A stretch of 64,000 bases of DNA from Actinacidiphila yanglinensis (GTDB lineage Bacteria > Actinomycetota > Actinomycetes > Streptomycetales > Streptomycetaceae): NCBI RefSeq assembly GCF_900107965.1, contig NZ_FNVU01000001.1, forward strand, positions 744,001 through 808,000, given 5' to 3'. Position numbers and translations under genes: made by a program. Positions within the stretch are counted from its first letter, which is position 1. Every line of letters starts with the position of its first letter. This document shows positions 1-64,000 of the stretch, in pieces. The notes under the pieces are model-generated. The model was given only the letters and a program-made list of their open reading frames with translations. It was not told the DNA's origin and made no database searches.

Positions 1-457
1 GGGCGTTGAGTTCGTCGGCGATGATCTCGAACGCGCGCTGCCAGGGGACGGCTTCGTACCGTTCGGCGCCTTCGGGCAGGTACATCGGCTGGGTGATCCG
101 GCCCTGCTGGCCGAGCCAGTAGCCGCTGCGCCGGGCGAGGTCGGCGACGGGATGCGCGGCGAAGAAGTCGGGGGTGACGCGGCGCAGCGTGGCTTCCTCG
201 GCGACGGCCTTGGCGCCGTTCTCGCAGAACTCGAAGGTGTGCCGGTGCTCCCCCTCGGGCCAGGCGCACCCGGGGCAGTCGAAGCCGTTCTTCTGGTTCA
301 CCCTCAGCAGGGTCAACGCGGTCCTGCGCGCGCCCATCTGCGCTTCGGCGATCTTCATGCTCTGCGCGACCGCGGGCAGCCCCGCGGCGGCATGCTTCGG
401 CGCGCTGACATCCGGCGCGTCCTGAACGGGGTCACCAGTGGGGGGCTTCTTCGCCAT
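1..457 (-). CDS. FdhF/YdeP-family molybdopterin oxidoreductase (5' end only)
   Basis: This gene runs leftward off the window edge, so only about the first 152 residues are present. The protein begins MAKKPPTGDP. It contains CPGCAWPEG and later GYWLGQQGRITQPMYL and a stretch like 'YEAVPWQRAFEIIADEL', which match the N-terminus of YdeP/FdhF-like molybdopterin-dependent oxidoreductases. That family resembles formate dehydrogenase alpha subunits and carries bis-MGD. The substrate cannot be told from this fragment. The ATG at 455-457 is the only good start and gives the family's usual N-terminus. The gene is divergent from polA, with about 267 bp between the starts. Confidence 0.75.
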   Translation of the reverse strand, partial: MAKKPPTGDPVQDAPDVSAPKHAAAGLPAVAQSMKIAEAQMGARRTALTLLRVNQKNGFDCPGCAWPEGEHRHTFEFCENGAKAVAEEATLRRVTPDFFAAHPVADLARRSGYWLGQQGRITQPMYLPEGAERYEAVPWQRAFEIIADELNA

Positions 458-724
458 GTCCCTGATCCTGCCACCCTTCTCGCGCCTCCGGCCCACCTCT
501 GTGGGCACGAACACGCCCCCGCCCCACCCGTGGTGGCCGGCGGGCCGAAGGGGGCGCCGGTGTCGAAAGGTGGGGGCTCCTCCCGGGCGAAGCTCCGGGG
601 GAACGCGGAGGCCCTGAGGAACGAAGGGCTGAGCATGATCGACTGTCGATACCGGGTCCAAGCCCCCGGAGGAGAGCCGGCGGCGGGAAAAGGGAATGTC
701 GGTGGCCCGTGGGAGGATCGTCGG
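458..724. other. Divergent intergenic region between oxidoreductase and polA
   Basis: This 267-bp gap must hold the promoters of both divergent genes. It has no convincing coding sequence. The only clear signal is the polA ribosome binding site GGGAGG at 711-716. I could not identify confident -35/-10 pairs. Confidence 0.4.
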
Positions 725-3442
725 GTGGCTGAGAAAGTATCCGGATCGAAGAAGACGACCGACCGACCCAGGCTGATGCTGCTCGACGGGCATTCGCTGG
801 CATACCGGGCGTTCTACGCGCTGCCCGTGGAGAACTTCAACACGGTCACGGGCCAGCCGACGAACGCGGTGTACGGGTTCACGTCGATGCTGGCGAACAC
901 GTTGCGCGACGAAGCGCCCACGCATCTCGCGGTGGCGTTCGACGTGTCGCGCAAGACCTGGCGGTCGGAGGAGTTCCCGGAGTACAAGGCGACGCGGTCG
1001 AAGACGCCGGACGAGTTCGGGTCGCAGCTGGCGCTGATCGGGGAGCTGCTGGACGCGATGGTCGTGCCGCGGTTCGCGGTCGAGGGCTTCGAGGCCGACG
1101 ACGTGATCGCGACGCTGGCCACGCAGGCGGAGGCGCTGGGGTACGAGGTGCTGATCGTCACCGGCGACCGGGACTCGTTCCAGCTGGTGTCGGAGCACGT
1201 CACGGTGCTGTATCCGACGAAGGGCGTCTCGGAGCTGACGCGGTACACCCCGGCGAAGGTCGAGGAGAGGTACGGCCTGACACCCAGGCAGTACCCGGAC
1301 TTCGCGGCGCTGCGCGGCGACCCGTCGGACAACCTGCCGGGGATCCCGGGGGTGGGGGAGAAGACCGCGGCGAAGTGGATCACCCAGTTCGGCTCGTTCG
1401 AGGAGTTGTGCGAGCGGGTCGACGAGGTGAAGGGCAAGGCGGGGGACAACCTGCGCGCGCACCTGGACGCGGTGAAGCTGAACCGGCGGCTGACCGAGAT
1501 GGTGCGGGACGTGGCGTTGCCCGCGCGCGCCGAGCAGTTGGGGCGGGAGCCGTACGACCGCGAGGCGTTGGGCCAGGTGCTGGACGCGCTGGAGTTCCGC
1601 AACCCGAACTTCCGGGAGCGGCTGTTCGCGGCCGACCCGGGGGCGGCGGCGGAGGAGGCGGAGATCGCCGAGGGTGTGGCCGTGGAGGGCACGGTGCTGT
1701 CGGCGGGTGAGCTGCCGGGCTGGCTGGAGGCGCGGGGCGCGGGCCCGGTGGGGCTGGCGAGTGTGGACACCTGGGCGCTGGGTTCCGGCAGCGTCACCCA
1801 GGTTGCGCTGGCCGACGCCGAGGATGCGGCGTGGTTCGACCCGACGCAGCTGGACGAGGCCGACGAGAAGGCGTTCGCGGCGTGGCTGGCCGACCCGGAG
1901 CGCGCCAAGGTGGTGCACCACGCGAAGAACGCGATGCGGGTCTTCGCGGAGCACGGCTGGCGGCTGTCGGGGGTGTCGATGGACACGGCGCTGGCGGCGT
2001 ACCTGATCAAGCCGGGCCGCCGGTCGTTCGCGCTCGACGTGCTGTCGGTGGAGTACCTGGGCCGTGAGCTGGCCCCGGCCGCGGCGGACAGCGGCCAGTT
2101 GGCCTTCGGCGAGGAGGACGACGGGGAGGCGGCCGCCGCGGCGGCGCTGATGGTGCAGGCGCGCACCGTGCTGGATCTGGGCGACGTGTTCGGGCAGCGG
2201 CTGCCGGAGGTGGGCGCGGCGGAACTGCTGCACGACGTGGAGCTGCCGACCTCGGCGCTGCTGGCGAAGATGGAGCGGGCCGGGATCGCCGCGGACCGGG
2301 CGCATCTGGAGGGGCTGGAGGAGCAGTTCGCCGGTGCGGTGCGGCACGCGGTGGAGGAGGCGCACGCCTCGGTGGGCCACGAGTTCAACCTCGGTTCGCC
2401 CAAGCAGCTCCAGGAGGTGCTCTTCGGCGAGCTGGGCCTGCCCAGGACGAAGAAGACGAAGACCGGTTACACCACGGACGCCGACGCGCTGGCGTGGCTG
2501 GCCGCGCAGACCGACCACGAGCTGCCGGTGATCATGCTGCGGCACCGCGAGCAGGCGAAGCTGCGGGTCACCGTGGAGGGCCTGGTCAAGACGATCGCGC
2601 CCGAGGGCCGTATCCACACCACCTTCAGCCAGATCGTCGCGGCCACCGGCCGGCTGTCGTCCACCGACCCCAACCTGCAGAACGTGCCGGTGCGGACCGA
2701 CGAGGGCCGGGCGATCCGCCGGGGCTTCGTCGTCGGCGAGGGGTACGAATCGCTGCTCACCGCGGACTACAGCCAGATCGAACTGCGGGTGATGGCGCAC
2801 CTGTCGGAGGACGACGGCCTGATCGCCGCGTTCACCTCCGGTGAGGACCTGCACACCACGGTGGGCTCGCACGTGTTCTCCGTGCAGCGGGACGAGGTCG
2901 ACGCGGAGATGCGCCGCAAGATCAAGGCGATGTCCTACGGCCTGGCGTACGGCCTGTCGGCGTTCGGGCTGTCCCAGCAGCTCGGGATCGAGGCGGCCGA
3001 GGCGCGGGCGTTGATGGAGACGTACTTCGAGCGCTTCGGCGGGGTGCGCGACTATCTGCGGCGTGCGGTGGAGGAGGCCCGCGGCACCGGGTACACCGAG
3101 ACGCTGCTCGGGCGGCGCCGCTACCTGCCCGACCTCACCAGTGACAACCGGCAGCGCCGGGAGATGGCCGAGCGGATGGCGCTCAACGCGCCGATCCAGG
3201 GGTCGGCCGCGGACATCGTGAAGATCGCGATGCTGCGGGTCGACGAGGCCCTCGTCGAGCAGGGGCTCCGTTCCCGGATGCTGCTGCAGGTGCACGACGA
3301 GATCGTGCTGGAGGTGGCTCCGGGGGAGCGGGAGCAGGTCGAGGAGTTGGTGCGGCACGAGATGTCGCACGCGTATCCGCTGCGCGCGCCGCTGGATGTG
3401 TCCGTGGGGGTGGGGACGGACTGGGAGTCCGCGGCGCACTAG
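725..3442 (+). CDS. polA: DNA polymerase I
   Basis: The product (905 aa) is a family A DNA polymerase for gap filling in repair and Okazaki fragment maturation. An N-terminal 5'-3' exonuclease (about residues 15-290, with DGHSLAYRAF and LRGDPSDNLPGIPGVGEKTA) is followed by a degenerate 3'-5' exonuclease domain and the polymerase domain (about 500-905). Motif A is DYSQIELR near residue 680, motif B is RRKIKAMSYGLAYG, and motif C is QVHDEIVLE near residue 857. The proofreading domain has VDTWAL where an active enzyme has D-x-E, so it is probably inactive, as in other actinobacterial PolA. The frame is open far upstream. The GTG at 725 is chosen because GGGAGG lies 8 nt before it and the length then fits the family. 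Confidence 0.97.
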   Translation: MAEKVSGSKKTTDRPRLMLLDGHSLAYRAFYALPVENFNTVTGQPTNAVYGFTSMLANTLRDEAPTHLAVAFDVSRKTWRSEEFPEYKATRSKTPDEFGSQLALIGELLDAMVVPRFAVEGFEADDVIATLATQAEALGYEVLIVTGDRDSFQLVSEHVTVLYPTKGVSELTRYTPAKVEERYGLTPRQYPDFAALRGDPSDNLPGIPGVGEKTAAKWITQFGSFEELCERVDEVKGKAGDNLRAHLDAVKLNRRLTEMVRDVALPARAEQLGREPYDREALGQVLDALEFRNPNFRERLFAADPGAAAEEAEIAEGVAVEGTVLSAGELPGWLEARGAGPVGLASVDTWALGSGSVTQVALADAEDAAWFDPTQLDEADEKAFAAWLADPERAKVVHHAKNAMRVFAEHGWRLSGVSMDTALAAYLIKPGRRSFALDVLSVEYLGRELAPAAADSGQLAFGEEDDGEAAAAAALMVQARTVLDLGDVFGQRLPEVGAAELLHDVELPTSALLAKMERAGIAADRAHLEGLEEQFAGAVRHAVEEAHASVGHEFNLGSPKQLQEVLFGELGLPRTKKTKTGYTTDADALAWLAAQTDHELPVIMLRHREQAKLRVTVEGLVKTIAPEGRIHTTFSQIVAATGRLSSTDPNLQNVPVRTDEGRAIRRGFVVGEGYESLLTADYSQIELRVMAHLSEDDGLIAAFTSGEDLHTTVGSHVFSVQRDEVDAEMRRKIKAMSYGLAYGLSAFGLSQQLGIEAAEARALMETYFERFGGVRDYLRRAVEEARGTGYTETLLGRRRYLPDLTSDNRQRREMAERMALNAPIQGSAADIVKIAMLRVDEALVEQGLRSRMLLQVHDEIVLEVAPGEREQVEELVRHEMSHAYPLRAPLDVSVGVGTDWESAAH

Positions 3443-3783
3443 GGGGCCCCTGACCCCCGGGGTTCCCCGTTCTGCCGGTTGAGGGACCACCTGTCGGTGG
3501 GTGGTTGCCCGCGCAGTTCTCCCCCAGCCTGGCGGCTGGGTGGTGCCCCCACGCGCCCCTGGTAGGTGCGGCTCCTTCCGTGAGAAGAGGGCCGCCGGCC
3601 AGGGGCGGGCGGCCGTGCTTCCGTGGGGCGCTCTGAATACGGGGCGAACGAGGGGTTAATCGGGCGGGTTCGTACCCTGTGGATCGTCGAGGGGCTGTAG
3701 TCGGGGGGCTGAAGTTGCCGTAGGGTCATCCGAGTTGCGGCGCAGGAACGGGCCCGCACGTCGTTTTCGGGAGGGGCGCCGAT
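3443..3783. repeat. Intergenic region with a copy of the dispersed inverted-repeat family
   Basis: This 341-bp gap holds a copy of a repeat also seen near 11.5, 31.9 and 49.6 kb. The shared block 'GCCGGTTGAGGGACCACCTG' starts near 3475. It is followed by GCGCAGTT and GCGCCCCTGG (3511-3562), split by a palindromic insert CCCCCAGCC...GGCTGGG. No gene is supported. TAGGGT at 3721-3726 could be a -10 box for the next gene, but its -35 is weak. Confidence 0.6.
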
Positions 3784-5046
3784 ATGTCAGCGCGGCGATA
3801 CGGCAGCAGCAGGAAGGTCCGCAGGGGAGTGGCGGGGACCGCGGTGGCAGCCGCGGCGATGGCCGCGTTGGGTGCCTCGCAGGCGCCCGGTTTCCTGCCG
3901 GTGGCCCACGCGGCGACGCAGGACCAGCAGCAGGCCCAGTCGGCCGCGCCGCCGGACAGTTCCATCGACGGCGACTCCCCGTACGTCACGGCGCTCCCCC
4001 CGCTCAACAGCCCGGCGGGTCCGCTCGCGCCGACCCCCGGCACCGGCAGCGACACCAGCGTGACGGTTCCCGGTGGCGGTGCGAGCCTGCCGACGACGGT
4101 GCTCGCGGCGTACGAGCGGGCGCAGTCGTCGGTCGGGCAGACCGACCCGGGCTGCCACCTGCCGTGGCAACTGCTCGCCGCGATAGGCCAGGTGGAGTCC
4201 GGCCAGGCACGTGGCGGCGCGGTCGACGCGAACGGCACCACGTACAAGCCGATCCTCGGCCCGGTGCTCAACGGGAACGGCTTCGCGAACATCAGCGACA
4301 CCGACAACGGCCAGTACGACGGCGACCCGGTGCACGACCGGGCGGTCGGCCCGATGCAGTTCATCCCGTCCACGTGGCGCACGTGGGGCGCGGACGGCAA
4401 CGGCGACGGGGTGAAGGACCCGAACAACGTCTACGACGCCGCGCTCGCGGCGGCGCACTACCTGTGCGCGGACGGGCGGGACCTGGCGGTGCCCGCCGAC
4501 ATGGACCGGGCGATCCTGGGCTACAACCACTCGCAGGACTACCTGAACCTCGTCATGTCCTGGTACGAGCACTTCCGGCAGGGCGGCGCGGTCTCGGTGC
4601 CGGACCGTTCCGGCAGCGTCGGGCCCGGGATCAAGCCGCCGGCGGTGACCCCGGCGAGCCCGAACCCGACGCCCTCGGGGACCGCTTCGCCGACGCCGTC
4701 CCCGACGAAGAGCGTCAGCGGGAGCGTCGGGCCGACGTCGCCCGGCGGTTCCTCCAGCCCGACCTCCAGCCCCACCGGCGGCCAGCCGACGACCCCGCCG
4801 TCCGGGGACCCGACGACGACCCCGCCCACCACGCCGCCCAGCGACGACCCGACCACTCCCGGCTGCCCGACGGACTCCACGACGCCGACGCCCACGGACT
4901 CCGGGACCGCCACGCCGACGCCCACGGACTCGGGCACCACCTCGCCGACGCCCGACCCCTGCGACACCAGCGGTACGACGACGCCGACCCCCGACCCGAC
5001 CGACACGGCGGGCGCGGCCACGGGCGCGGGCCTCTCCTCCTCCTGA
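3784..5046 (+). CDS. Secreted lytic transglycosylase-domain protein
   Basis: The 420-residue product has an Arg-rich N-terminus, a hydrophobic stretch and AHA cleavage-like residues near position 45, so it is exported. Residues about 100-270 form a lysozyme-like (SLT, MltB-type) fold: AIGQVESGQARGG holds the likely catalytic Glu, and GPMQFIPSTWRTWG is typical of this family, which cleaves peptidoglycan glycan strands. The last 130 residues are a Pro/Ser/Thr-rich tail with repeated TPTPTDSG-like units and a C...C pair (GCPTDS, DPCDTS). The tail is probably a cell-wall spanning or glycosylated stalk. The ATG at 3784 follows GGGAGGGG. Confidence 0.85.
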   Translation: MSARRYGSSRKVRRGVAGTAVAAAAMAALGASQAPGFLPVAHAATQDQQQAQSAAPPDSSIDGDSPYVTALPPLNSPAGPLAPTPGTGSDTSVTVPGGGASLPTTVLAAYERAQSSVGQTDPGCHLPWQLLAAIGQVESGQARGGAVDANGTTYKPILGPVLNGNGFANISDTDNGQYDGDPVHDRAVGPMQFIPSTWRTWGADGNGDGVKDPNNVYDAALAAAHYLCADGRDLAVPADMDRAILGYNHSQDYLNLVMSWYEHFRQGGAVSVPDRSGSVGPGIKPPAVTPASPNPTPSGTASPTPSPTKSVSGSVGPTSPGGSSSPTSSPTGGQPTTPPSGDPTTTPPTTPPSDDPTTPGCPTDSTTPTPTDSGTATPTPTDSGTTSPTPDPCDTSGTTTPTPDPTDTAGAATGAGLSSS

Positions 5047-5097
5047 CGGAGCGGGCGGGCCCGCCTTGGCGGCGGCCCGCCCGTCCGCGAAGTCCCG

Positions 5098-7590
5098 CTA
5101 CTTGCGCGGCCGCACCGCGCGGGTGGGCCGCGCGGTGGACGGGTCCTCCGGCCACGGGTGCCGCGGGTAGCGCCCGCGCAGCTCGGCCCGGACCGCCCGG
5201 TAGCCCTCGCGCCAGAAGGACGCGAGGTCGGCCGTCACGGCGGCCGGGCGCCCGGCGGGGGAGAGCAGGTGCACCACGACGGGCACGCCCGCCACGCGCG
5301 GGGTCTCCCGCAGCCCGAACAACTCCTGGAGCTTGACGGCGAGTACGGGCTGCTCGCCGCTGTAGTCGACGCGGATCCGGGACCCGGTCGGGACCTCGAT
5401 CCGCTCCGGCACCAGCTCGGCGAAGCGGGCCGCCTCACCGGTGGCCCACGGCAGCAGGCGGTTCAACGCGGCGCCGGCGTCGATGCGTTGGAGGTCGGCG
5501 CGGCGCCGGGCGGAGGCCAGTTCGGGGCCGAGCCATTCGGGGGCCCGCGCGAGCAGCGCCTCCTCGGCGACGTCCGGCCAGGCGCCGCCCAGCACGCGGT
5601 GGGCGAACGCCATCCGCTGCCGCAGCTCTCCCGCCTCCCGTGACCAGCGCAGCAGCCCGGTGCCCTCGGCGCGCAGGCCCTCCAGCAGCGCGTCACCCAG
5701 GGCCGCCGGGTCGGGGCGACGCAGCGGCGCGGTGCCCAACTCGACGGCGCCCAGGCGTTCCACCGTGCGCGCGACCACGTCGCCGTCCCGCCAGCGCACC
5801 TCCTGGTAGCTCTCCAGGGCGTGGCCGGCCGCCTCGCGGGCGATGTCCTCGTCGACGACGGCCGCCACCCGCACCCGGGCGCTGGCCCGTCCCGCGCCCC
5901 GGTCGGCGACGGCGACCGCGATCCACTCGGCCTCGCCGACCGTGCCGGAGACCTCCGCGGCGGTGCCGCCGACCATGAGGTAGGCGCCCGGTCCGCGCCG
6001 CCGGGCCACCCGTTCGGGGAAGGCCAGGGCAGCGACGAGCCCGGCCACCGCGTCATCGGTGAGCCGGCCGCGGCCCCCGCGGGTTCCCCCGCCGTGGTCG
6101 GTGCCGCGCAGCGCGCCCTCCAACCGGCGTGCCTCGGCGCGCCAGCGGCCGCCGTACGGGTCGCCGCCGCGCCTGGCCCGGTGCCAGGCGGCGGTCAGGT
6201 CGGAGCCGTAGGAGCCGGGCAGTTCCTCCGACAGCAGGGCGGTGACCTCCGCGGCGCGCGCGGCGCCGGCCGCGGGGGCCGCGTCGAGCAGGGCGCGGGC
6301 CAGCCGCGGGTGCAGGCCGAGCAGCGCGAGGTGCCGGCCGCGGTCGGTGGCACGGCCGTCCGGGTCGGTGGCGCCGAGCTCGTGCAGGGTGGTGCGGGCG
6401 GCAGCCAGGGCGCCGGGCGGGGGAGCGTCGAGGAGGGCGAGTCCGGTGGTGTCGGGCTCGCCCCAGCAGGCGGCCTGCAGGGCGAACGCGGTCAGGTCGG
6501 CGAGCGCGATCTCGGGTGCGGGCTGCCGCGGCAGCCGGGCGTGCTCGGCCTCGGCCCAGCAGCGGTAGACGGTGCCGGGCGCCTCCCGGCCCGCGCGGCC
6601 GGCCCGCTGCTCGGCCGCGGCCCGGGAGACCCGCACGGTGGTCAGCGCGCCGAGGCCGCGGGCGTGGTCCATGCGGGGCTCGCGGGCCAGCCCGCAGTCG
6701 ACCACGACGCGCACGCCCGGCACGGTCAGGCTGGACTCGGCCACGGACGTGGCGAGCAGGACCCGGCGGCGCTCCCCGGCCGCGAGCGCGGCGTCCTGGA
6801 CGGCGGCCGGTGCCCTCCCGTGCACCTGGAGGACGTCCACCCCGAGCCCGCCGAGCATCCCGGCCACCCGGGCGATCTCGCCTGCGCCCGGCAGGAAGCA
6901 CAGCACGTCGCCCTCCTGCTCGCCCAGCGCCCGCCGGACGGTCGCCGCCACGTGCTCCAGGAGCGCCGGGTCGACCCTCATGCCGTGCGGTGGCCGCACC
7001 GGCCGCAGCGGCGGCGTCCAGCGCACCGCCACCGGGTGCAGCACTCCCTCGGCCTCCACCACGGGGCCGTCCAGCAGTGCCGCCCAGGCCGCGGTGTCGG
7101 TCGTCGCGGAGGCCGCCACCAGCCGCAACTCCGGCCGCAGCACGGAGCGTACGTCCAGCAGGAAGGCCGTCGCGGTGTCGGCGTCGAGGTGCCGTTCGTG
7201 GCACTCGTCGAGCATCACCGTGCCGACGCCGCGCAGTTCGGGGTCGCGCTGCAACCGCTGGAGCAGCACTCCGGTGGTGACCACCTCCACCGCGGTGGAC
7301 GCCGACACCCGCCGCTCGCCGCGCACGGTGAAGCCGACGGTGCCGCCGACCTCCTCGCCGAGCAGCCACGCCATCCGCCGCGCGGCGGCGCGCGCGGCCA
7401 TCCGCCGCGGCTCGGCCACCAGGACCCGCCCGTCGAACTCGGCCGCCAGCAGCAGCGGTACGAGGGTGGTCTTCCCGGTGCCGGGCGGCGCGGCGAGCAC
7501 CGCCCGCCCGCCCTCGCGCAGCGCGGCCAGCAGCGCGGGAACCACCGGCGCGACCGGCAGGGCCAGGCCCTCGGGCCGCGGCCGGATCAC
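5098..7590 (-). CDS. hrpB: ATP-dependent helicase HrpB
   Basis: The product (830 aa) is a DEAH/RHA-type helicase. Motif I is PPGTGKTT near residue 35, motif II is DECHERH, motif III is SAT, and motif VI is QRAGRAGR. A C-terminal HrpB-specific domain ends in a basic tail. The cellular substrate of HrpB is not settled in the literature. The GTG at 7588-7590 is chosen because it overlaps the stop of the upstream methyltransferase as GTGA, and because the N-terminus MIRPRPEGLALPVAP begins where HrpB homologues begin. The two genes are thus translationally coupled on the minus strand. Confidence 0.9.
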   Translation of the reverse strand: MIRPRPEGLALPVAPVVPALLAALREGGRAVLAAPPGTGKTTLVPLLLAAEFDGRVLVAEPRRMAARAAARRMAWLLGEEVGGTVGFTVRGERRVSASTAVEVVTTGVLLQRLQRDPELRGVGTVMLDECHERHLDADTATAFLLDVRSVLRPELRLVAASATTDTAAWAALLDGPVVEAEGVLHPVAVRWTPPLRPVRPPHGMRVDPALLEHVAATVRRALGEQEGDVLCFLPGAGEIARVAGMLGGLGVDVLQVHGRAPAAVQDAALAAGERRRVLLATSVAESSLTVPGVRVVVDCGLAREPRMDHARGLGALTTVRVSRAAAEQRAGRAGREAPGTVYRCWAEAEHARLPRQPAPEIALADLTAFALQAACWGEPDTTGLALLDAPPPGALAAARTTLHELGATDPDGRATDRGRHLALLGLHPRLARALLDAAPAAGAARAAEVTALLSEELPGSYGSDLTAAWHRARRGGDPYGGRWRAEARRLEGALRGTDHGGGTRGGRGRLTDDAVAGLVAALAFPERVARRRGPGAYLMVGGTAAEVSGTVGEAEWIAVAVADRGAGRASARVRVAAVVDEDIAREAAGHALESYQEVRWRDGDVVARTVERLGAVELGTAPLRRPDPAALGDALLEGLRAEGTGLLRWSREAGELRQRMAFAHRVLGGAWPDVAEEALLARAPEWLGPELASARRRADLQRIDAGAALNRLLPWATGEAARFAELVPERIEVPTGSRIRVDYSGEQPVLAVKLQELFGLRETPRVAGVPVVVHLLSPAGRPAAVTADLASFWREGYRAVRAELRGRYPRHPWPEDPSTARPTRAVRPRK

Positions 7591-8414
7591 GGCGCGAGGC
7601 ACACGAAGATCGCCGTGCCCGGCAGCAGCCGGCCGCGCAGCGGGGACCAGCCGCCCCACTCCTGGTCGTTCCACTGCGGCCACTCCGGCTCCACCACGTC
7701 CACCAGCCGCAGTCCGGCCGCGGCGATCTCCCGCACCCGGTCGCCCAGCGTGCGGTGGTGCTCGACGTACACCGCCAGCCCCCGGTCGTCCTGCTCGACG
7801 TAGGGGGTGCGGTCGAAGTAGGAGGAGACGGCGGTCAGCCCCTCGGGGCCGGGTTCGTCGGGGAAGGCCCAGCGCACCGGGTGCGTCACGGAGAACACCC
7901 ACCTGCCGCCGGGTCGCAGCACCCGCGCCACCTCGCGGTGCACGCGCGCGGTGTCCGCGACGAAGGGCAGCGCCCCGTACGCGGAGCAGGCCAGGTCGAA
8001 GGAGTCGTCGGCGAAGGGCAGCACCCCGGCGTCGGCCTGGACCAGCGCGGGGGTGGCCGGCCCGTGCTGCCGCGGTTCCAGGTCGATGCGCCGGGCGTGC
8101 TGGAGCTGGCGGTGGGAGAGGTCCAGGGCGACCGGGCGGGCGCCCCGGGCGGCGAGCCAGCGCGAGCACTGGGCGGCGCCGGCGCCGATCTCCAGGACGT
8201 CCCGGCCCTTCAGGTCGGCGGCCGGGCCGAGCAGTCCGGCGTCCGCCTCGTCCAGCCCCTCCGGCCCCCACACGAACCGGTCGTCGCCGAGGAAGTCGCC
8301 GTGGTCGCGCTGGTAGTCGTCGGCGTTGCGGTCCCACCACCGGCGGTTGGCCCGGCTGCTCTCGGTGGTCCCCGCGGTGCGGCGGGTGGCTTCGGGTTCG
8401 GGTCCTTGGATCAT
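7587..8414 (-). CDS. Class I SAM-dependent methyltransferase
   Basis: The product (275 aa) is a Rossmann-fold methyltransferase. It has WWDRNADDYQRDHG at the N-terminus, DVLEIGAGAAQCSRWLA as motif I, and DSFDLACSAYGALPFV as the post-I region. The substrate is unknown. The frame stays open to 8507, but the ATG at 8412-8414 gives the MIQGPEPEATRR start usual for this Streptomyces family. There is no clear Shine-Dalgarno sequence before it. The gene is divergent from rpsA and overlaps hrpB by 4 nt, so the two form an operon. Confidence 0.82.
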   Translation of the reverse strand: MIQGPEPEATRRTAGTTESSRANRRWWDRNADDYQRDHGDFLGDDRFVWGPEGLDEADAGLLGPAADLKGRDVLEIGAGAAQCSRWLAARGARPVALDLSHRQLQHARRIDLEPRQHGPATPALVQADAGVLPFADDSFDLACSAYGALPFVADTARVHREVARVLRPGGRWVFSVTHPVRWAFPDEPGPEGLTAVSSYFDRTPYVEQDDRGLAVYVEHHRTLGDRVREIAAAGLRLVDVVEPEWPQWNDQEWGGWSPLRGRLLPGTAIFVCLAP

Positions 8415-8506
8415 CGCGGCTGTCGTCGTACTCTCTGAGGTGAACAGCGGGTGGTGATGTTTATGCCGGTTCGGTCGGTTATGCGCCTGCTGTGCCTCTT
8501 CGCGCA

Positions 8507-8535
8507 TTGACCGTGCCCGGCTGCCCCCGTATGCT
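8507..8535 (+). promoter_or_regulatory. Predicted HrdB-type promoter of rpsA
   Basis: TTGACC (8507-8512), a 17-nt spacer and TATGCT (8530-8535) form a near-consensus vegetative promoter. Transcription should start near 8542, giving an untranslated leader of about 170 nt before rpsA. Confidence 0.7.
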
Positions 8536-8621
8536 ACAAGTTGCGCTGCGAGCCTGCGCGCCTCAGACGGAGCAGGCCACGCTCGAACTGTTGCAGAACC
8601 CTCGGCCTAGCGGCTTCGGGC

Positions 8622-8641
8622 CCTCACGAGTGGGTGAGGGC
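8622..8641 (+). promoter_or_regulatory. Hairpin in the rpsA leader
   Basis: CCCTCAC (8622-8628) pairs perfectly with GTGAGGG (8635-8641) around a 6-nt loop, inside the predicted rpsA 5' leader. It is followed by a purine-rich AGGAAGAAAA run that could bind S1. There is no T-tract, so this is more likely a leader structure than a terminator. Confidence 0.45.
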
Positions 8642-8711
8642 GGCAGGAAGAAAACGGCTCCCGGCGTAGCAGTACCTACGACTTACTGTCCGTACCGGAG
8701 TCCTTTCCCTA

Positions 8712-10217
8712 ATGACGAGCAGCACCGAGGCCCCTCGTACCACCCCGCAGGTGGCGGTCAACGACATTGGCAACGAGGAAGCCTTCCTCGCCGCGATCGA
8801 CGAGACGATCAAGTACTTCAACGACGGCGACATCGTCGACGGCGTCATCGTGAAGGTCGACCGGGACGAGGTCCTGCTCGACATCGGTTACAAGACCGAA
8901 GGCGTCATCCCTTCCCGCGAGCTGTCGATCAAGCACGACGTCGACCCCAACGAGGTCGTTGCCGTGGGCGACGAGATCGAGGCGCTGGTCCTTCAGAAGG
9001 AGGACAAGGAAGGCCGCCTGATCCTCTCGAAGAAGCGCGCGCAGTACGAACGCGCGTGGGGCACCATCGAGAAGATCAAGGAAGAGGACGGCATCGTCAC
9101 CGGTACCGTCATCGAGGTCGTCAAGGGCGGCCTCATCCTCGACATCGGCCTGCGCGGCTTCCTGCCCGCGTCGCTGGTCGAGATGCGCCGGGTGCGCGAC
9201 CTCCAGCCGTACGTCGGCAAGGAGCTCGAGGCGAAGATCATCGAGCTGGACAAGAACCGCAACAACGTGGTCCTGTCCCGCCGCGCCTGGCTGGAGCAGA
9301 CCCAGAGCGAGGTCCGCCAGACCTTCCTCACCACCCTGCAGAAGGGTCAGGTGCGCTCCGGCGTCGTCTCCTCGATCGTCAACTTCGGTGCGTTCGTCGA
9401 CCTCGGCGGGGTCGACGGCCTGGTGCACGTCTCCGAGCTGTCCTGGAAGCACATCGACCACCCCTCCGAGGTCGTCGAGGTCGGCCAGGAGGTCACGGTC
9501 GAGGTCCTGGACGTCGACATGGACCGCGAGCGCGTCTCCCTGTCGCTGAAGGCGACCCAGGAAGACCCGTGGCAGCAGTTCGCCCGGACCCACCAGATCG
9601 GGCAGGTCGTGCCCGGCAAGGTCACCAAGCTCGTTCCGTTCGGTGCGTTCGTGCGCGTGGACGAGGGCATCGAGGGCCTGGTGCACATCTCCGAGCTGGC
9701 CGAGCGCCACGTGGAGATCCCCGAGCAGGTCGTCCAGGTCAACGACGAGATCTTCGTCAAGGTCATCGACATCGACCTGGAGCGCCGCCGGATCTCGCTG
9801 TCCCTCAAGCAGGCCAACGAGTCCTTCGGTGCCGACCCGGCCTCGGTCGAGTTCGACCCGACCCTGTACGGCATGGCCGCGTCCTACGACGACCAGGGCA
9901 ACTACATCTACCCCGAGGGCTTCGACCCCGAGACCAACGACTGGCTCGAGGGGTACGACAAGCAGCGCGAGGAGTGGGAGGGCCAGTACGCCACGGCCCA
10001 GACCCGCTTCGAGCAGCACCAGGCGCAGGTCATCAAGTCCCGCGAGGCCGACGAGCAGGCGGCGGCCGAGGCCGGCTCCGCCTCCCCGGCGGCGGCTGCG
10101 GGCGCCGGTGGCGGCGGTGGCTCGTACTCCTCGGAGTCCGAGGACAACAGCGGCGCCCTGGCGTCCGACGAGGCGCTCGCCGCACTGCGCGAGAAGCTCG
10201 CGGGCGGCCAGAGCTGA
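8712..10217 (+). CDS. rpsA: 30S ribosomal protein S1
   Basis: The product (501 aa) binds mRNA on the small ribosomal subunit. Four S1 OB-fold repeats are visible at about residues 36-105, 123-188, 209-277 and 294-363. Each has a pattern such as GVVSSIVNFGAFVDLGG and is followed by HVSELS/HISELA. This four-repeat form is normal for actinobacteria; six repeats occur in E. coli. The C-terminus is Ala/Gly-rich and acidic. The ATG is preceded by GGAG at 8698-8701. The gene stands alone, with its own promoter and a strong terminator. Confidence 0.97.
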   Translation: MTSSTEAPRTTPQVAVNDIGNEEAFLAAIDETIKYFNDGDIVDGVIVKVDRDEVLLDIGYKTEGVIPSRELSIKHDVDPNEVVAVGDEIEALVLQKEDKEGRLILSKKRAQYERAWGTIEKIKEEDGIVTGTVIEVVKGGLILDIGLRGFLPASLVEMRRVRDLQPYVGKELEAKIIELDKNRNNVVLSRRAWLEQTQSEVRQTFLTTLQKGQVRSGVVSSIVNFGAFVDLGGVDGLVHVSELSWKHIDHPSEVVEVGQEVTVEVLDVDMDRERVSLSLKATQEDPWQQFARTHQIGQVVPGKVTKLVPFGAFVRVDEGIEGLVHISELAERHVEIPEQVVQVNDEIFVKVIDIDLERRRISLSLKQANESFGADPASVEFDPTLYGMAASYDDQGNYIYPEGFDPETNDWLEGYDKQREEWEGQYATAQTRFEQHQAQVIKSREADEQAAAEAGSASPAAAAGAGGGGGSYSSESEDNSGALASDEALAALREKLAGGQS

Positions 10218-10253
10218 CGCACCGCTTCGGGCGCTCCGGCGCCCAGGGCATCC

Positions 10254-10291
10254 GGTGGGCCCGCACCCCTTCCCAGGGGTGCGGGCCCACC
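10254..10291 (+). terminator. Terminator hairpin of rpsA
   Basis: A perfect 17-bp stem, GGTGGGCCCGCACCCCT (10254-10270) with AGGGGTGCGGGCCCACC (10275-10291), has a TCCC loop. It lies 37 nt after the rpsA stop. There is no T-tract, which is common for Streptomyces terminators. Confidence 0.8.
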
Positions 10292-10511
10292 GCCGTTGGT
10301 AGGGGCGCGCGCCGTCGCGTCCTTCAGTCCGATGAACGACGGTTGCTCCCGTGAACGACGACGGCCCCGGCGTGTCGCGCCCGTGCCGGTACGGCGGCGC
10401 GCCAGAGGCCCGGCGCGGATCACGGCCGGAAAGCGGTTCGCCCGCCGCGACGGGAATGGCGGGCGGATACGGTTCGTTGTGGCTGACGAGGAGCAAGGGA
10501 GGACGATCACC

Positions 10512-11447
10512 GTGGCAGATCCGCAAGGGCTGTACGAGTACGTGCCGGGCGGCGCGGAAGCCGTCGACGAAGCGGTCGGCGACACCGGACCCGTCCTGCT
10601 GTACTACTTCGAGGGCTACATGGACGCCGGTGAGACCGGCCAGCAGATCTCCCAGCACCTGCTGGACCGGCTCGACAACCAGCTCATCGTGCGCTTCGAC
10701 GCCGACCGGCTCGTGGACTACCGTGCCCGCCGCCCCCTGATGACCTTCGAGCGCGACCACTGGTCGGCGTACGAGTCGCCCGGCATCGATCTCTACCTGG
10801 TGCGTGACACCACCGGCACCCCGTTCCTGCTGCTCACCGGCTCGGAGCCGGACGTGGAATGGGAGCGCTTCAGCGCGGCCGTCCTCCAGGTGATCGAGCG
10901 CCTCGGCGTCCGACTCGCCATCAACTTCCACGGCATCCCCATGGGCGTCCCGCACACCCGCCCGGTCGGCCTGACCCCGCACGGCAACCGGGTCGACCTC
11001 ATGCCCGGGCACCGCGCATGGTTCGAGGAGGCCCAAGTCCCCGGCAGCGCCGCCTCCCTGATCGAGCTGCGGCTCGCCGAGGCCGGCCGTGACGTGCTCG
11101 GCGTCGCCGCCCACGTGCCGCACTACCTCGCGCGTTCGCCCTACCCCGACGCGGCGCTCGCCGTGCTGGAGACCGTCACCGCCGCGACCGGGCTGGTGCT
11201 CCCCGACATCGCGCACGCCCTGCGCCGCGAGGCCCACACCGTGCGGGTCGAGATCGACCGCCAGGTCGCCGAGGGCGACGGCGAACTCGTCTCCGTCGTC
11301 CGCGGGTTGGAGAGCCAGTACGACGCGGTGGCCGGCTCCCAGAGCCGCGAGAGCCTGATCGCCGAGCCCGTCGACCTCCCCTCCGCGGATGATCTCGCCG
11401 CCGAGTTCGAACGTTTCCTGGCCGACCAGGAAGACGACGGCCGCTGA
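10512..11447 (+). CDS. PAC2 family protein
   Basis: The product (311 aa) belongs to the PAC2 family, related to proteasome assembly chaperone 2. In actinobacteria these are conserved cytoplasmic proteins of unknown function and may relate to the Pup-proteasome system. Seen here are DGxxDAGE-like residues ([14 protein letters not shown]) and [14 protein letters not shown] in the middle. The frame is open from 10296. The GTG at 10512 is chosen because GGGAGG precedes it by 8-9 nt and [14 protein letters not shown] matches the usual N-terminus. Confidence 0.88.
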
Positions 11448-11474
11448 TTCCTTCGGGGTGGGGTGCCCCTGACC

Positions 11475-11735
11475 CTCCGGGGTGCCCCTGTCCGCCGGTT
11501 GAGGGACCACCTGCCGGTGGTGGGTTGCGGCCCTGACCCTCCAGGGTGCCCCGTCCTGTGAGTTGCGGGACCTTGCGGTCCGGCTGTGGTTGTTCGCGCA
11601 GTTCCCCGCGCCCCTTGGTGGTTGCCCTCTTTTCGCGGAGGGAGCCGCACATACCCAGGGGCGCGGGGAACTGCGCGCTCAGCAGGCCACCGCCAGGTGG
11701 TCCCTGAACCGGCAGGACGGGGCACCCCGGGGGGT
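11475..11735. repeat. Nested inverted-repeat element between PAC2 gene and coaE
   Basis: A perfect 21-bp inverted repeat has arms 11595-11615 and 11657-11677 with core GCAGTTCCCCGCGCCCC. It encloses a 41-nt loop that can itself pair (CCCTC with GAGGG). Outside it, imperfect arms near 11479-11520 (CCGGTTGAGGGACCACCTG) and 11684-11729 (its approximate complement) extend the structure to about 250 bp. The core motif is common between Streptomyces genes. It probably acts as a terminator for the upstream gene, but that is inference. Confidence 0.8.
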
Positions 11736-11739
11736 CCCG

Positions 11740-11745
11740 TAGGCT
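11740..11745 (+). promoter_or_regulatory. Predicted -10 box for a leaderless coaE transcript
   Basis: TAGGCT ends 6 nt before the coaE ATG, and there is no Shine-Dalgarno sequence between them. Transcription would start at or next to the start codon. No good -35 is visible. Confidence 0.45.
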
Positions 11746-11751
11746 CCAGCC

Positions 11752-12363
11752 ATGCTGATCGTGGGACTCACTGGTGGAATCGGCGCCGGGAAGAGCGAGG
11801 TAACGCGGCTGCTCGGGTCGTACGGGGCGACCGTGATCGACTCCGACCGGATCGCGCGGGAGGTGGTGGAACCGGGTACGCCCGGACTCGCCGCCGTGGT
11901 CGAGGAGTTCGGCCCGGACGTGCTCGCGCAGGACGGCACCCTGGACCGCCCGCGGCTCGGCGCGATCGTCTTCGCCGACGAGGACCGCCGCAGGGCGCTC
12001 AACGCGATCGTGCACCCGCTCGTCGCGCGCCGCTCCGCCGAACTCCAGCAGGCCGCGGGCCCGGACGCGATCGTCGTGCACGACGTCCCCCTGCTCACCG
12101 AGAACGGCCTCGCGCCGCGCTACGAGCTGATCGTCGTCGTGGACGCCTCGCCCGCGACCCAAGTCGACCGGTTGGTACGCCGGCGCGGCATGGCCGAGGC
12201 GGAGGCCCGCTCGCGGATGGCCGCGCAGGCCACCCGCGAGGAGCGGCTCGCGATCGCGGACCTGGTGATCGACAACGACGGCCCGCTGGACGCCCTCGAA
12301 CCGCAGGTGCGGCAGGTCTGGCGGCAGCTGTGCGACCGCGCGGCGGCACCCACCATGGAATAG
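11752..12363 (+). CDS. coaE: Dephospho-CoA kinase
   Basis: The product (203 aa) catalyses the last step of coenzyme A synthesis, phosphorylating the 3'-OH of dephospho-CoA. The P-loop is [13 protein letters not shown] at residues 4-16. [16 protein letters not shown] is the family's conserved acidic motif, followed by HPLVARR and [11 protein letters not shown]. The length is typical for the short, single-domain form; mycobacterial CoaE carries an extra C-terminal domain that is absent here. No ribosome binding site precedes the ATG. Confidence 0.96.
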
Positions 12364-12479
12364 CGCATCCGGCAGCGGGGGGCCGGCGGCGCCGCGGGAA
12401 TGCGGTTGCCGCCGGTTGTGTTGGGTATGTCTGTCCAGACGATCACTCGTCACGTGTGCCCGATTCCAGGGAGGCGGCC

Positions 12480-12845
12480 TTGCCCGAGCGGTCCCCGGAA
12501 ACCTTTGTCATCGACTACCGCGCCGCGGAGCAACTGCTGGGTGCCCGCGACCCGCGCGGCGCCGTCAAGCTGCTCGACCCGCTGGTCTCCGCCCACCCGG
12601 AGAACACCGCGGCCCGCCTGCTGCGCGCCCGCGCGTTCTTCGCCGCGGCCCAACTGCGCCCGGCCGAGCTCGAGTTCCAGATCGTTCTCGAACGGGAACC
12701 CGACAACGCCTTCGCGCACTTCGCGCTCGCCCGTACGCTGGAACGCGCCAATCGCTCTACCGAGGCCCAGCGACACTTCCGTCTTGCCGCCGCGCTCGAC
12801 CCGCGCCCCGACTACCTCGCCGCTGCCCGCTTCGACGCGAACTGA
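12480..12845 (+). CDS. Tetratricopeptide repeat protein
   Basis: The product (121 aa) is a small, soluble, all-helical protein with about three TPR units. AARLLRARAFFAAAQLRPAE and AHFALARTLERANRSTEAQ show the alternating small and large residues of TPR helices. It has no signal peptide or enzymatic domain and probably mediates protein contacts; no partner is known. The TTG at 12480 is chosen because AGGGAGG lies 5 nt upstream and the protein then starts near the family's SPETFVIDYRAAEQLL. An in-frame GTG at 12456 is the alternative. Confidence 0.82.
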   Translation: MPERSPETFVIDYRAAEQLLGARDPRGAVKLLDPLVSAHPENTAARLLRARAFFAAAQLRPAELEFQIVLEREPDNAFAHFALARTLERANRSTEAQRHFRLAAALDPRPDYLAAARFDAN

Positions 12846-12875
12846 CCTACTGCCCTGTCGAGAGGGGCCCGGGAG

Positions 12876-13814
12876 ATGGAAGTCGTCGTCGTCCTTGTGA
12901 TCATCCTCGCCGTCGTCGGTGCGATCGGCCTGATGAGCAGCCTCAGGGTGGTCAAGCAGTACGAACGCGGGGTGATCTACCGGTTCGGCCGGGTCAACGC
13001 GCTGCCCAAGGAGCCCGGCCCGCGCATGCTGGTCCCCTTCGTGGACCGGATGACGAAGGTCAACATGCAGGTCGTCACCATGCCGGTGCCCGCGCAGGAC
13101 GGCATCACCCGCGACAACGTCTCGGTACGCGTCGACGCGGTGCTGTACTTCCGCGTGATCGACCCGATCCGGGCCACCGTGGACGTGCAGAACTACCAGT
13201 TCGCCATGCTCCAGGTCGCCCAGACCTCGCTGCGCTCCATCATCGGCAAGAGTGACCTGGACGACCTGCTGTCCGGGCGGGAGCGGCTGCACGAGGGACT
13301 GGAGCTCATGCTGTCGACGCCCGCCACCGGCTGGGGCGTGCACATCGACCGGGTCGAGATCAAGGACGTGGCGCTGCCGGAGTCCATGAAGCGGTCCATG
13401 GCCCGGCAGGCCGAGGCCGACCGGGAGCGGCGGGCCCGCATCATCACCGCCGACGGCGAGTTCCAGGCGTCGCAGAAGCTGTCGGAGGCGGCCAGGACCA
13501 TGGACGCCAACCCGTCGGCCCTGCAACTGCGGCTGCTGCAGACCGTGGTGGAGGTGGCCGCGGAGAAGAACTCCACGCTCGTCATGCCGTTCCCGGTGGA
13601 GATGCTGCGGTTCTTCGACCGGGCGGCGGGCGGGTCGGGCGCGGCGGAGCAGGACCCGGCGGGCGCCGCGGCACCCGCCGCGGCACCGGCACCCGCGCCC
13701 GAGGTGGCCGCGGAGACCGAGCCGGCCGCTCTCGCCGAGCCCGACGCCCCGGCCGAACTGCCCCGCGCCGCCGGCCAGCCGCAGATCCCCGACCCGCGCA
13801 GCTCCGAGGAGTAG
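12876..13814 (+). CDS. SPFH/band 7 (slipin-type) membrane protein
   Basis: The product (312 aa) has one N-terminal membrane segment (residues 2-19) followed by an SPFH domain: LRVVKQYERGVIYRFGRV, VRVDAVLYFRVIDP and AQTSLRSIIG are typical of stomatin/slipin proteins. A coiled segment rich in R/E follows, then an Ala/Pro-rich tail. Such proteins assemble in membrane microdomains and often work with NfeD proteins, but no NfeD gene is next to it. The start follows 30 nt after the TPR gene, so the two may be cotranscribed. Confidence 0.88.
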   Translation: MEVVVVLVIILAVVGAIGLMSSLRVVKQYERGVIYRFGRVNALPKEPGPRMLVPFVDRMTKVNMQVVTMPVPAQDGITRDNVSVRVDAVLYFRVIDPIRATVDVQNYQFAMLQVAQTSLRSIIGKSDLDDLLSGRERLHEGLELMLSTPATGWGVHIDRVEIKDVALPESMKRSMARQAEADRERRARIITADGEFQASQKLSEAARTMDANPSALQLRLLQTVVEVAAEKNSTLVMPFPVEMLRFFDRAAGGSGAAEQDPAGAAAPAAAPAPAPEVAAETEPAALAEPDAPAELPRAAGQPQIPDPRSSEE

Positions 13815-13877
13815 CCGGCGCCACCGGCGTGACGGGTCCGCGGCCCGCGCCCCCGTTCCGGCCTGCCCCAGGGCCGG

Positions 13878-14405
13878 TCAGAACAGCGGCGCGGGCAGCA
13901 CTCCTTCCAGCGCCAGCAGCGTCCGCTTGATCTCCAGGCCGCCGCCGAAGCCGCCTATGCCGCCGCTGCTCTCGATCACCCGGTGACAGGGCACCACCAC
14001 CGGCAGCGGGTTCGACCCCATCGCCGTGCCCACCGCCCGGGCCGCGCCCGGCTCGCCCACCCGGTCCGCGAGGTCCTGGTACCCCACTACCGAGCCGTAC
14101 GGCACGCCCGTGGCCAGCTCGCGCAGTACCCGGCGGTTGAAGCCGGTGGTCAGCGACCAGTCCAGCGGCAGGTCGAACTCCTTCAGCTCTCCGGCGAAGT
14201 AGGCGTCCCACTGCCGCGTCACCGGCGCCAGCCGCTCCGCGTCCTCCACCGCCACGCAGCCGAGCCGCCGCTCCAGCGCCTTCACCTCCCGCGCCACCGT
14301 TTCCGGACCGGCCCGGAACGCCACCAGCACCAGCCCCTGGCCGCTGCACGCCGCCATCAGCGGGCCCACCGCCGTCTCCCGCACCACCCAGGCCACCTCG
14401 TCCAT
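13878..14405 (-). CDS. ogt: Methylated-DNA--protein-cysteine methyltransferase
   Basis: The product (175 aa) repairs O6-alkylguanine by transferring the alkyl group to its own cysteine. The active site PCHRVI is present, with the conserved Asn-rich lead-in GSNPLPVVV and the preceding helix GTAMGSN. The helix-turn-helix region is [26 protein letters not shown]. There is no Ada-like N-terminal domain. The gene is convergent with the SPFH gene and divergent from uvrB, so repair genes are grouped here. Confidence 0.94.
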
Positions 14406-14522
14406 GCCCCCACGCTAGCCCCCGGGTCCGACAACGCCCCCCGTCACCGTAAAGTCGCAGGTCAGAAGCGGTCTGGACGGTCGCCGCGGGTGGAGCGGAC
14501 CGTGATTGTCACAGGGGAGCCG

Positions 14523-14528
14523 TACGGT
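14523..14528 (+). promoter_or_regulatory. Predicted -10 box for uvrB (possibly leaderless)
   Basis: TACGGT ends 6 nt before the uvrB ATG. AGGGGAG at 14513-14519 is too far (15 nt) to be an efficient ribosome binding site for that start. This suggests a leaderless mRNA. No clear LexA box is present. Confidence 0.35.
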
Positions 14529-14534
14529 GGTGTC

Positions 14535-16631
14535 ATGCGGCCCGTTTCAGACATCGAACGCACTGTGGCGCCTTTCGAGGTCGTCAGTCCCTACCAGCCC
14601 AGCGGCGACCAGCCGGCGGCGATCGACGACCTCGAGCGCCGGATCCGTGCCGGCGAGCAGGACGTCGTGCTCCTCGGCGCCACCGGCACGGGCAAGTCGG
14701 CGACCACCGCGTGGATGATCGAGCGGCTCCAGCGCCCCACGCTGGTGATGGCCCCGAACAAGACACTGGCCGCCCAGCTGGCCAACGAGTTCCGCGAGCT
14801 GCTGCCGAACAACGCGGTCGAGTACTTCGTGTCGTACTACGACTACTACCAGCCGGAGGCGTACGTCCCGCAGACGGACACCTACATCGAGAAGGACTCC
14901 TCGATCAACGAGGAGGTGGAGCGGCTGCGCCACTCCGCGACGAACTCGCTGCTCACCCGCAGGGACGTCATCGTGGTCGCCTCCGTCTCCTGCATCTACG
15001 GCCTGGGCACCCCGCAGGAGTACATCGACCGGATGGTCCGGCTCAAGGTCGGCGACGTGATCGACCGCGACCGGCTGCTGCGCAAGTTCGTCGACATCCA
15101 GTACACGCGCAACGACCTGGCGTTCACCCGCGGCACCTTCCGGGTCCGCGGCGACACCGTCGAGATCTTCCCGGTCTACGAGCAGCTGGCCGTCCGCATC
15201 GAGATGTTCGGCGACGAGATCGAGGCGCTGTACACCCTGCACCCGCTCACCGGTGAAGTGATCACCGAGGACGAGCAGGTCTACGTCTTCCCCGCGACGC
15301 ACTACGTGGCGGGACCCGAGCGCATGGAGCGGGCCATCGCCGGGATCGAGCACGAGCTGGAGGACCAGCTCGCTCTGCTGGAGAAACAGGGCAAGCTGCT
15401 GGAGGCCCAGCGGCTGCGGATGCGGACCACCTACGACATCGAGATGATGCGGCAGATCGGCACCTGCTCCGGCATCGAGAACTACTCGCGGCACATCGAC
15501 GGCCGCGGCCCCGGCTCCGCCCCCAACACCCTCATCGACTACTTCCCCGAGGACTTCCTGCTGGTCATCGACGAGTCGCACAACACCGTGCCGCAGATCG
15601 GCGCGATGTACGAGGGCGACGCGTCCCGCAAGCGCACCCTGGTCGACCACGGCTTCCGGCTGCCCTCCGCGATGGACAACCGGCCGCTGAAGTGGGAGGA
15701 GTTCCTGACCCGGGTCGGCCAGAAGGTGTACCTGTCGGCGACCCCCGGGCCGTACGAACTCTCCCGCGGGGACGGGGTGGTCGAGCAGATCATCCGGCCG
15801 ACCGGGCTGATCGACCCCGAGGTCGTGGTCAAGCCCACGGAGGGCCAGATCGACGACCTGGTGCACGAGATCCGGGTGCGCGCCGAGAAGGACGAGCGGG
15901 TCCTGGTCACCACCCTGACCAAGAAGATGGCCGAGGACCTCACCGACTACCTGCTGGAGCTCGGCATCCAGGTGCGCTACCTGCACAGCGACATCGACAC
16001 CCTGCGCCGGGTGGAGCTGCTGCAGGAGCTGCGCTCGGGCGAGTTCGACGTCCTGGTGGGCATCAACCTGCTGCGTGAGGGCCTGGACCTGCCCGAGGTG
16101 TCGCTGGTGGCGATCCTCGACGCGGACAAGGAGGGCTTCCTGCGCTCGGGCACCTCCCTGATCCAGACCATCGGCCGCGCCGCCCGTAACGTCTCCGGCC
16201 AGGTGCACATGTACGCCGACCGCATCACCCCGGCGATGGAGAAGGCCATCGACGAGACCAACCGGCGCCGGGAGAAGCAGATCGCGTACAACACCGAGCG
16301 GGGCATCGACCCGCAGCCGCTGCGCAAGAAGATCGCCGGCATCCTGGACTCCTTCGCCCGCGAGGAGGCCGACACGCAGGAGCTGCTGGGCTCCGGGCGG
16401 CAGCGCTCGCGCGGCAAGGCGCCGGTGCCGGGCCTGGCCGGGAAGGGCGGCGAGAAGCGCGCGACGGCGGCGCTGCCCGCCGAGGAGCTGGCCGACCTCA
16501 TCGCCGAGCTCACCCAGCAGATGCACACCGCGGCCGGCGAGTTGAAGTTCGAGGTCGCCGCCCGGCTCAGGGACGAGCTGGGGGACCTGAAGAAGGAGCT
16601 GCGGCAGATGCGCGAGGCGGGGATCGCGTAG
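14535..16631 (+). CDS. uvrB: UvrABC system protein B
   Basis: The product (698 aa) is the damage-verifying helicase of nucleotide excision repair. It has Walker [11 protein letters not shown] near residue 44, the beta-hairpin signature [12 protein letters not shown], helicase motif II DESH, and motif [13 protein letters not shown]-terminal UVR domain ([19 protein letters not shown]) binds UvrC. The frame is open upstream from 13983. The ATG at 14535 is chosen because [24 protein letters not shown] is the usual streptomycete N-terminus. uvrA and uvrC lie 6 and 10 kb downstream on the same strand. Confidence 0.97.
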
Positions 16632-16802
16632 CGGACGGCCCGCCGCTGACGCTCCGTCGGAATCCCGCGGCCAGGAATCGGAATCCCGCCGTGACGAACC
16701 GGGATACCGTGCGGCGGCGTCTTGTTATGGTGCGGGCACGACGTTCCGTGCCGGAGCCGCGCACGAAGCAGCGGGACCACAGCGGGTGAGAGGGGACAGC
16801 GC

Positions 16803-17381
16803 GTGACGGTCAACATGACCAAGGGCCAGAAGATCAGCCTGAGCAAGGCTGACGGGGGAACGCTGACCGCGGTCAGGATGGGGCTGGGCTGGCAGGCCGC
16901 ACCGCGCCGGGGCCTGTTCGGCAGCCGCACCCGTGAGATCGACCTCGACGCCTCCGCGGTGCTCTTCGCCGACAACCAGCCCGTCGACGTGGTGTTCTTC
17001 CGCCACCTGACCAGCGACGACGGCTCGGTCCGGCACACCGGCGACAACCTCGTCGGCGGTGCGGGGCAGGGCGGCGACGACGAGTCGATCATCGTCGACC
17101 TCCAGCGCGTCCCGGTGCACGTCGACCAGATCGTCTTCACCGTCAACTCCTTCACCGGCCAGACCTTCGCCGAGGTGCAGAACGCGTTCTGCCGGCTGGT
17201 GGACGAGACCAACGGCCAGGAGCTCGCCCGCTACACCCTCACCGGTGGCGGCCCGTACACCGCGCAGATCATGGCGAAGGTGCAGCGCGGTACCGGCGGC
17301 TGGTCGATGACCGCGATCGGCACCCCGGCCAACGGCCGGACGTTCCAGGACCTGATCCCGGCCATACTGCCCGCCCTGTAG
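16803..17381 (+). CDS. TerD family stress protein
   Basis: The product (192 aa) is a TerD-type calcium-binding protein of the tellurite/general stress response. It begins VTVNMTKGQKISLSK and contains DLDASAVLF and HTGDNLVGGAGQGGDDE, the acidic calcium-binding motif (DNxxG...GDDE) of the family. The GTG at 16803 has GAGAGGGG just upstream. The next gene is a second, divergent TerD-like protein and a TerC gene follows, so the three form a Ter module. Confidence 0.92.
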   Translation: MTVNMTKGQKISLSKADGGTLTAVRMGLGWQAAPRRGLFGSRTREIDLDASAVLFADNQPVDVVFFRHLTSDDGSVRHTGDNLVGGAGQGGDDESIIVDLQRVPVHVDQIVFTVNSFTGQTFAEVQNAFCRLVDETNGQELARYTLTGGGPYTAQIMAKVQRGTGGWSMTAIGTPANGRTFQDLIPAILPAL

Positions 17382-17463
17382 GGGTGGGGCCGCGGCCCGG
17401 GCGGACCGGGCCGCGGCGCACAGACGGACAAGCGGAGCAACGGAAAAGCAGGGGGCGGCTGGC

Positions 17464-19410
17464 ATGACGGCCGAACTGGTCCGGGGGCAGAACCATCCGC
17501 TGCCCGGCAACCGGCTGGAGATCCGGGTGTCGGCGGGTACCCCGGTGGTGGCCGCGGTCACCTTGGGCGACGAGCAGGGCCGGGTGGCCGGGCAGGCCGG
17601 CGCCGACCGGCAGTCCGGGCCGGCGCCGGGCCGGGAGTGGCTGGCCCACCCCGGGGCCCCGCAGCTGCCCGGCGTCGAGGTGCCGAAGCAGGCCGCCGCC
17701 GAGCACCGCCTCGCCGTGGACCTGGGTGCCATGCCGGAGCCGGTGCACCGGGTGCACGTCCTGCTCGCGCTGCCGGCCGGCCGTACCGGCGCCCCCGCGA
17801 ACTTCGGAGCCGCGCCCGCCCCGCACCTGGCCGTGACCACGCCCGACGGCGCCGCCATAGCCGGGTACACCGTCACCGGCCTCGGCGCGGAGACCGCGCT
17901 GCTCGCCATCGAGCTGTACCGGCGGCACGGCGCGTGGAAGGTCCGCGCGGTCGGCCAGGGGTACGACGGAGGGCTGCCCGCGCTGCTGCTCGACCAGGGC
18001 GTGCCCGAGGCCCGCGAGGTCGCCGGCGAGATCCACGAGGCGGTGGTGCGCGAGCAGTCCCGTTCGGTGGACGCGCCCCTCGCGTCCACCGCTCCCGCCG
18101 CGACCTCGCCGTCCGCCGGGCTCGCCCCGCCCGCCGTGGCCACGCCGCCGGCCGGCAGCGCAAGCGGCACGGATGCCGCGCCGGACGCCCCCTCGGCCCC
18201 GCCCGGCCGGGTCGACTACCGCCACCCGCGCCGCCGCGCCGCGACGGGAGCGGCGCCTGCGACCCCGCCGACACCATCCGCCCCGCCATCCCCGCAGTCC
18301 GCCGCGGCGCCGCCTGTCCCGGTCGCCGGGGACGCCGGCGGCTGGACCATGGAGGAGCGGCTGCACAACCAGATCTGGGGCATGTTCGAGGACCTGGCCC
18401 GCACCGTCGCCGCGTACCGCAGCGCCGAGGACTTCGCCCAGTCCCGCTACGACCAGGAGATGGACGCGCTGCTCGCCGATCCGCGTACCCGCGGCGGTCC
18501 GGCGGCCGAGGTCGCCCGCGACGAGGCGATGCTCAAGCAGGTCGCGCTGGTCGACCAGGCCCGGGCCGTGCTCGACCGCGATCTCGCCCAGCTCACCGCC
18601 GAGTCCGAGGTCGTCGAGCCCGCGCTGCCGCCCGCGTTCGCCGGCTGGGAGAACCCGACCTGGCACGCGTACGAGGTGCCCGAGCAGCCGCCGCTGGCGG
18701 TCCGGCTCGGCGGCCTCACACTGCCCGAGGCGCCGGAACTGCGCATCCCGCTGCTCGTCCGGCTGCCGCTGGCCCGCGGCCTGTGGGTCGACAGCGAGGA
18801 GGACCGGGGCGCGGCGATGGACGTCGCCGTCGCGATCGCCGTGCGGCTGCTCGCCTGCCACCCGGTGGGCGGCCTGGTGATGCACGCGCTGGACCCGGCG
18901 GGTTCGGCGGCCACCGTGCTCGCGCCGCTGTACTCCGGGGGCGCGCTGGCACTGCCGCCGCCCGCGGCCGGCGCGGCCGGGGTCAACGAGGTGCTGGCCC
19001 GCCTCACCGAGCGGGTCGACCTGGTGCACATGGCCATCCGGGGCGGCGCCGCCGACTCCCTGCCGCCCGGCTTCGACCGGGCGGAACAGCTGCTGATCGT
19101 CAACGAGTTCCCGTTCGGCTTCGACGACCGCGCCGTCAACCAGATCCGGTACCTCGCCGACGAGGGGCCCGCCGCGGGGGTCCATCTGCTGCTGGTCGCC
19201 GACCGCGACGACGCCTCGGCGTACGGTCCCGTGCTCGACCCGCTGTGGCGGTCGCTGCTGCGGCTCACCCCGCTGCCCAGCGACCACCTCGCCGACCCGT
19301 GGGTGGGTCACGCGTGGACCTACGAGCCCGCGCTGGTGCCGCCGGGCAGCCAGATCGTGGCACAGGTGCTGCGGCGGCTGGCGGCGGCCCGCCCGGCCTA
19401 CGGGATGTGA
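17464..19410 (+). CDS. TerD-like domain fused to a degenerate FtsK-like ATPase domain
   Basis: The product (648 aa) begins with a TerD-like region (about residues 1-190, ending AVGQGYDGGLPALLLDQGV) that lacks the DNxxG...GDDE calcium motif. An Ala/Pro linker (about 200-295) leads to a helical segment (MEERLHNQIWGMFEDLAR). The C-terminal 280 residues look like an FtsK/HerA fold: IPLLVRLPLARGLWVDS, AVRLLACHPVGG, LDPAG, LLIVNEFP and GVHLLLVADRD align with the usual strands. No G-x4-GK[ST] Walker A is visible, so it is probably a pseudo-ATPase. The link to FtsK is my inference from pattern, not from a search. It starts 82 nt after terD and is probably cotranscribed with it. Confidence 0.75.
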   Translation: MTAELVRGQNHPLPGNRLEIRVSAGTPVVAAVTLGDEQGRVAGQAGADRQSGPAPGREWLAHPGAPQLPGVEVPKQAAAEHRLAVDLGAMPEPVHRVHVLLALPAGRTGAPANFGAAPAPHLAVTTPDGAAIAGYTVTGLGAETALLAIELYRRHGAWKVRAVGQGYDGGLPALLLDQGVPEAREVAGEIHEAVVREQSRSVDAPLASTAPAATSPSAGLAPPAVATPPAGSASGTDAAPDAPSAPPGRVDYRHPRRRAATGAAPATPPTPSAPPSPQSAAAPPVPVAGDAGGWTMEERLHNQIWGMFEDLARTVAAYRSAEDFAQSRYDQEMDALLADPRTRGGPAAEVARDEAMLKQVALVDQARAVLDRDLAQLTAESEVVEPALPPAFAGWENPTWHAYEVPEQPPLAVRLGGLTLPEAPELRIPLLVRLPLARGLWVDSEEDRGAAMDVAVAIAVRLLACHPVGGLVMHALDPAGSAATVLAPLYSGGALALPPPAAGAAGVNEVLARLTERVDLVHMAIRGGAADSLPPGFDRAEQLLIVNEFPFGFDDRAVNQIRYLADEGPAAGVHLLLVADRDDASAYGPVLDPLWRSLLRLTPLPSDHLADPWVGHAWTYEPALVPPGSQIVAQVLRRLAAARPAYGM

Positions 19411-19538
19411 GCGCTCGCCCGTGTGACGATGGCGCGGAGCACCTGGTACGGCGCTGAGCAGCAGCTTTGGGCAATGCTTTACCGTCTCTTGGTGATTCAT
19501 GTACGGTTGCTTGACCGACTGATTTCGCCGGAGGACCC

Positions 19539-20576
19539 GTGGACGTGTCCCTCGCCCTCTGGGCGCTCACGATCGCCGGACTGTGCGCCCTCATCGGTGC
19601 CGACTTCCTGATCGGCCGCAACCCGCACGACGTCTCGCTGCGCGAGGCGGGGATCTGGACCGCTGTCTGGGTCGCCCTCGCCGGGCTGTTCGGCCTCGGC
19701 CTGCTGCTGTTCTCGGGCGGCCAGCCCGCCGGGGAGTTCTTCGCCGGTTACATCACCGAGAAGTCGCTCAGCGTCGACAACCTCTTCGTCTTCGTGCTGA
19801 TCATGGCGAAGTTCGCGGTCCCCTCGCAGTACCAGCAGCGCGTGCTGCTGATCGGCGTGATCATCGCGCTCGTCCTGCGCACGGTGTTCATCGCGGCCGG
19901 CGCCACCATCATCGCCAGCTTCTCCTGGGTGTTCTTCATCTTCGGCGCCTTCCTGATCTGGACCGCGTGGAAGCTGGTCAGAGAGGCGATGGCCGGACCG
20001 CACACCGACGAGGAGTTCCGGGAGAACCGGCTGCTCAAGGCGGTCGAGAAGCGGGTGCCGTCCACCGACCGCTACCACGGCACCCGGCTGTTCGTGGTGG
20101 AGAACGGCAAGCGGCTGATGACCCCGATGCTCGTGGTGATGCTCGCCATCGGCACCACCGACGTGCTCTTCGCGCTCGACTCGATCCCCGCGATCTTCGG
20201 CCTCACCCAGGACCCGTACATCGTCTTCACCGCCAACGCCTTCGCGCTGATGGGACTGCGGCAGCTCTACTTCCTGATCGGCGGCCTGCTGAAGCGGCTG
20301 GTGCACCTGTCCTACGGGCTGTCGGTGATCCTCGGGTTCATCGGCGTCAAGCTGGTGCTGCACGCGCTGCACGAAGCCGGGGTGCACGTCCCCGAGATCT
20401 CCATCCCCGTCTCCCTCGGGGTGATCGTGGTGGTGCTCGCGGTGACGACCGCGACGAGCCTGATCGCCTCCCGCGGCGGCGCCGCGGCCGCCGCGGACGG
20501 AAGCGCGCAGGACGCCCCCGACCAGGCGGAATCCGACGCCGAAGCCGCCGCGCGGCGCCGCCGGATAGACGTCTGA
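19539..20576 (+). CDS. TerC family integral membrane protein
   Basis: The product (345 aa) is a polytopic TerC protein with about seven to nine membrane helices. Conserved intramembrane acidic residues appear in EKSLSVDNLFVFVLIM and TTDVLFALDSIPAIFG. TerC proteins are linked to tellurite resistance and, in other bacteria, to manganese export or metalation of secreted enzymes. The C-terminal 30 residues are Ala/Arg-rich and cytoplasmic. The GTG at 19539 follows GGAGGA. No yybP-ykoY manganese riboswitch is recognisable upstream. Confidence 0.93.
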   Translation: MDVSLALWALTIAGLCALIGADFLIGRNPHDVSLREAGIWTAVWVALAGLFGLGLLLFSGGQPAGEFFAGYITEKSLSVDNLFVFVLIMAKFAVPSQYQQRVLLIGVIIALVLRTVFIAAGATIIASFSWVFFIFGAFLIWTAWKLVREAMAGPHTDEEFRENRLLKAVEKRVPSTDRYHGTRLFVVENGKRLMTPMLVVMLAIGTTDVLFALDSIPAIFGLTQDPYIVFTANAFALMGLRQLYFLIGGLLKRLVHLSYGLSVILGFIGVKLVLHALHEAGVHVPEISIPVSLGVIVVVLAVTTATSLIASRGGAAAAADGSAQDAPDQAESDAEAAARRRRIDV

Positions 20577-20702
20577 CGCGCCTCCCCTCGCCCCCGGGCG
20601 ACCGAAGACGCCCCGGCTCGTGCCGCCCCCCTGCGCGTGGGCGGCCCGGGCCGGGGTCTAGCGTGGCTCCGACGGCCCAGGACCCGCGCGAAAGGCACAG
20701 AT

Positions 20703-21740
20703 GTGGCGACCACGGCAGCCGCCCCCGGCTTCCAGGCACTGCCCGAACTGACCGGGAGCCGCTTCCTCGGCACCTGGCAGCTCGACGGCGTCGCCCTGGC
20801 CGCCGTCCTCCTGCTCGGCGCGGCCTACGGGTACGGCGTACGGCGCAAGCTGGCATCCGGCGAGCGCTGGCCGCTGTGGCGCGTCGCCGCGTTCTACGTC
20901 TTCGGCCTCGGCACCCTGGTGTTCGCCACCATGTCCGCGCTGGCCGTCTACGACCGGGTGCTCTTCTGGCCCGCGGCCGTGCAGAACATCCTGCTGGACC
21001 TGTTCGCCCCGCTCGGCCTGGCGCTCGGCGACCCGATCGGCCTCGCCGCGCCCGGCAGCCGGCTGCGCCGCGCGTTCTCCTCCCGGCCGGTGCGCGTGCT
21101 CACCTACCCGCTGATCAGCTCGGTGCTGGTGCTCGTCTCCGAACTGACCATCTACTTCACGCCGTACTTCCCGCACGCGCTCGCCGACGGCTCCGTCCGG
21201 CAGCTGATGCACCTGCAACTGCTGCTCACCGGCTGCCTGTTCGTGCTGCCCATGCTCAGCCGGCAGGAACTCCTGCCGCGCTGGTGCAGCCACCCGGTGC
21301 GGGCGATCCTGGTGTTCCTCGACGGCCTCTTCGACTCCGTGCCCGGCATCGTGGTGATGACCAGCGGCACCCTCGTCGCGGGCGACTGGTACCGCGCCCA
21401 CCCCCGCACCTGGGGCCCGTCCGTCAAGGGCGACCAGATGCTCGGCGGCGGCCTCATGCTCACCCTGGCCGAGGTCGTCGGCCTGCCCTTCCTGCTGCTC
21501 GTCTTCATGGAGTGGTGGCGCGCCGAACGCGAGAAGACCGCCGCCCTGGACGCCGCTCTCGACCGCGAGGCCGCCCTGTCCGCCCCCGCCACGCCCCGCA
21601 CCGCCGCTCCCACCGTCCCCGCCCCGGGAACCGCCTCCTCGGCACCCCCGCCGGTCGCGGCCGAGCCGCCCACGATGACCCGCCCCTGGTGGGAGACGGA
21701 CGAGGGCGAAGTCGGCATGCGCATGCGCAACCAGCGCTGA
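20703..21740 (+). CDS. CtaG-type cytochrome c oxidase assembly protein
   Basis: The product (345 aa) is an integral membrane protein with about seven helices that matches the Caa3/CtaG family. Typical features are FATMSALAVYDRVLFWPAAVQNILL, FTPYFPHAL, LMHLQLLLTGCLF and MEWWRAEREK. Family members help insert copper into the oxidase. The His residues in the helices could bind copper or heme. The last 80 residues are Ala/Pro-rich. The GTG at 20703 is the in-frame start; the ATG two bases earlier is out of frame. ctaA and ctaB lie elsewhere in the window. Confidence 0.87.
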   Translation: MATTAAAPGFQALPELTGSRFLGTWQLDGVALAAVLLLGAAYGYGVRRKLASGERWPLWRVAAFYVFGLGTLVFATMSALAVYDRVLFWPAAVQNILLDLFAPLGLALGDPIGLAAPGSRLRRAFSSRPVRVLTYPLISSVLVLVSELTIYFTPYFPHALADGSVRQLMHLQLLLTGCLFVLPMLSRQELLPRWCSHPVRAILVFLDGLFDSVPGIVVMTSGTLVAGDWYRAHPRTWGPSVKGDQMLGGGLMLTLAEVVGLPFLLLVFMEWWRAEREKTAALDAALDREAALSAPATPRTAAPTVPAPGTASSAPPPVAAEPPTMTRPWWETDEGEVGMRMRNQR

Positions 21741-21879
21741 CCCCCTCCGGGGAGGCGGCGCGGGTGTGCACGGCAGGAGCGCGAGAACGACAACTCCCTC
21801 CTGGGTCGTGGTCGGGGTCTCGCGACCTCGGCCGGTTCGCCAGCCTCTGAAGCGGCCCCGCACCCACGGAGGCACAGCG

Positions 21880-22131
21880 ATGAGCACAGAGCCGATCGGG
21901 CACGCACGCGGCGACGAGCCCCTGTTCCCGATGCCGCCCATGTCCGAGGCACCTCTCCGCGCGGCCGTGCGGCGCCTGGACCCGGCCGAGGCTGTCCGCT
22001 TCGAGCGGGAGTTCCACACCGCGTGGGAGGAAGCCCTGCTCTCCGACGGCACCGTTCCGATGCACACGTTCCTGCACCGCTGGGCGATCTTCGTGTCGCT
22101 CCGGCGGGTGCCTGCGCGAGCGGCACGGTGA
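21880..22131 (+). CDS. Small conserved protein, DUF6247-like
   Basis: The product (83 aa) has EAPLRAAVRRLDPAEAVRFEREFHTAWEEAL and FLHRWAIFVSL, a pattern I associate with the actinobacterial DUF6247 family. That family often sits beside toxin-antitoxin-like or regulatory genes. Its function is unknown. GGAGG at 21868-21872 supports the ATG. It ends soon after the WAIF motif, so it may be slightly shorter than relatives. No toxin partner is adjacent. Confidence 0.6.
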   Translation: MSTEPIGHARGDEPLFPMPPMSEAPLRAAVRRLDPAEAVRFEREFHTAWEEALLSDGTVPMHTFLHRWAIFVSLRRVPARAAR

Positions 22132-22196
22132 TCCTGGCGCGAAACGGCCCCGGCGCCGGGAGGGCGATCGGGGCCGTTGACGGTTCGGGGGAGTGG

Positions 22197-22853
22197 CTAC
22201 CAGCCGCGGGCGCGCCATTCGGCGAGGTGGGGGCGTTCGGCGCCGATGGTCGTGTCGCCGCCGTGGCCGGGGTAGACCCAGGTCTCGTCGGGGAGGGCGT
22301 CGAAGAGCTTGGCCGTCACGCCGTCGAGGAGGCTGGTGAAGGCGGCCGGGTCGTCGTGGGTGTTGCCGACACCGCCGGGGAAGAGGCAGTCGCCGGTGAA
22401 CACGTGCGGGTGGCCGTGCGGGTCGTCGTAGAGGACGGCGATGCTGCCGGGGGTGTGGCCGACGAGGTGGCGGACGGTGAGCCGCAGGGGCCCGAGCGGG
22501 ATGGAGTCGCCGTCGTCGAGCAGAGTGCCGGTCGGCACGGGGATGCCCGGGGCGTCCTCGCGCCCGGCGTACGTGGCCGCGCCGGTGGCCGTCACGACGT
22601 CCTGGAGCGCCTGCCAGTGGTCGCCGTGCTGGTGGGTGGTGACCACGGAGGTGAGACCATCGCCACCGACGACCTCCAGCAGGGTTCCCGGCTCGCTCGC
22701 CGCGTCGATGAGCAGCTGCTCGCCGGTGGCCCGGCTGCGCAGCAGGTACGCATTGTTGTTCATGGAGCCGACCGCGACCTTCGTGATGATCAGGTCCGTC
22801 AGCTCGTGCACGTCGGGCGTGCCGCCGACCGTGACTTCTCCCGTGTACGCCAT
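22197..22853 (-). CDS. Metallo-beta-lactamase-fold hydrolase
   Basis: The product (218 aa) resembles glyoxalase II-type hydrolases. The metal motif is THQHGDHW, followed by VGHTPGSIAVL, FTGDCLFPGG and VYPGHGGDTTIG, which supply the remaining ligands. The likely role is hydrolysis of a thioester or similar small molecule; the exact substrate is unknown. The gene is divergent from uvrA. The -10-like TAGGCT (22860-22865, minus strand) lies 6 nt before the ATG and there is no Shine-Dalgarno sequence, which suggests a leaderless mRNA. Confidence 0.9.
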   Translation of the reverse strand: MAYTGEVTVGGTPDVHELTDLIITKVAVGSMNNNAYLLRSRATGEQLLIDAASEPGTLLEVVGGDGLTSVVTTHQHGDHWQALQDVVTATGAATYAGREDAPGIPVPTGTLLDDGDSIPLGPLRLTVRHLVGHTPGSIAVLYDDPHGHPHVFTGDCLFPGGVGNTHDDPAAFTSLLDGVTAKLFDALPDETWVYPGHGGDTTIGAERPHLAEWRARGW

Positions 22854-23071
22854 GGCGTAAGCCTAGCGGCGAGCCGGCCACACGATCGGGTGAAAGAGGC
22901 CGGCGCGCGCCGTAAATCGAATGTGCGTGCTATAGGGTCGTGAGTGTCGCGGCGGCTGAGGCAGGCGGCGGCAAGAGGTCCATCAGGAAGAAATGTCGAC
23001 CGCACCCCGTTTAGGCTGACTGGGGGTGCTGACCGTTCACCGTCCCCCCATCTACGGAAAGGCGCACTGGC

Positions 23072-26005
23072 GTGGCCGACCGACTCACCGTCCGTGGCGC
23101 TCGCGAGCACAATCTCCGGAACGTCTCGCTGGACCTGCCCCGGGACTCGCTCATCGTGTTCACCGGCCTGTCCGGTTCCGGGAAGTCCTCGCTCGCCTTC
23201 GACACGATCTTCGCGGAGGGCCAGCGCAGGTACGTCGAGTCGCTCTCGTCCTACGCCAGGCAGTTCCTCGGGCAGATGGACAAGCCCGACGTGGACTTCA
23301 TCGAGGGTCTGTCGCCGGCGGTCTCCATCGACCAGAAGTCCACCTCGCGCAACCCGCGCTCCACCGTGGGCACCATCACCGAGGTCTACGACTACCTGCG
23401 GCTGCTCTTCGCCCGGATCGGCAAGCCGCACTGCCCGGAATGCGGCCGGCCGATCGCCCGCCAGTCCCCGCAGGCCATCGTGGACCGGGTGCTGGAGCTG
23501 GAGGAGGGGGTCCGCTTCCAGGTGCTCTCCCCGCTGGTGCGCGAGCGCAAGGGCGAGTTCGTCGAGCTGTTCTCCGACCTCCAGACCAAGGGCTACAGCC
23601 GGGCCAGGGTGGACGGCGCGACCATCCAGCTCACCGACCCGCCCAAGCTGAAGAAGCAGGAGAAGCACACCGTCGAGGTGGTGGTGGACCGCCTCACCGT
23701 GAAGAGCAGCGCCAAGCGCCGCCTCACGGACTCGGTGGAGACCGCGCTCGGCCTGTCCGGCGGCATGGTCATCCTCGACTTCGTCGACCTCCCGGAGGAC
23801 GACCCGCAGCGCGAGCGGATGTTCTCCGAGCACCTGTACTGCCCGTACGACGACCTGTCCTTCGAGGAGCTGGAGCCGCGCTCCTTCTCCTTCAACTCGC
23901 CCTTCGGCGCCTGCCCGGACTGCACCGGCATCGGCTCCCGGATGGAGATCGACCCCGAGCTGATCGTCCCGGACGAGCAGAAGTCCCTCGACGAGGGCGC
24001 ACTCGCCCCCTGGTCCGGCGGCATGTCCAAGGGCTACTTCGACAAGCTGGTGCAGAGCGTCGCCAAGGAGGTCGGTTTCCGTACCGACATCCCGTACGCG
24101 GGCCTGCCCGCCCGCGCCAAGAAGGCGCTGCTGCACGGGCACAAGTCCGAGGTCCGGGTCGCCTACAAGACCCGGTTCGGCCGCGAGCGCGCGTACACCA
24201 CGCACTTCGAAGGCGTGATCCCCTACGTCCGCCGTCGGCACAACGAGTCGGAGAGCGACTCCAGCCGCGAGCGCTTCGAGGGCTACATGCGGGCGGTGCC
24301 CTGCCCCACCTGCCAGGGCAAGCGGCTCAAGCCGATCGTGCTCGCCGTCACCGTGCAGGACCGCTCGATCGCCGACATCGCCGCGATGTCGATCAGCGAC
24401 TGCGCGGAGTTCCTGGCCGGCATGAAGCTCGCCGACCGCGACAAGAAGATCGCCGAGCGTGTCCTGAAGGAGGTCAACGAGCGGCTGCGGTTCCTGGTCG
24501 ACGTCGGCCTGGACTACCTCTCGCTCAACCGCGCCGCGGGCACCCTGTCCGGCGGCGAGGCGCAGCGGATCCGGCTGGCCACCCAGATCGGCTCCGGCCT
24601 GGTCGGCGTGCTCTACGTGCTGGACGAGCCCTCCATCGGCCTGCACCAGCGCGACAACCACCGGCTGATCGAGACCCTGGTGCGGCTGCGCGACCTGGGC
24701 AACACCCTGATCGTCGTGGAGCACGACGAGGACACCATCAAGACCGCCGACTGGGTGGTGGACATCGGCCCCGGCGCCGGCGAGCACGGCGGCAAGGTCG
24801 TGCACTCCGGCTCGCTGAAGGACCTGCTGGTCAACGACGAGTCGCTGACCGGTCAGTACCTCTCCGGCAAGCGGGCCATCCCCACCCCGACCGAGCGCCG
24901 CCCGATCGACAGGGCGCGCCGGCTGACCGTGCACGGCGCCCGCGAGCACAACCTCCAGGACATCGACGTGTCCTTCCCGCTGGGCGTGCTCACCGCGGTC
25001 ACCGGTGTCTCCGGATCCGGCAAGTCCACCCTGGTCAACGACATCCTGTACACCCACCTCGCCCGCGAGCTGAACGGCGCCCGCAGCGTCCCCGGCCGCC
25101 ACACCCGGGTGGACGGCGACGACCTGGTGGACAAGGTGGTGCACGTCGACCAGTCGCCGATCGGCCGCACCCCGCGGTCCAACCCGGCCACGTACACCGG
25201 CGTCTTCGACAACGTCCGCAAGCTGTTCGCCGAGACGATGGAGGCGAAGGTCCGCGGCTACCTGCCCGGCCGCTTCTCCTTCAACGTCAAGGGCGGCCGC
25301 TGCGAGAACTGCTCGGGCGACGGCACCATCAAGATCGAGATGAACTTCCTGCCGGACGTGTACGTCCCCTGCGAGGTCTGCCACGGTGCGCGGTACAACC
25401 GGGAGACCCTGGAGGTGCACTACAAGGGCAAGTCCATCGCCGAGGTGCTGGACATGCCGATCGAGGAGGCGCTGGACTTCTTCGAGGCCGTCCCCGCCAT
25501 CGCCCGCCACCTGCGCACGCTCAACGAAGTGGGCCTGGGGTACGTCCGGCTCGGCCAGCCCGCGCCGACGCTCTCCGGCGGTGAGGCCCAGCGGGTGAAG
25601 CTCGCCTCCGAGCTGCAGCGGCGGGCCACCGGCAGCACCGTCTACGTGCTGGACGAGCCCACCACCGGCCTGCACTTCGAGGACATCAGCAAGCTGATCA
25701 AGGTGCTGTCCGGGCTGGTCGACAAGGGGAACACCGTGATCGTCATCGAGCACAACCTCGATGTGATCAAGACCGCCGACTGGGTCGTGGACATGGGCCC
25801 GGAGGGGGGCAACGGCGGGGGACTGGTCGTCGCCGAGGGCACCCCCGAGCAGATCGCGGGCGTGCCGGCCAGCCACACCGGCAAGTTCCTGCGGGACATC
25901 CTCAGCCCGGACGCGGTCAGCGACGCGGCCGTGCCCGCGCCCAGGAAGCGTGCACCGGCGAAGAAGCGCACCCCGGCCCCGCGCAAGCGAGCGGCCAAGG
26001 CGTAG
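23072..26005 (+). CDS. uvrA: UvrABC system protein A
   Basis: The product (977 aa) is the damage-sensing ABC ATPase dimer of nucleotide excision repair. Two ABC modules are present: Walker [13 protein letters not shown] near residue 30 with signature [13 protein letters not shown], and Walker [14 protein letters not shown] near residue 650 with [13 protein letters not shown]. Zinc-binding pairs include CPDC (about residue 281) with CPTC (about 411), and CENC...CEVC near 746-772. The Lys/Arg/Ala-rich tail ([20 protein letters not shown]) may bind DNA. The GTG at 23072 has GGAAAGG 9 nt upstream. Confidence 0.97.
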
Positions 26006-26098
26006 CAGCGGCGAGCGGTCCGGGGCGCCCCCCGAGGGCACTCCGGCGGCGCCCGGGGCGGGGACAGGCGCCGCCGGGGCACTCCGCCGCAGGGGCGT

Positions 26099-26164
26099 CC
26101 AGGTGCGGGACGTAAGGTACGGACGACCGCAAGACCGGCCACGTACCGTACGTCCCGCACCTGG
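26099..26164. promoter_or_regulatory. 23-bp inverted repeat covering the RBS of the Rieske lipoprotein gene
   Basis: Arms 26099-26121 and 26142-26164 are complementary over 23 bp with one mismatch (core CCAGGTGCGGGACGTA), around a 20-nt loop. The right arm runs into GGAG at 26163-26166, the ribosome binding site for the ATG at 26172. It could be the uvrA terminator, an operator, or an RNA structure that masks the start site. There is no T-tract. Confidence 0.75.
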
Positions 26165-26171
26165 AGCGCCC

Positions 26172-26603
26172 ATGTCCCCCGAACTGCCCGCCGCCCGCCG
26201 GACCGTCCTGCGCGGTGCGGCACTGGCCGGCGCCGTCGTCGCCGCCGACGCCGGCCTCAGCGCGTGCGGCGCCAAGAAGAACGGCTCCGCGGACGGCCCG
26301 ACCAAGCCGGTGGACCTCGGCGCCGCCTCGGCGGTCCCGGTCGGTGGCGCCAAGCTCTACCGGGACGACAAGGTGCTCGTCTCGCAGCCGACGCAGGGCT
26401 CCTTCAAGGCGTTCAGCGCGGTGTGCACCCACCAGGGCTGCGTGCTGGACACCGTGGACGGCACCACCGCGTCCTGCCCCTGCCACGGCAGCCAGTTCAA
26501 CGCCGAGACCGGGGCCGTCGTCCAGGGTCCGGCCAGCAAGGCGCTGCCCGCGGTGGACATCAAGGCGGCCGGTGGCAAGCTGACGGCGGGCCCCGCGACC
26601 TGA
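26172..26603 (+). CDS. Tat-exported Rieske [2Fe-2S] lipoprotein
   Basis: The product (143 aa) starts with a twin-arginine signal ([12 protein letters not shown]) ending in a lipobox, LSAC. It is therefore folded in the cytoplasm, exported by Tat and probably anchored by a lipid on Cys36. The Rieske ligands are CTHQGC and CPCHGSQF, giving C-x-H and C-x2-H. It is a single-domain electron carrier, and its redox partner is not encoded nearby. It lies between uvrA and uvrC, and the start codon is 8 nt after a long inverted repeat. Confidence 0.92.
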
Positions 26604-26637
26604 CCGTCATCTGCCCTGGAATGTCGCGGCCCGCCAG

Positions 26638-26643
26638 TAGGGT
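26638..26643 (+). promoter_or_regulatory. Predicted -10 box upstream of uvrC
   Basis: TAGGGT lies 7 nt before the uvrC ATG, but GGAAGG (26644-26649) also lies between them. The start could be served by a very short leader or by a longer transcript from upstream. Confidence 0.3.
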
Positions 26644-26650
26644 GGAAGGC

Positions 26651-28795
26651 ATGGCAGACCCCAGCAGCTACCGACCGAAGCCGGGCCAGATCCCCGACTC
26701 CCCAGGGGTCTACAAGTTCCGGGACGATCACCGCCGGGTGATCTACGTCGGCAAGGCGAAGAGCCTGCGGCAGCGGCTCTCGTCGTACTTCCAGGACATC
26801 ACCAACCTGCACCACCGCACCGCGACGATGGTGACCACCGCCGCGTCCGTGGAGTGGACGGTGGTCTCCACCGAGGTCGAGGCGCTCCAGCTGGAGTACT
26901 CCTGGATCAAGGAGTTCGACCCGCGGTTCAACGTCAAGTACCGCGACGACAAGAGCTATCCCTCGCTCGCAGTGACGATGAACGAGGACTTCCCGCGGGT
27001 CCAGGTGATGCGCGGTCCCAAGCGCAGGGGTGTGCGCTACTTCGGGCCGTACGCCCACGCGTGGGCGATCCGCGAGACCGTCGACCTGCTGCTGCGGGTC
27101 TTCCCGGTCCGCACCTGCTCCGCGGGGGTGTTCAAGCGCTCCGCGCAGATCGGCCGGCCGTGCCTGCTCGGCTACATCGGCAAGTGCTCCGCGCCCTGCG
27201 TCGGCCGGATCAGCCCCGAGGACCACCGCGAACTCGCCGAGGAGTTCAGCGACTTCATGGCCGGCCACACCGGCACCTACCTGCGCCGGCTGGAGCAGCG
27301 GATGAAGGACGCGGCCGACGCCATGGAGTACGAGCAGGCGGCCCGGCTGCGCGACGACATCGAGGCGCTGCGCCGCGCCATGGAGAAGAACGCGGTGGTG
27401 CTCGCCGACGCCACCGACGCCGACCTGATCGCGGTCGCGGAGGACGAACTCGAGGCGGCCGTGCAGATCTTCCACGTCCGCGGCGGCCGGGTGCGCGGGC
27501 AGCGCGGCTGGGTCACCGACAAGGTCGAGGCGGTCGACACCGCCGGCCTGGTCGAGCACGCCCTCCAGCAGTTGTACGGCGACGAGAGCGGTGACGCCGA
27601 GCAGTCCGGCGGCAGCGGCGGGGTGCCCAAGGAAGTGCTGGTCCCGGCGCTGCCGGAGCCGGTGGAGCCGGTGGCGCAGTGGCTCGCCGAGCGGCGCGGC
27701 TCGCACGTCAGCCTGCGGGTGCCGCAGCGCGGCGACAAGAAGGACCTGATGGCCACGGTGCAGCGCAACGCGCAGCAGGCCCTGGCTCTGCACAAGACCA
27801 AGCGCGCCTCGGACCTGACCACCCGCTCCCGCGCCCTGGAGGAGATCGCCACCGCCCTCGACCTCGACACGGCGCCGCTGCGGATCGAGTGCTACGACAT
27901 CAGCCACCTCCAGGGTGACGACGTGGTGGCGTCGATGGTGGTCTTCGAGGACGGGCTGGCCCGCAAGAGCGAGTACCGCCGCTTCCAGATCAAGTCGTTC
28001 ACCGGGCAGGACGACGTGCGGTCCATGCACGAGGTGATCACCCGCCGGTTCCGCCGCTATCTCCAGGAGAAGCAGCGCACCAGCGAGTGGGAGGAGCAGG
28101 ACCAGCACGGCCCCGGGGAGCAGGAGGAGCAAGGGGAGCATGCGGAGCACGGCTCCGAGGAGTTCGGGCGGCAGAACGGCTCCGGGGAGCACGACGAGGC
28201 CGCCGGCGGGCCGATCGACCCGGAGACCGGCCGTCCCCGCAAGTTCGCCTACCCCCCGCAGCTCGTCGTGGTCGACGGCGGGCAGCCGCAGGTCGCCGCG
28301 GCGAGCCGGGCGCTGGCCGAGCTCGGCATAGACGACGTGGCCGTCTGCGGCCTCGCCAAGCGGCTGGAAGAGGTGTGGCTGCCGGGCGACGACGACCCGG
28401 TCATCCTGCCCCGGACCAGCGAGGGTCTGTACCTGCTCCAGCGGGTGCGTGACGAGGCGCACCGCTTCGCCATCGCCTACCAGCGCACCAAGCGCTCCAA
28501 GTCCATGAAGGCCGGCGCCCTGGACACCGTCCCCGGGCTGGGCGCCACCCGCCGGCAGGCGCTGCTCAAGCACTTCGGCTCGCTGAAGCGGCTGCGCGCG
28601 GCGACCGTGGCGGAGATCTGCGAGGTGCCGGGGATCGGCCGCCGCACCGCGGAGACCGTCGTCGCGACCCTGGCCGCCGCGGCACCGGGCGGACCCGCGG
28701 TGAACACGGCGACCGGAGAGATCATCGAAGACAGTGACGGGAAGCCCGCCGGCCCTACGGCGGCCCCGTCCGACCATCGGGGGAACAGCAGATGA
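26651..28795 (+). CDS. uvrC: UvrABC system protein C
   Basis: The product (714 aa) makes both incisions in nucleotide excision repair. The GIY-YIG nuclease is at residues 16-95 ([22 protein letters not shown]), the UVR domain near 220 ([18 protein letters not shown]), the RNase H-like domain from about 415 ([21 protein letters not shown]), and tandem HhH motifs at the end ([31 protein letters not shown]). A low-complexity E/Q/H/G-rich insert of about 50 residues (near 477-530) interrupts the RNase H-like domain. The stop overlaps rapZ as ATGA. Confidence 0.96.
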
Positions 28796-29826
28796 GCGAC
28801 CGGGACGAGCCCATGACCGGGACACCGGACGACGGGGCCGACACGAACAGCGCGCGCACCGACGAGCACAAGAACGACGGCAACGATGGCAACGGCGACA
28901 CGAACGGCAAGGACGAGAAGGACGGCGCCGACGTGAGCGGCGGCACGGCGGGCGAGGCGACCTCGGCGATCCCCGAGCTCGTGATCATCTCCGGCATGTC
29001 GGGAGCAGGCCGCAGCACCGCGGCGAAGTGCCTGGAGGACCTGGGCTGGTTCGTGGTGGACAACCTGCCGCCCGCCCTCATCCCCACCATGGTCGACCTC
29101 GGCGCCCGCTCGCAGGGGAACGTGGCGCGGATCGCGGTGGTCGTCGACGTCCGCGGCCGGCAGTTCTTCGACAACCTGCGCGAGTCGCTCGCCGACCTCG
29201 CCACCAAGAGCGTCAAGCGCCGGGTGATCTTCCTGGAGGCGTCCGACGACGCGCTGGTGCGCCGCTTCGAGTCCGTGCGCCGCCCGCACCCGCTGCAGGG
29301 CGCCGGCCGGATCGTGGACGGCATCGCCGCCGAGCGCGACCTGCTGCGCGAGCTGCGCGGCGACTCCGATCTGGTGATCGACACCTCCAGCCTGAACGTG
29401 CACGAACTGCGGGCCAAACTGGACGCGCAGTTCGCCGGTGACGAGGAGCCGGAACTTCGGGCCACCGTCATGTCGTTCGGCTACAAGTACGGGCTGCCCG
29501 TCGACGCCGACCTGGTGGTGGACTGCCGCTTCCTGCCCAATCCGCACTGGGTACCGGAGCTGCGCCCCTTCACCGGGCTCAACGACGAGGTGGCCACGTA
29601 CGTGTTCAACCAGCCCGGCGCGAAGGAGTTCCTCGACCGGTACGCCGAGCTGCTGCACATCATCGCGGCGGGCTACCGCCGCGAGGGCAAGCGCTATGTG
29701 ACCATCGCCGTCGGGTGCACCGGCGGCAAGCACCGCAGCGTGGCGATGTCGGAACGGCTCGCGGCGCGGCTGGCGGCGGACGGAGTGGAAACGGTGACGG
29801 TACACAGGGACATGGGGCGCGAGTGA
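28792..29826 (+). CDS. rapZ: RapZ/YvcJ nucleotide-binding protein
   Basis: The product (344 aa) is the P-loop protein that in E. coli acts as an RNase adaptor controlling amino-sugar synthesis. Its role in actinobacteria is unclear. The P-loop reads [10 protein letters not shown], with Arg where most ATPases have Lys. The C-terminal domain has [23 protein letters not shown] and [14 protein letters not shown] 60-residue N-terminal extension rich in Asp, Asn, Gly and Lys precedes the core. The ATGA overlap with uvrC shows coupling within the uvrC-rapZ-yvcK-whiA operon. Confidence 0.95.
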
Positions 29827-30848
29827 TCATGACGGGTAGGCGGCGGCGCCGCGGCGGCAAGGACGCCGCCCTGGGCCGCCGGTCCGGGGTACCGCCGAAG
29901 GTGGTCGCCCTGGGCGGCGGCCACGGCCTGTCCGCCTCCCTGGCCGCGCTGCGCCGGATCACCGGCGATCTGACCGCGGTGGTCACGGTCGCCGACGACG
30001 GCGGCTCCAGCGGGCGGCTGCGTGCCGAGATGGGCGTGCTGCCGCCGGGCGACCTGCGCAAGGCGCTGGCCGCGCTGTGCGGGGACGACGAGTGGGGGCA
30101 GACCTGGTCGCGGGTGCTGCAGCACCGCTTCGTCAGCGGCGGCGACCTGCACGGGCACGCGGTCGGCAACCTGCTGATCGTCGCGCTGTGGGAGCAGTTG
30201 AAGGACGAGGTCGCCGCCCTGGAGTGGGTCGGGCGGCTGCTGGGCGCGCACGGCCGGGTGCTGCCGATGTCGGCGGTGCCGCTGGAGTTGGAGGCCATCG
30301 TGCGCGGCCACGACCCGAAGCTGCCCGGCGAGGTCTCGACCGTACGCGGGCAGGCCACCGTCGCGTTGACGCCCGGTGAGGTGCAGGAGGTGCACCTGGT
30401 GCCGGCCGACCCGCCGGCGGTGCCCGAGGCCGTTCAGGCGGTCATGGACGCGGACTGGGTGGTGCTCGGCCCCGGTTCCTGGTTCTCCTCGGTCATCCCG
30501 CACCTGCTGGTACCGGAGTTGGCCGAGGCGGTGGCCCAGACCAGGGCCCGGCGGGTGCTCACACTCAACCTCGCGCCGCAGCCCGGAGAGACCGAAGGTT
30601 TTTCTCCGCAGCGTCACTTGGAGGTTTTGGGCCGACACGCCCCTAAACTCACCATCGACGTGGTTCTCGCCGACGAAGCCGCCGTACCCGACCGGGACAG
30701 CCTGGAACAGGCCGCCCAGCGGTTGGGCGCAACGGTCGAACTGGCCCGGGTCGCCGCCCCTGATGGGCCGCGGCACGACCCCGAGTCGTTGGCGGCCGCG
30801 TATGACCGGATTTTTCGTATGCGTGGAAGGATCGGCCCATGGCGATGA
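29823..30848 (+). CDS. YvcK/CofD-like protein (gluconeogenesis factor family)
   Basis: The product (341 aa) belongs to the YvcK family, related to CofD. In Bacillus and Mycobacterium these UDP-sugar-binding proteins influence cell wall precursor supply. Motifs are [31 protein letters not shown] and [11 protein letters not shown]. The GTG at 29823 overlaps the rapZ stop as GTGA. An ATG two codons later (29829) is an equally possible start. The rapZ-yvcK-whiA order is conserved in Gram-positive bacteria. Confidence 0.93.
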
Positions 30849-31816
30849 CGGCAGCGGTGAAGGACGAGATCTCCCGGCTCCCCGTCACCCGGACCTGCTG
30901 CCGCAAGGCGGAGGTCTCGTCGATCCTGCGGTTCGCGGGCGGCCTGCACCTGGTGAGCGGGCGGATCGTGATCGAGGCGGAACTCGACACCGGGATCGCG
31001 GCGCGCAGGCTGCGCAAGGACATCCTGGAGATCTTCGGGCACGCGTCGGACCTGGTGGTGATGGCCCCGGGCGGGCTGCGCCGCGGCAGCCGGTACGTGG
31101 TGCGGGTGGTGGCCGGCGGTGACCAGCTGGCCCGGCAGACCGGCCTGGTCGACGGCCGCGGCCGCCCGATCCGGGGGCTGCCGCCGCAGGTGGTCTCCGG
31201 TGCGACCTGCGACGCGGAGGCGGCGTGGCGCGGCGCGTTCCTCGCGCACGGTTCGCTGACCGAGCCCGGGCGCTCCTCCTCGCTGGAGGTGACCTGCCCC
31301 GGGCCCGAGGCCGCCCTCGCGCTGGTCGGCGCCGCCCGCCGGCTCCAGATCCCGGCGAAGGCGCGGGAGGTGCGGAACGTGGACCGCGTGGTGGTGCGTG
31401 ACGGCGACGCGATCGGCGCGCTGCTCACCCGGCTCGGGGCGCACGACTCCGTGCTCGCGTGGGAGGAGCGGCGGATGCGGCGCGAGGTCCGCGCGACCGC
31501 GAACCGGCTGGCCAACTTCGACGACGCCAACCTGCGGAGGTCCGCTCGCGCGGCGGTCGCGGCGGGGGCCCGGGTGCAGCGGGCGCTGGAGATCCTCGGG
31601 GATGACGTGCCCGAGCATCTCGCTGCCGCGGGGCGGTTGCGGATGGACCACAAGCAGGCGTCCCTGGAGGAGCTCGGGTCCCTCGCGGAGCCGCCGTTGA
31701 CGAAGGATGCGGTGGCCGGGCGGATCCGGAGGTTGCTGGCGATGGCGGACAAGCGGGCGTCGGATCTGGGGATGCCCGGGACCGAGGCCAACCTCACCGA
31801 GGAAATGGTCGGCTGA
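30839..31816 (+). CDS. whiA: Sporulation regulator WhiA
   Basis: The product (325 aa) is the WhiA transcription factor, which in Streptomyces works with WhiB to start sporulation septation. It combines an N-terminal LAGLIDADG-like homing endonuclease fold ([39 protein letters not shown]) with a C-terminal helix-turn-helix ([29 protein letters not shown]). The sequence is close to what I recall for S. coelicolor WhiA. The ATG at 30839 has GGAAGG 8 nt upstream. A second ATG at 30845 would overlap the yvcK stop as ATGA. Confidence 0.97.
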
Positions 31817-33391
<1,575 letters not shown>

Positions 33392-33450
33392 GGACGGCCG
33401 GAACCGCGGCCGCGTAGCCGTTTCCGTCAGCCACCGCACCGCGATGTGAG

Positions 33451-33498
33451 CGACAGGGCCCGGACGAGCGCGACGACGCGCTCGCCCGGGCCCTGTCG
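33451..33498 (+). terminator. Terminator hairpin between gap and pgk
   Basis: A 21-bp stem with one A-C mismatch (33451-33471 with 33478-33498, outer part CGACAGGGCCCGG) has a GACGAC loop. It lies 59 nt after gap and 43 nt before pgk. It lacks a T-tract. Confidence 0.75.
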
Positions 33499-33541
33499 GC
33501 TTGCGCGGGGTGCCGGACCCTAGTCACAGGAGACCCGACAC

Positions 33542-34756
33542 ATGAAGACGATCGACGACCTGATCGCCGAGGGGCAGGTCGAGGGCAAGCGGGTGTTCGT
33601 CCGCGCCGACCTCAACGTGCCGCTGGACGGTACGACCATCACCGACGACGGCCGGATCCGCGCCGCCGTCCCGACCATCGCCAAGCTCGCCGACGCCGGC
33701 GCCACGGTGATCGTCGCCTCGCACCTCGGCCGCCCCAAGGGCGAGCCGGACCCCACGTTCTCCCTCGCGCCGGTGATGACCCGGCTGACCGAACTCCTCG
33801 ACCGTCGGGTGCTGTTCGGCACCGACACGGTCGGCGAGCAGACCGAGAAGGCGCTGGCCGCCGCGCGCGGCGGCGACGTGGTCCTGCTGGAGAACCTGCG
33901 CTTCTTCCCCGGCGAGACGAGCAAGGACGACGCCGAGCGCGGCGCGTTCGCCGACCGGCTCGCCGCCCTCGCCGACGCCTACGTCGGCGACGGCTTCGGC
34001 GCGGTGCACCGCAAGCATGCCTCGGTGTACGACCTGCCGGCGCGGCTGCCGCACGCGGCCGGCGGGCTGATCGCCACCGAGGTCGGCGTGCTGAAGAAGC
34101 TCACCGAGGACGTCTCGCGCCCCTACGCGGTGGTGCTCGGCGGCTCGAAGGTCTCCGACAAGCTCGGCGTCATCGACCACCTGCTGGAGAAGGCCGACCG
34201 CATCCTCGTCGGCGGCGGCATGGTCTTCACCTTCCTCAAGGCCCAGGGCCACGAGGTCGGCAAGAGCCTGCTGCAGGAGGACCAGCTCCCGATCGTCACC
34301 GAGTACCTGGAGCGCGCCGCCGCCAAGGGCGTGGAGTTCGTACTGCCGGTCGACGTGGTCGGCGCGACGGAGTTCCCCGACCTGAGGACGAAGGCGCCCG
34401 CGCAGCCGGTCACCGCGCCCGTGGACGCCATCCCCGCCGACCTGATCGGCCTGGACATCGGCCCGGAGTCGCGCAAGCTGTTCGCCGCGAAGCTCGCAGA
34501 CGCCGCCACCATCTTCTGGAACGGCCCGATGGGCGTCTTCGAGCACCCCGACTTCGCCGACGGCACCCGCGCCGTCGCGCAGGCCCTGTCCGACGGGTCC
34601 GCCTTCAGCGTGGTCGGCGGCGGCGACTCGGCGGCGGCCGTCCGCATCCTGGGATTCGACGAGGATGCTTTCGGCCATATCTCCACCGGCGGCGGCGCCA
34701 GCCTGGAGTACCTGGAGGGCAAGACGCTGCCCGGCCTTTCTGCTTTGGAGAACTGA
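33542..34756 (+). CDS. pgk: Phosphoglycerate kinase
   Basis: The product (404 aa) makes ATP from 1,3-bisphosphoglycerate. Family motifs are [14 protein letters not shown] near residue 17, [47 protein letters not shown] and [18 protein letters not shown] at 33528-33532 supports the ATG. tpiA begins 4 nt after the stop, so the two are cotranscribed. Confidence 0.97.
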
Positions 34757-34760
34757 ACCG

Positions 34761-35546
34761 ATGAGTGAGCAGAGCACCCGCACCCCGCTGATGGCGGGCA
34801 ACTGGAAGATGAACCTCAACCACCTCGAGGCCATCGCGCACGTCCAGAAGCTCGCCTTCGGCCTCACCGACAAGGACCACGACGCGGTCGAGGTCGCCGT
34901 TCTGGTGCCCTTCACCGACCTGCGCTCCGTGCAGACCCTGGTGGACGGTGACCGGCTGCGGATCAAGTACGGCGCCCAGGACGTGTCGGCCTACGACCAC
35001 GGTGCGTACACCGGCGAGATCTCCGGGCCGATGCTGTCCAAGCTGAAGTGCGACTACGTGGTGATCGGGCACTCCGAGCGCCGCCAGTACCACGGCGAGG
35101 ACGAGGAGATCGTCAACGGCAAGGTGAAGGCCGCCTTCAAGCACGGCCTCACTCCGATCCTGTGCGTCGGCGAGGGCCTGGACGTCCGCAAGGCCGGCAA
35201 CCAGGTCGCGCACACCCTCGCCCAGCTCGACGGGGCCCTCAAGGGCGTCGCGGCGGACCAGGCCGCGCGCATCGTGATCGCCTACGAGCCGGTGTGGGCG
35301 ATCGGCACCGGCGAGGTCGCCACCCCCGAGGACGCGCAGGAGGTCTGCGGGGCGATCCGCGCCCGCCTCGCGGAGCTGTACGACCAGGGGCTCGCCGACG
35401 CCGTCCGCATCCAGTACGGCGGCTCGGTCAAGTCCGGCAACGTGGCCGCGATCATGGCCCAGCCGGACGTCGACGGCGCCCTGGTGGGCGGCGCCGCCCT
35501 GGATCCGGAGGAGTTCGTCAAGATCGTCCGGTTCCGGGACCAGTGA
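34761..35546 (+). CDS. tpiA: Triosephosphate isomerase
   Basis: The product (261 aa) interconverts dihydroxyacetone phosphate and glyceraldehyde-3-phosphate. GNWKMN (residues 12-17) carries the catalytic Lys, IGHSERR the electrophilic His, [11 protein letters not shown] the catalytic Glu, and [10 protein letters not shown] binds phosphate. The ATG at 34761 follows the pgk stop by 4 nt with GGAG inside the end of pgk, showing translational coupling. Confidence 0.97.
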
Positions 35547-35601
35547 CGGGACCAGTGACAGCACCGGTGAACTCGGGGGGCCGGTGAAGTACCCTGTCGG
35601 G

Positions 35602-35632
35602 GCCGGGGTGGTGTGGAAGCACCGACCCCGGC
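35602..35632 (+). terminator. Probable terminator hairpin between tpiA and secG
   Basis: GCCGGGGT pairs with ACCCCGGC, extended by GGTG with CACC across a one-base bulge (35602-35632). There is no T-tract, so it could also be a partial terminator that sets secG expression. Confidence 0.55.
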
Positions 35633-35685
35633 TCCGCGCCGTAACCATGTAGTGCCGTCATGTAGTCGAGAGAGTTGGTCCAGCC

Positions 35686-35922
35686 GTGGTCATCGGGTTC
35701 TCCATCGCCCTCATCATCTTCAGCCTGCTGCTCCTGCTGCTCGTGCTCATGCACAAGGGGAAGGGCGGCGGTCTCTCCGACATGTTCGGCGGCGGCATGC
35801 AGTCCACCGTCGGCGGTTCGTCGGTGGCCGAGCGCAACCTCGACCGGATCACGGTCGTGATCGGGCTGCTGTGGTTCGCGTGCATCGTCACCCTCGGCAT
35901 CGTGATGAAGGTGAACAACTAG
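35686..35922 (+). CDS. secG: Preprotein translocase subunit SecG
   Basis: The product (78 aa) is the small SecYEG subunit. Two membrane helices (residues 4-21 and 56-74) flank the conserved loop HKGKGGGLSDMFGGG, the SecG signature. The GTG at 35686 begins MVIGFSIALIIFSLLLLL. secG next to tpiA is a common actinobacterial arrangement. Confidence 0.95.
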   Translation: MVIGFSIALIIFSLLLLLLVLMHKGKGGGLSDMFGGGMQSTVGGSSVAERNLDRITVVIGLLWFACIVTLGIVMKVNN

Positions 35923-36021
35923 CGGGCGCGGCACCGGTCCCGGCGGACCACTCGCGGCGGCGCTGCGCGCGCCGCGTCCGACTACCGCCGATTGCGGGCG
36001 AATTGACGCCGTGTCGCGAAG

Positions 36022-36044
36022 ACGACTTATCCACGACTTATGAT
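36022..36044 (+). promoter_or_regulatory. Direct repeat and -10-like box upstream of the RbpA-family gene
   Basis: ACGACTTAT occurs twice (36022-36030 and 36033-36041), spaced 11 bp, about one helical turn. TATGAT (36039-36044) overlaps the second copy and is a good -10 box. The -35 is weak, as expected if an activator binds the repeats. Confidence 0.4.
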
Positions 36045-36150
36045 GGAACCGCGTCTTGGGATACCGTGCCCTTTCCCGCCAGGCGCGGGGGCGAACCGGT
36101 CTCCGTCAAATGGGCGACCTCGCAGCACCATCACGCAGGGAGTTACGACC

Positions 36151-36486
36151 GTGGCAAGTGGCAACGCGATCCGTGGTAGTCGGGTCGGAGCGGGGCCGAT
36201 GGGAGAGGCCGAGCGCGGCGAGTCCGCTCCGCGCCTGCGCATCTCCTTCTGGTGCTCCAACGGGCACGAGACCCAGCCGAGTTTCGCCAGCGACGCGCAG
36301 ATCCCGGAGACCTGGGACTGCCCCCGCTGCGGCTTCCCGGCCGGGCAGGACGAGGAGAACCCGCCGGCACCGCCGCGCACCGAGCCGTACAAGACCCACC
36401 TGGCGTACGTACGCGAGCGCCGGTCGGCCGCCGACGGCGAGGCGATCCTCGCCGAGGCGCTGGCCAAGCTCCGGGGCGAGATCTAG
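36151..36486 (+). CDS. RbpA-family RNA polymerase-binding protein
   Basis: The product (111 aa) belongs to the RbpA family of actinobacterial factors that bind the principal sigma factor and stabilise open complexes. The N-terminus ASGNAIRGSRVGAGPMGEAERGE resembles the RbpA tail and basic linker. CSNGH...CPRCG gives a C-x3-H plus C-x2-C zinc site, and YKTHLAYVRERRSAADGEAILAEALAKLRGE is the sigma-interacting helix region. The sequence differs from the stress-induced RbpA I recall in S. coelicolor, which begins SERALRGTRL, so this may be the second paralogue (RbpB). The start is a GTG. Confidence 0.85.
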   Translation: MASGNAIRGSRVGAGPMGEAERGESAPRLRISFWCSNGHETQPSFASDAQIPETWDCPRCGFPAGQDEENPPAPPRTEPYKTHLAYVRERRSAADGEAILAEALAKLRGEI

Positions 36487-36556
36487 TGCCGTGCCGGGCG
36501 CCGCGAATCGGAGAACCTTTCCGGTCCCGGCACTAGGTCCCGGCCGCACCGCCCGG

Positions 36557-36616
36557 GCCCCCAACCGCCGGGCAGGCTCAGGAAGCTGAGCCCGCCCGGC
36601 GGCTGGGGGCCTTTTT
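36557..36616 (+). terminator. Rho-independent terminator of the RbpA-family gene, overlapping the end of the rpiR gene
   Basis: A 25-bp stem with two mismatches (36557-36581 with 36586-36610) and a GAAG loop is followed by TTTTT (36612-36616). This is the only classical T-tract terminator I see in the window. The stop codon and last codons of the convergent minus-strand gene lie inside the stem. Confidence 0.88.
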
Positions 36617-37465
36617 CGTCGTGTGCGAGGCCGCGATGTGCGCGGTGAGCGCGATCGAGGCCGTCGCCCGCTCGTAGGTGAGCTGCGCGACGCGGGCGTA
36701 GAGGCAGTCCACGATCAGCAGTACCGAGTGGCGGGTACCGAAGTTGCCGCGCCGGAAGCTGGTCTCGCCCGAGAACGACGTCAGCCGGACGTCCGCGGCC
36801 TGCGCGATGGGCGAGCGCGGGTCACCGGTGACCGCCACGGTCGTCGCGCCGCGCTCCGCGGCCCGGCGCAGGGGCTCCAGGACCTCGCGCGTCGCACCCG
36901 AGTGGGAGACTGCCACCACCGCGTCGGAAGGCGTCAGCAGGGCCGCTGAGGTCTCCGCGGCGTGCACCTCGGTCCAGGCGTGGGCGGCGCAGCCGATGCC
37001 GAAGAGCCGGGCCTGCGTCTCGTGGGCGACGATCCCCGAGCCGCCGACGCCGTAGACGTCGATCCTGCGGGCCCGCGCGAGGGCCTGCGCGGCGTGCTCC
37101 AGCGCCTCGCGGTCCAGGAGTTCGGCGGTGTGCCGCAGCGCCCGCAGATCGGCCTCCGCGACCACGCCGATCACCTGCTCCAGGTCGTCGTCCGGCCCGA
37201 TCCTGGGGCCGAGCGCCGCGCTGCGCGGTGCGGCCTCGGCGCGGCCCTGCTCCTGTGCCAGCTCGATCAGCAGCTGCTGGTAGGACTCCAGCCCCAGCGC
37301 CCGGCAGAACCGCGTCACCGTCGCCTGCGAGGTCCCGGTACGGCGCCCCAGCTCTGCGGCGGATCCGTGGGTGGCCGTGACCGGGTCGGCGAGCACCAGC
37401 TCGCCCACCTTGCGCAGCGACCCGGACATCCGGGGGAGTTCGGTGCGGATCAGAGCGGTGATCAT
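36578..37465 (-). CDS. MurR/RpiR family transcriptional regulator
   Basis: The product (295 aa) has an N-terminal RpiR helix-turn-helix (GSAAELGRRTGTSQATVTRFCRALG, about residues 35-60) and a C-terminal SIS sugar-phosphate-binding domain (DVYGVGGSGIVAHETQARLF, VAVSHSGATREVLEPL). Such regulators sense phosphosugars. It is divergent from a BadF-type kinase and an SIS protein, so it probably controls amino-sugar use. The ATG at 37463-37465 is preferred; an in-frame GTG at 37513 has no ribosome binding site. Its 3' end is embedded in the opposite gene's terminator. Confidence 0.88.
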   Translation of the reverse strand: MITALIRTELPRMSGSLRKVGELVLADPVTATHGSAAELGRRTGTSQATVTRFCRALGLESYQQLLIELAQEQGRAEAAPRSAALGPRIGPDDDLEQVIGVVAEADLRALRHTAELLDREALEHAAQALARARRIDVYGVGGSGIVAHETQARLFGIGCAAHAWTEVHAAETSAALLTPSDAVVAVSHSGATREVLEPLRRAAERGATTVAVTGDPRSPIAQAADVRLTSFSGETSFRRGNFGTRHSVLLIVDCLYARVAQLTYERATASIALTAHIAASHTTKKAPSRRAGSAS

Positions 37466-37494
37466 GACGACTCGTCCCGTCGGGGGTTGTGCGG

Positions 37495-37512
37495 TGGTGA
37501 ATCCATCAACCA
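37495..37512. promoter_or_regulatory. Candidate operator between rpiR-type regulator and sugar kinase
   Basis: TGGTGAATCCATCAACCA (37495-37512) is a near-palindrome, 12 of 18 positions symmetric. It lies in the 53-59 bp between two divergent start codons. Its complement starts TGGTTGAT, the same word as a perfect palindrome upstream of the SIS gene (38813-38825). A single regulator bound to both sites is plausible. Confidence 0.4.
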
Positions 37513-37524
37513 CGATGCGTGTCG

Positions 37525-38721
37525 ATGAGTGAAATCTACAGCCAACGGGCCGGGTTCGGCAGCGGCACGGGCGGCACGGGCGGCACGGGCGGCACCGGCG
37601 ACGAGGGCGGCGGCCGGGACCGGCCGCCGCTGGTCCTGGGCATCGACGCGGGCGGGACCCGGAGCCGGGCGTGCCTGACGGCGGGCCGGCCCGGGGGCCG
37701 CGTGCTCGGGCGGGGCAGCGGCGGCCCCGGCAACGCGCTGAACGTCGGCCGGGCGGACCTGACCGACCACCTTGCGGCGGCGATCGGCGGGGCCGTCGCG
37801 CAGGCGGTCGCCGCCGACCCGGACGTACGCGACCGGGTCGGCGCGGCGTACGGGGGCTTCGCGGGCGCGGCTCCCGGCATCGGCCCCGAGCGCGGGCTCG
37901 AACTGGCGCTGTCCTGCCTCCGCGACGCGCTCGCCGTGCACGGCATCACCGGGGTGCCGGTCGGCGTAGGCGGCGACACCGACGTGGCCCTTCCAGCGGC
38001 GCCGGGCGCCCCCTCCGACGGCCTCGTGCTCATCGCCGGCACCGGCGCCATCGCCGCCCGCCTGGTCGAGGGCCGCCGCGCCGCCGTCTCGGACGGGCAC
38101 GGCTGGCTGCTCGGCGACGAGGGCAGCGGGTTCTGGCTCGGCAACCGGGCGGCGCGGGCGGTCCTGGAGGCGCTGGACAGCCGCGGCCCCTGGACGGCGC
38201 TGGTGCCGCGGGTGATGGCGCACTATCTGGGGCCGACCGGGGCGGGCGCCGATGAGGGGAGCGGCGGGGAGGCGGAGGTCGCGGAGGGGCCGCAGGCCGG
38301 ACCGGTTTTCGGGCCCGCGACGGACGCGGTGGTCCGGTTCCGGCTCGCGGAGACCCTCGTGACGCGGGCGTACGAGCAGGCGCCGTCCCGGCTGGCCGCG
38401 CTCAGCCCGCTGGTGGTGGAGGCGGCGCGGGAGGGCGACGCGGTGGCGCTGGGCCTGCTGGACGAGGCGGCCGGGCTGCTCGCCGACGCGGTGCGCTCGC
38501 TGGCCCCGCGCCCGGGCGAGCCCTTGGTGGCGACCGGCGGGCTGCTCGGACCGGGCGGGCCGCTGCTGGACCGGGTGACGGCGCGGATCAAGCGCTTCGG
38601 ACTGCGGGTCTTCCCGGTCGCCGACGGGTCCACGGGCGCCGCCGCGCTCGCCTGCGGGCTGCTCGACCGGCGCGGCCCGCTGCCTCCCGGCGACCCGGTC
38701 GACCCGCCCGCCCTGCCGTGA
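37525..38721 (+). CDS. BadF/BadG-type ATPase, probable N-acetyl amino-sugar kinase
   Basis: The product (398 aa) is an ASKHA-fold kinase of the BadF/BcrA family, which includes N-acetylglucosamine kinases. Phosphate motifs are LVLGIDAGGTRSRACL, VGVGGDTDVALP and LVLIAGTGAIAARLV, plus GWLLGDEGSGFWLG and VATGGLLGPGG. The N-terminus carries a four-fold GTG repeat encoded by 9-bp direct repeats near 37560-37597. The ATG at 37525 is chosen; a GTG two codons earlier (37519) is also possible. It is probably cotranscribed with the SIS gene and divergent from the rpiR-type regulator. Confidence 0.83.
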   Translation: MSEIYSQRAGFGSGTGGTGGTGGTGDEGGGRDRPPLVLGIDAGGTRSRACLTAGRPGGRVLGRGSGGPGNALNVGRADLTDHLAAAIGGAVAQAVAADPDVRDRVGAAYGGFAGAAPGIGPERGLELALSCLRDALAVHGITGVPVGVGGDTDVALPAAPGAPSDGLVLIAGTGAIAARLVEGRRAAVSDGHGWLLGDEGSGFWLGNRAARAVLEALDSRGPWTALVPRVMAHYLGPTGAGADEGSGGEAEVAEGPQAGPVFGPATDAVVRFRLAETLVTRAYEQAPSRLAALSPLVVEAAREGDAVALGLLDEAAGLLADAVRSLAPRPGEPLVATGGLLGPGGPLLDRVTARIKRFGLRVFPVADGSTGAAALACGLLDRRGPLPPGDPVDPPALP

Positions 38722-38812
38722 ACGCCGGAACGGCCGGCATCCACCGGGTCCGTCGCCCGGGCGTCTTGACGGGCCATGGTGGCTCAATGTTTCATCATTA
38801 CGCTGGGCGGTT

Positions 38813-38825
38813 GGTTGATTCAACC
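38813..38825. promoter_or_regulatory. Perfect palindrome upstream of the SIS gene
   Basis: GGTTGATTCAACC is a 6+1+6 palindrome about 78 bp before the SIS gene start, in a locally AT-rich stretch. It shares TGGTTGAT with the site at 37495-37512, so it is a candidate operator for the RpiR-type regulator. Confidence 0.45.
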
Positions 38826-38902
38826 GAACGCAATGCGGCGAGGATCAGCAGCGCCGTTCCGCACTTTTCGCACTTCTGGACTTCCGCAAAGGGGACCCGG
38901 GC

Positions 38903-39667
38903 ATGGCCGAGGGACAGATCAGCGCCGCGACGTTCGCCGACGAGGGCCGCGCCGCGGTGGAGCGGGCGATCGGCGCGAACAAGGAGTCCGTGGCGGCCGC
39001 CGGCCGGCTCCTGGCCGACTGCGTGGCCGCCGACGGCGTCATCCACGGCTTCGGCACCGGGCACTCGCAGGCCACCGTCCTGGAGATCGTCGGCCGGGCC
39101 GGCGGCCTGATCCCCACCAACCGGATCGGCCTCACCGACCTGGTGCTGCGCGGCGGCGAGGACCGCTCGGTGCTCGCCGACCCGCTGCTGGAGCGCTCCC
39201 CGGGCCTGGCCCGCCGGCTGTACGACCTGGCCGAGCCGCGCCCGCAGGACGTGTTCGTGATCGTCTCCAACTCCGGCGTCAACAACTCCATCGTCGACAT
39301 GGCGCTGCACGTCAAGGAGGCCGGCCACCACCTCATCGCGCTGACCTCGCTGACCCACACCCGCGCCGTGCCGGCCCTGCACCCCAGCGGCAAGCGGCTG
39401 GCCGACGTCGCCGACGCCGTGCTCGACAACTGCGCGCCGGCGGGCGACGCGTTGCTGCCGCTGCCGAACGGCGGCGCCCTGTGCGGCGTGTCCACCATCA
39501 CCTCCGCGCTGCTGGTGCAGATGACCGTCGCCGAGGCCGTCGGCCTGCTGAACGCCGAGGGCCACGACGCGCCGGTCTACATCTCGGCGAACCTTCCCGG
39601 CGGGCACGAGCGCAACACTGTGCTGGAGGAGCGCTACGCGGGCCGTATCCACCGCGGCGGCTTCTGA
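38903..39667 (+). CDS. SIS domain sugar isomerase-like protein
   Basis: The product (254 aa) has a SIS fold: IHGFGTGHSQATVLEIVGRAGG and DVFVIVSNSGVNNSIVDMAL are the phosphosugar-binding loops, and LRGGEDRSVLADPLLERSPGL is typical of the UPF0309-like sugar isomerase family. The exact reaction is unknown; an amino-sugar phosphate isomerase or etherase is possible. It follows the BadF-type kinase and precedes pgi, which suggests a short route from amino sugars to fructose-6-phosphate. Confidence 0.82.
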   Translation: MAEGQISAATFADEGRAAVERAIGANKESVAAAGRLLADCVAADGVIHGFGTGHSQATVLEIVGRAGGLIPTNRIGLTDLVLRGGEDRSVLADPLLERSPGLARRLYDLAEPRPQDVFVIVSNSGVNNSIVDMALHVKEAGHHLIALTSLTHTRAVPALHPSGKRLADVADAVLDNCAPAGDALLPLPNGGALCGVSTITSALLVQMTVAEAVGLLNAEGHDAPVYISANLPGGHERNTVLEERYAGRIHRGGF

Positions 39668-39878
39668 TCCGGCCCCATGGGATCCGGCCGGGCCCCGTCC
39701 GGTCCGGCCGGTCCGGGCAGTTGCCGGGGCGCCGTCCCCACCAGCGGCGGACGGCGTTTCGGCGCCGCTCCGGTGACGGTGCGACGGCTGGTACGCGGCG
39801 CGCCCGGGTGCCGGATCTCGTTCTGCCGCGCCATCAATTATTTTGGGTGTCGCAGCGAGGACGAGGAGAAGTGGACTG

Positions 39879-41537
39879 ATGTCCGAACGAAACGCGCAGG
39901 GCACCCCCCGGCTCGACCAGCGCCCCGAGTGGCACGCGCTCGCCAAGCACCGCGAGGAGCTGTCCGGCACCCATCTGCGGGACCTTTTCGACCGCGACCC
40001 CGACCGGGGCAGCCGCTACACCCTCCAGGTCGGAGACCTCCACCTGGACTACTCCAAGCAGCTCGTCACCGACGAGACCCTGGACCTGCTGCGCGAACTC
40101 GCAACAGCCACCAAGGTGTTCGAGCTGCGGGACGCGATGTTCGGCGGCGAGCGGATCAACGTCACCGAGAACCGCGCGGTGCTGCACACCGCCCTGCGCG
40201 CCCCGCAGTCCGCGACGATCTCCGTCGACGGGCAGAACGTCGTACCCGGCGTGCACGCCGTGCTCTACAAGATGACGGTCTTCGCCGACCGGATCCGCTC
40301 GGGCGAGTGGACCGGCCACACCGGCAAGCGGATCAGGAACATCGTCAACATCGGTATCGGCGGCTCCGACCTGGGCCCCGCGATGGCCTACGAGGTGCTG
40401 CGCTCCTACGCCGACCGCGACCTGACCCTCCGCTTCGTGTCCAACGTGGACGGCGCCGACCTGCACGAGTCGGTGCGCGACCTGGACGCCGCGGAGACGC
40501 TGTTCATCATCGCCTCCAAGACCTTCACCACCATCGAGACGATCACCAACGCCACCTCCGCCCGGCAGTGGCTGCTGGGTGAACTCGGCGCCGGTGACGA
40601 GGCCGTGGCCAAGCACTTCGTCGCGCTGTCCACGAACGCGGAGAAGGTCGCCGAGTTCGGCATCGACACCACGAACATGTTCGAGTTCTGGGACTGGGTC
40701 GGCGGCCGCTACTCCTTCGACTCCGCGATCGGCCTGTCGCTGATGATCGCGATCGGAGCCGAGTCGTTCCGGAGCATGCTGGCCGGCTTCCACCTGGTCG
40801 ACGAGCACTTCAGGACCGCGCCCCCGGAGCGGAACGTGCCGCTGCTGCTCGGCCTGCTCGGCGTCTGGTACGGCGGCTTCCACGACGCCCAGGCGCACGC
40901 GGTGCTGCCCTACAGCCACTACCTGAGCAGGTTCACCGCCTACCTCCAGCAACTCGACATGGAGTCCAACGGCAAGTCCGTGGACCGCGACGGCAACCCG
41001 GTGAGCTGGCAGACGGGCCCGGTGGTCTGGGGCACCCCCGGCACCAACGGGCAGCACGCCTACTACCAGTTGCTGCACCAGGGCACCAAGCTGGTGCCCG
41101 CCGACTTCATCGGCTTCGCGCGGCCGCTGGCCGAACTCGGCCCGCTCGCCGGGCAGCACGACCTGCTGATGGCGAACTTCTTCGCCCAGACGCAGGCGCT
41201 GGCCTTCGGCAAGACCCCGGACGAGGTCCGCGCCGAGGGGGTGCCCGAGGAGCTGGTGCCGCACAAGACGTTCCGCGGCAACCACCCCACCACCACCATC
41301 CTGGCCAACGAGCTGACCCCGTCGGTCCTCGGCCAGCTCATCGCGCTCTACGAGCACAAGGTGTTCGTGCAGGGCGCGGTGTGGAACATCGACTCCTTCG
41401 ACCAGTGGGGCGTCGAGCTCGGCAAGGTGCTCGCGAAGCGCGTCGAGCCCGCGCTCACCGAGGGCGCCGACGTGCCGGGCCTGGACCCGTCCACGAAGGC
41501 ACTCGTCGCGAAGTACCGCGAGCTGCGCGGCCGCTGA
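39879..41537 (+). CDS. pgi: Glucose-6-phosphate isomerase
   Basis: The product (552 aa) interconverts glucose-6-phosphate and fructose-6-phosphate. [51 protein letters not shown] and [15 protein letters not shown] carry the family motifs and catalytic residues. The ATG at 39879 has GAGGAG 10 nt upstream. A notably AT-rich stretch, AATTATTTTGGG (39836-39847), lies just upstream and may be part of the promoter. pgi is convergent with the pentose phosphate operon. Confidence 0.97.
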
Positions 41538-41546
41538 GCCCGCACA

Positions 41547-41588
41547 CGCGGAGGAGCCCGGGATCGGATGATCCCGGGCTCCTCCGCG
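41547..41588. terminator. Bidirectional terminator between pgi and pgl
   Basis: A perfect 19-bp stem (41547-41565 with 41570-41588, core GGAGGAGCCCGGGATC) has a GGAT loop. It lies 9 nt after pgi. pgl ends 60 nt away on the other strand, so the hairpin probably serves both transcripts. Confidence 0.82.
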
Positions 41589-41647
41589 TCGAACCGACCG
41601 GACCGGCCGCGCCGCCTGCGCGGCCCGCACCGGTTCGGCCTACGGCG

Positions 41648-42430
41648 TCACGACGAGGCCGCCGGATACAGCTCCGGGGGGAGCTTGGACGCCGCGGGGC
41701 GGTCGAGCAGCCACAGGGTGCGGGCCCGGCCGTAGGCACCCGACGCGGGAGCCTGGACCTCGCCCGGCGCGGACAGAGCCAGCGCGACCGCGCCCGCCTT
41801 GTCCTCGCCCGCGGCGAGCAGCCACACCTCCCGGGCCGAGCGGATCGCCGGGAAGGTCAGCGAGATCCGGGTCGGCGGCGGCTTGGGCGAGCCGTGCACA
41901 CCGATGACGGTGCGGACGGTCTCCCGGGTGCCGGGGTGCTCCGGGAAGAGCGAGGCCACATGCGTGTCCGGGCCGACGCCCAGCATGAGGACGTCGAAGG
42001 ACGGCACCCGGGTGTGGTCCTCCGGCCCGGCCGCGGCGGCCAGGTCCGCCGCGTAGGCCGCCGCGGCGGCCTCCACGTCGGTCTCGTACGCGCCATCGGA
42101 CGGCGCCATCGGGTGCACCCGGGCCGGGTCGACCGGCACCGAGTCCAGCAGTGCCTCCCGGGCTTGGGTGTAGTTGCGCTCCGGGTCCCCCTCGGGGAGG
42201 AACCGCTCGTCGCCCCACCACAGGTCCAGCCGCGCCCAGTCCACGGCGTCACGCGCCGGGGACTCGGCGAGCGCGGCCAGCAGCCCGTTGCCGTTCCGCC
42301 CGCCGGTGAGCACCAGGGAGGCCGATCCGCGGGCGGCCTGGGCGTCCACGACCTTCGTGATCAGCCGGGCCGCGGCGGCCCGCGCCATCAGCTCCTTGTC
42401 CCGGTGGACGACCACCTGTGGCGTACTCAC
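41648..42430 (-). CDS. pgl: 6-phosphogluconolactonase
   Basis: The product (260 aa) hydrolyses 6-phosphogluconolactone, the second step of the pentose phosphate pathway. Motifs of the DevB/Pgl family are LTGGRNGNGLLAAL, WWGDERFLPEGDPERNY, FDVLMLGVGPDTHVASLFP and ISLTFPAIRSAREVWLL. The GTG at 42428-42430 overlaps the opcA stop as GTGA. It is the last gene of the tkt-tal-zwf-opcA-pgl operon. Confidence 0.95.
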   Translation of the reverse strand: MSTPQVVVHRDKELMARAAAARLITKVVDAQAARGSASLVLTGGRNGNGLLAALAESPARDAVDWARLDLWWGDERFLPEGDPERNYTQAREALLDSVPVDPARVHPMAPSDGAYETDVEAAAAAYAADLAAAAGPEDHTRVPSFDVLMLGVGPDTHVASLFPEHPGTRETVRTVIGVHGSPKPPPTRISLTFPAIRSAREVWLLAAGEDKAGAVALALSAPGEVQAPASGAYGRARTLWLLDRPAASKLPPELYPAASS

Positions 42431-43482
42431 TTCTCCGCCGCCGCCTTGCCGGAACCGGAGTTCGACGCCGCCTTCTTGGCCGGAGCCGCCTTCGACGCGC
42501 CCTCGGCGGGCTCGCCCGCCTTGCCGCTCTTCGCGACCGAGCCGCTGGAACCGTCGGAGTTCAGCAGGTGCTTCAGGCCGAACTTCACGGTGGCGCGGTA
42601 TATGTCGTCCGGGTCGAGCCGGCGCAGCTCCTCGGCGATCAGCTCCGAGGTCTCCCGCCGCTTGAGCGCCACATGGCGGTCGGGCTGCCCCGGCACCGCC
42701 AGCTCGGCCAGCCCGCCCTCGGGCCGGTCCAGGCAGATGTCTCCCTCGGAGGTGAACAGCCGCACCGCGGTCAGCCCGGGACCGCTGGAGACCTTGCGCT
42801 CCACCGGAACGCCGAGCCGGTCCGACAGCCACAGCGCCAGCAGTTCGGCGCTCGGGTTGTACGCCTCGCCCTCCACCGCGGCACGCTCGATCTTGTGGTG
42901 CTTCTGGTCGAGCGCGGCGGCCAGCATGGAACGCCACGGGGTGATCCGGGTCCAGGCCAGGTCGGTGTCACCGGGCGCGTACGTCTTCGCACGCAGCACG
43001 ATCGACCCCACCGGGTCCTCGGCGGCCGCGGAGTCGGTGATCCGGCGCGCCGCCAGCCGGCCCAGCGGGTCCTCCGCTGCGTGCTCCGGGGCCTTGTCCG
43101 GCCACCAGCACACCGCGGGGGCGTCCGGCAGCAGCAGCGGCAGGACCACCGACTCGGCGTGGTTGGCCAGCTCGCCGTGCATGCGCAGCACCACGGTCTC
43201 GCCGGTGCCGGCCTCGTCGCCCACCACGACCTCGGCGTCGAGCCGGGCCATCGCCCGGTCCCGCGGCGAGCGCCCGGGCCGCTTGATGACGACCAGTATC
43301 CGCGACGGGTGTTCCTTCGACGCCTCGTGGGCGGCCTTCAGCGCGTCGTACGCACTGCCCTCGTCGGTGACGATCACCAGGGTCAGCACCATGCCGACCG
43401 CCGGGGTGCCGATCGCACGCCGGGCCTCGATCAGCCCGGCGTTGATCTTCGAGGACGTGGTGTCCGTCAGATCGATCCTCAT
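42427..43482 (-). CDS. opcA: Glucose-6-phosphate dehydrogenase assembly protein OpcA
   Basis: The product (351 aa) is the OpcA factor found with Zwf in actinobacteria and cyanobacteria, needed for full glucose-6-phosphate dehydrogenase activity. LPDAPAVCWWPDKAP, RITDSA and DLAWTRITPWRSMLAA are typical. The last 50 residues are a Lys/Ala/Ser-rich tail. Its ATG overlaps the zwf stop as ATGA and its stop overlaps the pgl start, so all three are coupled. Confidence 0.95.
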   Translation of the reverse strand: MRIDLTDTTSSKINAGLIEARRAIGTPAVGMVLTLVIVTDEGSAYDALKAAHEASKEHPSRILVVIKRPGRSPRDRAMARLDAEVVVGDEAGTGETVVLRMHGELANHAESVVLPLLLPDAPAVCWWPDKAPEHAAEDPLGRLAARRITDSAAAEDPVGSIVLRAKTYAPGDTDLAWTRITPWRSMLAAALDQKHHKIERAAVEGEAYNPSAELLALWLSDRLGVPVERKVSSGPGLTAVRLFTSEGDICLDRPEGGLAELAVPGQPDRHVALKRRETSELIAEELRRLDPDDIYRATVKFGLKHLLNSDGSSGSVAKSGKAGEPAEGASKAAPAKKAASNSGSGKAAAEK

Positions 43483-45026
43483 GGCCTGCGCCAGCTCCTG
43501 CCGTCTTGTGCGAGCATCTCGTCCGCCTCGGTCGGGCCCCAGGTGCCGGACGCGTACTGTGCCGGCTTGCCGTGCTTGTCCCAGTACTGCTCGACCGGGT
43601 CGAGGATGGTCCAGGACAGCTCCACCTCCTGGTGCCGCGGGAAGAGGTTCGCGTCACCGAGCAGCACGTCCAGGATGAGCCGTTCGTACGCCTCGGGGCT
43701 GGACTCGGTGAACGACTCGCCGTACGCGAAGTCCATCGTGACGTCGCGTACCTCGGTGGAGGTGCCGGGCACCTTCGAACCGAACCGCACGGTCACGCCC
43801 TCGTCCGGCTGCACCCGGATGACCAGCGCGTTCTCGCCGAGCTCCTCGGTGGCGCCGGACTCGAACGGCAGGTACGGGGCCCGCTTGAAGACCACCGCGA
43901 TCTCGGTGACGCGGCGGCCGAGCCGCTTGCCGGTGCGCAGGTAGAACGGCACGCCCGCCCAGCGCCGGTTGTTGATCTCCAGCTTCACCGCGGCGAAGGT
44001 GTCGGTCTTGGACTTGGGGTCGATGCCGTCCTCCTCCAGGTACCCGAGCACCTCCTCCCCGCCCTGCCAGGCGTGCGCGTACTGGCCGCGCACCGTGTAC
44101 TTGCCCAGGTCGTCCGGGAGCACGACGGCACCGAGCACCTTGAGCTTCTCCGCGGTCAGCGCCTTCGGGTGGAAGGAGCCGGGCTCCTCCATCGCGGTGA
44201 GCGCCAGCAGCTGGAGCAGGTGGTTCTGGATGACGTCGCGCGCGGCGCCGATGCCGTCGTAGTACCCGGCGCGGCCGCCGATGCCGATGTCCTCGGCCAT
44301 GGTGATCTGCACGTGGTCGACGTACGACCGGTTCCAGATCGGCTCGTACATCGTGTTGGCGAAGCGGAGCGCCAGGATGTTCTGGACGGTCTCCTTGCCC
44401 AGGTAGTGGTCGATCCGGAAGACCTCGTTGGGCGGGAAGACGTCGTGCACGATCGAGTTGAGGTCCTGCGCGCTGGCCAGGTCGTGGCCGAACGGCTTCT
44501 CGATCACCGCGCGCCGCCACGACTCGCCGGTGCCCTGCGACAGGCCGTGCTTCTTGAGCTGCTGCACCACGTCGGGGAAGAACTTCGGCGGCACGGACAG
44601 GTAGAAGGCGAAGTTGCCGCCGGTACCGCGCGCCTTGTCGAGGTCCTCGATGGTGGACTTGAGCTGCTCGAACGCCTTGTCGTCGTCGAAGTTGCCCTGC
44701 ACGAAGCGGCAGCCCTCGGCGAGCTGCTGCCAGACCTCCTCGCGGAAGGGGGTGCGGGCGTGCTCCTTGACCGCGTCGTGCACTTCCTGGGCGAAGTCCT
44801 CGTTCTCCCACTGGCGGCGGGCGAAGCCGACCAGCGCGAAGCCCGGGGGCAGCAGGCCGCGGTTGGCGAGGTCGTAGACCGCCGGCATCAGCTTCTTGCG
44901 CGACAGGTCACCGGTGACCCCGAAGATCACCAGCCCGGACGGCCCCGCGATGCGCGGCAGCCGCCGGTCGAGCGGGTCGCGCAGCGGATTGTCGTGCACC
45001 GTCTGGTTCTCGTCGTCGGTTGCCAC
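43479..45026 (-). CDS. zwf: Glucose-6-phosphate 1-dehydrogenase
   Basis: The product (515 aa) makes 6-phosphogluconolactone and NADPH. The nucleotide-binding motif is VIFGVTGDLSRKKLMPAVYDL and the active site is RIDHYLGKETVQN; YYDGIGAARDVIQNHLLQ and KAPYLPF-like segments follow. The GTG at 45024-45026 comes one base after the tal stop. It is the central gene of the pentose phosphate operon. Confidence 0.97.
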   Translation of the reverse strand: MATDDENQTVHDNPLRDPLDRRLPRIAGPSGLVIFGVTGDLSRKKLMPAVYDLANRGLLPPGFALVGFARRQWENEDFAQEVHDAVKEHARTPFREEVWQQLAEGCRFVQGNFDDDKAFEQLKSTIEDLDKARGTGGNFAFYLSVPPKFFPDVVQQLKKHGLSQGTGESWRRAVIEKPFGHDLASAQDLNSIVHDVFPPNEVFRIDHYLGKETVQNILALRFANTMYEPIWNRSYVDHVQITMAEDIGIGGRAGYYDGIGAARDVIQNHLLQLLALTAMEEPGSFHPKALTAEKLKVLGAVVLPDDLGKYTVRGQYAHAWQGGEEVLGYLEEDGIDPKSKTDTFAAVKLEINNRRWAGVPFYLRTGKRLGRRVTEIAVVFKRAPYLPFESGATEELGENALVIRVQPDEGVTVRFGSKVPGTSTEVRDVTMDFAYGESFTESSPEAYERLILDVLLGDANLFPRHQEVELSWTILDPVEQYWDKHGKPAQYASGTWGPTEADEMLAQDGRSWRRP

Positions 45027-45027
45027 C

Positions 45028-46146
45028 TCACGCCTCCGAGGGGGCGAGGCGCTCGAGTTCCGCCTTGGTGGAGTCCAGGAGCTCGACCCAGGCCGCCTTG
45101 AACTTCGCGACGCCCTCGTCCTCCAGCACCTGCACCACGTCGTCGTACGACACGCCGAGGGGGGCGAGCGCGTCGATGTCGGCCTGGGCCTGCGCGTAAC
45201 CGGGCCGGACGGTGTCGCCGGTGATCTGGCCGTGGTCGGCGACGGCGTCCAGGGTGGCCTCGGGCATGGTGTTGACGATGTTCGGCGCGACCAGCTCCGT
45301 CACGTACAGCGTGTCGGGGTAGGCCGGGTCCTTTACACCGGTGGAGGCCCACAGCGGGCGCTGCTTGTTCGCGCCGGACCGCTCCAGGGCGGTCCAGCGG
45401 TCGGTGCCGAAGACCTCTTCGTACGCCTGGTAGGCCAGCCGGGCGTTGGCCACGGCGGCCTTGCCCTTGAGCGCCTTGGCCTGGTCGGAGCCGATCTTCT
45501 CCAGCCGCTTGTCGATCTCGCTGTCGACCCGGGAGACGAAGAAGGACGCCACGGAGTGGATCTCGGCGAGGTCCAGGCCCGCCGCCTTGGCCTTCTCCAG
45601 GCCGGACAGGTAGGCGTCCATCACCTCGCGGTAGCGCTCCAGCGAGAAGATCAGGGTGACGTTGACGCTGATGCCCTTGGCGGTCACCTCGGTGATCGCG
45701 GTGAGCCCGGCCTTCGTCGCGGGGATCTTGATCAGCGTGTTCGGGCGGTCCACCAGCCAGGCGAGCTGCTTGGCCTCGGCGATGGTCGCCTTCGTGTTGT
45801 GCGCCAGCCGCGGGTCGACCTCGATGGAGACCCGGCCGTCCTGGTGGCCGCTCGCGTCGTAGACCGGACGCAGGATGTCGGCGGCGTCGCGGACGTCCGC
45901 GGTGGTGATCATCCGCAGGGCCTCCTCGACGGTCAGCCGGCGCGCCGCGAGGTCTTCGAGCTGGCCGTCGTACCCGTCGCCCTGGGAGATGGCCTTCTGG
46001 AAGATCGACGGGTTGGTGGTGACCCCGACCACGTGCTGCTGGTCGATGAGTTCGGCCAGGTTGCCGGACGTGATGCGCTTGCGCGACAGGTCGTCCAGCC
46101 AGATCGCGACGCCTTCGTCGGAGAGGCGCTTGAGTGCGTCTGTCAT
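45028..46146 (-). CDS. tal: Transaldolase
   Basis: The product (372 aa) transfers dihydroxyacetone units between sugar phosphates. The Schiff-base Lys is in [15 protein letters not shown], and [15 protein letters not shown] and [16 protein letters not shown] are family motifs. The length matches the long TalB-like form of actinobacteria. AGGAGA lies about 10 nt before the ATG at 46144-46146. tkt ends 35 nt upstream. Confidence 0.97.
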
Positions 46147-46181
46147 GGGATTTGCATCTCCTGATTTGTCGTGTAACTGCG

Positions 46182-48269
46182 TCAGCGATCTGCGGCGGCG
46201 AGAGATTCCCGGGCCGCGGCGGCCACCGCCTCCGCGGTGAACCCGAACTCGCGGAAGACCACCTTGCCGTCGGCCGAGGCACCGTAGTGCTCCAGGCTGA
46301 CGATCCGCCCGGCGTCGCCCACGTAGCGGTACCAGGTGAGGCCGACGCCGGCCTCGACCGCGACGCGCGCCTTCACCGAGGACGGCAGCACGCTCTGGCG
46401 GTACTCCTCGTCCTGCTCCTCGAACCACTCGACACACGGCATCGACACGACCCTGGTCGGAATGCCCGCGGCCTGCAACTCCTCGCGCGCGCCCACCGCG
46501 AGCTGCACCTCGGAGCCGGTGCCGATCAGGATGACCTGCGCCGGGCCGCCCTCGGCCTCCGCCATGACGTAGCCACCGCGGGCCGCGTCCTCGTTGGCCG
46601 GGTAGGTGGGCACGCCCTGACGGGTCAACGCCAGGCCGTGCGGGGCACCCTTGCCGATCTCCTTCGTCCAGCGCTTGAAGATCTCGCGCCAGGCGATCAC
46701 CGTCTCGTGGGCGTCGGCGGGGCGCACCACGTTCAGCCCCGGGATGGCGCGCAGCGAGGCCAGGTGCTCCACCGGCTGGTGGGTCGGGCCGTCCTCGCCG
46801 ACGCCGATCGAGTCGTGCGTCCACACGTAGGTCACCGGCAGGTGCATCAGGGCGGACAGCCGGACCGCGTTGCGCATGTAGTCGGAGAAGACGAGGAACG
46901 TGCCACCGTAGACACGGGTGTTGCCGTGCAGGGTGATGCCGTTCATCTCCGCGGCCATGGAGTGCTCGCGGATGCCGAAGTGCACGGTGCGGCCGTACGG
47001 GTCCGCGCCGGGCAGCGGGTTGCCGACCGGCAGGAACGAGGAGTTCTTGTCGATCGTCGTGTTGTTGGAGCCGGCGAGGTCCGCGGAGCCGCCCCACAGC
47101 TCGGGGACGACCGCGCCCAGCGCCTCCAGGACCTTGCCCGAAGCGGCGCGGGTGGCAAGCGACTTGCCCACCTCGAAGGCGGGCAGGCTGTCCTGCCAGC
47201 CGGCCGGCAGCTCGGCGGCGTCGATCCGGTCGAACAGCTCGGCGCGCTGCGGGTTCGCGGTCCGCCAGGCGGCGTAGGACTTCTCCCACTCCGCCCGCAC
47301 CTCGCGGCCCCGGTCGCCGACCGCGCGGGTGTGCGCGATGACCTCGGGGGCGACGTCGAAGTGCTTGTCGGGGTCGAAGCCGAGCAGCTCCTTGGTGGCC
47401 CGCACCTCGTCCTCACCGAGGGCCGAGCCGTGCGCGGCACCGGTGTTCTGCGCGTGCGGGGCCGGCCAGGCGATGATCGAGCGGACCGCGATGAACGACG
47501 GCCGGCCGGTCTCGGCCTTGGCGGCGAGCATCGCGGCGTGCAGCGCGTGCACGTCGAGGTCGCCGTTCTCCTTCGGCGTGACGCGCTGGACGTGCCAGCC
47601 GTACGCCTCGTAGCGCTTGACGGTGTCCTCGGAGACGGCCGTCTCGGTGTCGCCCTCGATGGAGATGTGGTTGTCGTCCCACAGCAGCACCAGGTTGCCG
47701 AGCTTCTGGTGGCCGGCCAGCGAGGACGCCTCGGCGGAGATGCCCTCCTCGAGGCAGCCGTCGCCCGCGATCGCCCAGATGGTGTGGTCGAACGGCGAGG
47801 CGCCGGTGGCCGCGTCCGGGTCGAACAGGCCGCGCTCGTAACGCGAGGCCATGGCCATGCCCACCGCGTTGGCCACGCCCTGGCCGAGCGGGCCGGTGGT
47901 GGTCTCGACGCCGTTGGTGTGGCCGTACTCCGGGTGGCCGGGGGTCTGGGAGCCCCAGGTGCGCAGGGCTTCGAGGTCGGCCAGTTCGAGGCCGTAACCG
48001 GCGTAGTAGAGCTGCGTGTAGAGGGTCAGGCTGGAGTGCCCGGCGGACAGCACGAAGCGGTCGCGGCCGGTCCAGTCGGAGTCGGCCGGGTCGTGCCGCA
48101 TGATCTTCTGGAACAGCAGGTAGGCCGCCGGGGCCAGGCTCATTGCCGTGCCGGGATGGCCGTTGCCGACCTTCTGCACGGAATCCATGGCAAGGACGCG
48201 GGCGGTGTCCACGGCCCGCTCGTCCAGATCGGTCCACTCAAGGTCTGTGGTGGTCGGCTGCTTGCTCAC
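46182..48269 (-). CDS. tkt: Transketolase
   Basis: The product (695 aa) transfers two-carbon units using thiamine diphosphate. The TPP-binding motif is [19 protein letters not shown] near residue 160. [16 protein letters not shown] is the N-terminal signature, and [21 protein letters not shown] is in the transketolase Pyr domain. The GTG at 48267-48269 heads the minus-strand pentose phosphate operon. It is divergent from ctaB, an arrangement common in actinobacteria. Confidence 0.97.
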
Positions 48270-48555
48270 CCTGGGTCAGGGCTCCTCTCCACATATGTTG
48301 AAAAAAGCGCCGGTGACAGGTGCCTACCCGACGTTGCCGAGCCTACCGCCGCAGGCGCGCGCGCCTTTGCCCACGTCGCTGCTCGTGTGGATAACTCCGA
48401 ACGGGACACGCCCTGCCCGCGGGGACCCCCCGCAGAAAGCCGGGGTATTCCCTACGTCTAGAGTGGCGTGGTACGCGCAGGGACCGTGGTCCGCCGCCGC
48501 TCAGCCGGCCGGCAGGCAGCCGGGACCTGCTGGACTCATCTCTCGTGGGGTGTTC
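48270..48555. other. Divergent promoter region of tkt and ctaB
   Basis: This 286-bp gap holds the tkt ribosome binding site (GAGAGGAG on the minus strand, near 48280-48290) and an AT-rich CATATGTTGAAAAAA patch (48292-48306). TAGAGT at 48459-48464 is a possible -10 for ctaB. I see no convincing -35 and no gene. Confidence 0.4.
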
Positions 48556-49515
48556 GTGACAGCCGTCGAATCCCGACCCGCCGGGGTCATCGGGGCGGGC
48601 TCGGGACAGGCGAACTCCGGGCACCGGCCGCCGCGTGCCCGTGTCATGGCGTTCGTCGCGCTGACCAAGCCGCGCATCATCGAACTGCTGCTCATCACGA
48701 CCGTCCCGGTGATGTTCCTGGCGGCCGGCGGCGTTCCCAGCCTGTGGCTGGTGGTCGCGACCGTGGTCGGCGGCTACCTGTCCGCAGGCGGCGCCAACGC
48801 GCTGAACATGTACATCGACCGCGACATCGACGCGTTGATGCACCGCACCGAGCAGCGGCCACTGGTCACCGGGATGGTCTCGCCGCGCGAATGCCTGGTC
48901 TTCGGCGTGACCCTGTCGGTGATCTCCACCGTCTGGTTCGCGGTGCTGGTCAACCCGCTGTCCGCGGCGCTGTCGCTGACCGCGATCCTCTACTACGTGT
49001 TCGTCTACACGCTGTGGCTGAAGCGGCGTACGGCGCAGAACATCGTGTGGGGCGGAGTCGCGGGCTGCCTCCAGGTGTTCATCGGATGGTCGGCCGTACG
49101 CGACGAGCTCGGCTGGGCGCCCTTCGTGCTCTTCCTCGTCCTCTTCTTCTGGACGCCGCCGCACTACTGGCCGCTGTCCATGAAGGTCAAGGACGACTAC
49201 GCCCGGGTCGGCGTGCCCATGCTGCCGGTGGTCGCCGGCAACCAGGTGGTGGCCCGGCAGATCGTGCTCTACAGCTGGGTCATGGTGCTGACGTCGCTCA
49301 CGCTGTGGTGGCCGCTGGGGGACACTTCCTGGTTCTACCCGGTCGTCGCGGCCCTGCTCGGCGCGTTCTGGCTGAAGGAGGCGCACGGGCTGCACGCCCG
49401 CGCCAAGGCCGGTGTCATGGGCGCGAAGCTCAAGGAGATGCGGCTGTTCCACTGGTCGATCACCTACGCGACGCTGCTCTTCGTCGCCGTCGCGATCGAC
49501 CCCTTCCTCCACTAG
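48556..49515 (+). CDS. ctaB: Protoheme IX farnesyltransferase (heme O synthase)
   Basis: The product (319 aa) attaches a farnesyl chain to heme B, giving heme O for the terminal oxidase. It is a UbiA-type membrane prenyltransferase with about nine helices. The prenyl diphosphate motif [19 protein letters not shown] (N-x3-D-x3-D) and [19 protein letters not shown] are present. The GTG at 48556 is preferred; an in-frame GTG two codons upstream (48550) is possible. ctaA, the next enzyme, lies 2.8 kb away on the other strand. Confidence 0.94.
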
Positions 49516-49539
49516 TCCCTGCGGGCGGCCCGGGCGGAC

Positions 49540-49690
49540 CCTCCGGGGTGCCTTGCCCTGCCGGTTCCGGGACCGCCTGCCGCCGGATGGCTGCCGCGCG
49601 GTTCTCCCCCGGCCCGGCGGCTGGGTGGGGGTGCCTCCGGCGAAGCCAGGGGGAGTGCCCCCACGGGCCCCTGGTACCGCGAGAACCGCG
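49540..49690. repeat. Copy of the dispersed inverted-repeat family downstream of ctaB
   Basis: CCGGTTCCGGGACCGCCTG near 49561 matches the outer arm seen near 3.47 and 11.5 kb. It is followed by GCGCGGTTCTCC and GGGCCCCTGG (about 49595-49675), separated by a palindromic insert in which CTCCCCC pairs with GGGGGAG and CCGGCCC-GGCGG-GCTGG folds within. It probably ends ctaB transcription. Confidence 0.65.
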
Positions 49691-49699
49691 GTGCACTGG

Positions 49700-49727
49700 T
49701 TGCCTGCACGTTACCGGTGGGTAGGGT
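49700..49727 (+). promoter_or_regulatory. Predicted promoter of a leaderless gene
   Basis: TTGCCT (49700-49705), a 16-nt spacer and TAGGGT (49722-49727) precede the ATG at 49734 by only 6 nt after the -10 box. There is no Shine-Dalgarno sequence. Transcription should begin at the start codon. Confidence 0.55.
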
Positions 49728-49733
49728 GGGCGT

Positions 49734-50069
49734 ATGGCTGAGAGCAAGGTGGACGACGACCCCAGGGCCGAGCGGCGCGTCAAGCGTCTGGCGCGGCAGA
49801 TCCACGCGTTCGGGCGGGCGCACGGCGGCACGGATGCCCAGATCTCCTACCTCGGGGAGCGGGGCGCCCGGATCGTGCTCGTGGGCGAGGACGGCGCCTG
49901 GGGCGACCTGGTCGCGCCGCGGTACGAGCTGGCGCGGCGCGCCGTGGCGGAGTCGGGCGTGACCGTGCACGAGGCGTTCGACGGCGAGCTGGCCGCGAAG
50001 GTGCGGACAGGGCCGTACGAGTGGTCCCGGATGGCAGGCGTGCAGATCGGCGGACGTCCCAACACCTGA
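49734..50069 (+). CDS. Small conserved hypothetical protein
   Basis: The product (111 aa) is a soluble protein with no signal peptide or membrane segment: MAESKVDDDPRAERRVKRLA, then YLGERGARIVLVGEDGAWGDL and AVAESGVTVHEAFDGELAAKV, ending in EWSRMAGVQIGGRPNT. I recall similar proteins near ctaB in Streptomyces but know no function. The alternating strand and helix pattern suggests a small alpha/beta fold. A promoter immediately upstream implies a leaderless transcript. Confidence 0.72.
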   Translation: MAESKVDDDPRAERRVKRLARQIHAFGRAHGGTDAQISYLGERGARIVLVGEDGAWGDLVAPRYELARRAVAESGVTVHEAFDGELAAKVRTGPYEWSRMAGVQIGGRPNT

Positions 50070-50175
50070 CGGCGCCCTGCCGCGTTAGGCCCTGTGCGGG
50101 CCGCCCCCGACGGCCGTCCGCGCAGGGACGAGGGCCTGGCCGGGTCCTGACCGACGGACGGGACGGGATGGACCG

Positions 50176-51294
50176 ATGGCCGGGGCCGACCTGATCGACG
50201 TGCACTGCCACGGGGTGTACCCGGGAGACCTGGGCCTCGGCTCCTTCGAGGCGTGGCTGCCGGGCGCCGCCGCCCCCGGCACCACCCTCTTCGACAGCCC
50301 CACCGGCTTCGCGCTGCGCCGCTGGTGCCCGCCGCTGCTCGGCCTGGAACCCCACTGCCCGCCGGCCCGCTACCTCGCCAGGCGCCGCGAGTTGGGCGCG
50401 TACGAGGCCACCCGGCTGCTGCTGCGCGGCATGGACGTGGCGGCGTACGTGATGGACACCGGGGAGCCCGGCGATCTCACCCCGCCGAAGGAGCTCGCGG
50501 CCACCACGGGGGCGCCGGTGCTGGAGACGGTCCGGCTCGAACCGCTCGCCCAGCAGGTCGCCGACACCTCCGGGACCGTGGACGGCTTCCTCGCCAACCT
50601 CGCGGAGGCCGTGCACGGCGCGGCGCTCGGCGTGGCCGGGTTCTCCTGTGCGGGCGGGCGCGCCTTCCGTGCCGACGGGTGCGCCGGGAGGGAGGAGGAC
50701 GTCGGGGACGCCAGACCGCCGGGCCCGGTCGAGGTACGGCGGGCCGCCGCGACCTGGCTGGGCGACCGCGCGGTGGGCTCGCGGCCGGAGGACCCGGTGC
50801 TGCTCCGCCACCTGCGCTGGCACGCGGTCGCCACCGGCCTGCCGCTCCTCCTGCGCCACCCGTCGGGCGGCGACGGGCCGCGTGCCGCCGAGAGCTTCCT
50901 GCGCGCCACCACCGGGCTCGGTACGGACGTGATCCTGCTGCCCGGCCGTTGCCACGAGCGTGCCGCCGCACACCTCGCCGCCGAACTGCCGCACGTGTAC
51001 GTCGGGGTGGGCGGCGATCCGTCCCGCGTGCTCGCCCGCACGCCCTTCGGGAAGGTGCTCTACGCGAGCGGCGCGGACGGGCTTCCCGAGCTCGCCGTGA
51101 CATCGGCCCGGGAGTTCCTCGCGGACCTCGGGCGCCTCGTCGACGGGCGGGTGCGCGCCGGGGAGTGGTCCACCGGGGACGGCCACCGGGTGACGTCCCT
51201 GGTCACCGCGGAGAACGCCCGACGGCTGTTCCCGTCGGCCGGCCGGCCCGAGGTCGGGCCGGCCGAGGTCGGGCCGTCCTGGGTCAGGCGCTGA
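50176..51294 (+). CDS. Amidohydrolase-family protein
   Basis: The product (372 aa) looks like a TIM-barrel metal-dependent hydrolase. LIDVHCHGVYPG (H-x-H, residues 7-11) is the first metal motif. LRHPSGG (near residue 235) and KVLYASGADGLPE (near 295) may supply the later His and Asp. The substrate is unknown. The C-terminus has a short repeat (PEVGPAEVGP) encoded by direct repeats at 51249-51276. Its last 11 bp overlap the end of the convergent ctaA gene. Confidence 0.78.
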   Translation: MAGADLIDVHCHGVYPGDLGLGSFEAWLPGAAAPGTTLFDSPTGFALRRWCPPLLGLEPHCPPARYLARRRELGAYEATRLLLRGMDVAAYVMDTGEPGDLTPPKELAATTGAPVLETVRLEPLAQQVADTSGTVDGFLANLAEAVHGAALGVAGFSCAGGRAFRADGCAGREEDVGDARPPGPVEVRRAAATWLGDRAVGSRPEDPVLLRHLRWHAVATGLPLLLRHPSGGDGPRAAESFLRATTGLGTDVILLPGRCHERAAAHLAAELPHVYVGVGGDPSRVLARTPFGKVLYASGADGLPELAVTSAREFLADLGRLVDGRVRAGEWSTGDGHRVTSLVTAENARRLFPSAGRPEVGPAEVGPSWVRR

Positions 51295-52291
51295 CGCGGG
51301 AGGCCGCGGGAGCGGTCGCGGCCGCCGGCACCGTGGCGCCCGGCTCCGCCGGAGGGCGCTCGCGGAAGGAGAGCAGGACCCGCAGCGTCCCGATCCAGAC
51401 CAGGCAGGCGCCGAACATGTGCAGGTCGACCAGGGCCGCGGGCAGGTGGGTGAAGTACTGGACGTAGCCGATCACCCCCTGGCCCATGAGGACGAGGAAG
51501 AGCTCGCGGACGCGGTGCTGCGGCCCGACCGGCGCGTCCACGGCGCGCAGTACGAACCACAGCGCGACGGTGAGGCCGACCACGATCCAGGCGAAGTCCG
51601 CGTGGAGCTGGGCGATCGTCCTCCAGTCCACGGGGATGCGCCGCACCGTGTAGGACCCGCTGGACTCGCCCGGGTGCGGCCCGGCGCCGCTGACGAGGGT
51701 GCCGATGACGATGAGGAGTGCCGCGGCGGCGGTGAGCAGCTGGCCGAGCTGCCGTACGGGCTTGCCGACGAGCGGTCGGGGCGAGGCGTCGCCCTCCCGG
51801 GTGCGCTGCCAGGTGAGGACGGCCACCGTGATCAGGGCCGCGGACAGCAGGAAGTGGAAGGAGACGACGTACGGGTTGAGCTTGGTGAGGACCGTCAGGC
51901 CGCCCCAGACCGCGTTGAGGACGACCACCCAGAACTGGGCCCAGGCCAGCCGGTACAGGCTGCGCCGGGGCGGCTCCTGCTGGGCCCGCACCGCGATGAT
52001 CGCCCAGCCGACGGTGGCGCACAGCACGTACGTCAGCATGCGGTTGCTGATCTCGATGGTGTGGTGGATGCCCATCTCGCGGGTGCCGAGCAGGCTGTCG
52101 CCGTTGCAGGTGGGCCAGGTCGGGCAGCCCAGCCCCGAGGCCGTCACCCGGACCGCGCCGCCGGTGATCACGATCACCACGGACATCACCAGCGCCGCGA
52201 GCGCCGCACGGCGCACCGCCACAGGGCTGGGGGTCCACCGGGCGGCGATGAAGGCGAGCGGGTTCCGCGCGATATCGGGCAGCTTCGGCAC
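51284..52291 (-). CDS. ctaA: Heme A synthase (COX15/CtaA)
   Basis: The product (335 aa) oxidises heme O to heme A for the aa3-type oxidase. It is an eight-helix membrane protein: GGAVRVTASGLGCPTWPTCNG is the first-loop signature with paired Cys, and IHHTIEISNRML, FHFLLSAALI, LHADFAWIVVG and DLHMFGACLVW hold the heme-binding His residues. The GTG at 52289-52291 is chosen from the VPKLPDIARNPLAFIA start. TACCAT on the minus strand (52298-52303) lies 6 nt upstream with no Shine-Dalgarno sequence, so it is probably leaderless. Confidence 0.93.
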   Translation of the reverse strand: MPKLPDIARNPLAFIAARWTPSPVAVRRAALAALVMSVVIVITGGAVRVTASGLGCPTWPTCNGDSLLGTREMGIHHTIEISNRMLTYVLCATVGWAIIAVRAQQEPPRRSLYRLAWAQFWVVVLNAVWGGLTVLTKLNPYVVSFHFLLSAALITVAVLTWQRTREGDASPRPLVGKPVRQLGQLLTAAAALLIVIGTLVSGAGPHPGESSGSYTVRRIPVDWRTIAQLHADFAWIVVGLTVALWFVLRAVDAPVGPQHRVRELFLVLMGQGVIGYVQYFTHLPAALVDLHMFGACLVWIGTLRVLLSFRERPPAEPGATVPAAATAPAASRVSA

Positions 52292-52476
52292 GGAGCCATG
52301 GTAGGCGCACCCCTTGTGCACGGATTCACGAGGGGTGCCGGGCGGGCGCCGCGCCCATAGTGCGCAGGCGGGCGCCCGCGGTGTACGCACCCGGACGTAC
52401 ATGTCGGGAAAACGCCCGCAAGCCGGACCGGCCGCCCCTAGCATGCTCGGTGCACCCACAGGGGGAGGGGTCCCGG

Positions 52477-53772
52477 ATGACCGGAGAGCACCGCGAGAAC
52501 GTCAACCGCCGGCGGATGCTGTACGGGGGCGCCGCGGCGCTGGCCGGAGCCGGCGCGGCGGCCTGGGCGAGCGGCGCCTGGGAGGCCCCCGCGGCCGGCG
52601 CCGCCTCCCCGGACCACCCGGGGTACGCCGACGTGGTGGCCGACTTCGGGGCCAAGGGCGACGGGACCACCGACGACAGCGCCGCGTTCGAGGCCGCCTA
52701 CGCCTACGCCGAGAAGCGGGCCGCCGCCGGCACCGGACGTACCGTGATCATGGTGCCGCCGGGCCAGTACCGGGTGACCAGGCCCGGTGCGCTGCTCGCC
52801 GCCGACTCGCCGTCCCACCAGGTCAACGGGCTGCGGTTCGTGGGCGCGGGGCTGCGGATCAGCGACATCGTGTTCGCGCCCGCCGCCGTCGACGGCCCCG
52901 ACGGGGGCAGTTACCTCTGCCGCAACAACGACACCTGGCAGAACATCTCGTTCGAGGGGCTGCGCTTCACCGCCGGCACCCCGGGCGCCTCGTTCTTCTA
53001 CTCCTACTCCACCGGCGGCGCGGCCAACTACCGCTTCTCGGAGTGCGAGTGGATGGGGGAGTGGGAGTACGGCATCGCACTGGACGGCAGCAACACCAAC
53101 TCCGAGATGCGCTGGGAGGCGTGCCGGGTCGGCGGCGCCTACCGCAAGGCGTTCCTGTACGCGGGGCTCTCGCTGCACTCCACCGACACCGAGCAGCAGG
53201 ACCAGTTCCTCAACTACTGGTTCACCGACATGAACGTCACCTACGAGTGGGGCAACTTCCTGGAGTTCCCCTACGGCGGCTCCGTGACCTGCCGCTCCGG
53301 CAGCTACATCGTCACCGGCCGCCGTCCCACCCCGCACCCCGACTACGGCTTCGAGAGTGCCTTCTTCCGCTTCCCGCGCCCCTCGCACTTCGACGGCGTG
53401 CAGCGCTTCCACGCCGAGGACATCCGCTTCGAGCTGCGCGACAACGCGGTGGTGGTGATCGACTGCGCCTGGAACCGCGGCACCGTGCACTTCAACGACT
53501 GCGACGACACCGCGCACGCGTTCAAATCCTTCTCCGACGCGTTGCGGGCCCACCGCTACACCCTCACGGACAACGGCCCGCTCGTCCGCTACGACTCCTG
53601 CCAGCTGGTCGGCACCCACCAGTACCGCACCGCCTCCGGCGCCGAGCCCCCGACGTGCGTCCGCTACGACATGTGCCGCCTCGCCTCCCACCCCCGGGCG
53701 GACTTCCTGGCCCTGGATCCCGGTCAGGGCAGCGACGTCGCCACCTTCGTGGACTGCATCCCGTCCACCTGA
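52477..53772 (+). CDS. Tat-exported right-handed beta-helix protein (pectate lyase-like)
   Basis: The product (431 aa) begins with a twin-arginine signal (NRRRMLYGGAAALAGAGAAA). The mature part opens with DVVADFGAKGDGTTDDSAAFEAAYAYA and TVIMVPPGQYRV, the N-terminal signature of pectate lyase 3/GH28-related beta-helix proteins, followed by many short beta repeats. It is probably a secreted polysaccharide-binding or -degrading protein; catalytic residues cannot be assigned. GGGAGGGG 7 nt before the ATG supports this start. Confidence 0.82.
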   Translation: MTGEHRENVNRRRMLYGGAAALAGAGAAAWASGAWEAPAAGAASPDHPGYADVVADFGAKGDGTTDDSAAFEAAYAYAEKRAAAGTGRTVIMVPPGQYRVTRPGALLAADSPSHQVNGLRFVGAGLRISDIVFAPAAVDGPDGGSYLCRNNDTWQNISFEGLRFTAGTPGASFFYSYSTGGAANYRFSECEWMGEWEYGIALDGSNTNSEMRWEACRVGGAYRKAFLYAGLSLHSTDTEQQDQFLNYWFTDMNVTYEWGNFLEFPYGGSVTCRSGSYIVTGRRPTPHPDYGFESAFFRFPRPSHFDGVQRFHAEDIRFELRDNAVVVIDCAWNRGTVHFNDCDDTAHAFKSFSDALRAHRYTLTDNGPLVRYDSCQLVGTHQYRTASGAEPPTCVRYDMCRLASHPRADFLALDPGQGSDVATFVDCIPST

Positions 53773-53815
53773 GCGTCCGGTACCCCGGGGGCGGGGAAAC
53801 CGCGGTCGCCCGGCG

Positions 53816-54613
53816 TCACTCCCAGCGGAACCAGCGGCCCGCCGCCGCCAGTCCCAGGACCGCCCAGACCGCGAGGATGCCCAGGTCGCCCCACGGCATC
53901 CCGGCGCCGTTCTGCAGCACGTCGCGCAGCCCGTCGGACAGCGCGGAGATCGGCAGCAGCTTCAGGACGTCCTGCGTGCCGCCGGAGAACTTGTCCATCG
54001 GCACGATCACGCCCCCGCCGACCAGGAGCAGCAGGAATACCAGGTTCGCCGCCGCGAGGGTCGCCTCCGCCTTGAGGGTGCCGGCCATCAGCAGCCCGAG
54101 CCCGGAGAAGGCCGCCGTGCCCAGCAGCAGGAGCAGCAGCACCGCGGCCGGGTCACCGTGCGGCGACCAGCCGAGCGCGTAGGCGATCACCACCAGCAGC
54201 ACCACCTGGAGCGCTTCGGTGACCAGCACCGAGCAGGTCTTCGCGGCCATCAGCGCCCAGCGCGGCAGCGGGGAGGCGCCCAGCCGCTTGAGCACCCCGT
54301 AGCGCCGCTCGAAGCCGGTCGCGATGGCCTGGCCGGTGAAGGCGGTGGACAGCACGGCGAGCGCCAGGATGCCGGGCGCGAGGAAGTCCACGGACCTGCC
54401 CTTGCCGGTGTCCACGATGTCGACCGCGCTGAACAGCACCAGCAGCAGCGCCGGGATCACCACGGTGAGCAGCAGCTGCTCGCCGTTGCGCAGCAGCATC
54501 TTCGTCTCCAGCAGCGCCTGCGCCCGGATCATCCGGGGCAGCGGCGCCGGGCCCGGCGCGGGGGTGAAGGCGCCGGCGCCCGTGGCGTGCGCGGTGTCGG
54601 TGGTGACGCTCAT
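53816..54613 (-). CDS. ABC-2 type transporter permease
   Basis: The product (265 aa) has six predicted membrane helices and the ABC-2 pattern: MLLRNGEQLLLTVVIPALLLVLFSAV, LAPGILALAVLSTAFTGQAIATGFERRYGVLKRLGASPL and ALSDGLRDVLQ. It pairs with the ATPase gene upstream, whose stop it overlaps as ATGA. The substrate is unknown. Its proximity to sufR may be coincidental. Confidence 0.9.
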   Translation of the reverse strand: MSVTTDTAHATGAGAFTPAPGPAPLPRMIRAQALLETKMLLRNGEQLLLTVVIPALLLVLFSAVDIVDTGKGRSVDFLAPGILALAVLSTAFTGQAIATGFERRYGVLKRLGASPLPRWALMAAKTCSVLVTEALQVVLLVVIAYALGWSPHGDPAAVLLLLLLGTAAFSGLGLLMAGTLKAEATLAAANLVFLLLLVGGGVIVPMDKFSGGTQDVLKLLPISALSDGLRDVLQNGAGMPWGDLGILAVWAVLGLAAAGRWFRWE

Positions 54614-55536
54614 GCGCGCAGCTCCCTGCCGGTCAGTTCCAAGAAGACGTCCTCCAACGTGCGCCGCTCCACCGCGAGATGGTCGGGCATGACGCCGTGC
54701 TGGGCGCACCAGGAGGCGACGGTGGCCAGCAGCTGCGGGTCGACCTTGCCCTCGATGCGGTACGAGCCGGGGGACAGCTCGGCGGCGAGGGAGCCGGCGG
54801 GCAGGGCGTTGAGCAGCGAGGTGAGGTCGAGGGCGGGCCGGCCGCTGAAGCGCAGCGTGTTCTCGGCGCCGCCGCGGCACAACTCCTCGGGGCTGCCGTG
54901 CGCGATTGCGCGGCCGGCGTCCACGACCACCACCTGGTCGGCCAGTTGCTCGGCCTCGTCCATGAAGTGGGTGGTGAGCACCACGCCGACGCCGGCGGAG
55001 CGCAGCTCGCGGACCAGGTCCCAGGTGGCGTGCCGGGCCTGCGGGTCCAGGCCGGCGGTGGGCTCGTCGAGGAAGACCAGTTCGGGGCGGCCGACCACGG
55101 CCATGGCCAGCGAGAGGCGCTGCTGCTGGCCGCCGGACAGCCGCCGGTAGGTGGTGCGGCCGCACGCCTCCAGGCCCAGCCGCTCGATCAGCAGCGCGGG
55201 ATCCACGGGGTGGGCGTACAGCGTCGCGGCGTGCCGGAGCATCTCCTCGGCGTGGGCGCCCGGGTAGATGCCGCCGGACTGGAGCATCACGCCGATCCGG
55301 GGGCGCAGCAGGCCGCCCTGGGTGACCGGGTCGAGGCCGAGGACGCGGACGGTGCCGGCGTCGGGCCGCCGGAAGCCCTCGCAGACCTCGACCGTGGTGG
55401 TCTTGCCCGCACCGTTGGGGCCGAGGACGGCGGTGACGGAGCCGCGCGGCACGGTCAGGTCGAGGCCGTCGACCGCGGTTCTGGTGCCGTACCGCTTGAC
55501 CAGACCGGTCACCTCGACCGCGGGCTCGTTTCGCAT
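54610..55536 (-). CDS. ABC transporter ATP-binding protein
   Basis: The product (308 aa) is a drug-exporter-type (DrrA/CcmA-like) ATPase. Walker A is LGPNGAGKTTT near residue 42, the signature is RLSGGQQQRLSLA, Walker B is LVFLDEPTAGLDP, and the switch is THFMDEAEQ. The ATG at 55534-55536 has no Shine-Dalgarno sequence. TAGACT (minus strand, 55544-55549) lies 7 nt upstream, so the mRNA may be leaderless. A 20-bp palindrome (55551-55570) sits where the -35 to -10 spacer would be. Confidence 0.93.
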   Translation of the reverse strand: MRNEPAVEVTGLVKRYGTRTAVDGLDLTVPRGSVTAVLGPNGAGKTTTVEVCEGFRRPDAGTVRVLGLDPVTQGGLLRPRIGVMLQSGGIYPGAHAEEMLRHAATLYAHPVDPALLIERLGLEACGRTTYRRLSGGQQQRLSLAMAVVGRPELVFLDEPTAGLDPQARHATWDLVRELRSAGVGVVLTTHFMDEAEQLADQVVVVDAGRAIAHGSPEELCRGGAENTLRFSGRPALDLTSLLNALPAGSLAAELSPGSYRIEGKVDPQLLATVASWCAQHGVMPDHLAVERRTLEDVFLELTGRELRA

Positions 55537-55550
55537 GGCGACGAGTCTAA

Positions 55551-55570
55551 GGAGCCGCGCGCGCGGCTCC
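55551..55570. promoter_or_regulatory. 20-bp perfect palindrome in the ABC transporter promoter
   Basis: GGAGCCGCGC followed by its complement GCGCGGCTCC lies 1 bp upstream of the predicted minus-strand -10 box. It could be an operator. It is entirely GC-rich apart from one A/T pair per arm, so chance is a real alternative in this genome. Confidence 0.3.
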
Positions 55571-55705
55571 GGCGGCAGGGCGGGACCCCCGGCGGCATCC
55601 GGCCCCCGGGCCGGGCGGACCACCGGCGTCGAGTGAGGTGACCCTAAGTGATGTAGCACACCGCGCAGGTGAAGGGTGGAGCTTGCCCCTGCTCGGCGAA
55701 TTAAG

Positions 55706-55719
55706 CAACAATGGCGTTG
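55706..55719. promoter_or_regulatory. Predicted SufR operator (CAAC-N6-GTTG)
   Basis: CAACAATGGCGTTG overlaps the first base of the sufR GTG start codon. The CAAC-N6-GTTG palindrome is the binding motif I recall for SufR of Streptomyces avermitilis, where it represses its own suf operon. Binding here would block transcription initiation at a near-leaderless sufR. Confidence 0.75.
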
Positions 55720-56603
55720 TGAAATACGTAGGCGGTGCTGCCCGCGAGGCGGCGGAGGAGCAGACGACCGGGGAGCGGCGCACCCGTAACCGGGTCGCCA
55801 GCTCCATCCTGGGCCACGGGCCCTCCACCGCCGCGGACCTCGCCGAGCGGCTGGGACTCACCCAGGCGGCGGTGCGCCGTCACCTGGACGCCCTCGTCGC
55901 GGAGAACATCGTGGAACCCCGCCAGCAGCGGGTCTACGGCAGCCGCGGCCGCGGCCGCCCCGCCAAGGTCTTCGCGCTCACCGACTGCGGCCGGGACGCC
56001 TTCGACCAGGCATACGACCAGCTCGCCGCGGACGCGCTGGGCTGGATCGCCCGGTCTGCGGGCGGCGGCGAGCAGGGCGAGGCCGCCGTCACCGCGTTCG
56101 CCCGGGCCCGGGTCGCAGCCCAGGCCGAGCGGTACCGCGAGCTCATCGACGCCGCCGCGCCCGACGACCGGGCGCAGGCCCTCGCCCGCGCCCTGACCGC
56201 GGACGGGTACGCTGCAACAGCGCGTAGCGCCCCCGGCCCGGCCGGGGGCGCCCCCGGGCGCAGCGTCGGGGGAGAGCAGCTGTGCCAGCACCACTGCCCG
56301 GTGGCCCACGCCGCCGAGCAGTTCCCGCAGCTCTGCGAGGCGGAGGCCGAGGTCTTCTCCAGCCTGCTGGGGACCCACGTCCAGCGGCTCGCCACCATCG
56401 CGCACGGCGACGGGGTGTGCACCACCTTCATCCCGCAGTCGCCCCGGGGGCGGTCCGTCACCGCACCCGAGGAACCCGCACCACCACCCGAGCCACCCGC
56501 GGGACCGCCAGGACCGGCAGCACCTGCGACCCCAGCAGCACCCGCAGCAAATGCAGCAACCGACCACGCACCAGTCAGCACGTCCGGGAGGAACCCCGCA
56601 TGA
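55719..56603 (+). CDS. sufR: Fe-S cluster-sensing repressor SufR
   Basis: The product (294 aa) has an N-terminal winged helix-turn-helix ([25 protein letters not shown], residues 33-60, then [15 protein letters not shown]) and a C-terminal half with Cys residues in [15 protein letters not shown] and [10 protein letters not shown] that can hold an Fe-S cluster. About 17 residues before the first Cys (near 170-186) come from a repeat-like insert. The tail after residue 250 is Pro/Ala-rich. The GTG at 55719 is chosen because it overlaps the SufR operator and starts [14 protein letters not shown]. The stop overlaps sufB as ATGA. Confidence 0.92.
56227..56279. repeat. Repeat-like insert inside sufR
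   Basis: The 53-bp stretch has CCCCCGGCCCGGCCGGGGGCG, then CCCCCGGGCG and GTCGGGGGAG. It resembles the palindromic insert of the intergenic element at 49.6 kb (CCCCCGGCCCGGCGG...GGGGGTGCCTCCGGCGAAGCCAGGGGGAG). It keeps the frame and adds about 17 residues rich in Gly, Pro and Ala. Confidence 0.55.
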
Positions 56604-58021
56604 CTGCTCCCACGGAGACCACTCACCCGGAGCTCGAGGGCATCGGCACCTACGAGTACGGCTGGGCCGACTCCGACACCGCCGGCGCCGCCGCCAAGCG
56701 CGGCCTGTCGGAGGAGGTCGTCCGCGACATCTCCGGCAAGAAGTCCGAGCCGGAGTGGATGCTGAAGATGCGGCTGAAGGGCCTGCGGCTGTTCGGCAAG
56801 AAGCCGATGCCGACCTGGGGCTCCGATCTCACCGGCATCGACTTCGACAACATCAAGTACTTCGTGCGGTCCACGGAGAAGCAGGCGGAGTCCTGGGAGG
56901 ACCTGCCCGAGGACATCAAGAACACCTACGACAAGCTCGGCATCCCCGAGGCGGAGAAGCAGCGCCTGGTCGCCGGTGTCGCGGCGCAGTACGAGTCCGA
57001 GGTCGTCTACCACCAGATCCGCGAGGACCTGGAGGAGCAGGGCGTCATCTTCCAGGACACCGACACCGCGCTGCGCGAGCACCCGGAGCTGTTCCAGGAG
57101 TACTTCGGCACCGTCATCCCGGCCGGCGACAACAAGTTCGCCTCGCTGAACACGGCGGTGTGGTCCGGCGGCTCGTTCATCTACGTGCCGAAGGGCGTGC
57201 ACGTGGAGATCCCGCTGCAGGCGTACTTCCGGATCAACACCGAGAACATGGGCCAGTTCGAGCGGACCCTGATCATCGTCGACGAAGACGCCTACGTGCA
57301 CTACGTCGAGGGCTGCACCGCGCCGATCTACAAGTCGGACTCGCTGCACTCCGCGGTGGTCGAGATCATCGTGAAGAAGGGCGGCCGCTGCCGCTACACG
57401 ACCATCCAGAACTGGTCGAACAACGTCTACAACCTGGTCACCAAGCGCGCCGTCGCCTACGAGGGCGCCACCATGGAGTGGATCGACGGCAACATCGGCT
57501 CCAAGGTGACGATGAAGTACCCGGCGGTCTACCTGATGGGCGAGCACGCCAAGGGCGAGACGCTGTCCATCGCGTTCGCCGGCGAGGGCCAGCACCAGGA
57601 CGCGGGCGCGAAGATGGTGCACATGGCGCCGAACACGTCGTCCAACATCGTCTCCAAGTCGGTGGCCCGCGGCGGCGGCCGCACCTCCTACCGCGGTCTG
57701 ATCGAGATCGGCGAGGGCTCCTCCGGCGCGAAGTCCAACGTGCTGTGCGACGCGCTGCTGGTCGACACGATCTCGCGCTCCGACACCTACCCGTACGTCG
57801 ACGTGCGGGAGGACGACGTGTCGATGGGCCACGAGGCGACCGTCTCCAAGGTCTCCGACGACCAGCTCTTCTACCTGATGAGCCGCGGCATGACCGAGTT
57901 CGAGGCCATGGCGATGATCGTGCGCGGCTTCGTCGAGCCGATCGCCAAGGAGCTGCCGATGGAGTACGCCCTCGAACTGAACCGGCTGATCGAGCTGCAG
58001 ATGGAAGGCGCGGTGGGCTGA
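56600..58021 (+). CDS. sufB: Fe-S cluster assembly scaffold SufB
   Basis: The product (473 aa) is the larger SufBCD scaffold subunit. [28 protein letters not shown] (with a conserved Cys), [14 protein letters not shown] and [14 protein letters not shown] are the beta-helix motifs, and [10 protein letters not shown]-type and [19 protein letters not shown] sequences form the C-terminal SufC-binding region. The ATG overlaps the sufR stop, and GGAGG lies 8 nt upstream. Confidence 0.97.
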
Positions 58022-58097
58022 CCCGGGTCCCCCCGGGCATCCCCGCCGCCCCCGTCCGTACCGATCGAAGCAATCCCAGAGGAGCAGCAGTACACCT

Positions 58098-59279
58098 ATG
58101 GCCGAGAACACCCCTGCGGGCAGCACCACGGACGGTGCCATCACGGTGGGGCAGCCGGTTGAGCAGCCCGCCGACGCCCGGGTCAGCGCCGCCCCGTCCT
58201 ACGACGTGGCCGACTTCCCCGTGCCGAACGGGCGCGAGGAGGAGTGGCGCTTCACCCCGCTGGAGCGGCTGCGCGGGCTGCACGACGGCACCGCCGAGGC
58301 CACCGGCTCGCTGCGGGTCGAGGTGACGGCGCCCGAGGCCGTCACCGTGCAGACCGTCGACCGCACCGACCCGCGGGTCGGCAAGGCCGGCAAGCCCGTC
58401 GACCGGGTCGTCGCGCAGGCGTTCAGCGCCTTCGAGAAGGCGTCGGTGATCAGCGTCCCGAAGGACACCGTGCTCACCGAGCCGGTCCGGATCTCCGTGC
58501 ACGGCGAGGGCGGCGTCGCCTACGGCCACCAGGTCGTCGAGGTCGGCGCCTTCGCCGAGGCCGTGGTGGTGCTGGACCACACCGGCGACACCACCCTCGC
58601 CGCCAACGTCGAGTTCCTGGTGGGCGACGGTGCCAAGCTCACCGTGGTCTCCGTCCAGGACTGGGCCGACACCGCGGTGCACGTCGCCCAGCACACCGCG
58701 CTGGTCGGCCGCGACGCGAGCTTCAAGTCCGTGGTGGTCACCTTCGGCGGCGACGTGGTCCGGCTGCACCCGCGGGTCGTCTACGGCGCCACCGGCGGCG
58801 AGGCCGACCTGTTCGGGCTGTACTTCACCGACCGCGGCCAGCACCAGGAGCACCGCCTCTTCATCGACCACGACACGCCGCACTGCCGGTCCAACGTGGC
58901 CTACAAGGGCGCCCTCCAGGGCCAGGACGCGCACGCGGTGTGGATCGGCGACGTGCTGATCCGGGCCGCGGCCGAGGGCACCGACACCTACGAGCTGAAC
59001 CGGAACCTCGTCCTCACCGACGGCGCCCGGGTCGACTCGGTGCCCAACCTGGAGATCGAGACCGGCGAGATCGTCGGCGCCGGCCACGCCTCCGCGACCG
59101 GCCGGTTCGAGGACGAGCAGCTCTTCTACCTGATGAGCCGCGGTATCCGCGCCGAGGACGCCCGGCGCCTGGTGGTGCGCGGGTTCTTCGGCGAGCTGGT
59201 CCAGCAGATCGGACTGCCCGACCTGGAGGAGCGGCTGATGGCGAAGATCGACACGGAACTGGAGGCGGCGGTCGGATGA
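58098..59279 (+). CDS. sufD: Fe-S cluster assembly protein SufD
   Basis: The product (393 aa) is the paralogous scaffold subunit that pairs with SufB. PNGREEEWRFTPLERL, FTDRGQHQEHRLFIDHDTPHCRSNVAYKGAL and [23 protein letters not shown] are typical. The Cys in PHCRS and adjacent His residues correspond to the cluster-building interface. It begins 76 nt after sufB with GGAG upstream, and ends in an ATGA overlap with the next gene. Confidence 0.96.
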   Translation: MAENTPAGSTTDGAITVGQPVEQPADARVSAAPSYDVADFPVPNGREEEWRFTPLERLRGLHDGTAEATGSLRVEVTAPEAVTVQTVDRTDPRVGKAGKPVDRVVAQAFSAFEKASVISVPKDTVLTEPVRISVHGEGGVAYGHQVVEVGAFAEAVVVLDHTGDTTLAANVEFLVGDGAKLTVVSVQDWADTAVHVAQHTALVGRDASFKSVVVTFGGDVVRLHPRVVYGATGGEADLFGLYFTDRGQHQEHRLFIDHDTPHCRSNVAYKGALQGQDAHAVWIGDVLIRAAAEGTDTYELNRNLVLTDGARVDSVPNLEIETGEIVGAGHASATGRFEDEQLFYLMSRGIRAEDARRLVVRGFFGELVQQIGLPDLEERLMAKIDTELEAAVG

Positions 59280-59605
59280 CCAGCACCGTGCCCTTCGTCC
59301 GCGTCTGCGCGCTGAGCGAGCTGGAGGACGACACCCCGCACCGCGTCGAGGTCGACGGTGTGCCGGTCTCGGTGGTCCGCACCGAGGGCGAGGTGTTCGC
59401 GATCAACGACATCTGCTCGCACGCCAACGTCTCGCTCGCCGAGGGCGAGGTGGAGGACTGCCAGATCGAGTGCTGGCTGCACGGCTCCAGCTTCGACCTG
59501 CGCACCGGCAAGCCCTCCGGACTGCCCGCCACGCGGCCCGTCCCCGTTTACCCCGTCAAGATCGTTGGGGACGACGTGCTCGTCTCCGTCACCCAGGAGT
59601 CCTGA
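59276..59605 (+). CDS. Rieske-type [2Fe-2S] ferredoxin in the suf operon
   Basis: The product (109 aa) is a small cytoplasmic Rieske ferredoxin like the ferredoxin subunit of aromatic-ring dioxygenases. Ligands are CSHANVSLAEGE (C-x-H) and CWLHGSSFD (C-x2-H). There is no signal peptide. Its position between sufD and sufC, with an ATGA overlap to sufD, suggests electron supply or cluster testing in assembly; that role is inference. This gene is common in actinobacterial suf operons. Confidence 0.93.
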   Translation: MTSTVPFVRVCALSELEDDTPHRVEVDGVPVSVVRTEGEVFAINDICSHANVSLAEGEVEDCQIECWLHGSSFDLRTGKPSGLPATRPVPVYPVKIVGDDVLVSVTQES

Positions 59606-59612
59606 GTCACCC

Positions 59613-60377
59613 ATGGCAACGCTTGAAATCCACGACCTGCGCGTCACCGTCGAAGCCGACAACGCCACCAAGGAAATCCTCAAGGGCGTCGACCTCACCG
59701 TGAAACAGGGCGAGACCCACGCCATCATGGGCCCCAACGGCTCCGGCAAGTCCACCCTGGCCTACTCGCTGGCCGGGCACCCGAAGTACACCGTCACCGG
59801 CGGCACCGTCACGCTCGACGGCGAGGACGTGCTGGCGATGACCGTCGACGAGCGGGCCCGGGCCGGCGTCTTCCTCGCCATGCAGTACCCGGTCGAGATC
59901 CCCGGCGTGTCGGTCTCCAACTTCCTGCGCACCTCCGCCACCGCCGTCCGCGGCGAGGCGCCCAAGCTGCGTACCTGGGTGAAGGAGGTCAAGGAGGCCA
60001 TGGAGCACCTGCACATGGACCCCTCCTTCGCCGAGCGCAACGTCAACGAGGGCTTCTCCGGCGGCGAGAAGAAGCGCCACGAGATCCTCCAGCTCGAACT
60101 GCTCAAGCCGAGCATCGCGATCCTCGACGAGACCGACTCCGGCCTCGACGTCGACGCCCTGCGGATCGTCTCCGAAGGCGTCAACCGGGTCCGTGAGAAC
60201 GGCGAGGTCGGCACCCTGCTGATCACGCACTACACGCGCATCCTGCGCTACATCAAGCCCGACTTCGTGCACGTCTTCTCGGCCGGCCGGATCGTCGAGT
60301 CCGGTGGCGCCGAGCTCGCCGACAAGCTGGAGGAAGAGGGCTACGAGTCCTACGTGAAGGGTGGCGCTGCCGCGTGA
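59613..60377 (+). CDS. sufC: Fe-S cluster assembly ATPase SufC
   Basis: The product (254 aa) is the ABC-type ATPase of SufBCD. Walker A is MGPNGSGKSTLAY near residue 36, the signature is GFSGGEKKRHEILQ, Walker B is IAILDETDSGLDVDAL, and the His switch is ITHYTRIL. It lacks membrane segments, as expected. The stop overlaps the sufS start as GTGA. Confidence 0.97.
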   Translation: MATLEIHDLRVTVEADNATKEILKGVDLTVKQGETHAIMGPNGSGKSTLAYSLAGHPKYTVTGGTVTLDGEDVLAMTVDERARAGVFLAMQYPVEIPGVSVSNFLRTSATAVRGEAPKLRTWVKEVKEAMEHLHMDPSFAERNVNEGFSGGEKKRHEILQLELLKPSIAILDETDSGLDVDALRIVSEGVNRVRENGEVGTLLITHYTRILRYIKPDFVHVFSAGRIVESGGAELADKLEEEGYESYVKGGAAA

Positions 60378-61651
60378 CATCGACCTCGCCGATCGGCAGG
60401 GTGCCGGCCGGCCTCCTGGACACCGAGGCGATCCGCAAGGACTTCCCGATCCTGGACCGCCTGGTCCACGACGACCGCCGGCTGGTCTACCTCGACAACG
60501 CCGCGACCTCGCAGAAGCCGCGCCAGGTGCTGGACACGCTCAACGCGTACTACGAGCAGTCCAACGCCAACGTGCACCGCGGTGTCCACGTGCTCGCCGA
60601 GGAAGCCACCGCGCTGTACGAGGGCGCCCGCGACAAGGTCGCCGCCTTCATCAACGCGCCCAGCCGCGACGAGGTGATATTCACCAAGAACGCCTCGGAG
60701 TCGCTGAACCTGGTGGCGAACATGCTCGGCTGGGCCGACGAGCCCTACCGGGTGGACAGCAACACCGAGATCGTCATCACCGAGATGGAGCACCACTCCA
60801 ACATCGTGCCGTGGCAGCTGCTCTCGCAGCGCACCGGCGCCAAGCTGAAGTGGTTCGGCCTCACCGACGACGGCCGGCTCGACCTGTCCGAGATCGATCA
60901 GGTCATCACCGAGGACACCAAGATCGTCTCGTTCGTGCTGGTGTCCAACATCCTCGGCACCGTGAACCCGGTCGAGGCGATCGTGCGCCGCGCCCAGCAG
61001 GTCGGCGCGCTCGTCCTGATCGATGCCTCGCAGGCCGCCCCGCACATGCCGCTGGACGTCCAGGCGCTCGGCGCGGACTTCGTCGCCTTCACCGGCCACA
61101 AGATGCTCGGCCCGACCGGCATCGGCGTGCTGTGGGGCCGGCAGGAGCTGCTGGAGGACCTGCCGCCCTTCCTCGGCGGCGGCGAGATGATCGAGACCGT
61201 CTCGATGCACTCCTCCACCTACGCGCCCGCGCCGCACAAGTTCGAGGCCGGCACCCCGCCGATCGCGCAGGCGATCGGCCTGGGCGCGGCGGTGGACTAC
61301 CTCAGTGCGCTCGGCATGGACAAGGTCGCCGCCCACGAGCACGCGATCACCGAGTACGCGCTGGGCCGGCTGCTGGAGGTGCCCGATCTGCGGATCATCG
61401 GCCCGACCACCGGCGAGGACCGCGGCGCGGCGATCTCCTTCACGCTCGGCGACATCCACCCGCACGACGTCGGGCAGGTGCTGGACGAGCAGGGCATCGC
61501 GGTCCGGGTCGGCCACCACTGCGCCCGCCCGGTCTGCCTGCGGTACGGAATTCCCGCGACCACGCGAGCGTCGTTCTATCTGTACTCCACTCCGGCCGAG
61601 GTCGACGCCCTGGTCGAGGGGCTGGAGCAGGTCCGGAACTTCTTCGGCTGA
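60374..61651 (+). CDS. sufS: Cysteine desulfurase SufS
   Basis: The product (425 aa) is a PLP-dependent group II cysteine desulfurase that provides sulfur. NVHRGVHVLAEEAT, EMEHHSNIVPWQLL, DASQAAPHMPLDV, the PLP Lys in FTGHKMLGPTGIG, and the catalytic Cys loop RVGHHCARPVC are visible. The GTG at 60374 overlaps the sufC stop. sufU follows 13 nt later. Confidence 0.97.
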   Translation: MTSTSPIGRVPAGLLDTEAIRKDFPILDRLVHDDRRLVYLDNAATSQKPRQVLDTLNAYYEQSNANVHRGVHVLAEEATALYEGARDKVAAFINAPSRDEVIFTKNASESLNLVANMLGWADEPYRVDSNTEIVITEMEHHSNIVPWQLLSQRTGAKLKWFGLTDDGRLDLSEIDQVITEDTKIVSFVLVSNILGTVNPVEAIVRRAQQVGALVLIDASQAAPHMPLDVQALGADFVAFTGHKMLGPTGIGVLWGRQELLEDLPPFLGGGEMIETVSMHSSTYAPAPHKFEAGTPPIAQAIGLGAAVDYLSALGMDKVAAHEHAITEYALGRLLEVPDLRIIGPTTGEDRGAAISFTLGDIHPHDVGQVLDEQGIAVRVGHHCARPVCLRYGIPATTRASFYLYSTPAEVDALVEGLEQVRNFFG

Positions 61652-61664
61652 TGGCGGTGCTGCT

Positions 61665-62120
61665 GTGAAACTCGACTCGATGTACCAGGACGTGATCCTC
61701 GACCACTACAAGCACCCGCACGGGCGGGGCTTGCGGGAGGGCCAGTCCGAGGTGCACCACGTCAACCCCACCTGCGGGGACGAGATCACCCTGCGGGTGC
61801 GGATGGACGGCACCGTGATCGGTGACGTCAGCTACGAGGGTCAGGGCTGCTCGATCAGCCAGGCCAGCGCCTCGGTGCTCAACGAACTTCTGGTCGGCAA
61901 GGACGTGTCCGAGGCGCAGAAGATCCAGGAGACCTTCCTGGAGCTGATGCAGTCCCGCGGACGGATCGAGCCCGACGAGGCGATGGAGGAGGTGCTGGAG
62001 GACGCGATCGCGTTCGCCGGCGTCTCCAAGTACCCGGCGCGCGTCAAGTGCGCGCTGCTGAGCTGGATGGCGTGGAAGGACGCGACGGCGCAGGCGCTGT
62101 CCGAAGGGAAGCCCGCATGA
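61665..62120 (+). CDS. sufU: Zinc-dependent sulfurtransferase SufU
   Basis: The product (151 aa) accepts sulfur from SufS and passes it to SufBCD. MYQDVILDHYKHPHGRG starts the IscU-like fold. Three conserved Cys are in NPTCGDEI, GQGCSIS and ARVKCAL, with the Asp in CGDE completing the zinc site. The GTG at 61665 is chosen; an internal ATG at 61680 is less likely. It overlaps the next gene as ATGA. Confidence 0.95.
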   Translation: MKLDSMYQDVILDHYKHPHGRGLREGQSEVHHVNPTCGDEITLRVRMDGTVIGDVSYEGQGCSISQASASVLNELLVGKDVSEAQKIQETFLELMQSRGRIEPDEAMEEVLEDAIAFAGVSKYPARVKCALLSWMAWKDATAQALSEGKPA

Positions 62121-62464
62121 CGAACAACACCGTGCCCAACGGCCTGAGCACCACCCCTGCCTCCGAGGAGGAGGTGCGCGAGGCGCTCTACGACGTCGTC
62201 GACCCCGAGCTGGGCATCGACGTGGTGAACCTCGGCCTGATCTACGGCATCCACATCGACGACTCCAACGTCGCCACGCTCGACATGACGCTCACCTCGG
62301 CGGCCTGCCCGCTGACCGACGTCATCGAGGAGCAGGCCACCAGCGCGACCGAGGGCATCGTCCGCGAGCTGAAGATCAACTGGGTCTGGATGCCGCCGTG
62401 GGGCCCCGACAAGATCACCGATGACGGCCGCGAGCAGCTTCGCGCGCTGGGCTTCAACGTCTGA
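62117..62464 (+). CDS. Metal-sulfur cluster assembly factor (SufT/MIP18-like, DUF59)
   Basis: The product (115 aa) is a DUF59 protein. VREALYDVVDPELGIDVVNLGLIYGI is the family signature, and LTSAACPLTDVI holds the conserved Cys. SufT-type proteins help cluster maturation or delivery. It is the last gene of the sufR-B-D-Rieske-C-S-U operon and is followed by a strong hairpin. It may also be annotated as a PaaD-like protein. Confidence 0.93.
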   Translation: MTNNTVPNGLSTTPASEEEVREALYDVVDPELGIDVVNLGLIYGIHIDDSNVATLDMTLTSAACPLTDVIEEQATSATEGIVRELKINWVWMPPWGPDKITDDGREQLRALGFNV

Positions 62465-62494
62465 CGGGTTCCCCCCGGACACGCGGTCCCACCG

Positions 62495-62533
62495 GACGGC
62501 CGCCGTACGCACTCGCTGCGTACGGCGGCCGTC
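62495..62533 (+). terminator. Terminator hairpin of the suf operon
   Basis: A perfect 17-bp stem, GACGGCCGCCGTACGCA (62495-62511) with its complement (62517-62533), has a CTCGC loop. It begins 31 nt after the final suf gene. Confidence 0.85.
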
Positions 62534-62769
62534 GCGTCGTTCCGGCCCGGCGCCCGTGCGGTGGGGCATCGTGCCGGTAGGGCCTCGTTCAGCGCGTCGA
62601 CACCGTCACGCATAGTGATGATGATCGTACGAATGTCGCGGCGAATGTCCCGCTGTGTCCCCAAGGTGTAACGGCACGCCGGAGATCGCTGACATTGCCC
62701 GTCCTGTGGGTACACGATCAACGCAGGCGCACCGAACGCCTCAGCCGTCGCACAGGAAAGGCCAGGACC
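62534..62769. other. Intergenic region before the DUF4232 lipoprotein gene
   Basis: Relatively AT-rich around CATAGTGATGATGATCG (62612-62628). A short direct repeat, GAATGTC, occurs twice (62632-62638 and 62644-62650). No gene or confident promoter is visible. Confidence 0.4.
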
Positions 62770-63480
62770 ATGCGCACCACCAGGACCGTCCGCACCGGAA
62801 CGCTCGTCGTCATGTTCGCCACCGCAGGGTTCGCCCTGGCGGCGTGCGGGTCCGACGCGAGCGACACCGCCGCTTCCTCCTCTGCCACGTCCTCCTCCGC
62901 CGCGTCGTCGTCCCAGCCCGATCCCAGCAGCACCTCGGCGGGCGGTGCCACGGCCGATCCGGCCACCGTCGGCGGGGTGTCCGGCGACTCCGGCAAGTCC
63001 GGGGAGTCCGCCGTGTCGGGCGGGTCCGGCGCGACCGCCTCCGCGGGGACGTCCGTGCCGGCCTGTACCACCGACCAGCTGCGCGCCACCGCCGCCAACT
63101 TCTCCTCGGGCGCGGGCAGCACCGGTTTCCAGATCGTCTTCCAGAACAAGGGCTCCTCGCCGTGCAGCCTCTCGGGCTACCCCGGCGTGTCCTTCGTGAA
63201 GATCCACAACATCCAGCTCGGCAAGGCCGCCGCGCGCACCAGCGACACCCCGGCCACCCGGGTCACCCTGATTCCCAACGCCCACGCGTACGCCGACGTG
63301 CGGACCGTCAACGGCGTCGGCGGGTACTCCGCCGCGCAGTGCGACCTGACCACCGTGCCGACCCTGCGCGTCTACCCGCCGAACCAGAAGGAGTCCACGA
63401 ACATCCCCTGGAACCGGCAGGAGTGCGTCGGCTCGTCGATCCAGAACCTCCAGGTGGGGCCGGTGCACGGCAACAAGTAG
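62770..63480 (+). CDS. DUF4232 lipoprotein
   Basis: The product (236 aa) has a signal peptide ending in lipobox LAACG (Cys near residue 24), so it is membrane-anchored outside the cell. A Ser/Ala/Gly-rich linker (25-95) leads to a DUF4232 domain: ACTTDQLRATAANFSSGAGSTGFQIVFQNKG, CSLSGYPGVSFV and a closing Cys in QECVGSS. DUF4232 proteins are common in actinobacteria and have no assigned function. AAAGG near 62757 supports the ATG. Confidence 0.85.
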   Translation: MRTTRTVRTGTLVVMFATAGFALAACGSDASDTAASSSATSSSAASSSQPDPSSTSAGGATADPATVGGVSGDSGKSGESAVSGGSGATASAGTSVPACTTDQLRATAANFSSGAGSTGFQIVFQNKGSSPCSLSGYPGVSFVKIHNIQLGKAAARTSDTPATRVTLIPNAHAYADVRTVNGVGGYSAAQCDLTTVPTLRVYPPNQKESTNIPWNRQECVGSSIQNLQVGPVHGNK

Positions 63481-63528
63481 CCGCGGCCCCGGCTGTGTCG
63501 GCTGGGGCAGGAGGTGCGGTCCGACCCC

Positions 63529-63558
63529 TTGGCGGTGCCCAACGGAGGCTGCTAGCTT
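63529..63558 (+). promoter_or_regulatory. Predicted promoter of the Tat-exported gene
   Basis: TTGGCG (63529-63534), an 18-nt spacer and TAGCTT (63553-63558) form a plausible vegetative promoter with a start near 63565, just before the palindromic operator. Confidence 0.45.
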
Positions 63559-63572
63559 CCGGGTTGGGACTT

Positions 63573-63586
63573 TGACAACGTTGCCA
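63573..63586. promoter_or_regulatory. LacI-type operator
   Basis: TGACAACGTTGCCA is a near-perfect palindrome with a central CG, the form bound by LacI-family sugar repressors. It lies just downstream of the predicted transcription start, where a repressor would block elongation. The regulator gene is not in this window. Confidence 0.6.
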
Positions 63587-63619
63587 TCGCGCGCGCGGCG
63601 CGAAAGGGGAGTGGACGCC

Positions 63620-64000
63620 ATGGACTCGGATGCGGCCGCACGGGAATCACGAGGCGTCACCAGACGGGGCATCCTGGGGACCGCCGGAACCGGCGTCGTG
63701 GCGGGCACCCTCGCGGCCGCCGGTCTGGCCGGCCTGGGGGCGACGTCGGCGCATGCCGACGAGCCGTCGCGGGCCGGTATCCCGCAGGGGAACCGTCCCG
63801 GCGGCGGCCGGGTGGGGTACACCATGCCGACCCTGGCGTTCGGCGACGCCGCCACGCAGCAACTGCTGGGCACCGCCTACGAGTCGGCGCTGACCGATCT
63901 GTTCGGGATCAACACCGCCTACGCGGACCCCGGGACGTACGACGCCGCCAAGCTGGTGACGTATCCGAGCGGTTCGTTCGTCCGGGCCGGCGGCGGCTAC
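63620..64000 (+). CDS. Tat-exported protein, probable carbohydrate-active enzyme (5' part)
   Basis: Only the first 127 residues are present. The signal contains TRRGILGTAGTGVVAGTLAAAG and ends near AHA, so export by Tat is likely. The mature part (GYTMPTLAFGDAATQQLLGTA, FGINTAYADPGTYDAAKLV, PSGSFVRAGGGY) resembles secreted glycosidases that I cannot place in a family. The LacI-type operator upstream supports regulation by a sugar. AAAGGGGAG lies 8 nt before the ATG. Confidence 0.7.
   Translation, partial: MDSDAAARESRGVTRRGILGTAGTGVVAGTLAAAGLAGLGATSAHADEPSRAGIPQGNRPGGGRVGYTMPTLAFGDAATQQLLGTAYESALTDLFGINTAYADPGTYDAAKLVTYPSGSFVRAGGGY

Follow-up and report, generated by a model that had tools for sequence, protein, structure and literature searches.

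Why does a long palindrome between uvrA and the gene of a Rieske iron-sulfur protein in the soil bacterium Actinacidiphila yanglinensis run into the ribosome-binding site of the second gene? In the window (the whole stretch of 64,000 nucleotides that was analysed) the initial annotation had placed a long stem over the start of the Rieske gene, at 26099-26175. An inverted-repeat search confirmed that the stem is real and exceeds what shuffled sequences give, although its span was slightly off: two 24-nt arms, 96% complementary with one mismatch and separated by a 20-nt loop, lie between 26098 and 26165. The genes and the parts of the palindrome are:

23072 to 26005, + strand: uvrA, upstream of and co-oriented with the Rieske gene (NCBIfam NF001503)
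26043-26053 and 26067-26077, + strand: GC-rich inverted repeat without a T run, candidate uvrA terminator (found by eye, unscored)
26093 to 26097, + strand: outer extension of the left arm, pairing with 26167-26171 beyond the bulged G26166 (sequence reading and fold)
26098 to 26121, + strand: left (5') arm, containing the -10 element (inverted-repeat search)
26142 to 26165, + strand: right (3') arm, entering the Shine-Dalgarno sequence (inverted-repeat search)
26163 to 26166, + strand: Shine-Dalgarno sequence GGAG (sequence)
26167 to 26171, + strand: outer extension of the right arm, its last base directly before the ATG (sequence reading and fold)
26172 to 26603, + strand: Rieske iron-sulfur protein gene, 143 amino acids (Pfam PF00355, E 9.5e-14)

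The GGA of the GGAG falls within the right arm, which ends 6 nt 5' of the ATG at 26172; with the five extra pairs of the outer extensions, G26166 being bulged, the stem reaches the start codon and encloses the GGAG. None of 200 shuffles folded with equal stability, either as RNA (z -4.95) or as DNA (z -9.25), and the inverted-repeat score of 20 compares with 8 for the best of 20 shuffles. Among the seven inverted repeats listed in the scan of the 64-kb window the palindrome is joint second by score; the top score belongs to a repeat at 11595-11677 whose 21-bp arms match perfectly around a 41-nt loop. A dispersed repeat or mobile element was ruled out because the palindrome is single copy: exact matches of its 16-nt core in the 9.59-Mb genome are its own two arms only. 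A search of the window against Rfam returned no match at the curated gathering score, hence no known element or riboswitch, and below that score merely hairpin-like microRNA and other chance families.

A sigma-70 scan found no promoter; its hexamers are those of E. coli, and the -10 element was therefore located by comparing upstream regions. The genus set consisted of 34 Actinacidiphila orthologs from 35 genomes (G010 has no close ortholog; L039-L047 and L054 are repeats of genus genomes already counted, and L085-L118 were left out), and the set from other genera of the family of 57 loci used from the 139 genomes with a match (173 less the 34 of the genus), one taken via its own locus and 56 fetched. 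A TANNGT hexamer stands 5' of the Rieske gene at 32/34 genus loci. The two others, L021 and L026, have the Rieske gene fused to uvrA (gaps of 11 and -1 nt) and possess neither promoter nor hairpin. In the other genera TANNGT was found at 51/57 loci, at distances of 42 to 123 nt from the start (TATCGT in 40/51), the remaining six being without a site by the rule applied. The more general TANNNT is the -10 consensus mapped in Streptomyces avermitilis (PMC8780764). The predicted elements at the window locus are:

26100 to 26102, + strand: CAG, possible upstream promoter element, exactly 10 nt 5' of the -10 element
26113 to 26118, + strand: predicted -10 element TAAGGT, within the left arm, conserved as TANNGT across relatives
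26125, + strand: transcription start as predicted from spacing, 7 nt beyond the -10 element and within the loop

The CAG stands exactly 10 nt 5' of the -10 element in 24/32 genus promoters vs 1/51 in the other genera, and at 30 of 1216 other offsets in the genus promoters; there is only a hint that CAG-N10-TANNGT could be a PafBC-type promoter of the Rieske gene. The usual distance between -10 element and start puts the start at 26125. Since the left arm holds the -10 element, transcription would begin near this position within the loop, and mRNA made from the gene's own promoter would not include the left arm. A start downstream of the repeat had been named beforehand as an objection to masking; the predicted start falls inside the repeat and not 3' of it. 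At three loci of other genera behind uvrA (L125, L159 and L166) a TANNNT stands about 13 nt 5' of the putative Rieske start, so that the Rieske mRNA would there be leaderless.

What the two arms would do to translation was calculated as the predicted cost of opening the ribosome docking site (-18 to +6) in two RNAs, one reading through from uvrA and the gene's own RNA from 26125. The predicted cost is 31.7 kcal/mol in the readthrough RNA vs 7.0 kcal/mol in the own RNA, a difference of 24.7 kcal/mol (34.2 vs 8.5 kcal/mol at 28 °C). The energy results shift little when the start is placed 1 nt earlier or 3 nt later. The own RNA of the window gene is less stable than 200/200 shuffles (z +2.61). 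By a similar measure, in which 72 nt of extra upstream sequence were added to each gene-like start, 5/32 other gene-like starts in the window exceeded 5 kcal/mol, with a maximum of 12.0. At the gene-like starts at 12876 and 60713 (both + strand), 72 nt more of upstream sequence raises the opening cost of the ribosome site by 12.0 and 10.4 kcal/mol, respectively.

We propose, with a probability of roughly 0.5, that the palindrome acts as a translational insulator, constructed around the promoter of the Rieske gene itself. With the -10 element in the 5' arm and the start in the loop, one palindrome would serve both promoter and mask. RNA from the own promoter would contain the 3' arm only, leave the ribosome site open and be translated, whereas uvrA readthrough RNA would contain both arms, form a stem of some 28 pairs that extends to the start codon, and stay untranslated. 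The Rieske gene would thereby follow its own promoter and ignore transcription of uvrA. We infer that such readthrough RNA exists, that its translation is blocked and that there is a selective reason for the arrangement. The masking suggested by the initial annotation, in which uvrA readthrough RNA folds and blocks the ribosome site, finds support from the folding predictions and the relatives as far as readthrough RNA is concerned; for Rieske transcripts from the own promoter it would not hold, the left arm being predicted absent from them.

The contrast recurs in the genus. The difference exceeds 5 kcal/mol at 18/32 genus promoters vs 2/51 in other genera, with means of 6.3 and 1.1 kcal/mol, respectively; at 14/32 genus loci it is 5 kcal/mol or less and at 9/32 below 2 kcal/mol, which is almost no masking. 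When the -10 element lies within 70 nt of the start codon the counts above 5 kcal/mol are 18/25 in the genus vs 0/22 in the others; they become 19/25 vs 1/22 with the transcription start moved by -1 nt, 18/25 vs 1/22 with +3 nt, 17/25 vs 2/22 with longer flanks and 16/25 vs 5/22 with a docking site from -15 to +15. A narrow docking site (-12 to +3) gave just 4/25 vs 0/22, from which it follows that in most relatives the stem adjoins the ribosome site instead of covering it. The effect depends on the left half that belongs to each locus: the genus mean fell from 6.3 kcal/mol with the own left halves to 3.4 with swapped and 2.0 with shuffled ones (Wilcoxon, p 0.001 and 6e-5, respectively, values that are optimistic because related species are not independent), and the other genera showed no such effect (1.1 vs 1.2). 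The readthrough RNA folds with z below -2 at 10/25 genus loci vs 0/22 others, and the own RNA is open (z above 0) at 23/25 and 21/22, respectively. The plain unpaired probability of the Shine-Dalgarno sequence is higher in the own RNA at only 12/32 genus loci. Arm-against-arm duplex ranks are mixed, the own right arm being best for 6/32 left arms. On a quick tree, the long branches of which are doubtful, at least 10 changes of the masking trait are seen.

The conserved -10 element, the energy contrast, the effect of the own left halves, the structured readthrough RNA beside an open own RNA, the straddling repeats described below and the fused-gene species without promoter or hairpin speak for the insulator. 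Counted against it are the unmasked genus loci, the mixed unpaired probability of the Shine-Dalgarno sequence, the result with the narrow docking site, the mostly unmasked uvrA-tandem loci of other genera, the background starts in the window, the lability of the trait and the fact that two species live with the Rieske gene fused to uvrA.

At all 34 genus loci the end of uvrA, with its C-terminal GKFL-type motif, lies just 5' of the Rieske gene, and in the window uvrC begins downstream, at 26651. uvrC has a motif of its own, TGTC-N12-TAGGGT (26622-26651), 7 nt before its ATG, which resembles the PafBC/RecA-NDp motif; TGTC-N11-13-TANNNT stands directly 5' of an ATG at 19/30 genus loci. It also resembles BTGTCV promoters with a 12-nt spacer, which in S. 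avermitilis are enriched at repair genes (PMC8780764). Among the 37 named loci (L048-L084), the start of a PfkB-type kinase gene (Pfam PF00294 at one of them) lies less than 300 nt away on the opposite strand at 11, where therefore no same-strand readthrough is expected; the kinase start is farther away at 7, uvrA stands in tandem at 18, and neither is found at 1. These counts weaken the contrast with a divergent upstream neighbour in Streptomyces and, slightly, the case for the insulator. The seven uvrA-tandem loci measured in other genera (L119, L124, L126, L128, L129, L131 and L178; L129 and L131 called tandem via their named copies L062 and L048) yielded only one above 5 kcal/mol (L129, 5.3), which indicates that the tandem position by itself is insufficient for a mask.

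An ungapped repeat straddles the predicted start at 18/32 genus loci, and 13 of these 18 repeats score above all 20 shuffles. Complementarity of the arms, the loss of which in relatives would by the initial annotation have spoken against masking, is kept in many related genomes, not in all, and often in a shifted register. Clear paired changes are two only by eye (L034/L035, C-G to A-T; L019/L022, C-G to G-C in shifted register), few being visible because the registers shift between clades. The loop of the L036 hairpin is C(UUCG)G, and GCAA loops are present at four of the five loci of another group (L034, L035, L120 and L122); both are shapes typical of stable RNA hairpins. In 4/18 (L031, L034, L120 and L122) the ungapped arm ends 17-36 nt 5' of the ATG, and tight masking of the ribosome site is thus not universal. 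In the Streptantibioticus group (L119, L128 and L131) an 11-bp stem begins 9 nt downstream of the first base of the -10 element, a position that would place it at the 5' terminus of the own mRNA and not at the ribosome site.

Could the palindrome act as DNA instead, bound over the -10 element by a dimeric repressor or activator that controls initiation? Its length and its overlap with predicted -10 element and start would suit such an operator, and the wobble pairs (23 G-U vs 15 A-C), an asymmetry that does not separate RNA from DNA function, are compatible with a role at the DNA level. An operator would have conserved half-sites at fixed spacing, and in the 18 repeats that straddle the start different portions of the left half are mirrored and the loops range from 3 to 57 nt; moreover, the genome contains no second full site and the effect is centred on the ribosome site. 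We therefore consider an operator unlikely. It had been suggested from the sequence that with a promoter within or near the repeat the palindrome could be an operator: the promoter does appear to lie inside, to judge from the predicted -10 element in the left arm, but changing arms and loop lengths disfavour the second half of the suggestion.

It is also improbable that the hairpin ends uvrA transcripts and overlaps the next promoter incidentally. It is located behind uvrA, and at L019, L020, L022-L024, L034, L038 and L121 the intergenic gap of 67-76 nt leaves scant room for a second hairpin. The T run expected of such a terminator is absent at the window locus (a single T among the 8 nt that follow the right arm), a consensus terminator scan was also empty, and in all 18 straddling repeats the 8 nt past the right arm contain 0 to 3 T. 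The missing run is not decisive because in S. avermitilis most transcript ends are without the U-rich motif, which occurs at only about 25% of them (PMC8780764). Against termination also speak the other GC-rich repeat (26043-26077), which is closer to uvrA, and the extension into the ribosome site, which is unnecessary for that role.

Least probable, in our estimate, is a functionless palindrome in which template switching has repeatedly placed a copy of the promoter arm in the leader. In its favour, the mirror is perfect over 21 nt in L122 and shorter in its relative L120, the mirrored part shifts among species, and the trait is labile. Against it, the own leader RNA stays open at 23/25 genus loci, and the increase in opening energy seen at the ribosome site depends specifically on the own left halves and is absent from other genera sharing the promoter.

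The insulator has a precedent in bacteriophage T4. For gene e of this phage the design is proven: the DNA that encodes the 5' strand of the hairpin contains a late promoter, the longer RNA hides the ribosome site and gives 100-fold less lysozyme, and the short RNA without the 5' strand is translated; the leaders of I-TevI, soc and 49 are of the same kind (PMC3014915). The best reading is that the Rieske leader may work like that of gene e. The long Rieske RNA is predicted to sequester Shine-Dalgarno sequence and start codon, the short one to be open at the ribosome site (7.0 kcal/mol), and the left arm of the hairpin contains the conserved -10 element, the putative start being placed by spacing. 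The Rieske locus differs in belonging to a housekeeping neighbourhood of a bacterial chromosome, known here from sequence and folding predictions, and in having an ordinary TANNNT promoter where T4 has a phage late promoter.

Elements of the IS10 type protect their transposase gene from outside transcripts, the RNA from outside being folded and untranslated. RNA from outside is predicted to behave likewise at the Rieske locus, which differs in that the palindrome is single copy and no mobile element is present. With an intrinsic terminator the palindrome shares a stable GC-rich stem behind a gene (uvrA); it differs in having no T run, in its 20-nt loop, in entering the next ribosome site and in overlapping a promoter.

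There is close to an even chance that the palindrome represents the T4 gene e device in a chromosomal, genus-wide form, in which promoter and ribosome mask share one palindrome. The principle is already known from the phage; that a bacterial genus should have kept it seems novel. Among the papers listed by searches of an open-licence library, none describes the locus or a chromosomal counterpart. A simple rule, a stem whose 5' arm contains a -10 element and whose 3' arm contains the ribosome site, could be used to search for further cases. If the proposal is true, the arms evolve under the constraints of promoter, pairing and translation simultaneously, and a downstream gene is made unresponsive to transcription of its neighbour with no terminator involved. 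Insulation of genes is usually credited to terminators; such a hairpin would provide it through translation and would explain how RNA can cross the border between two genes without protein output.
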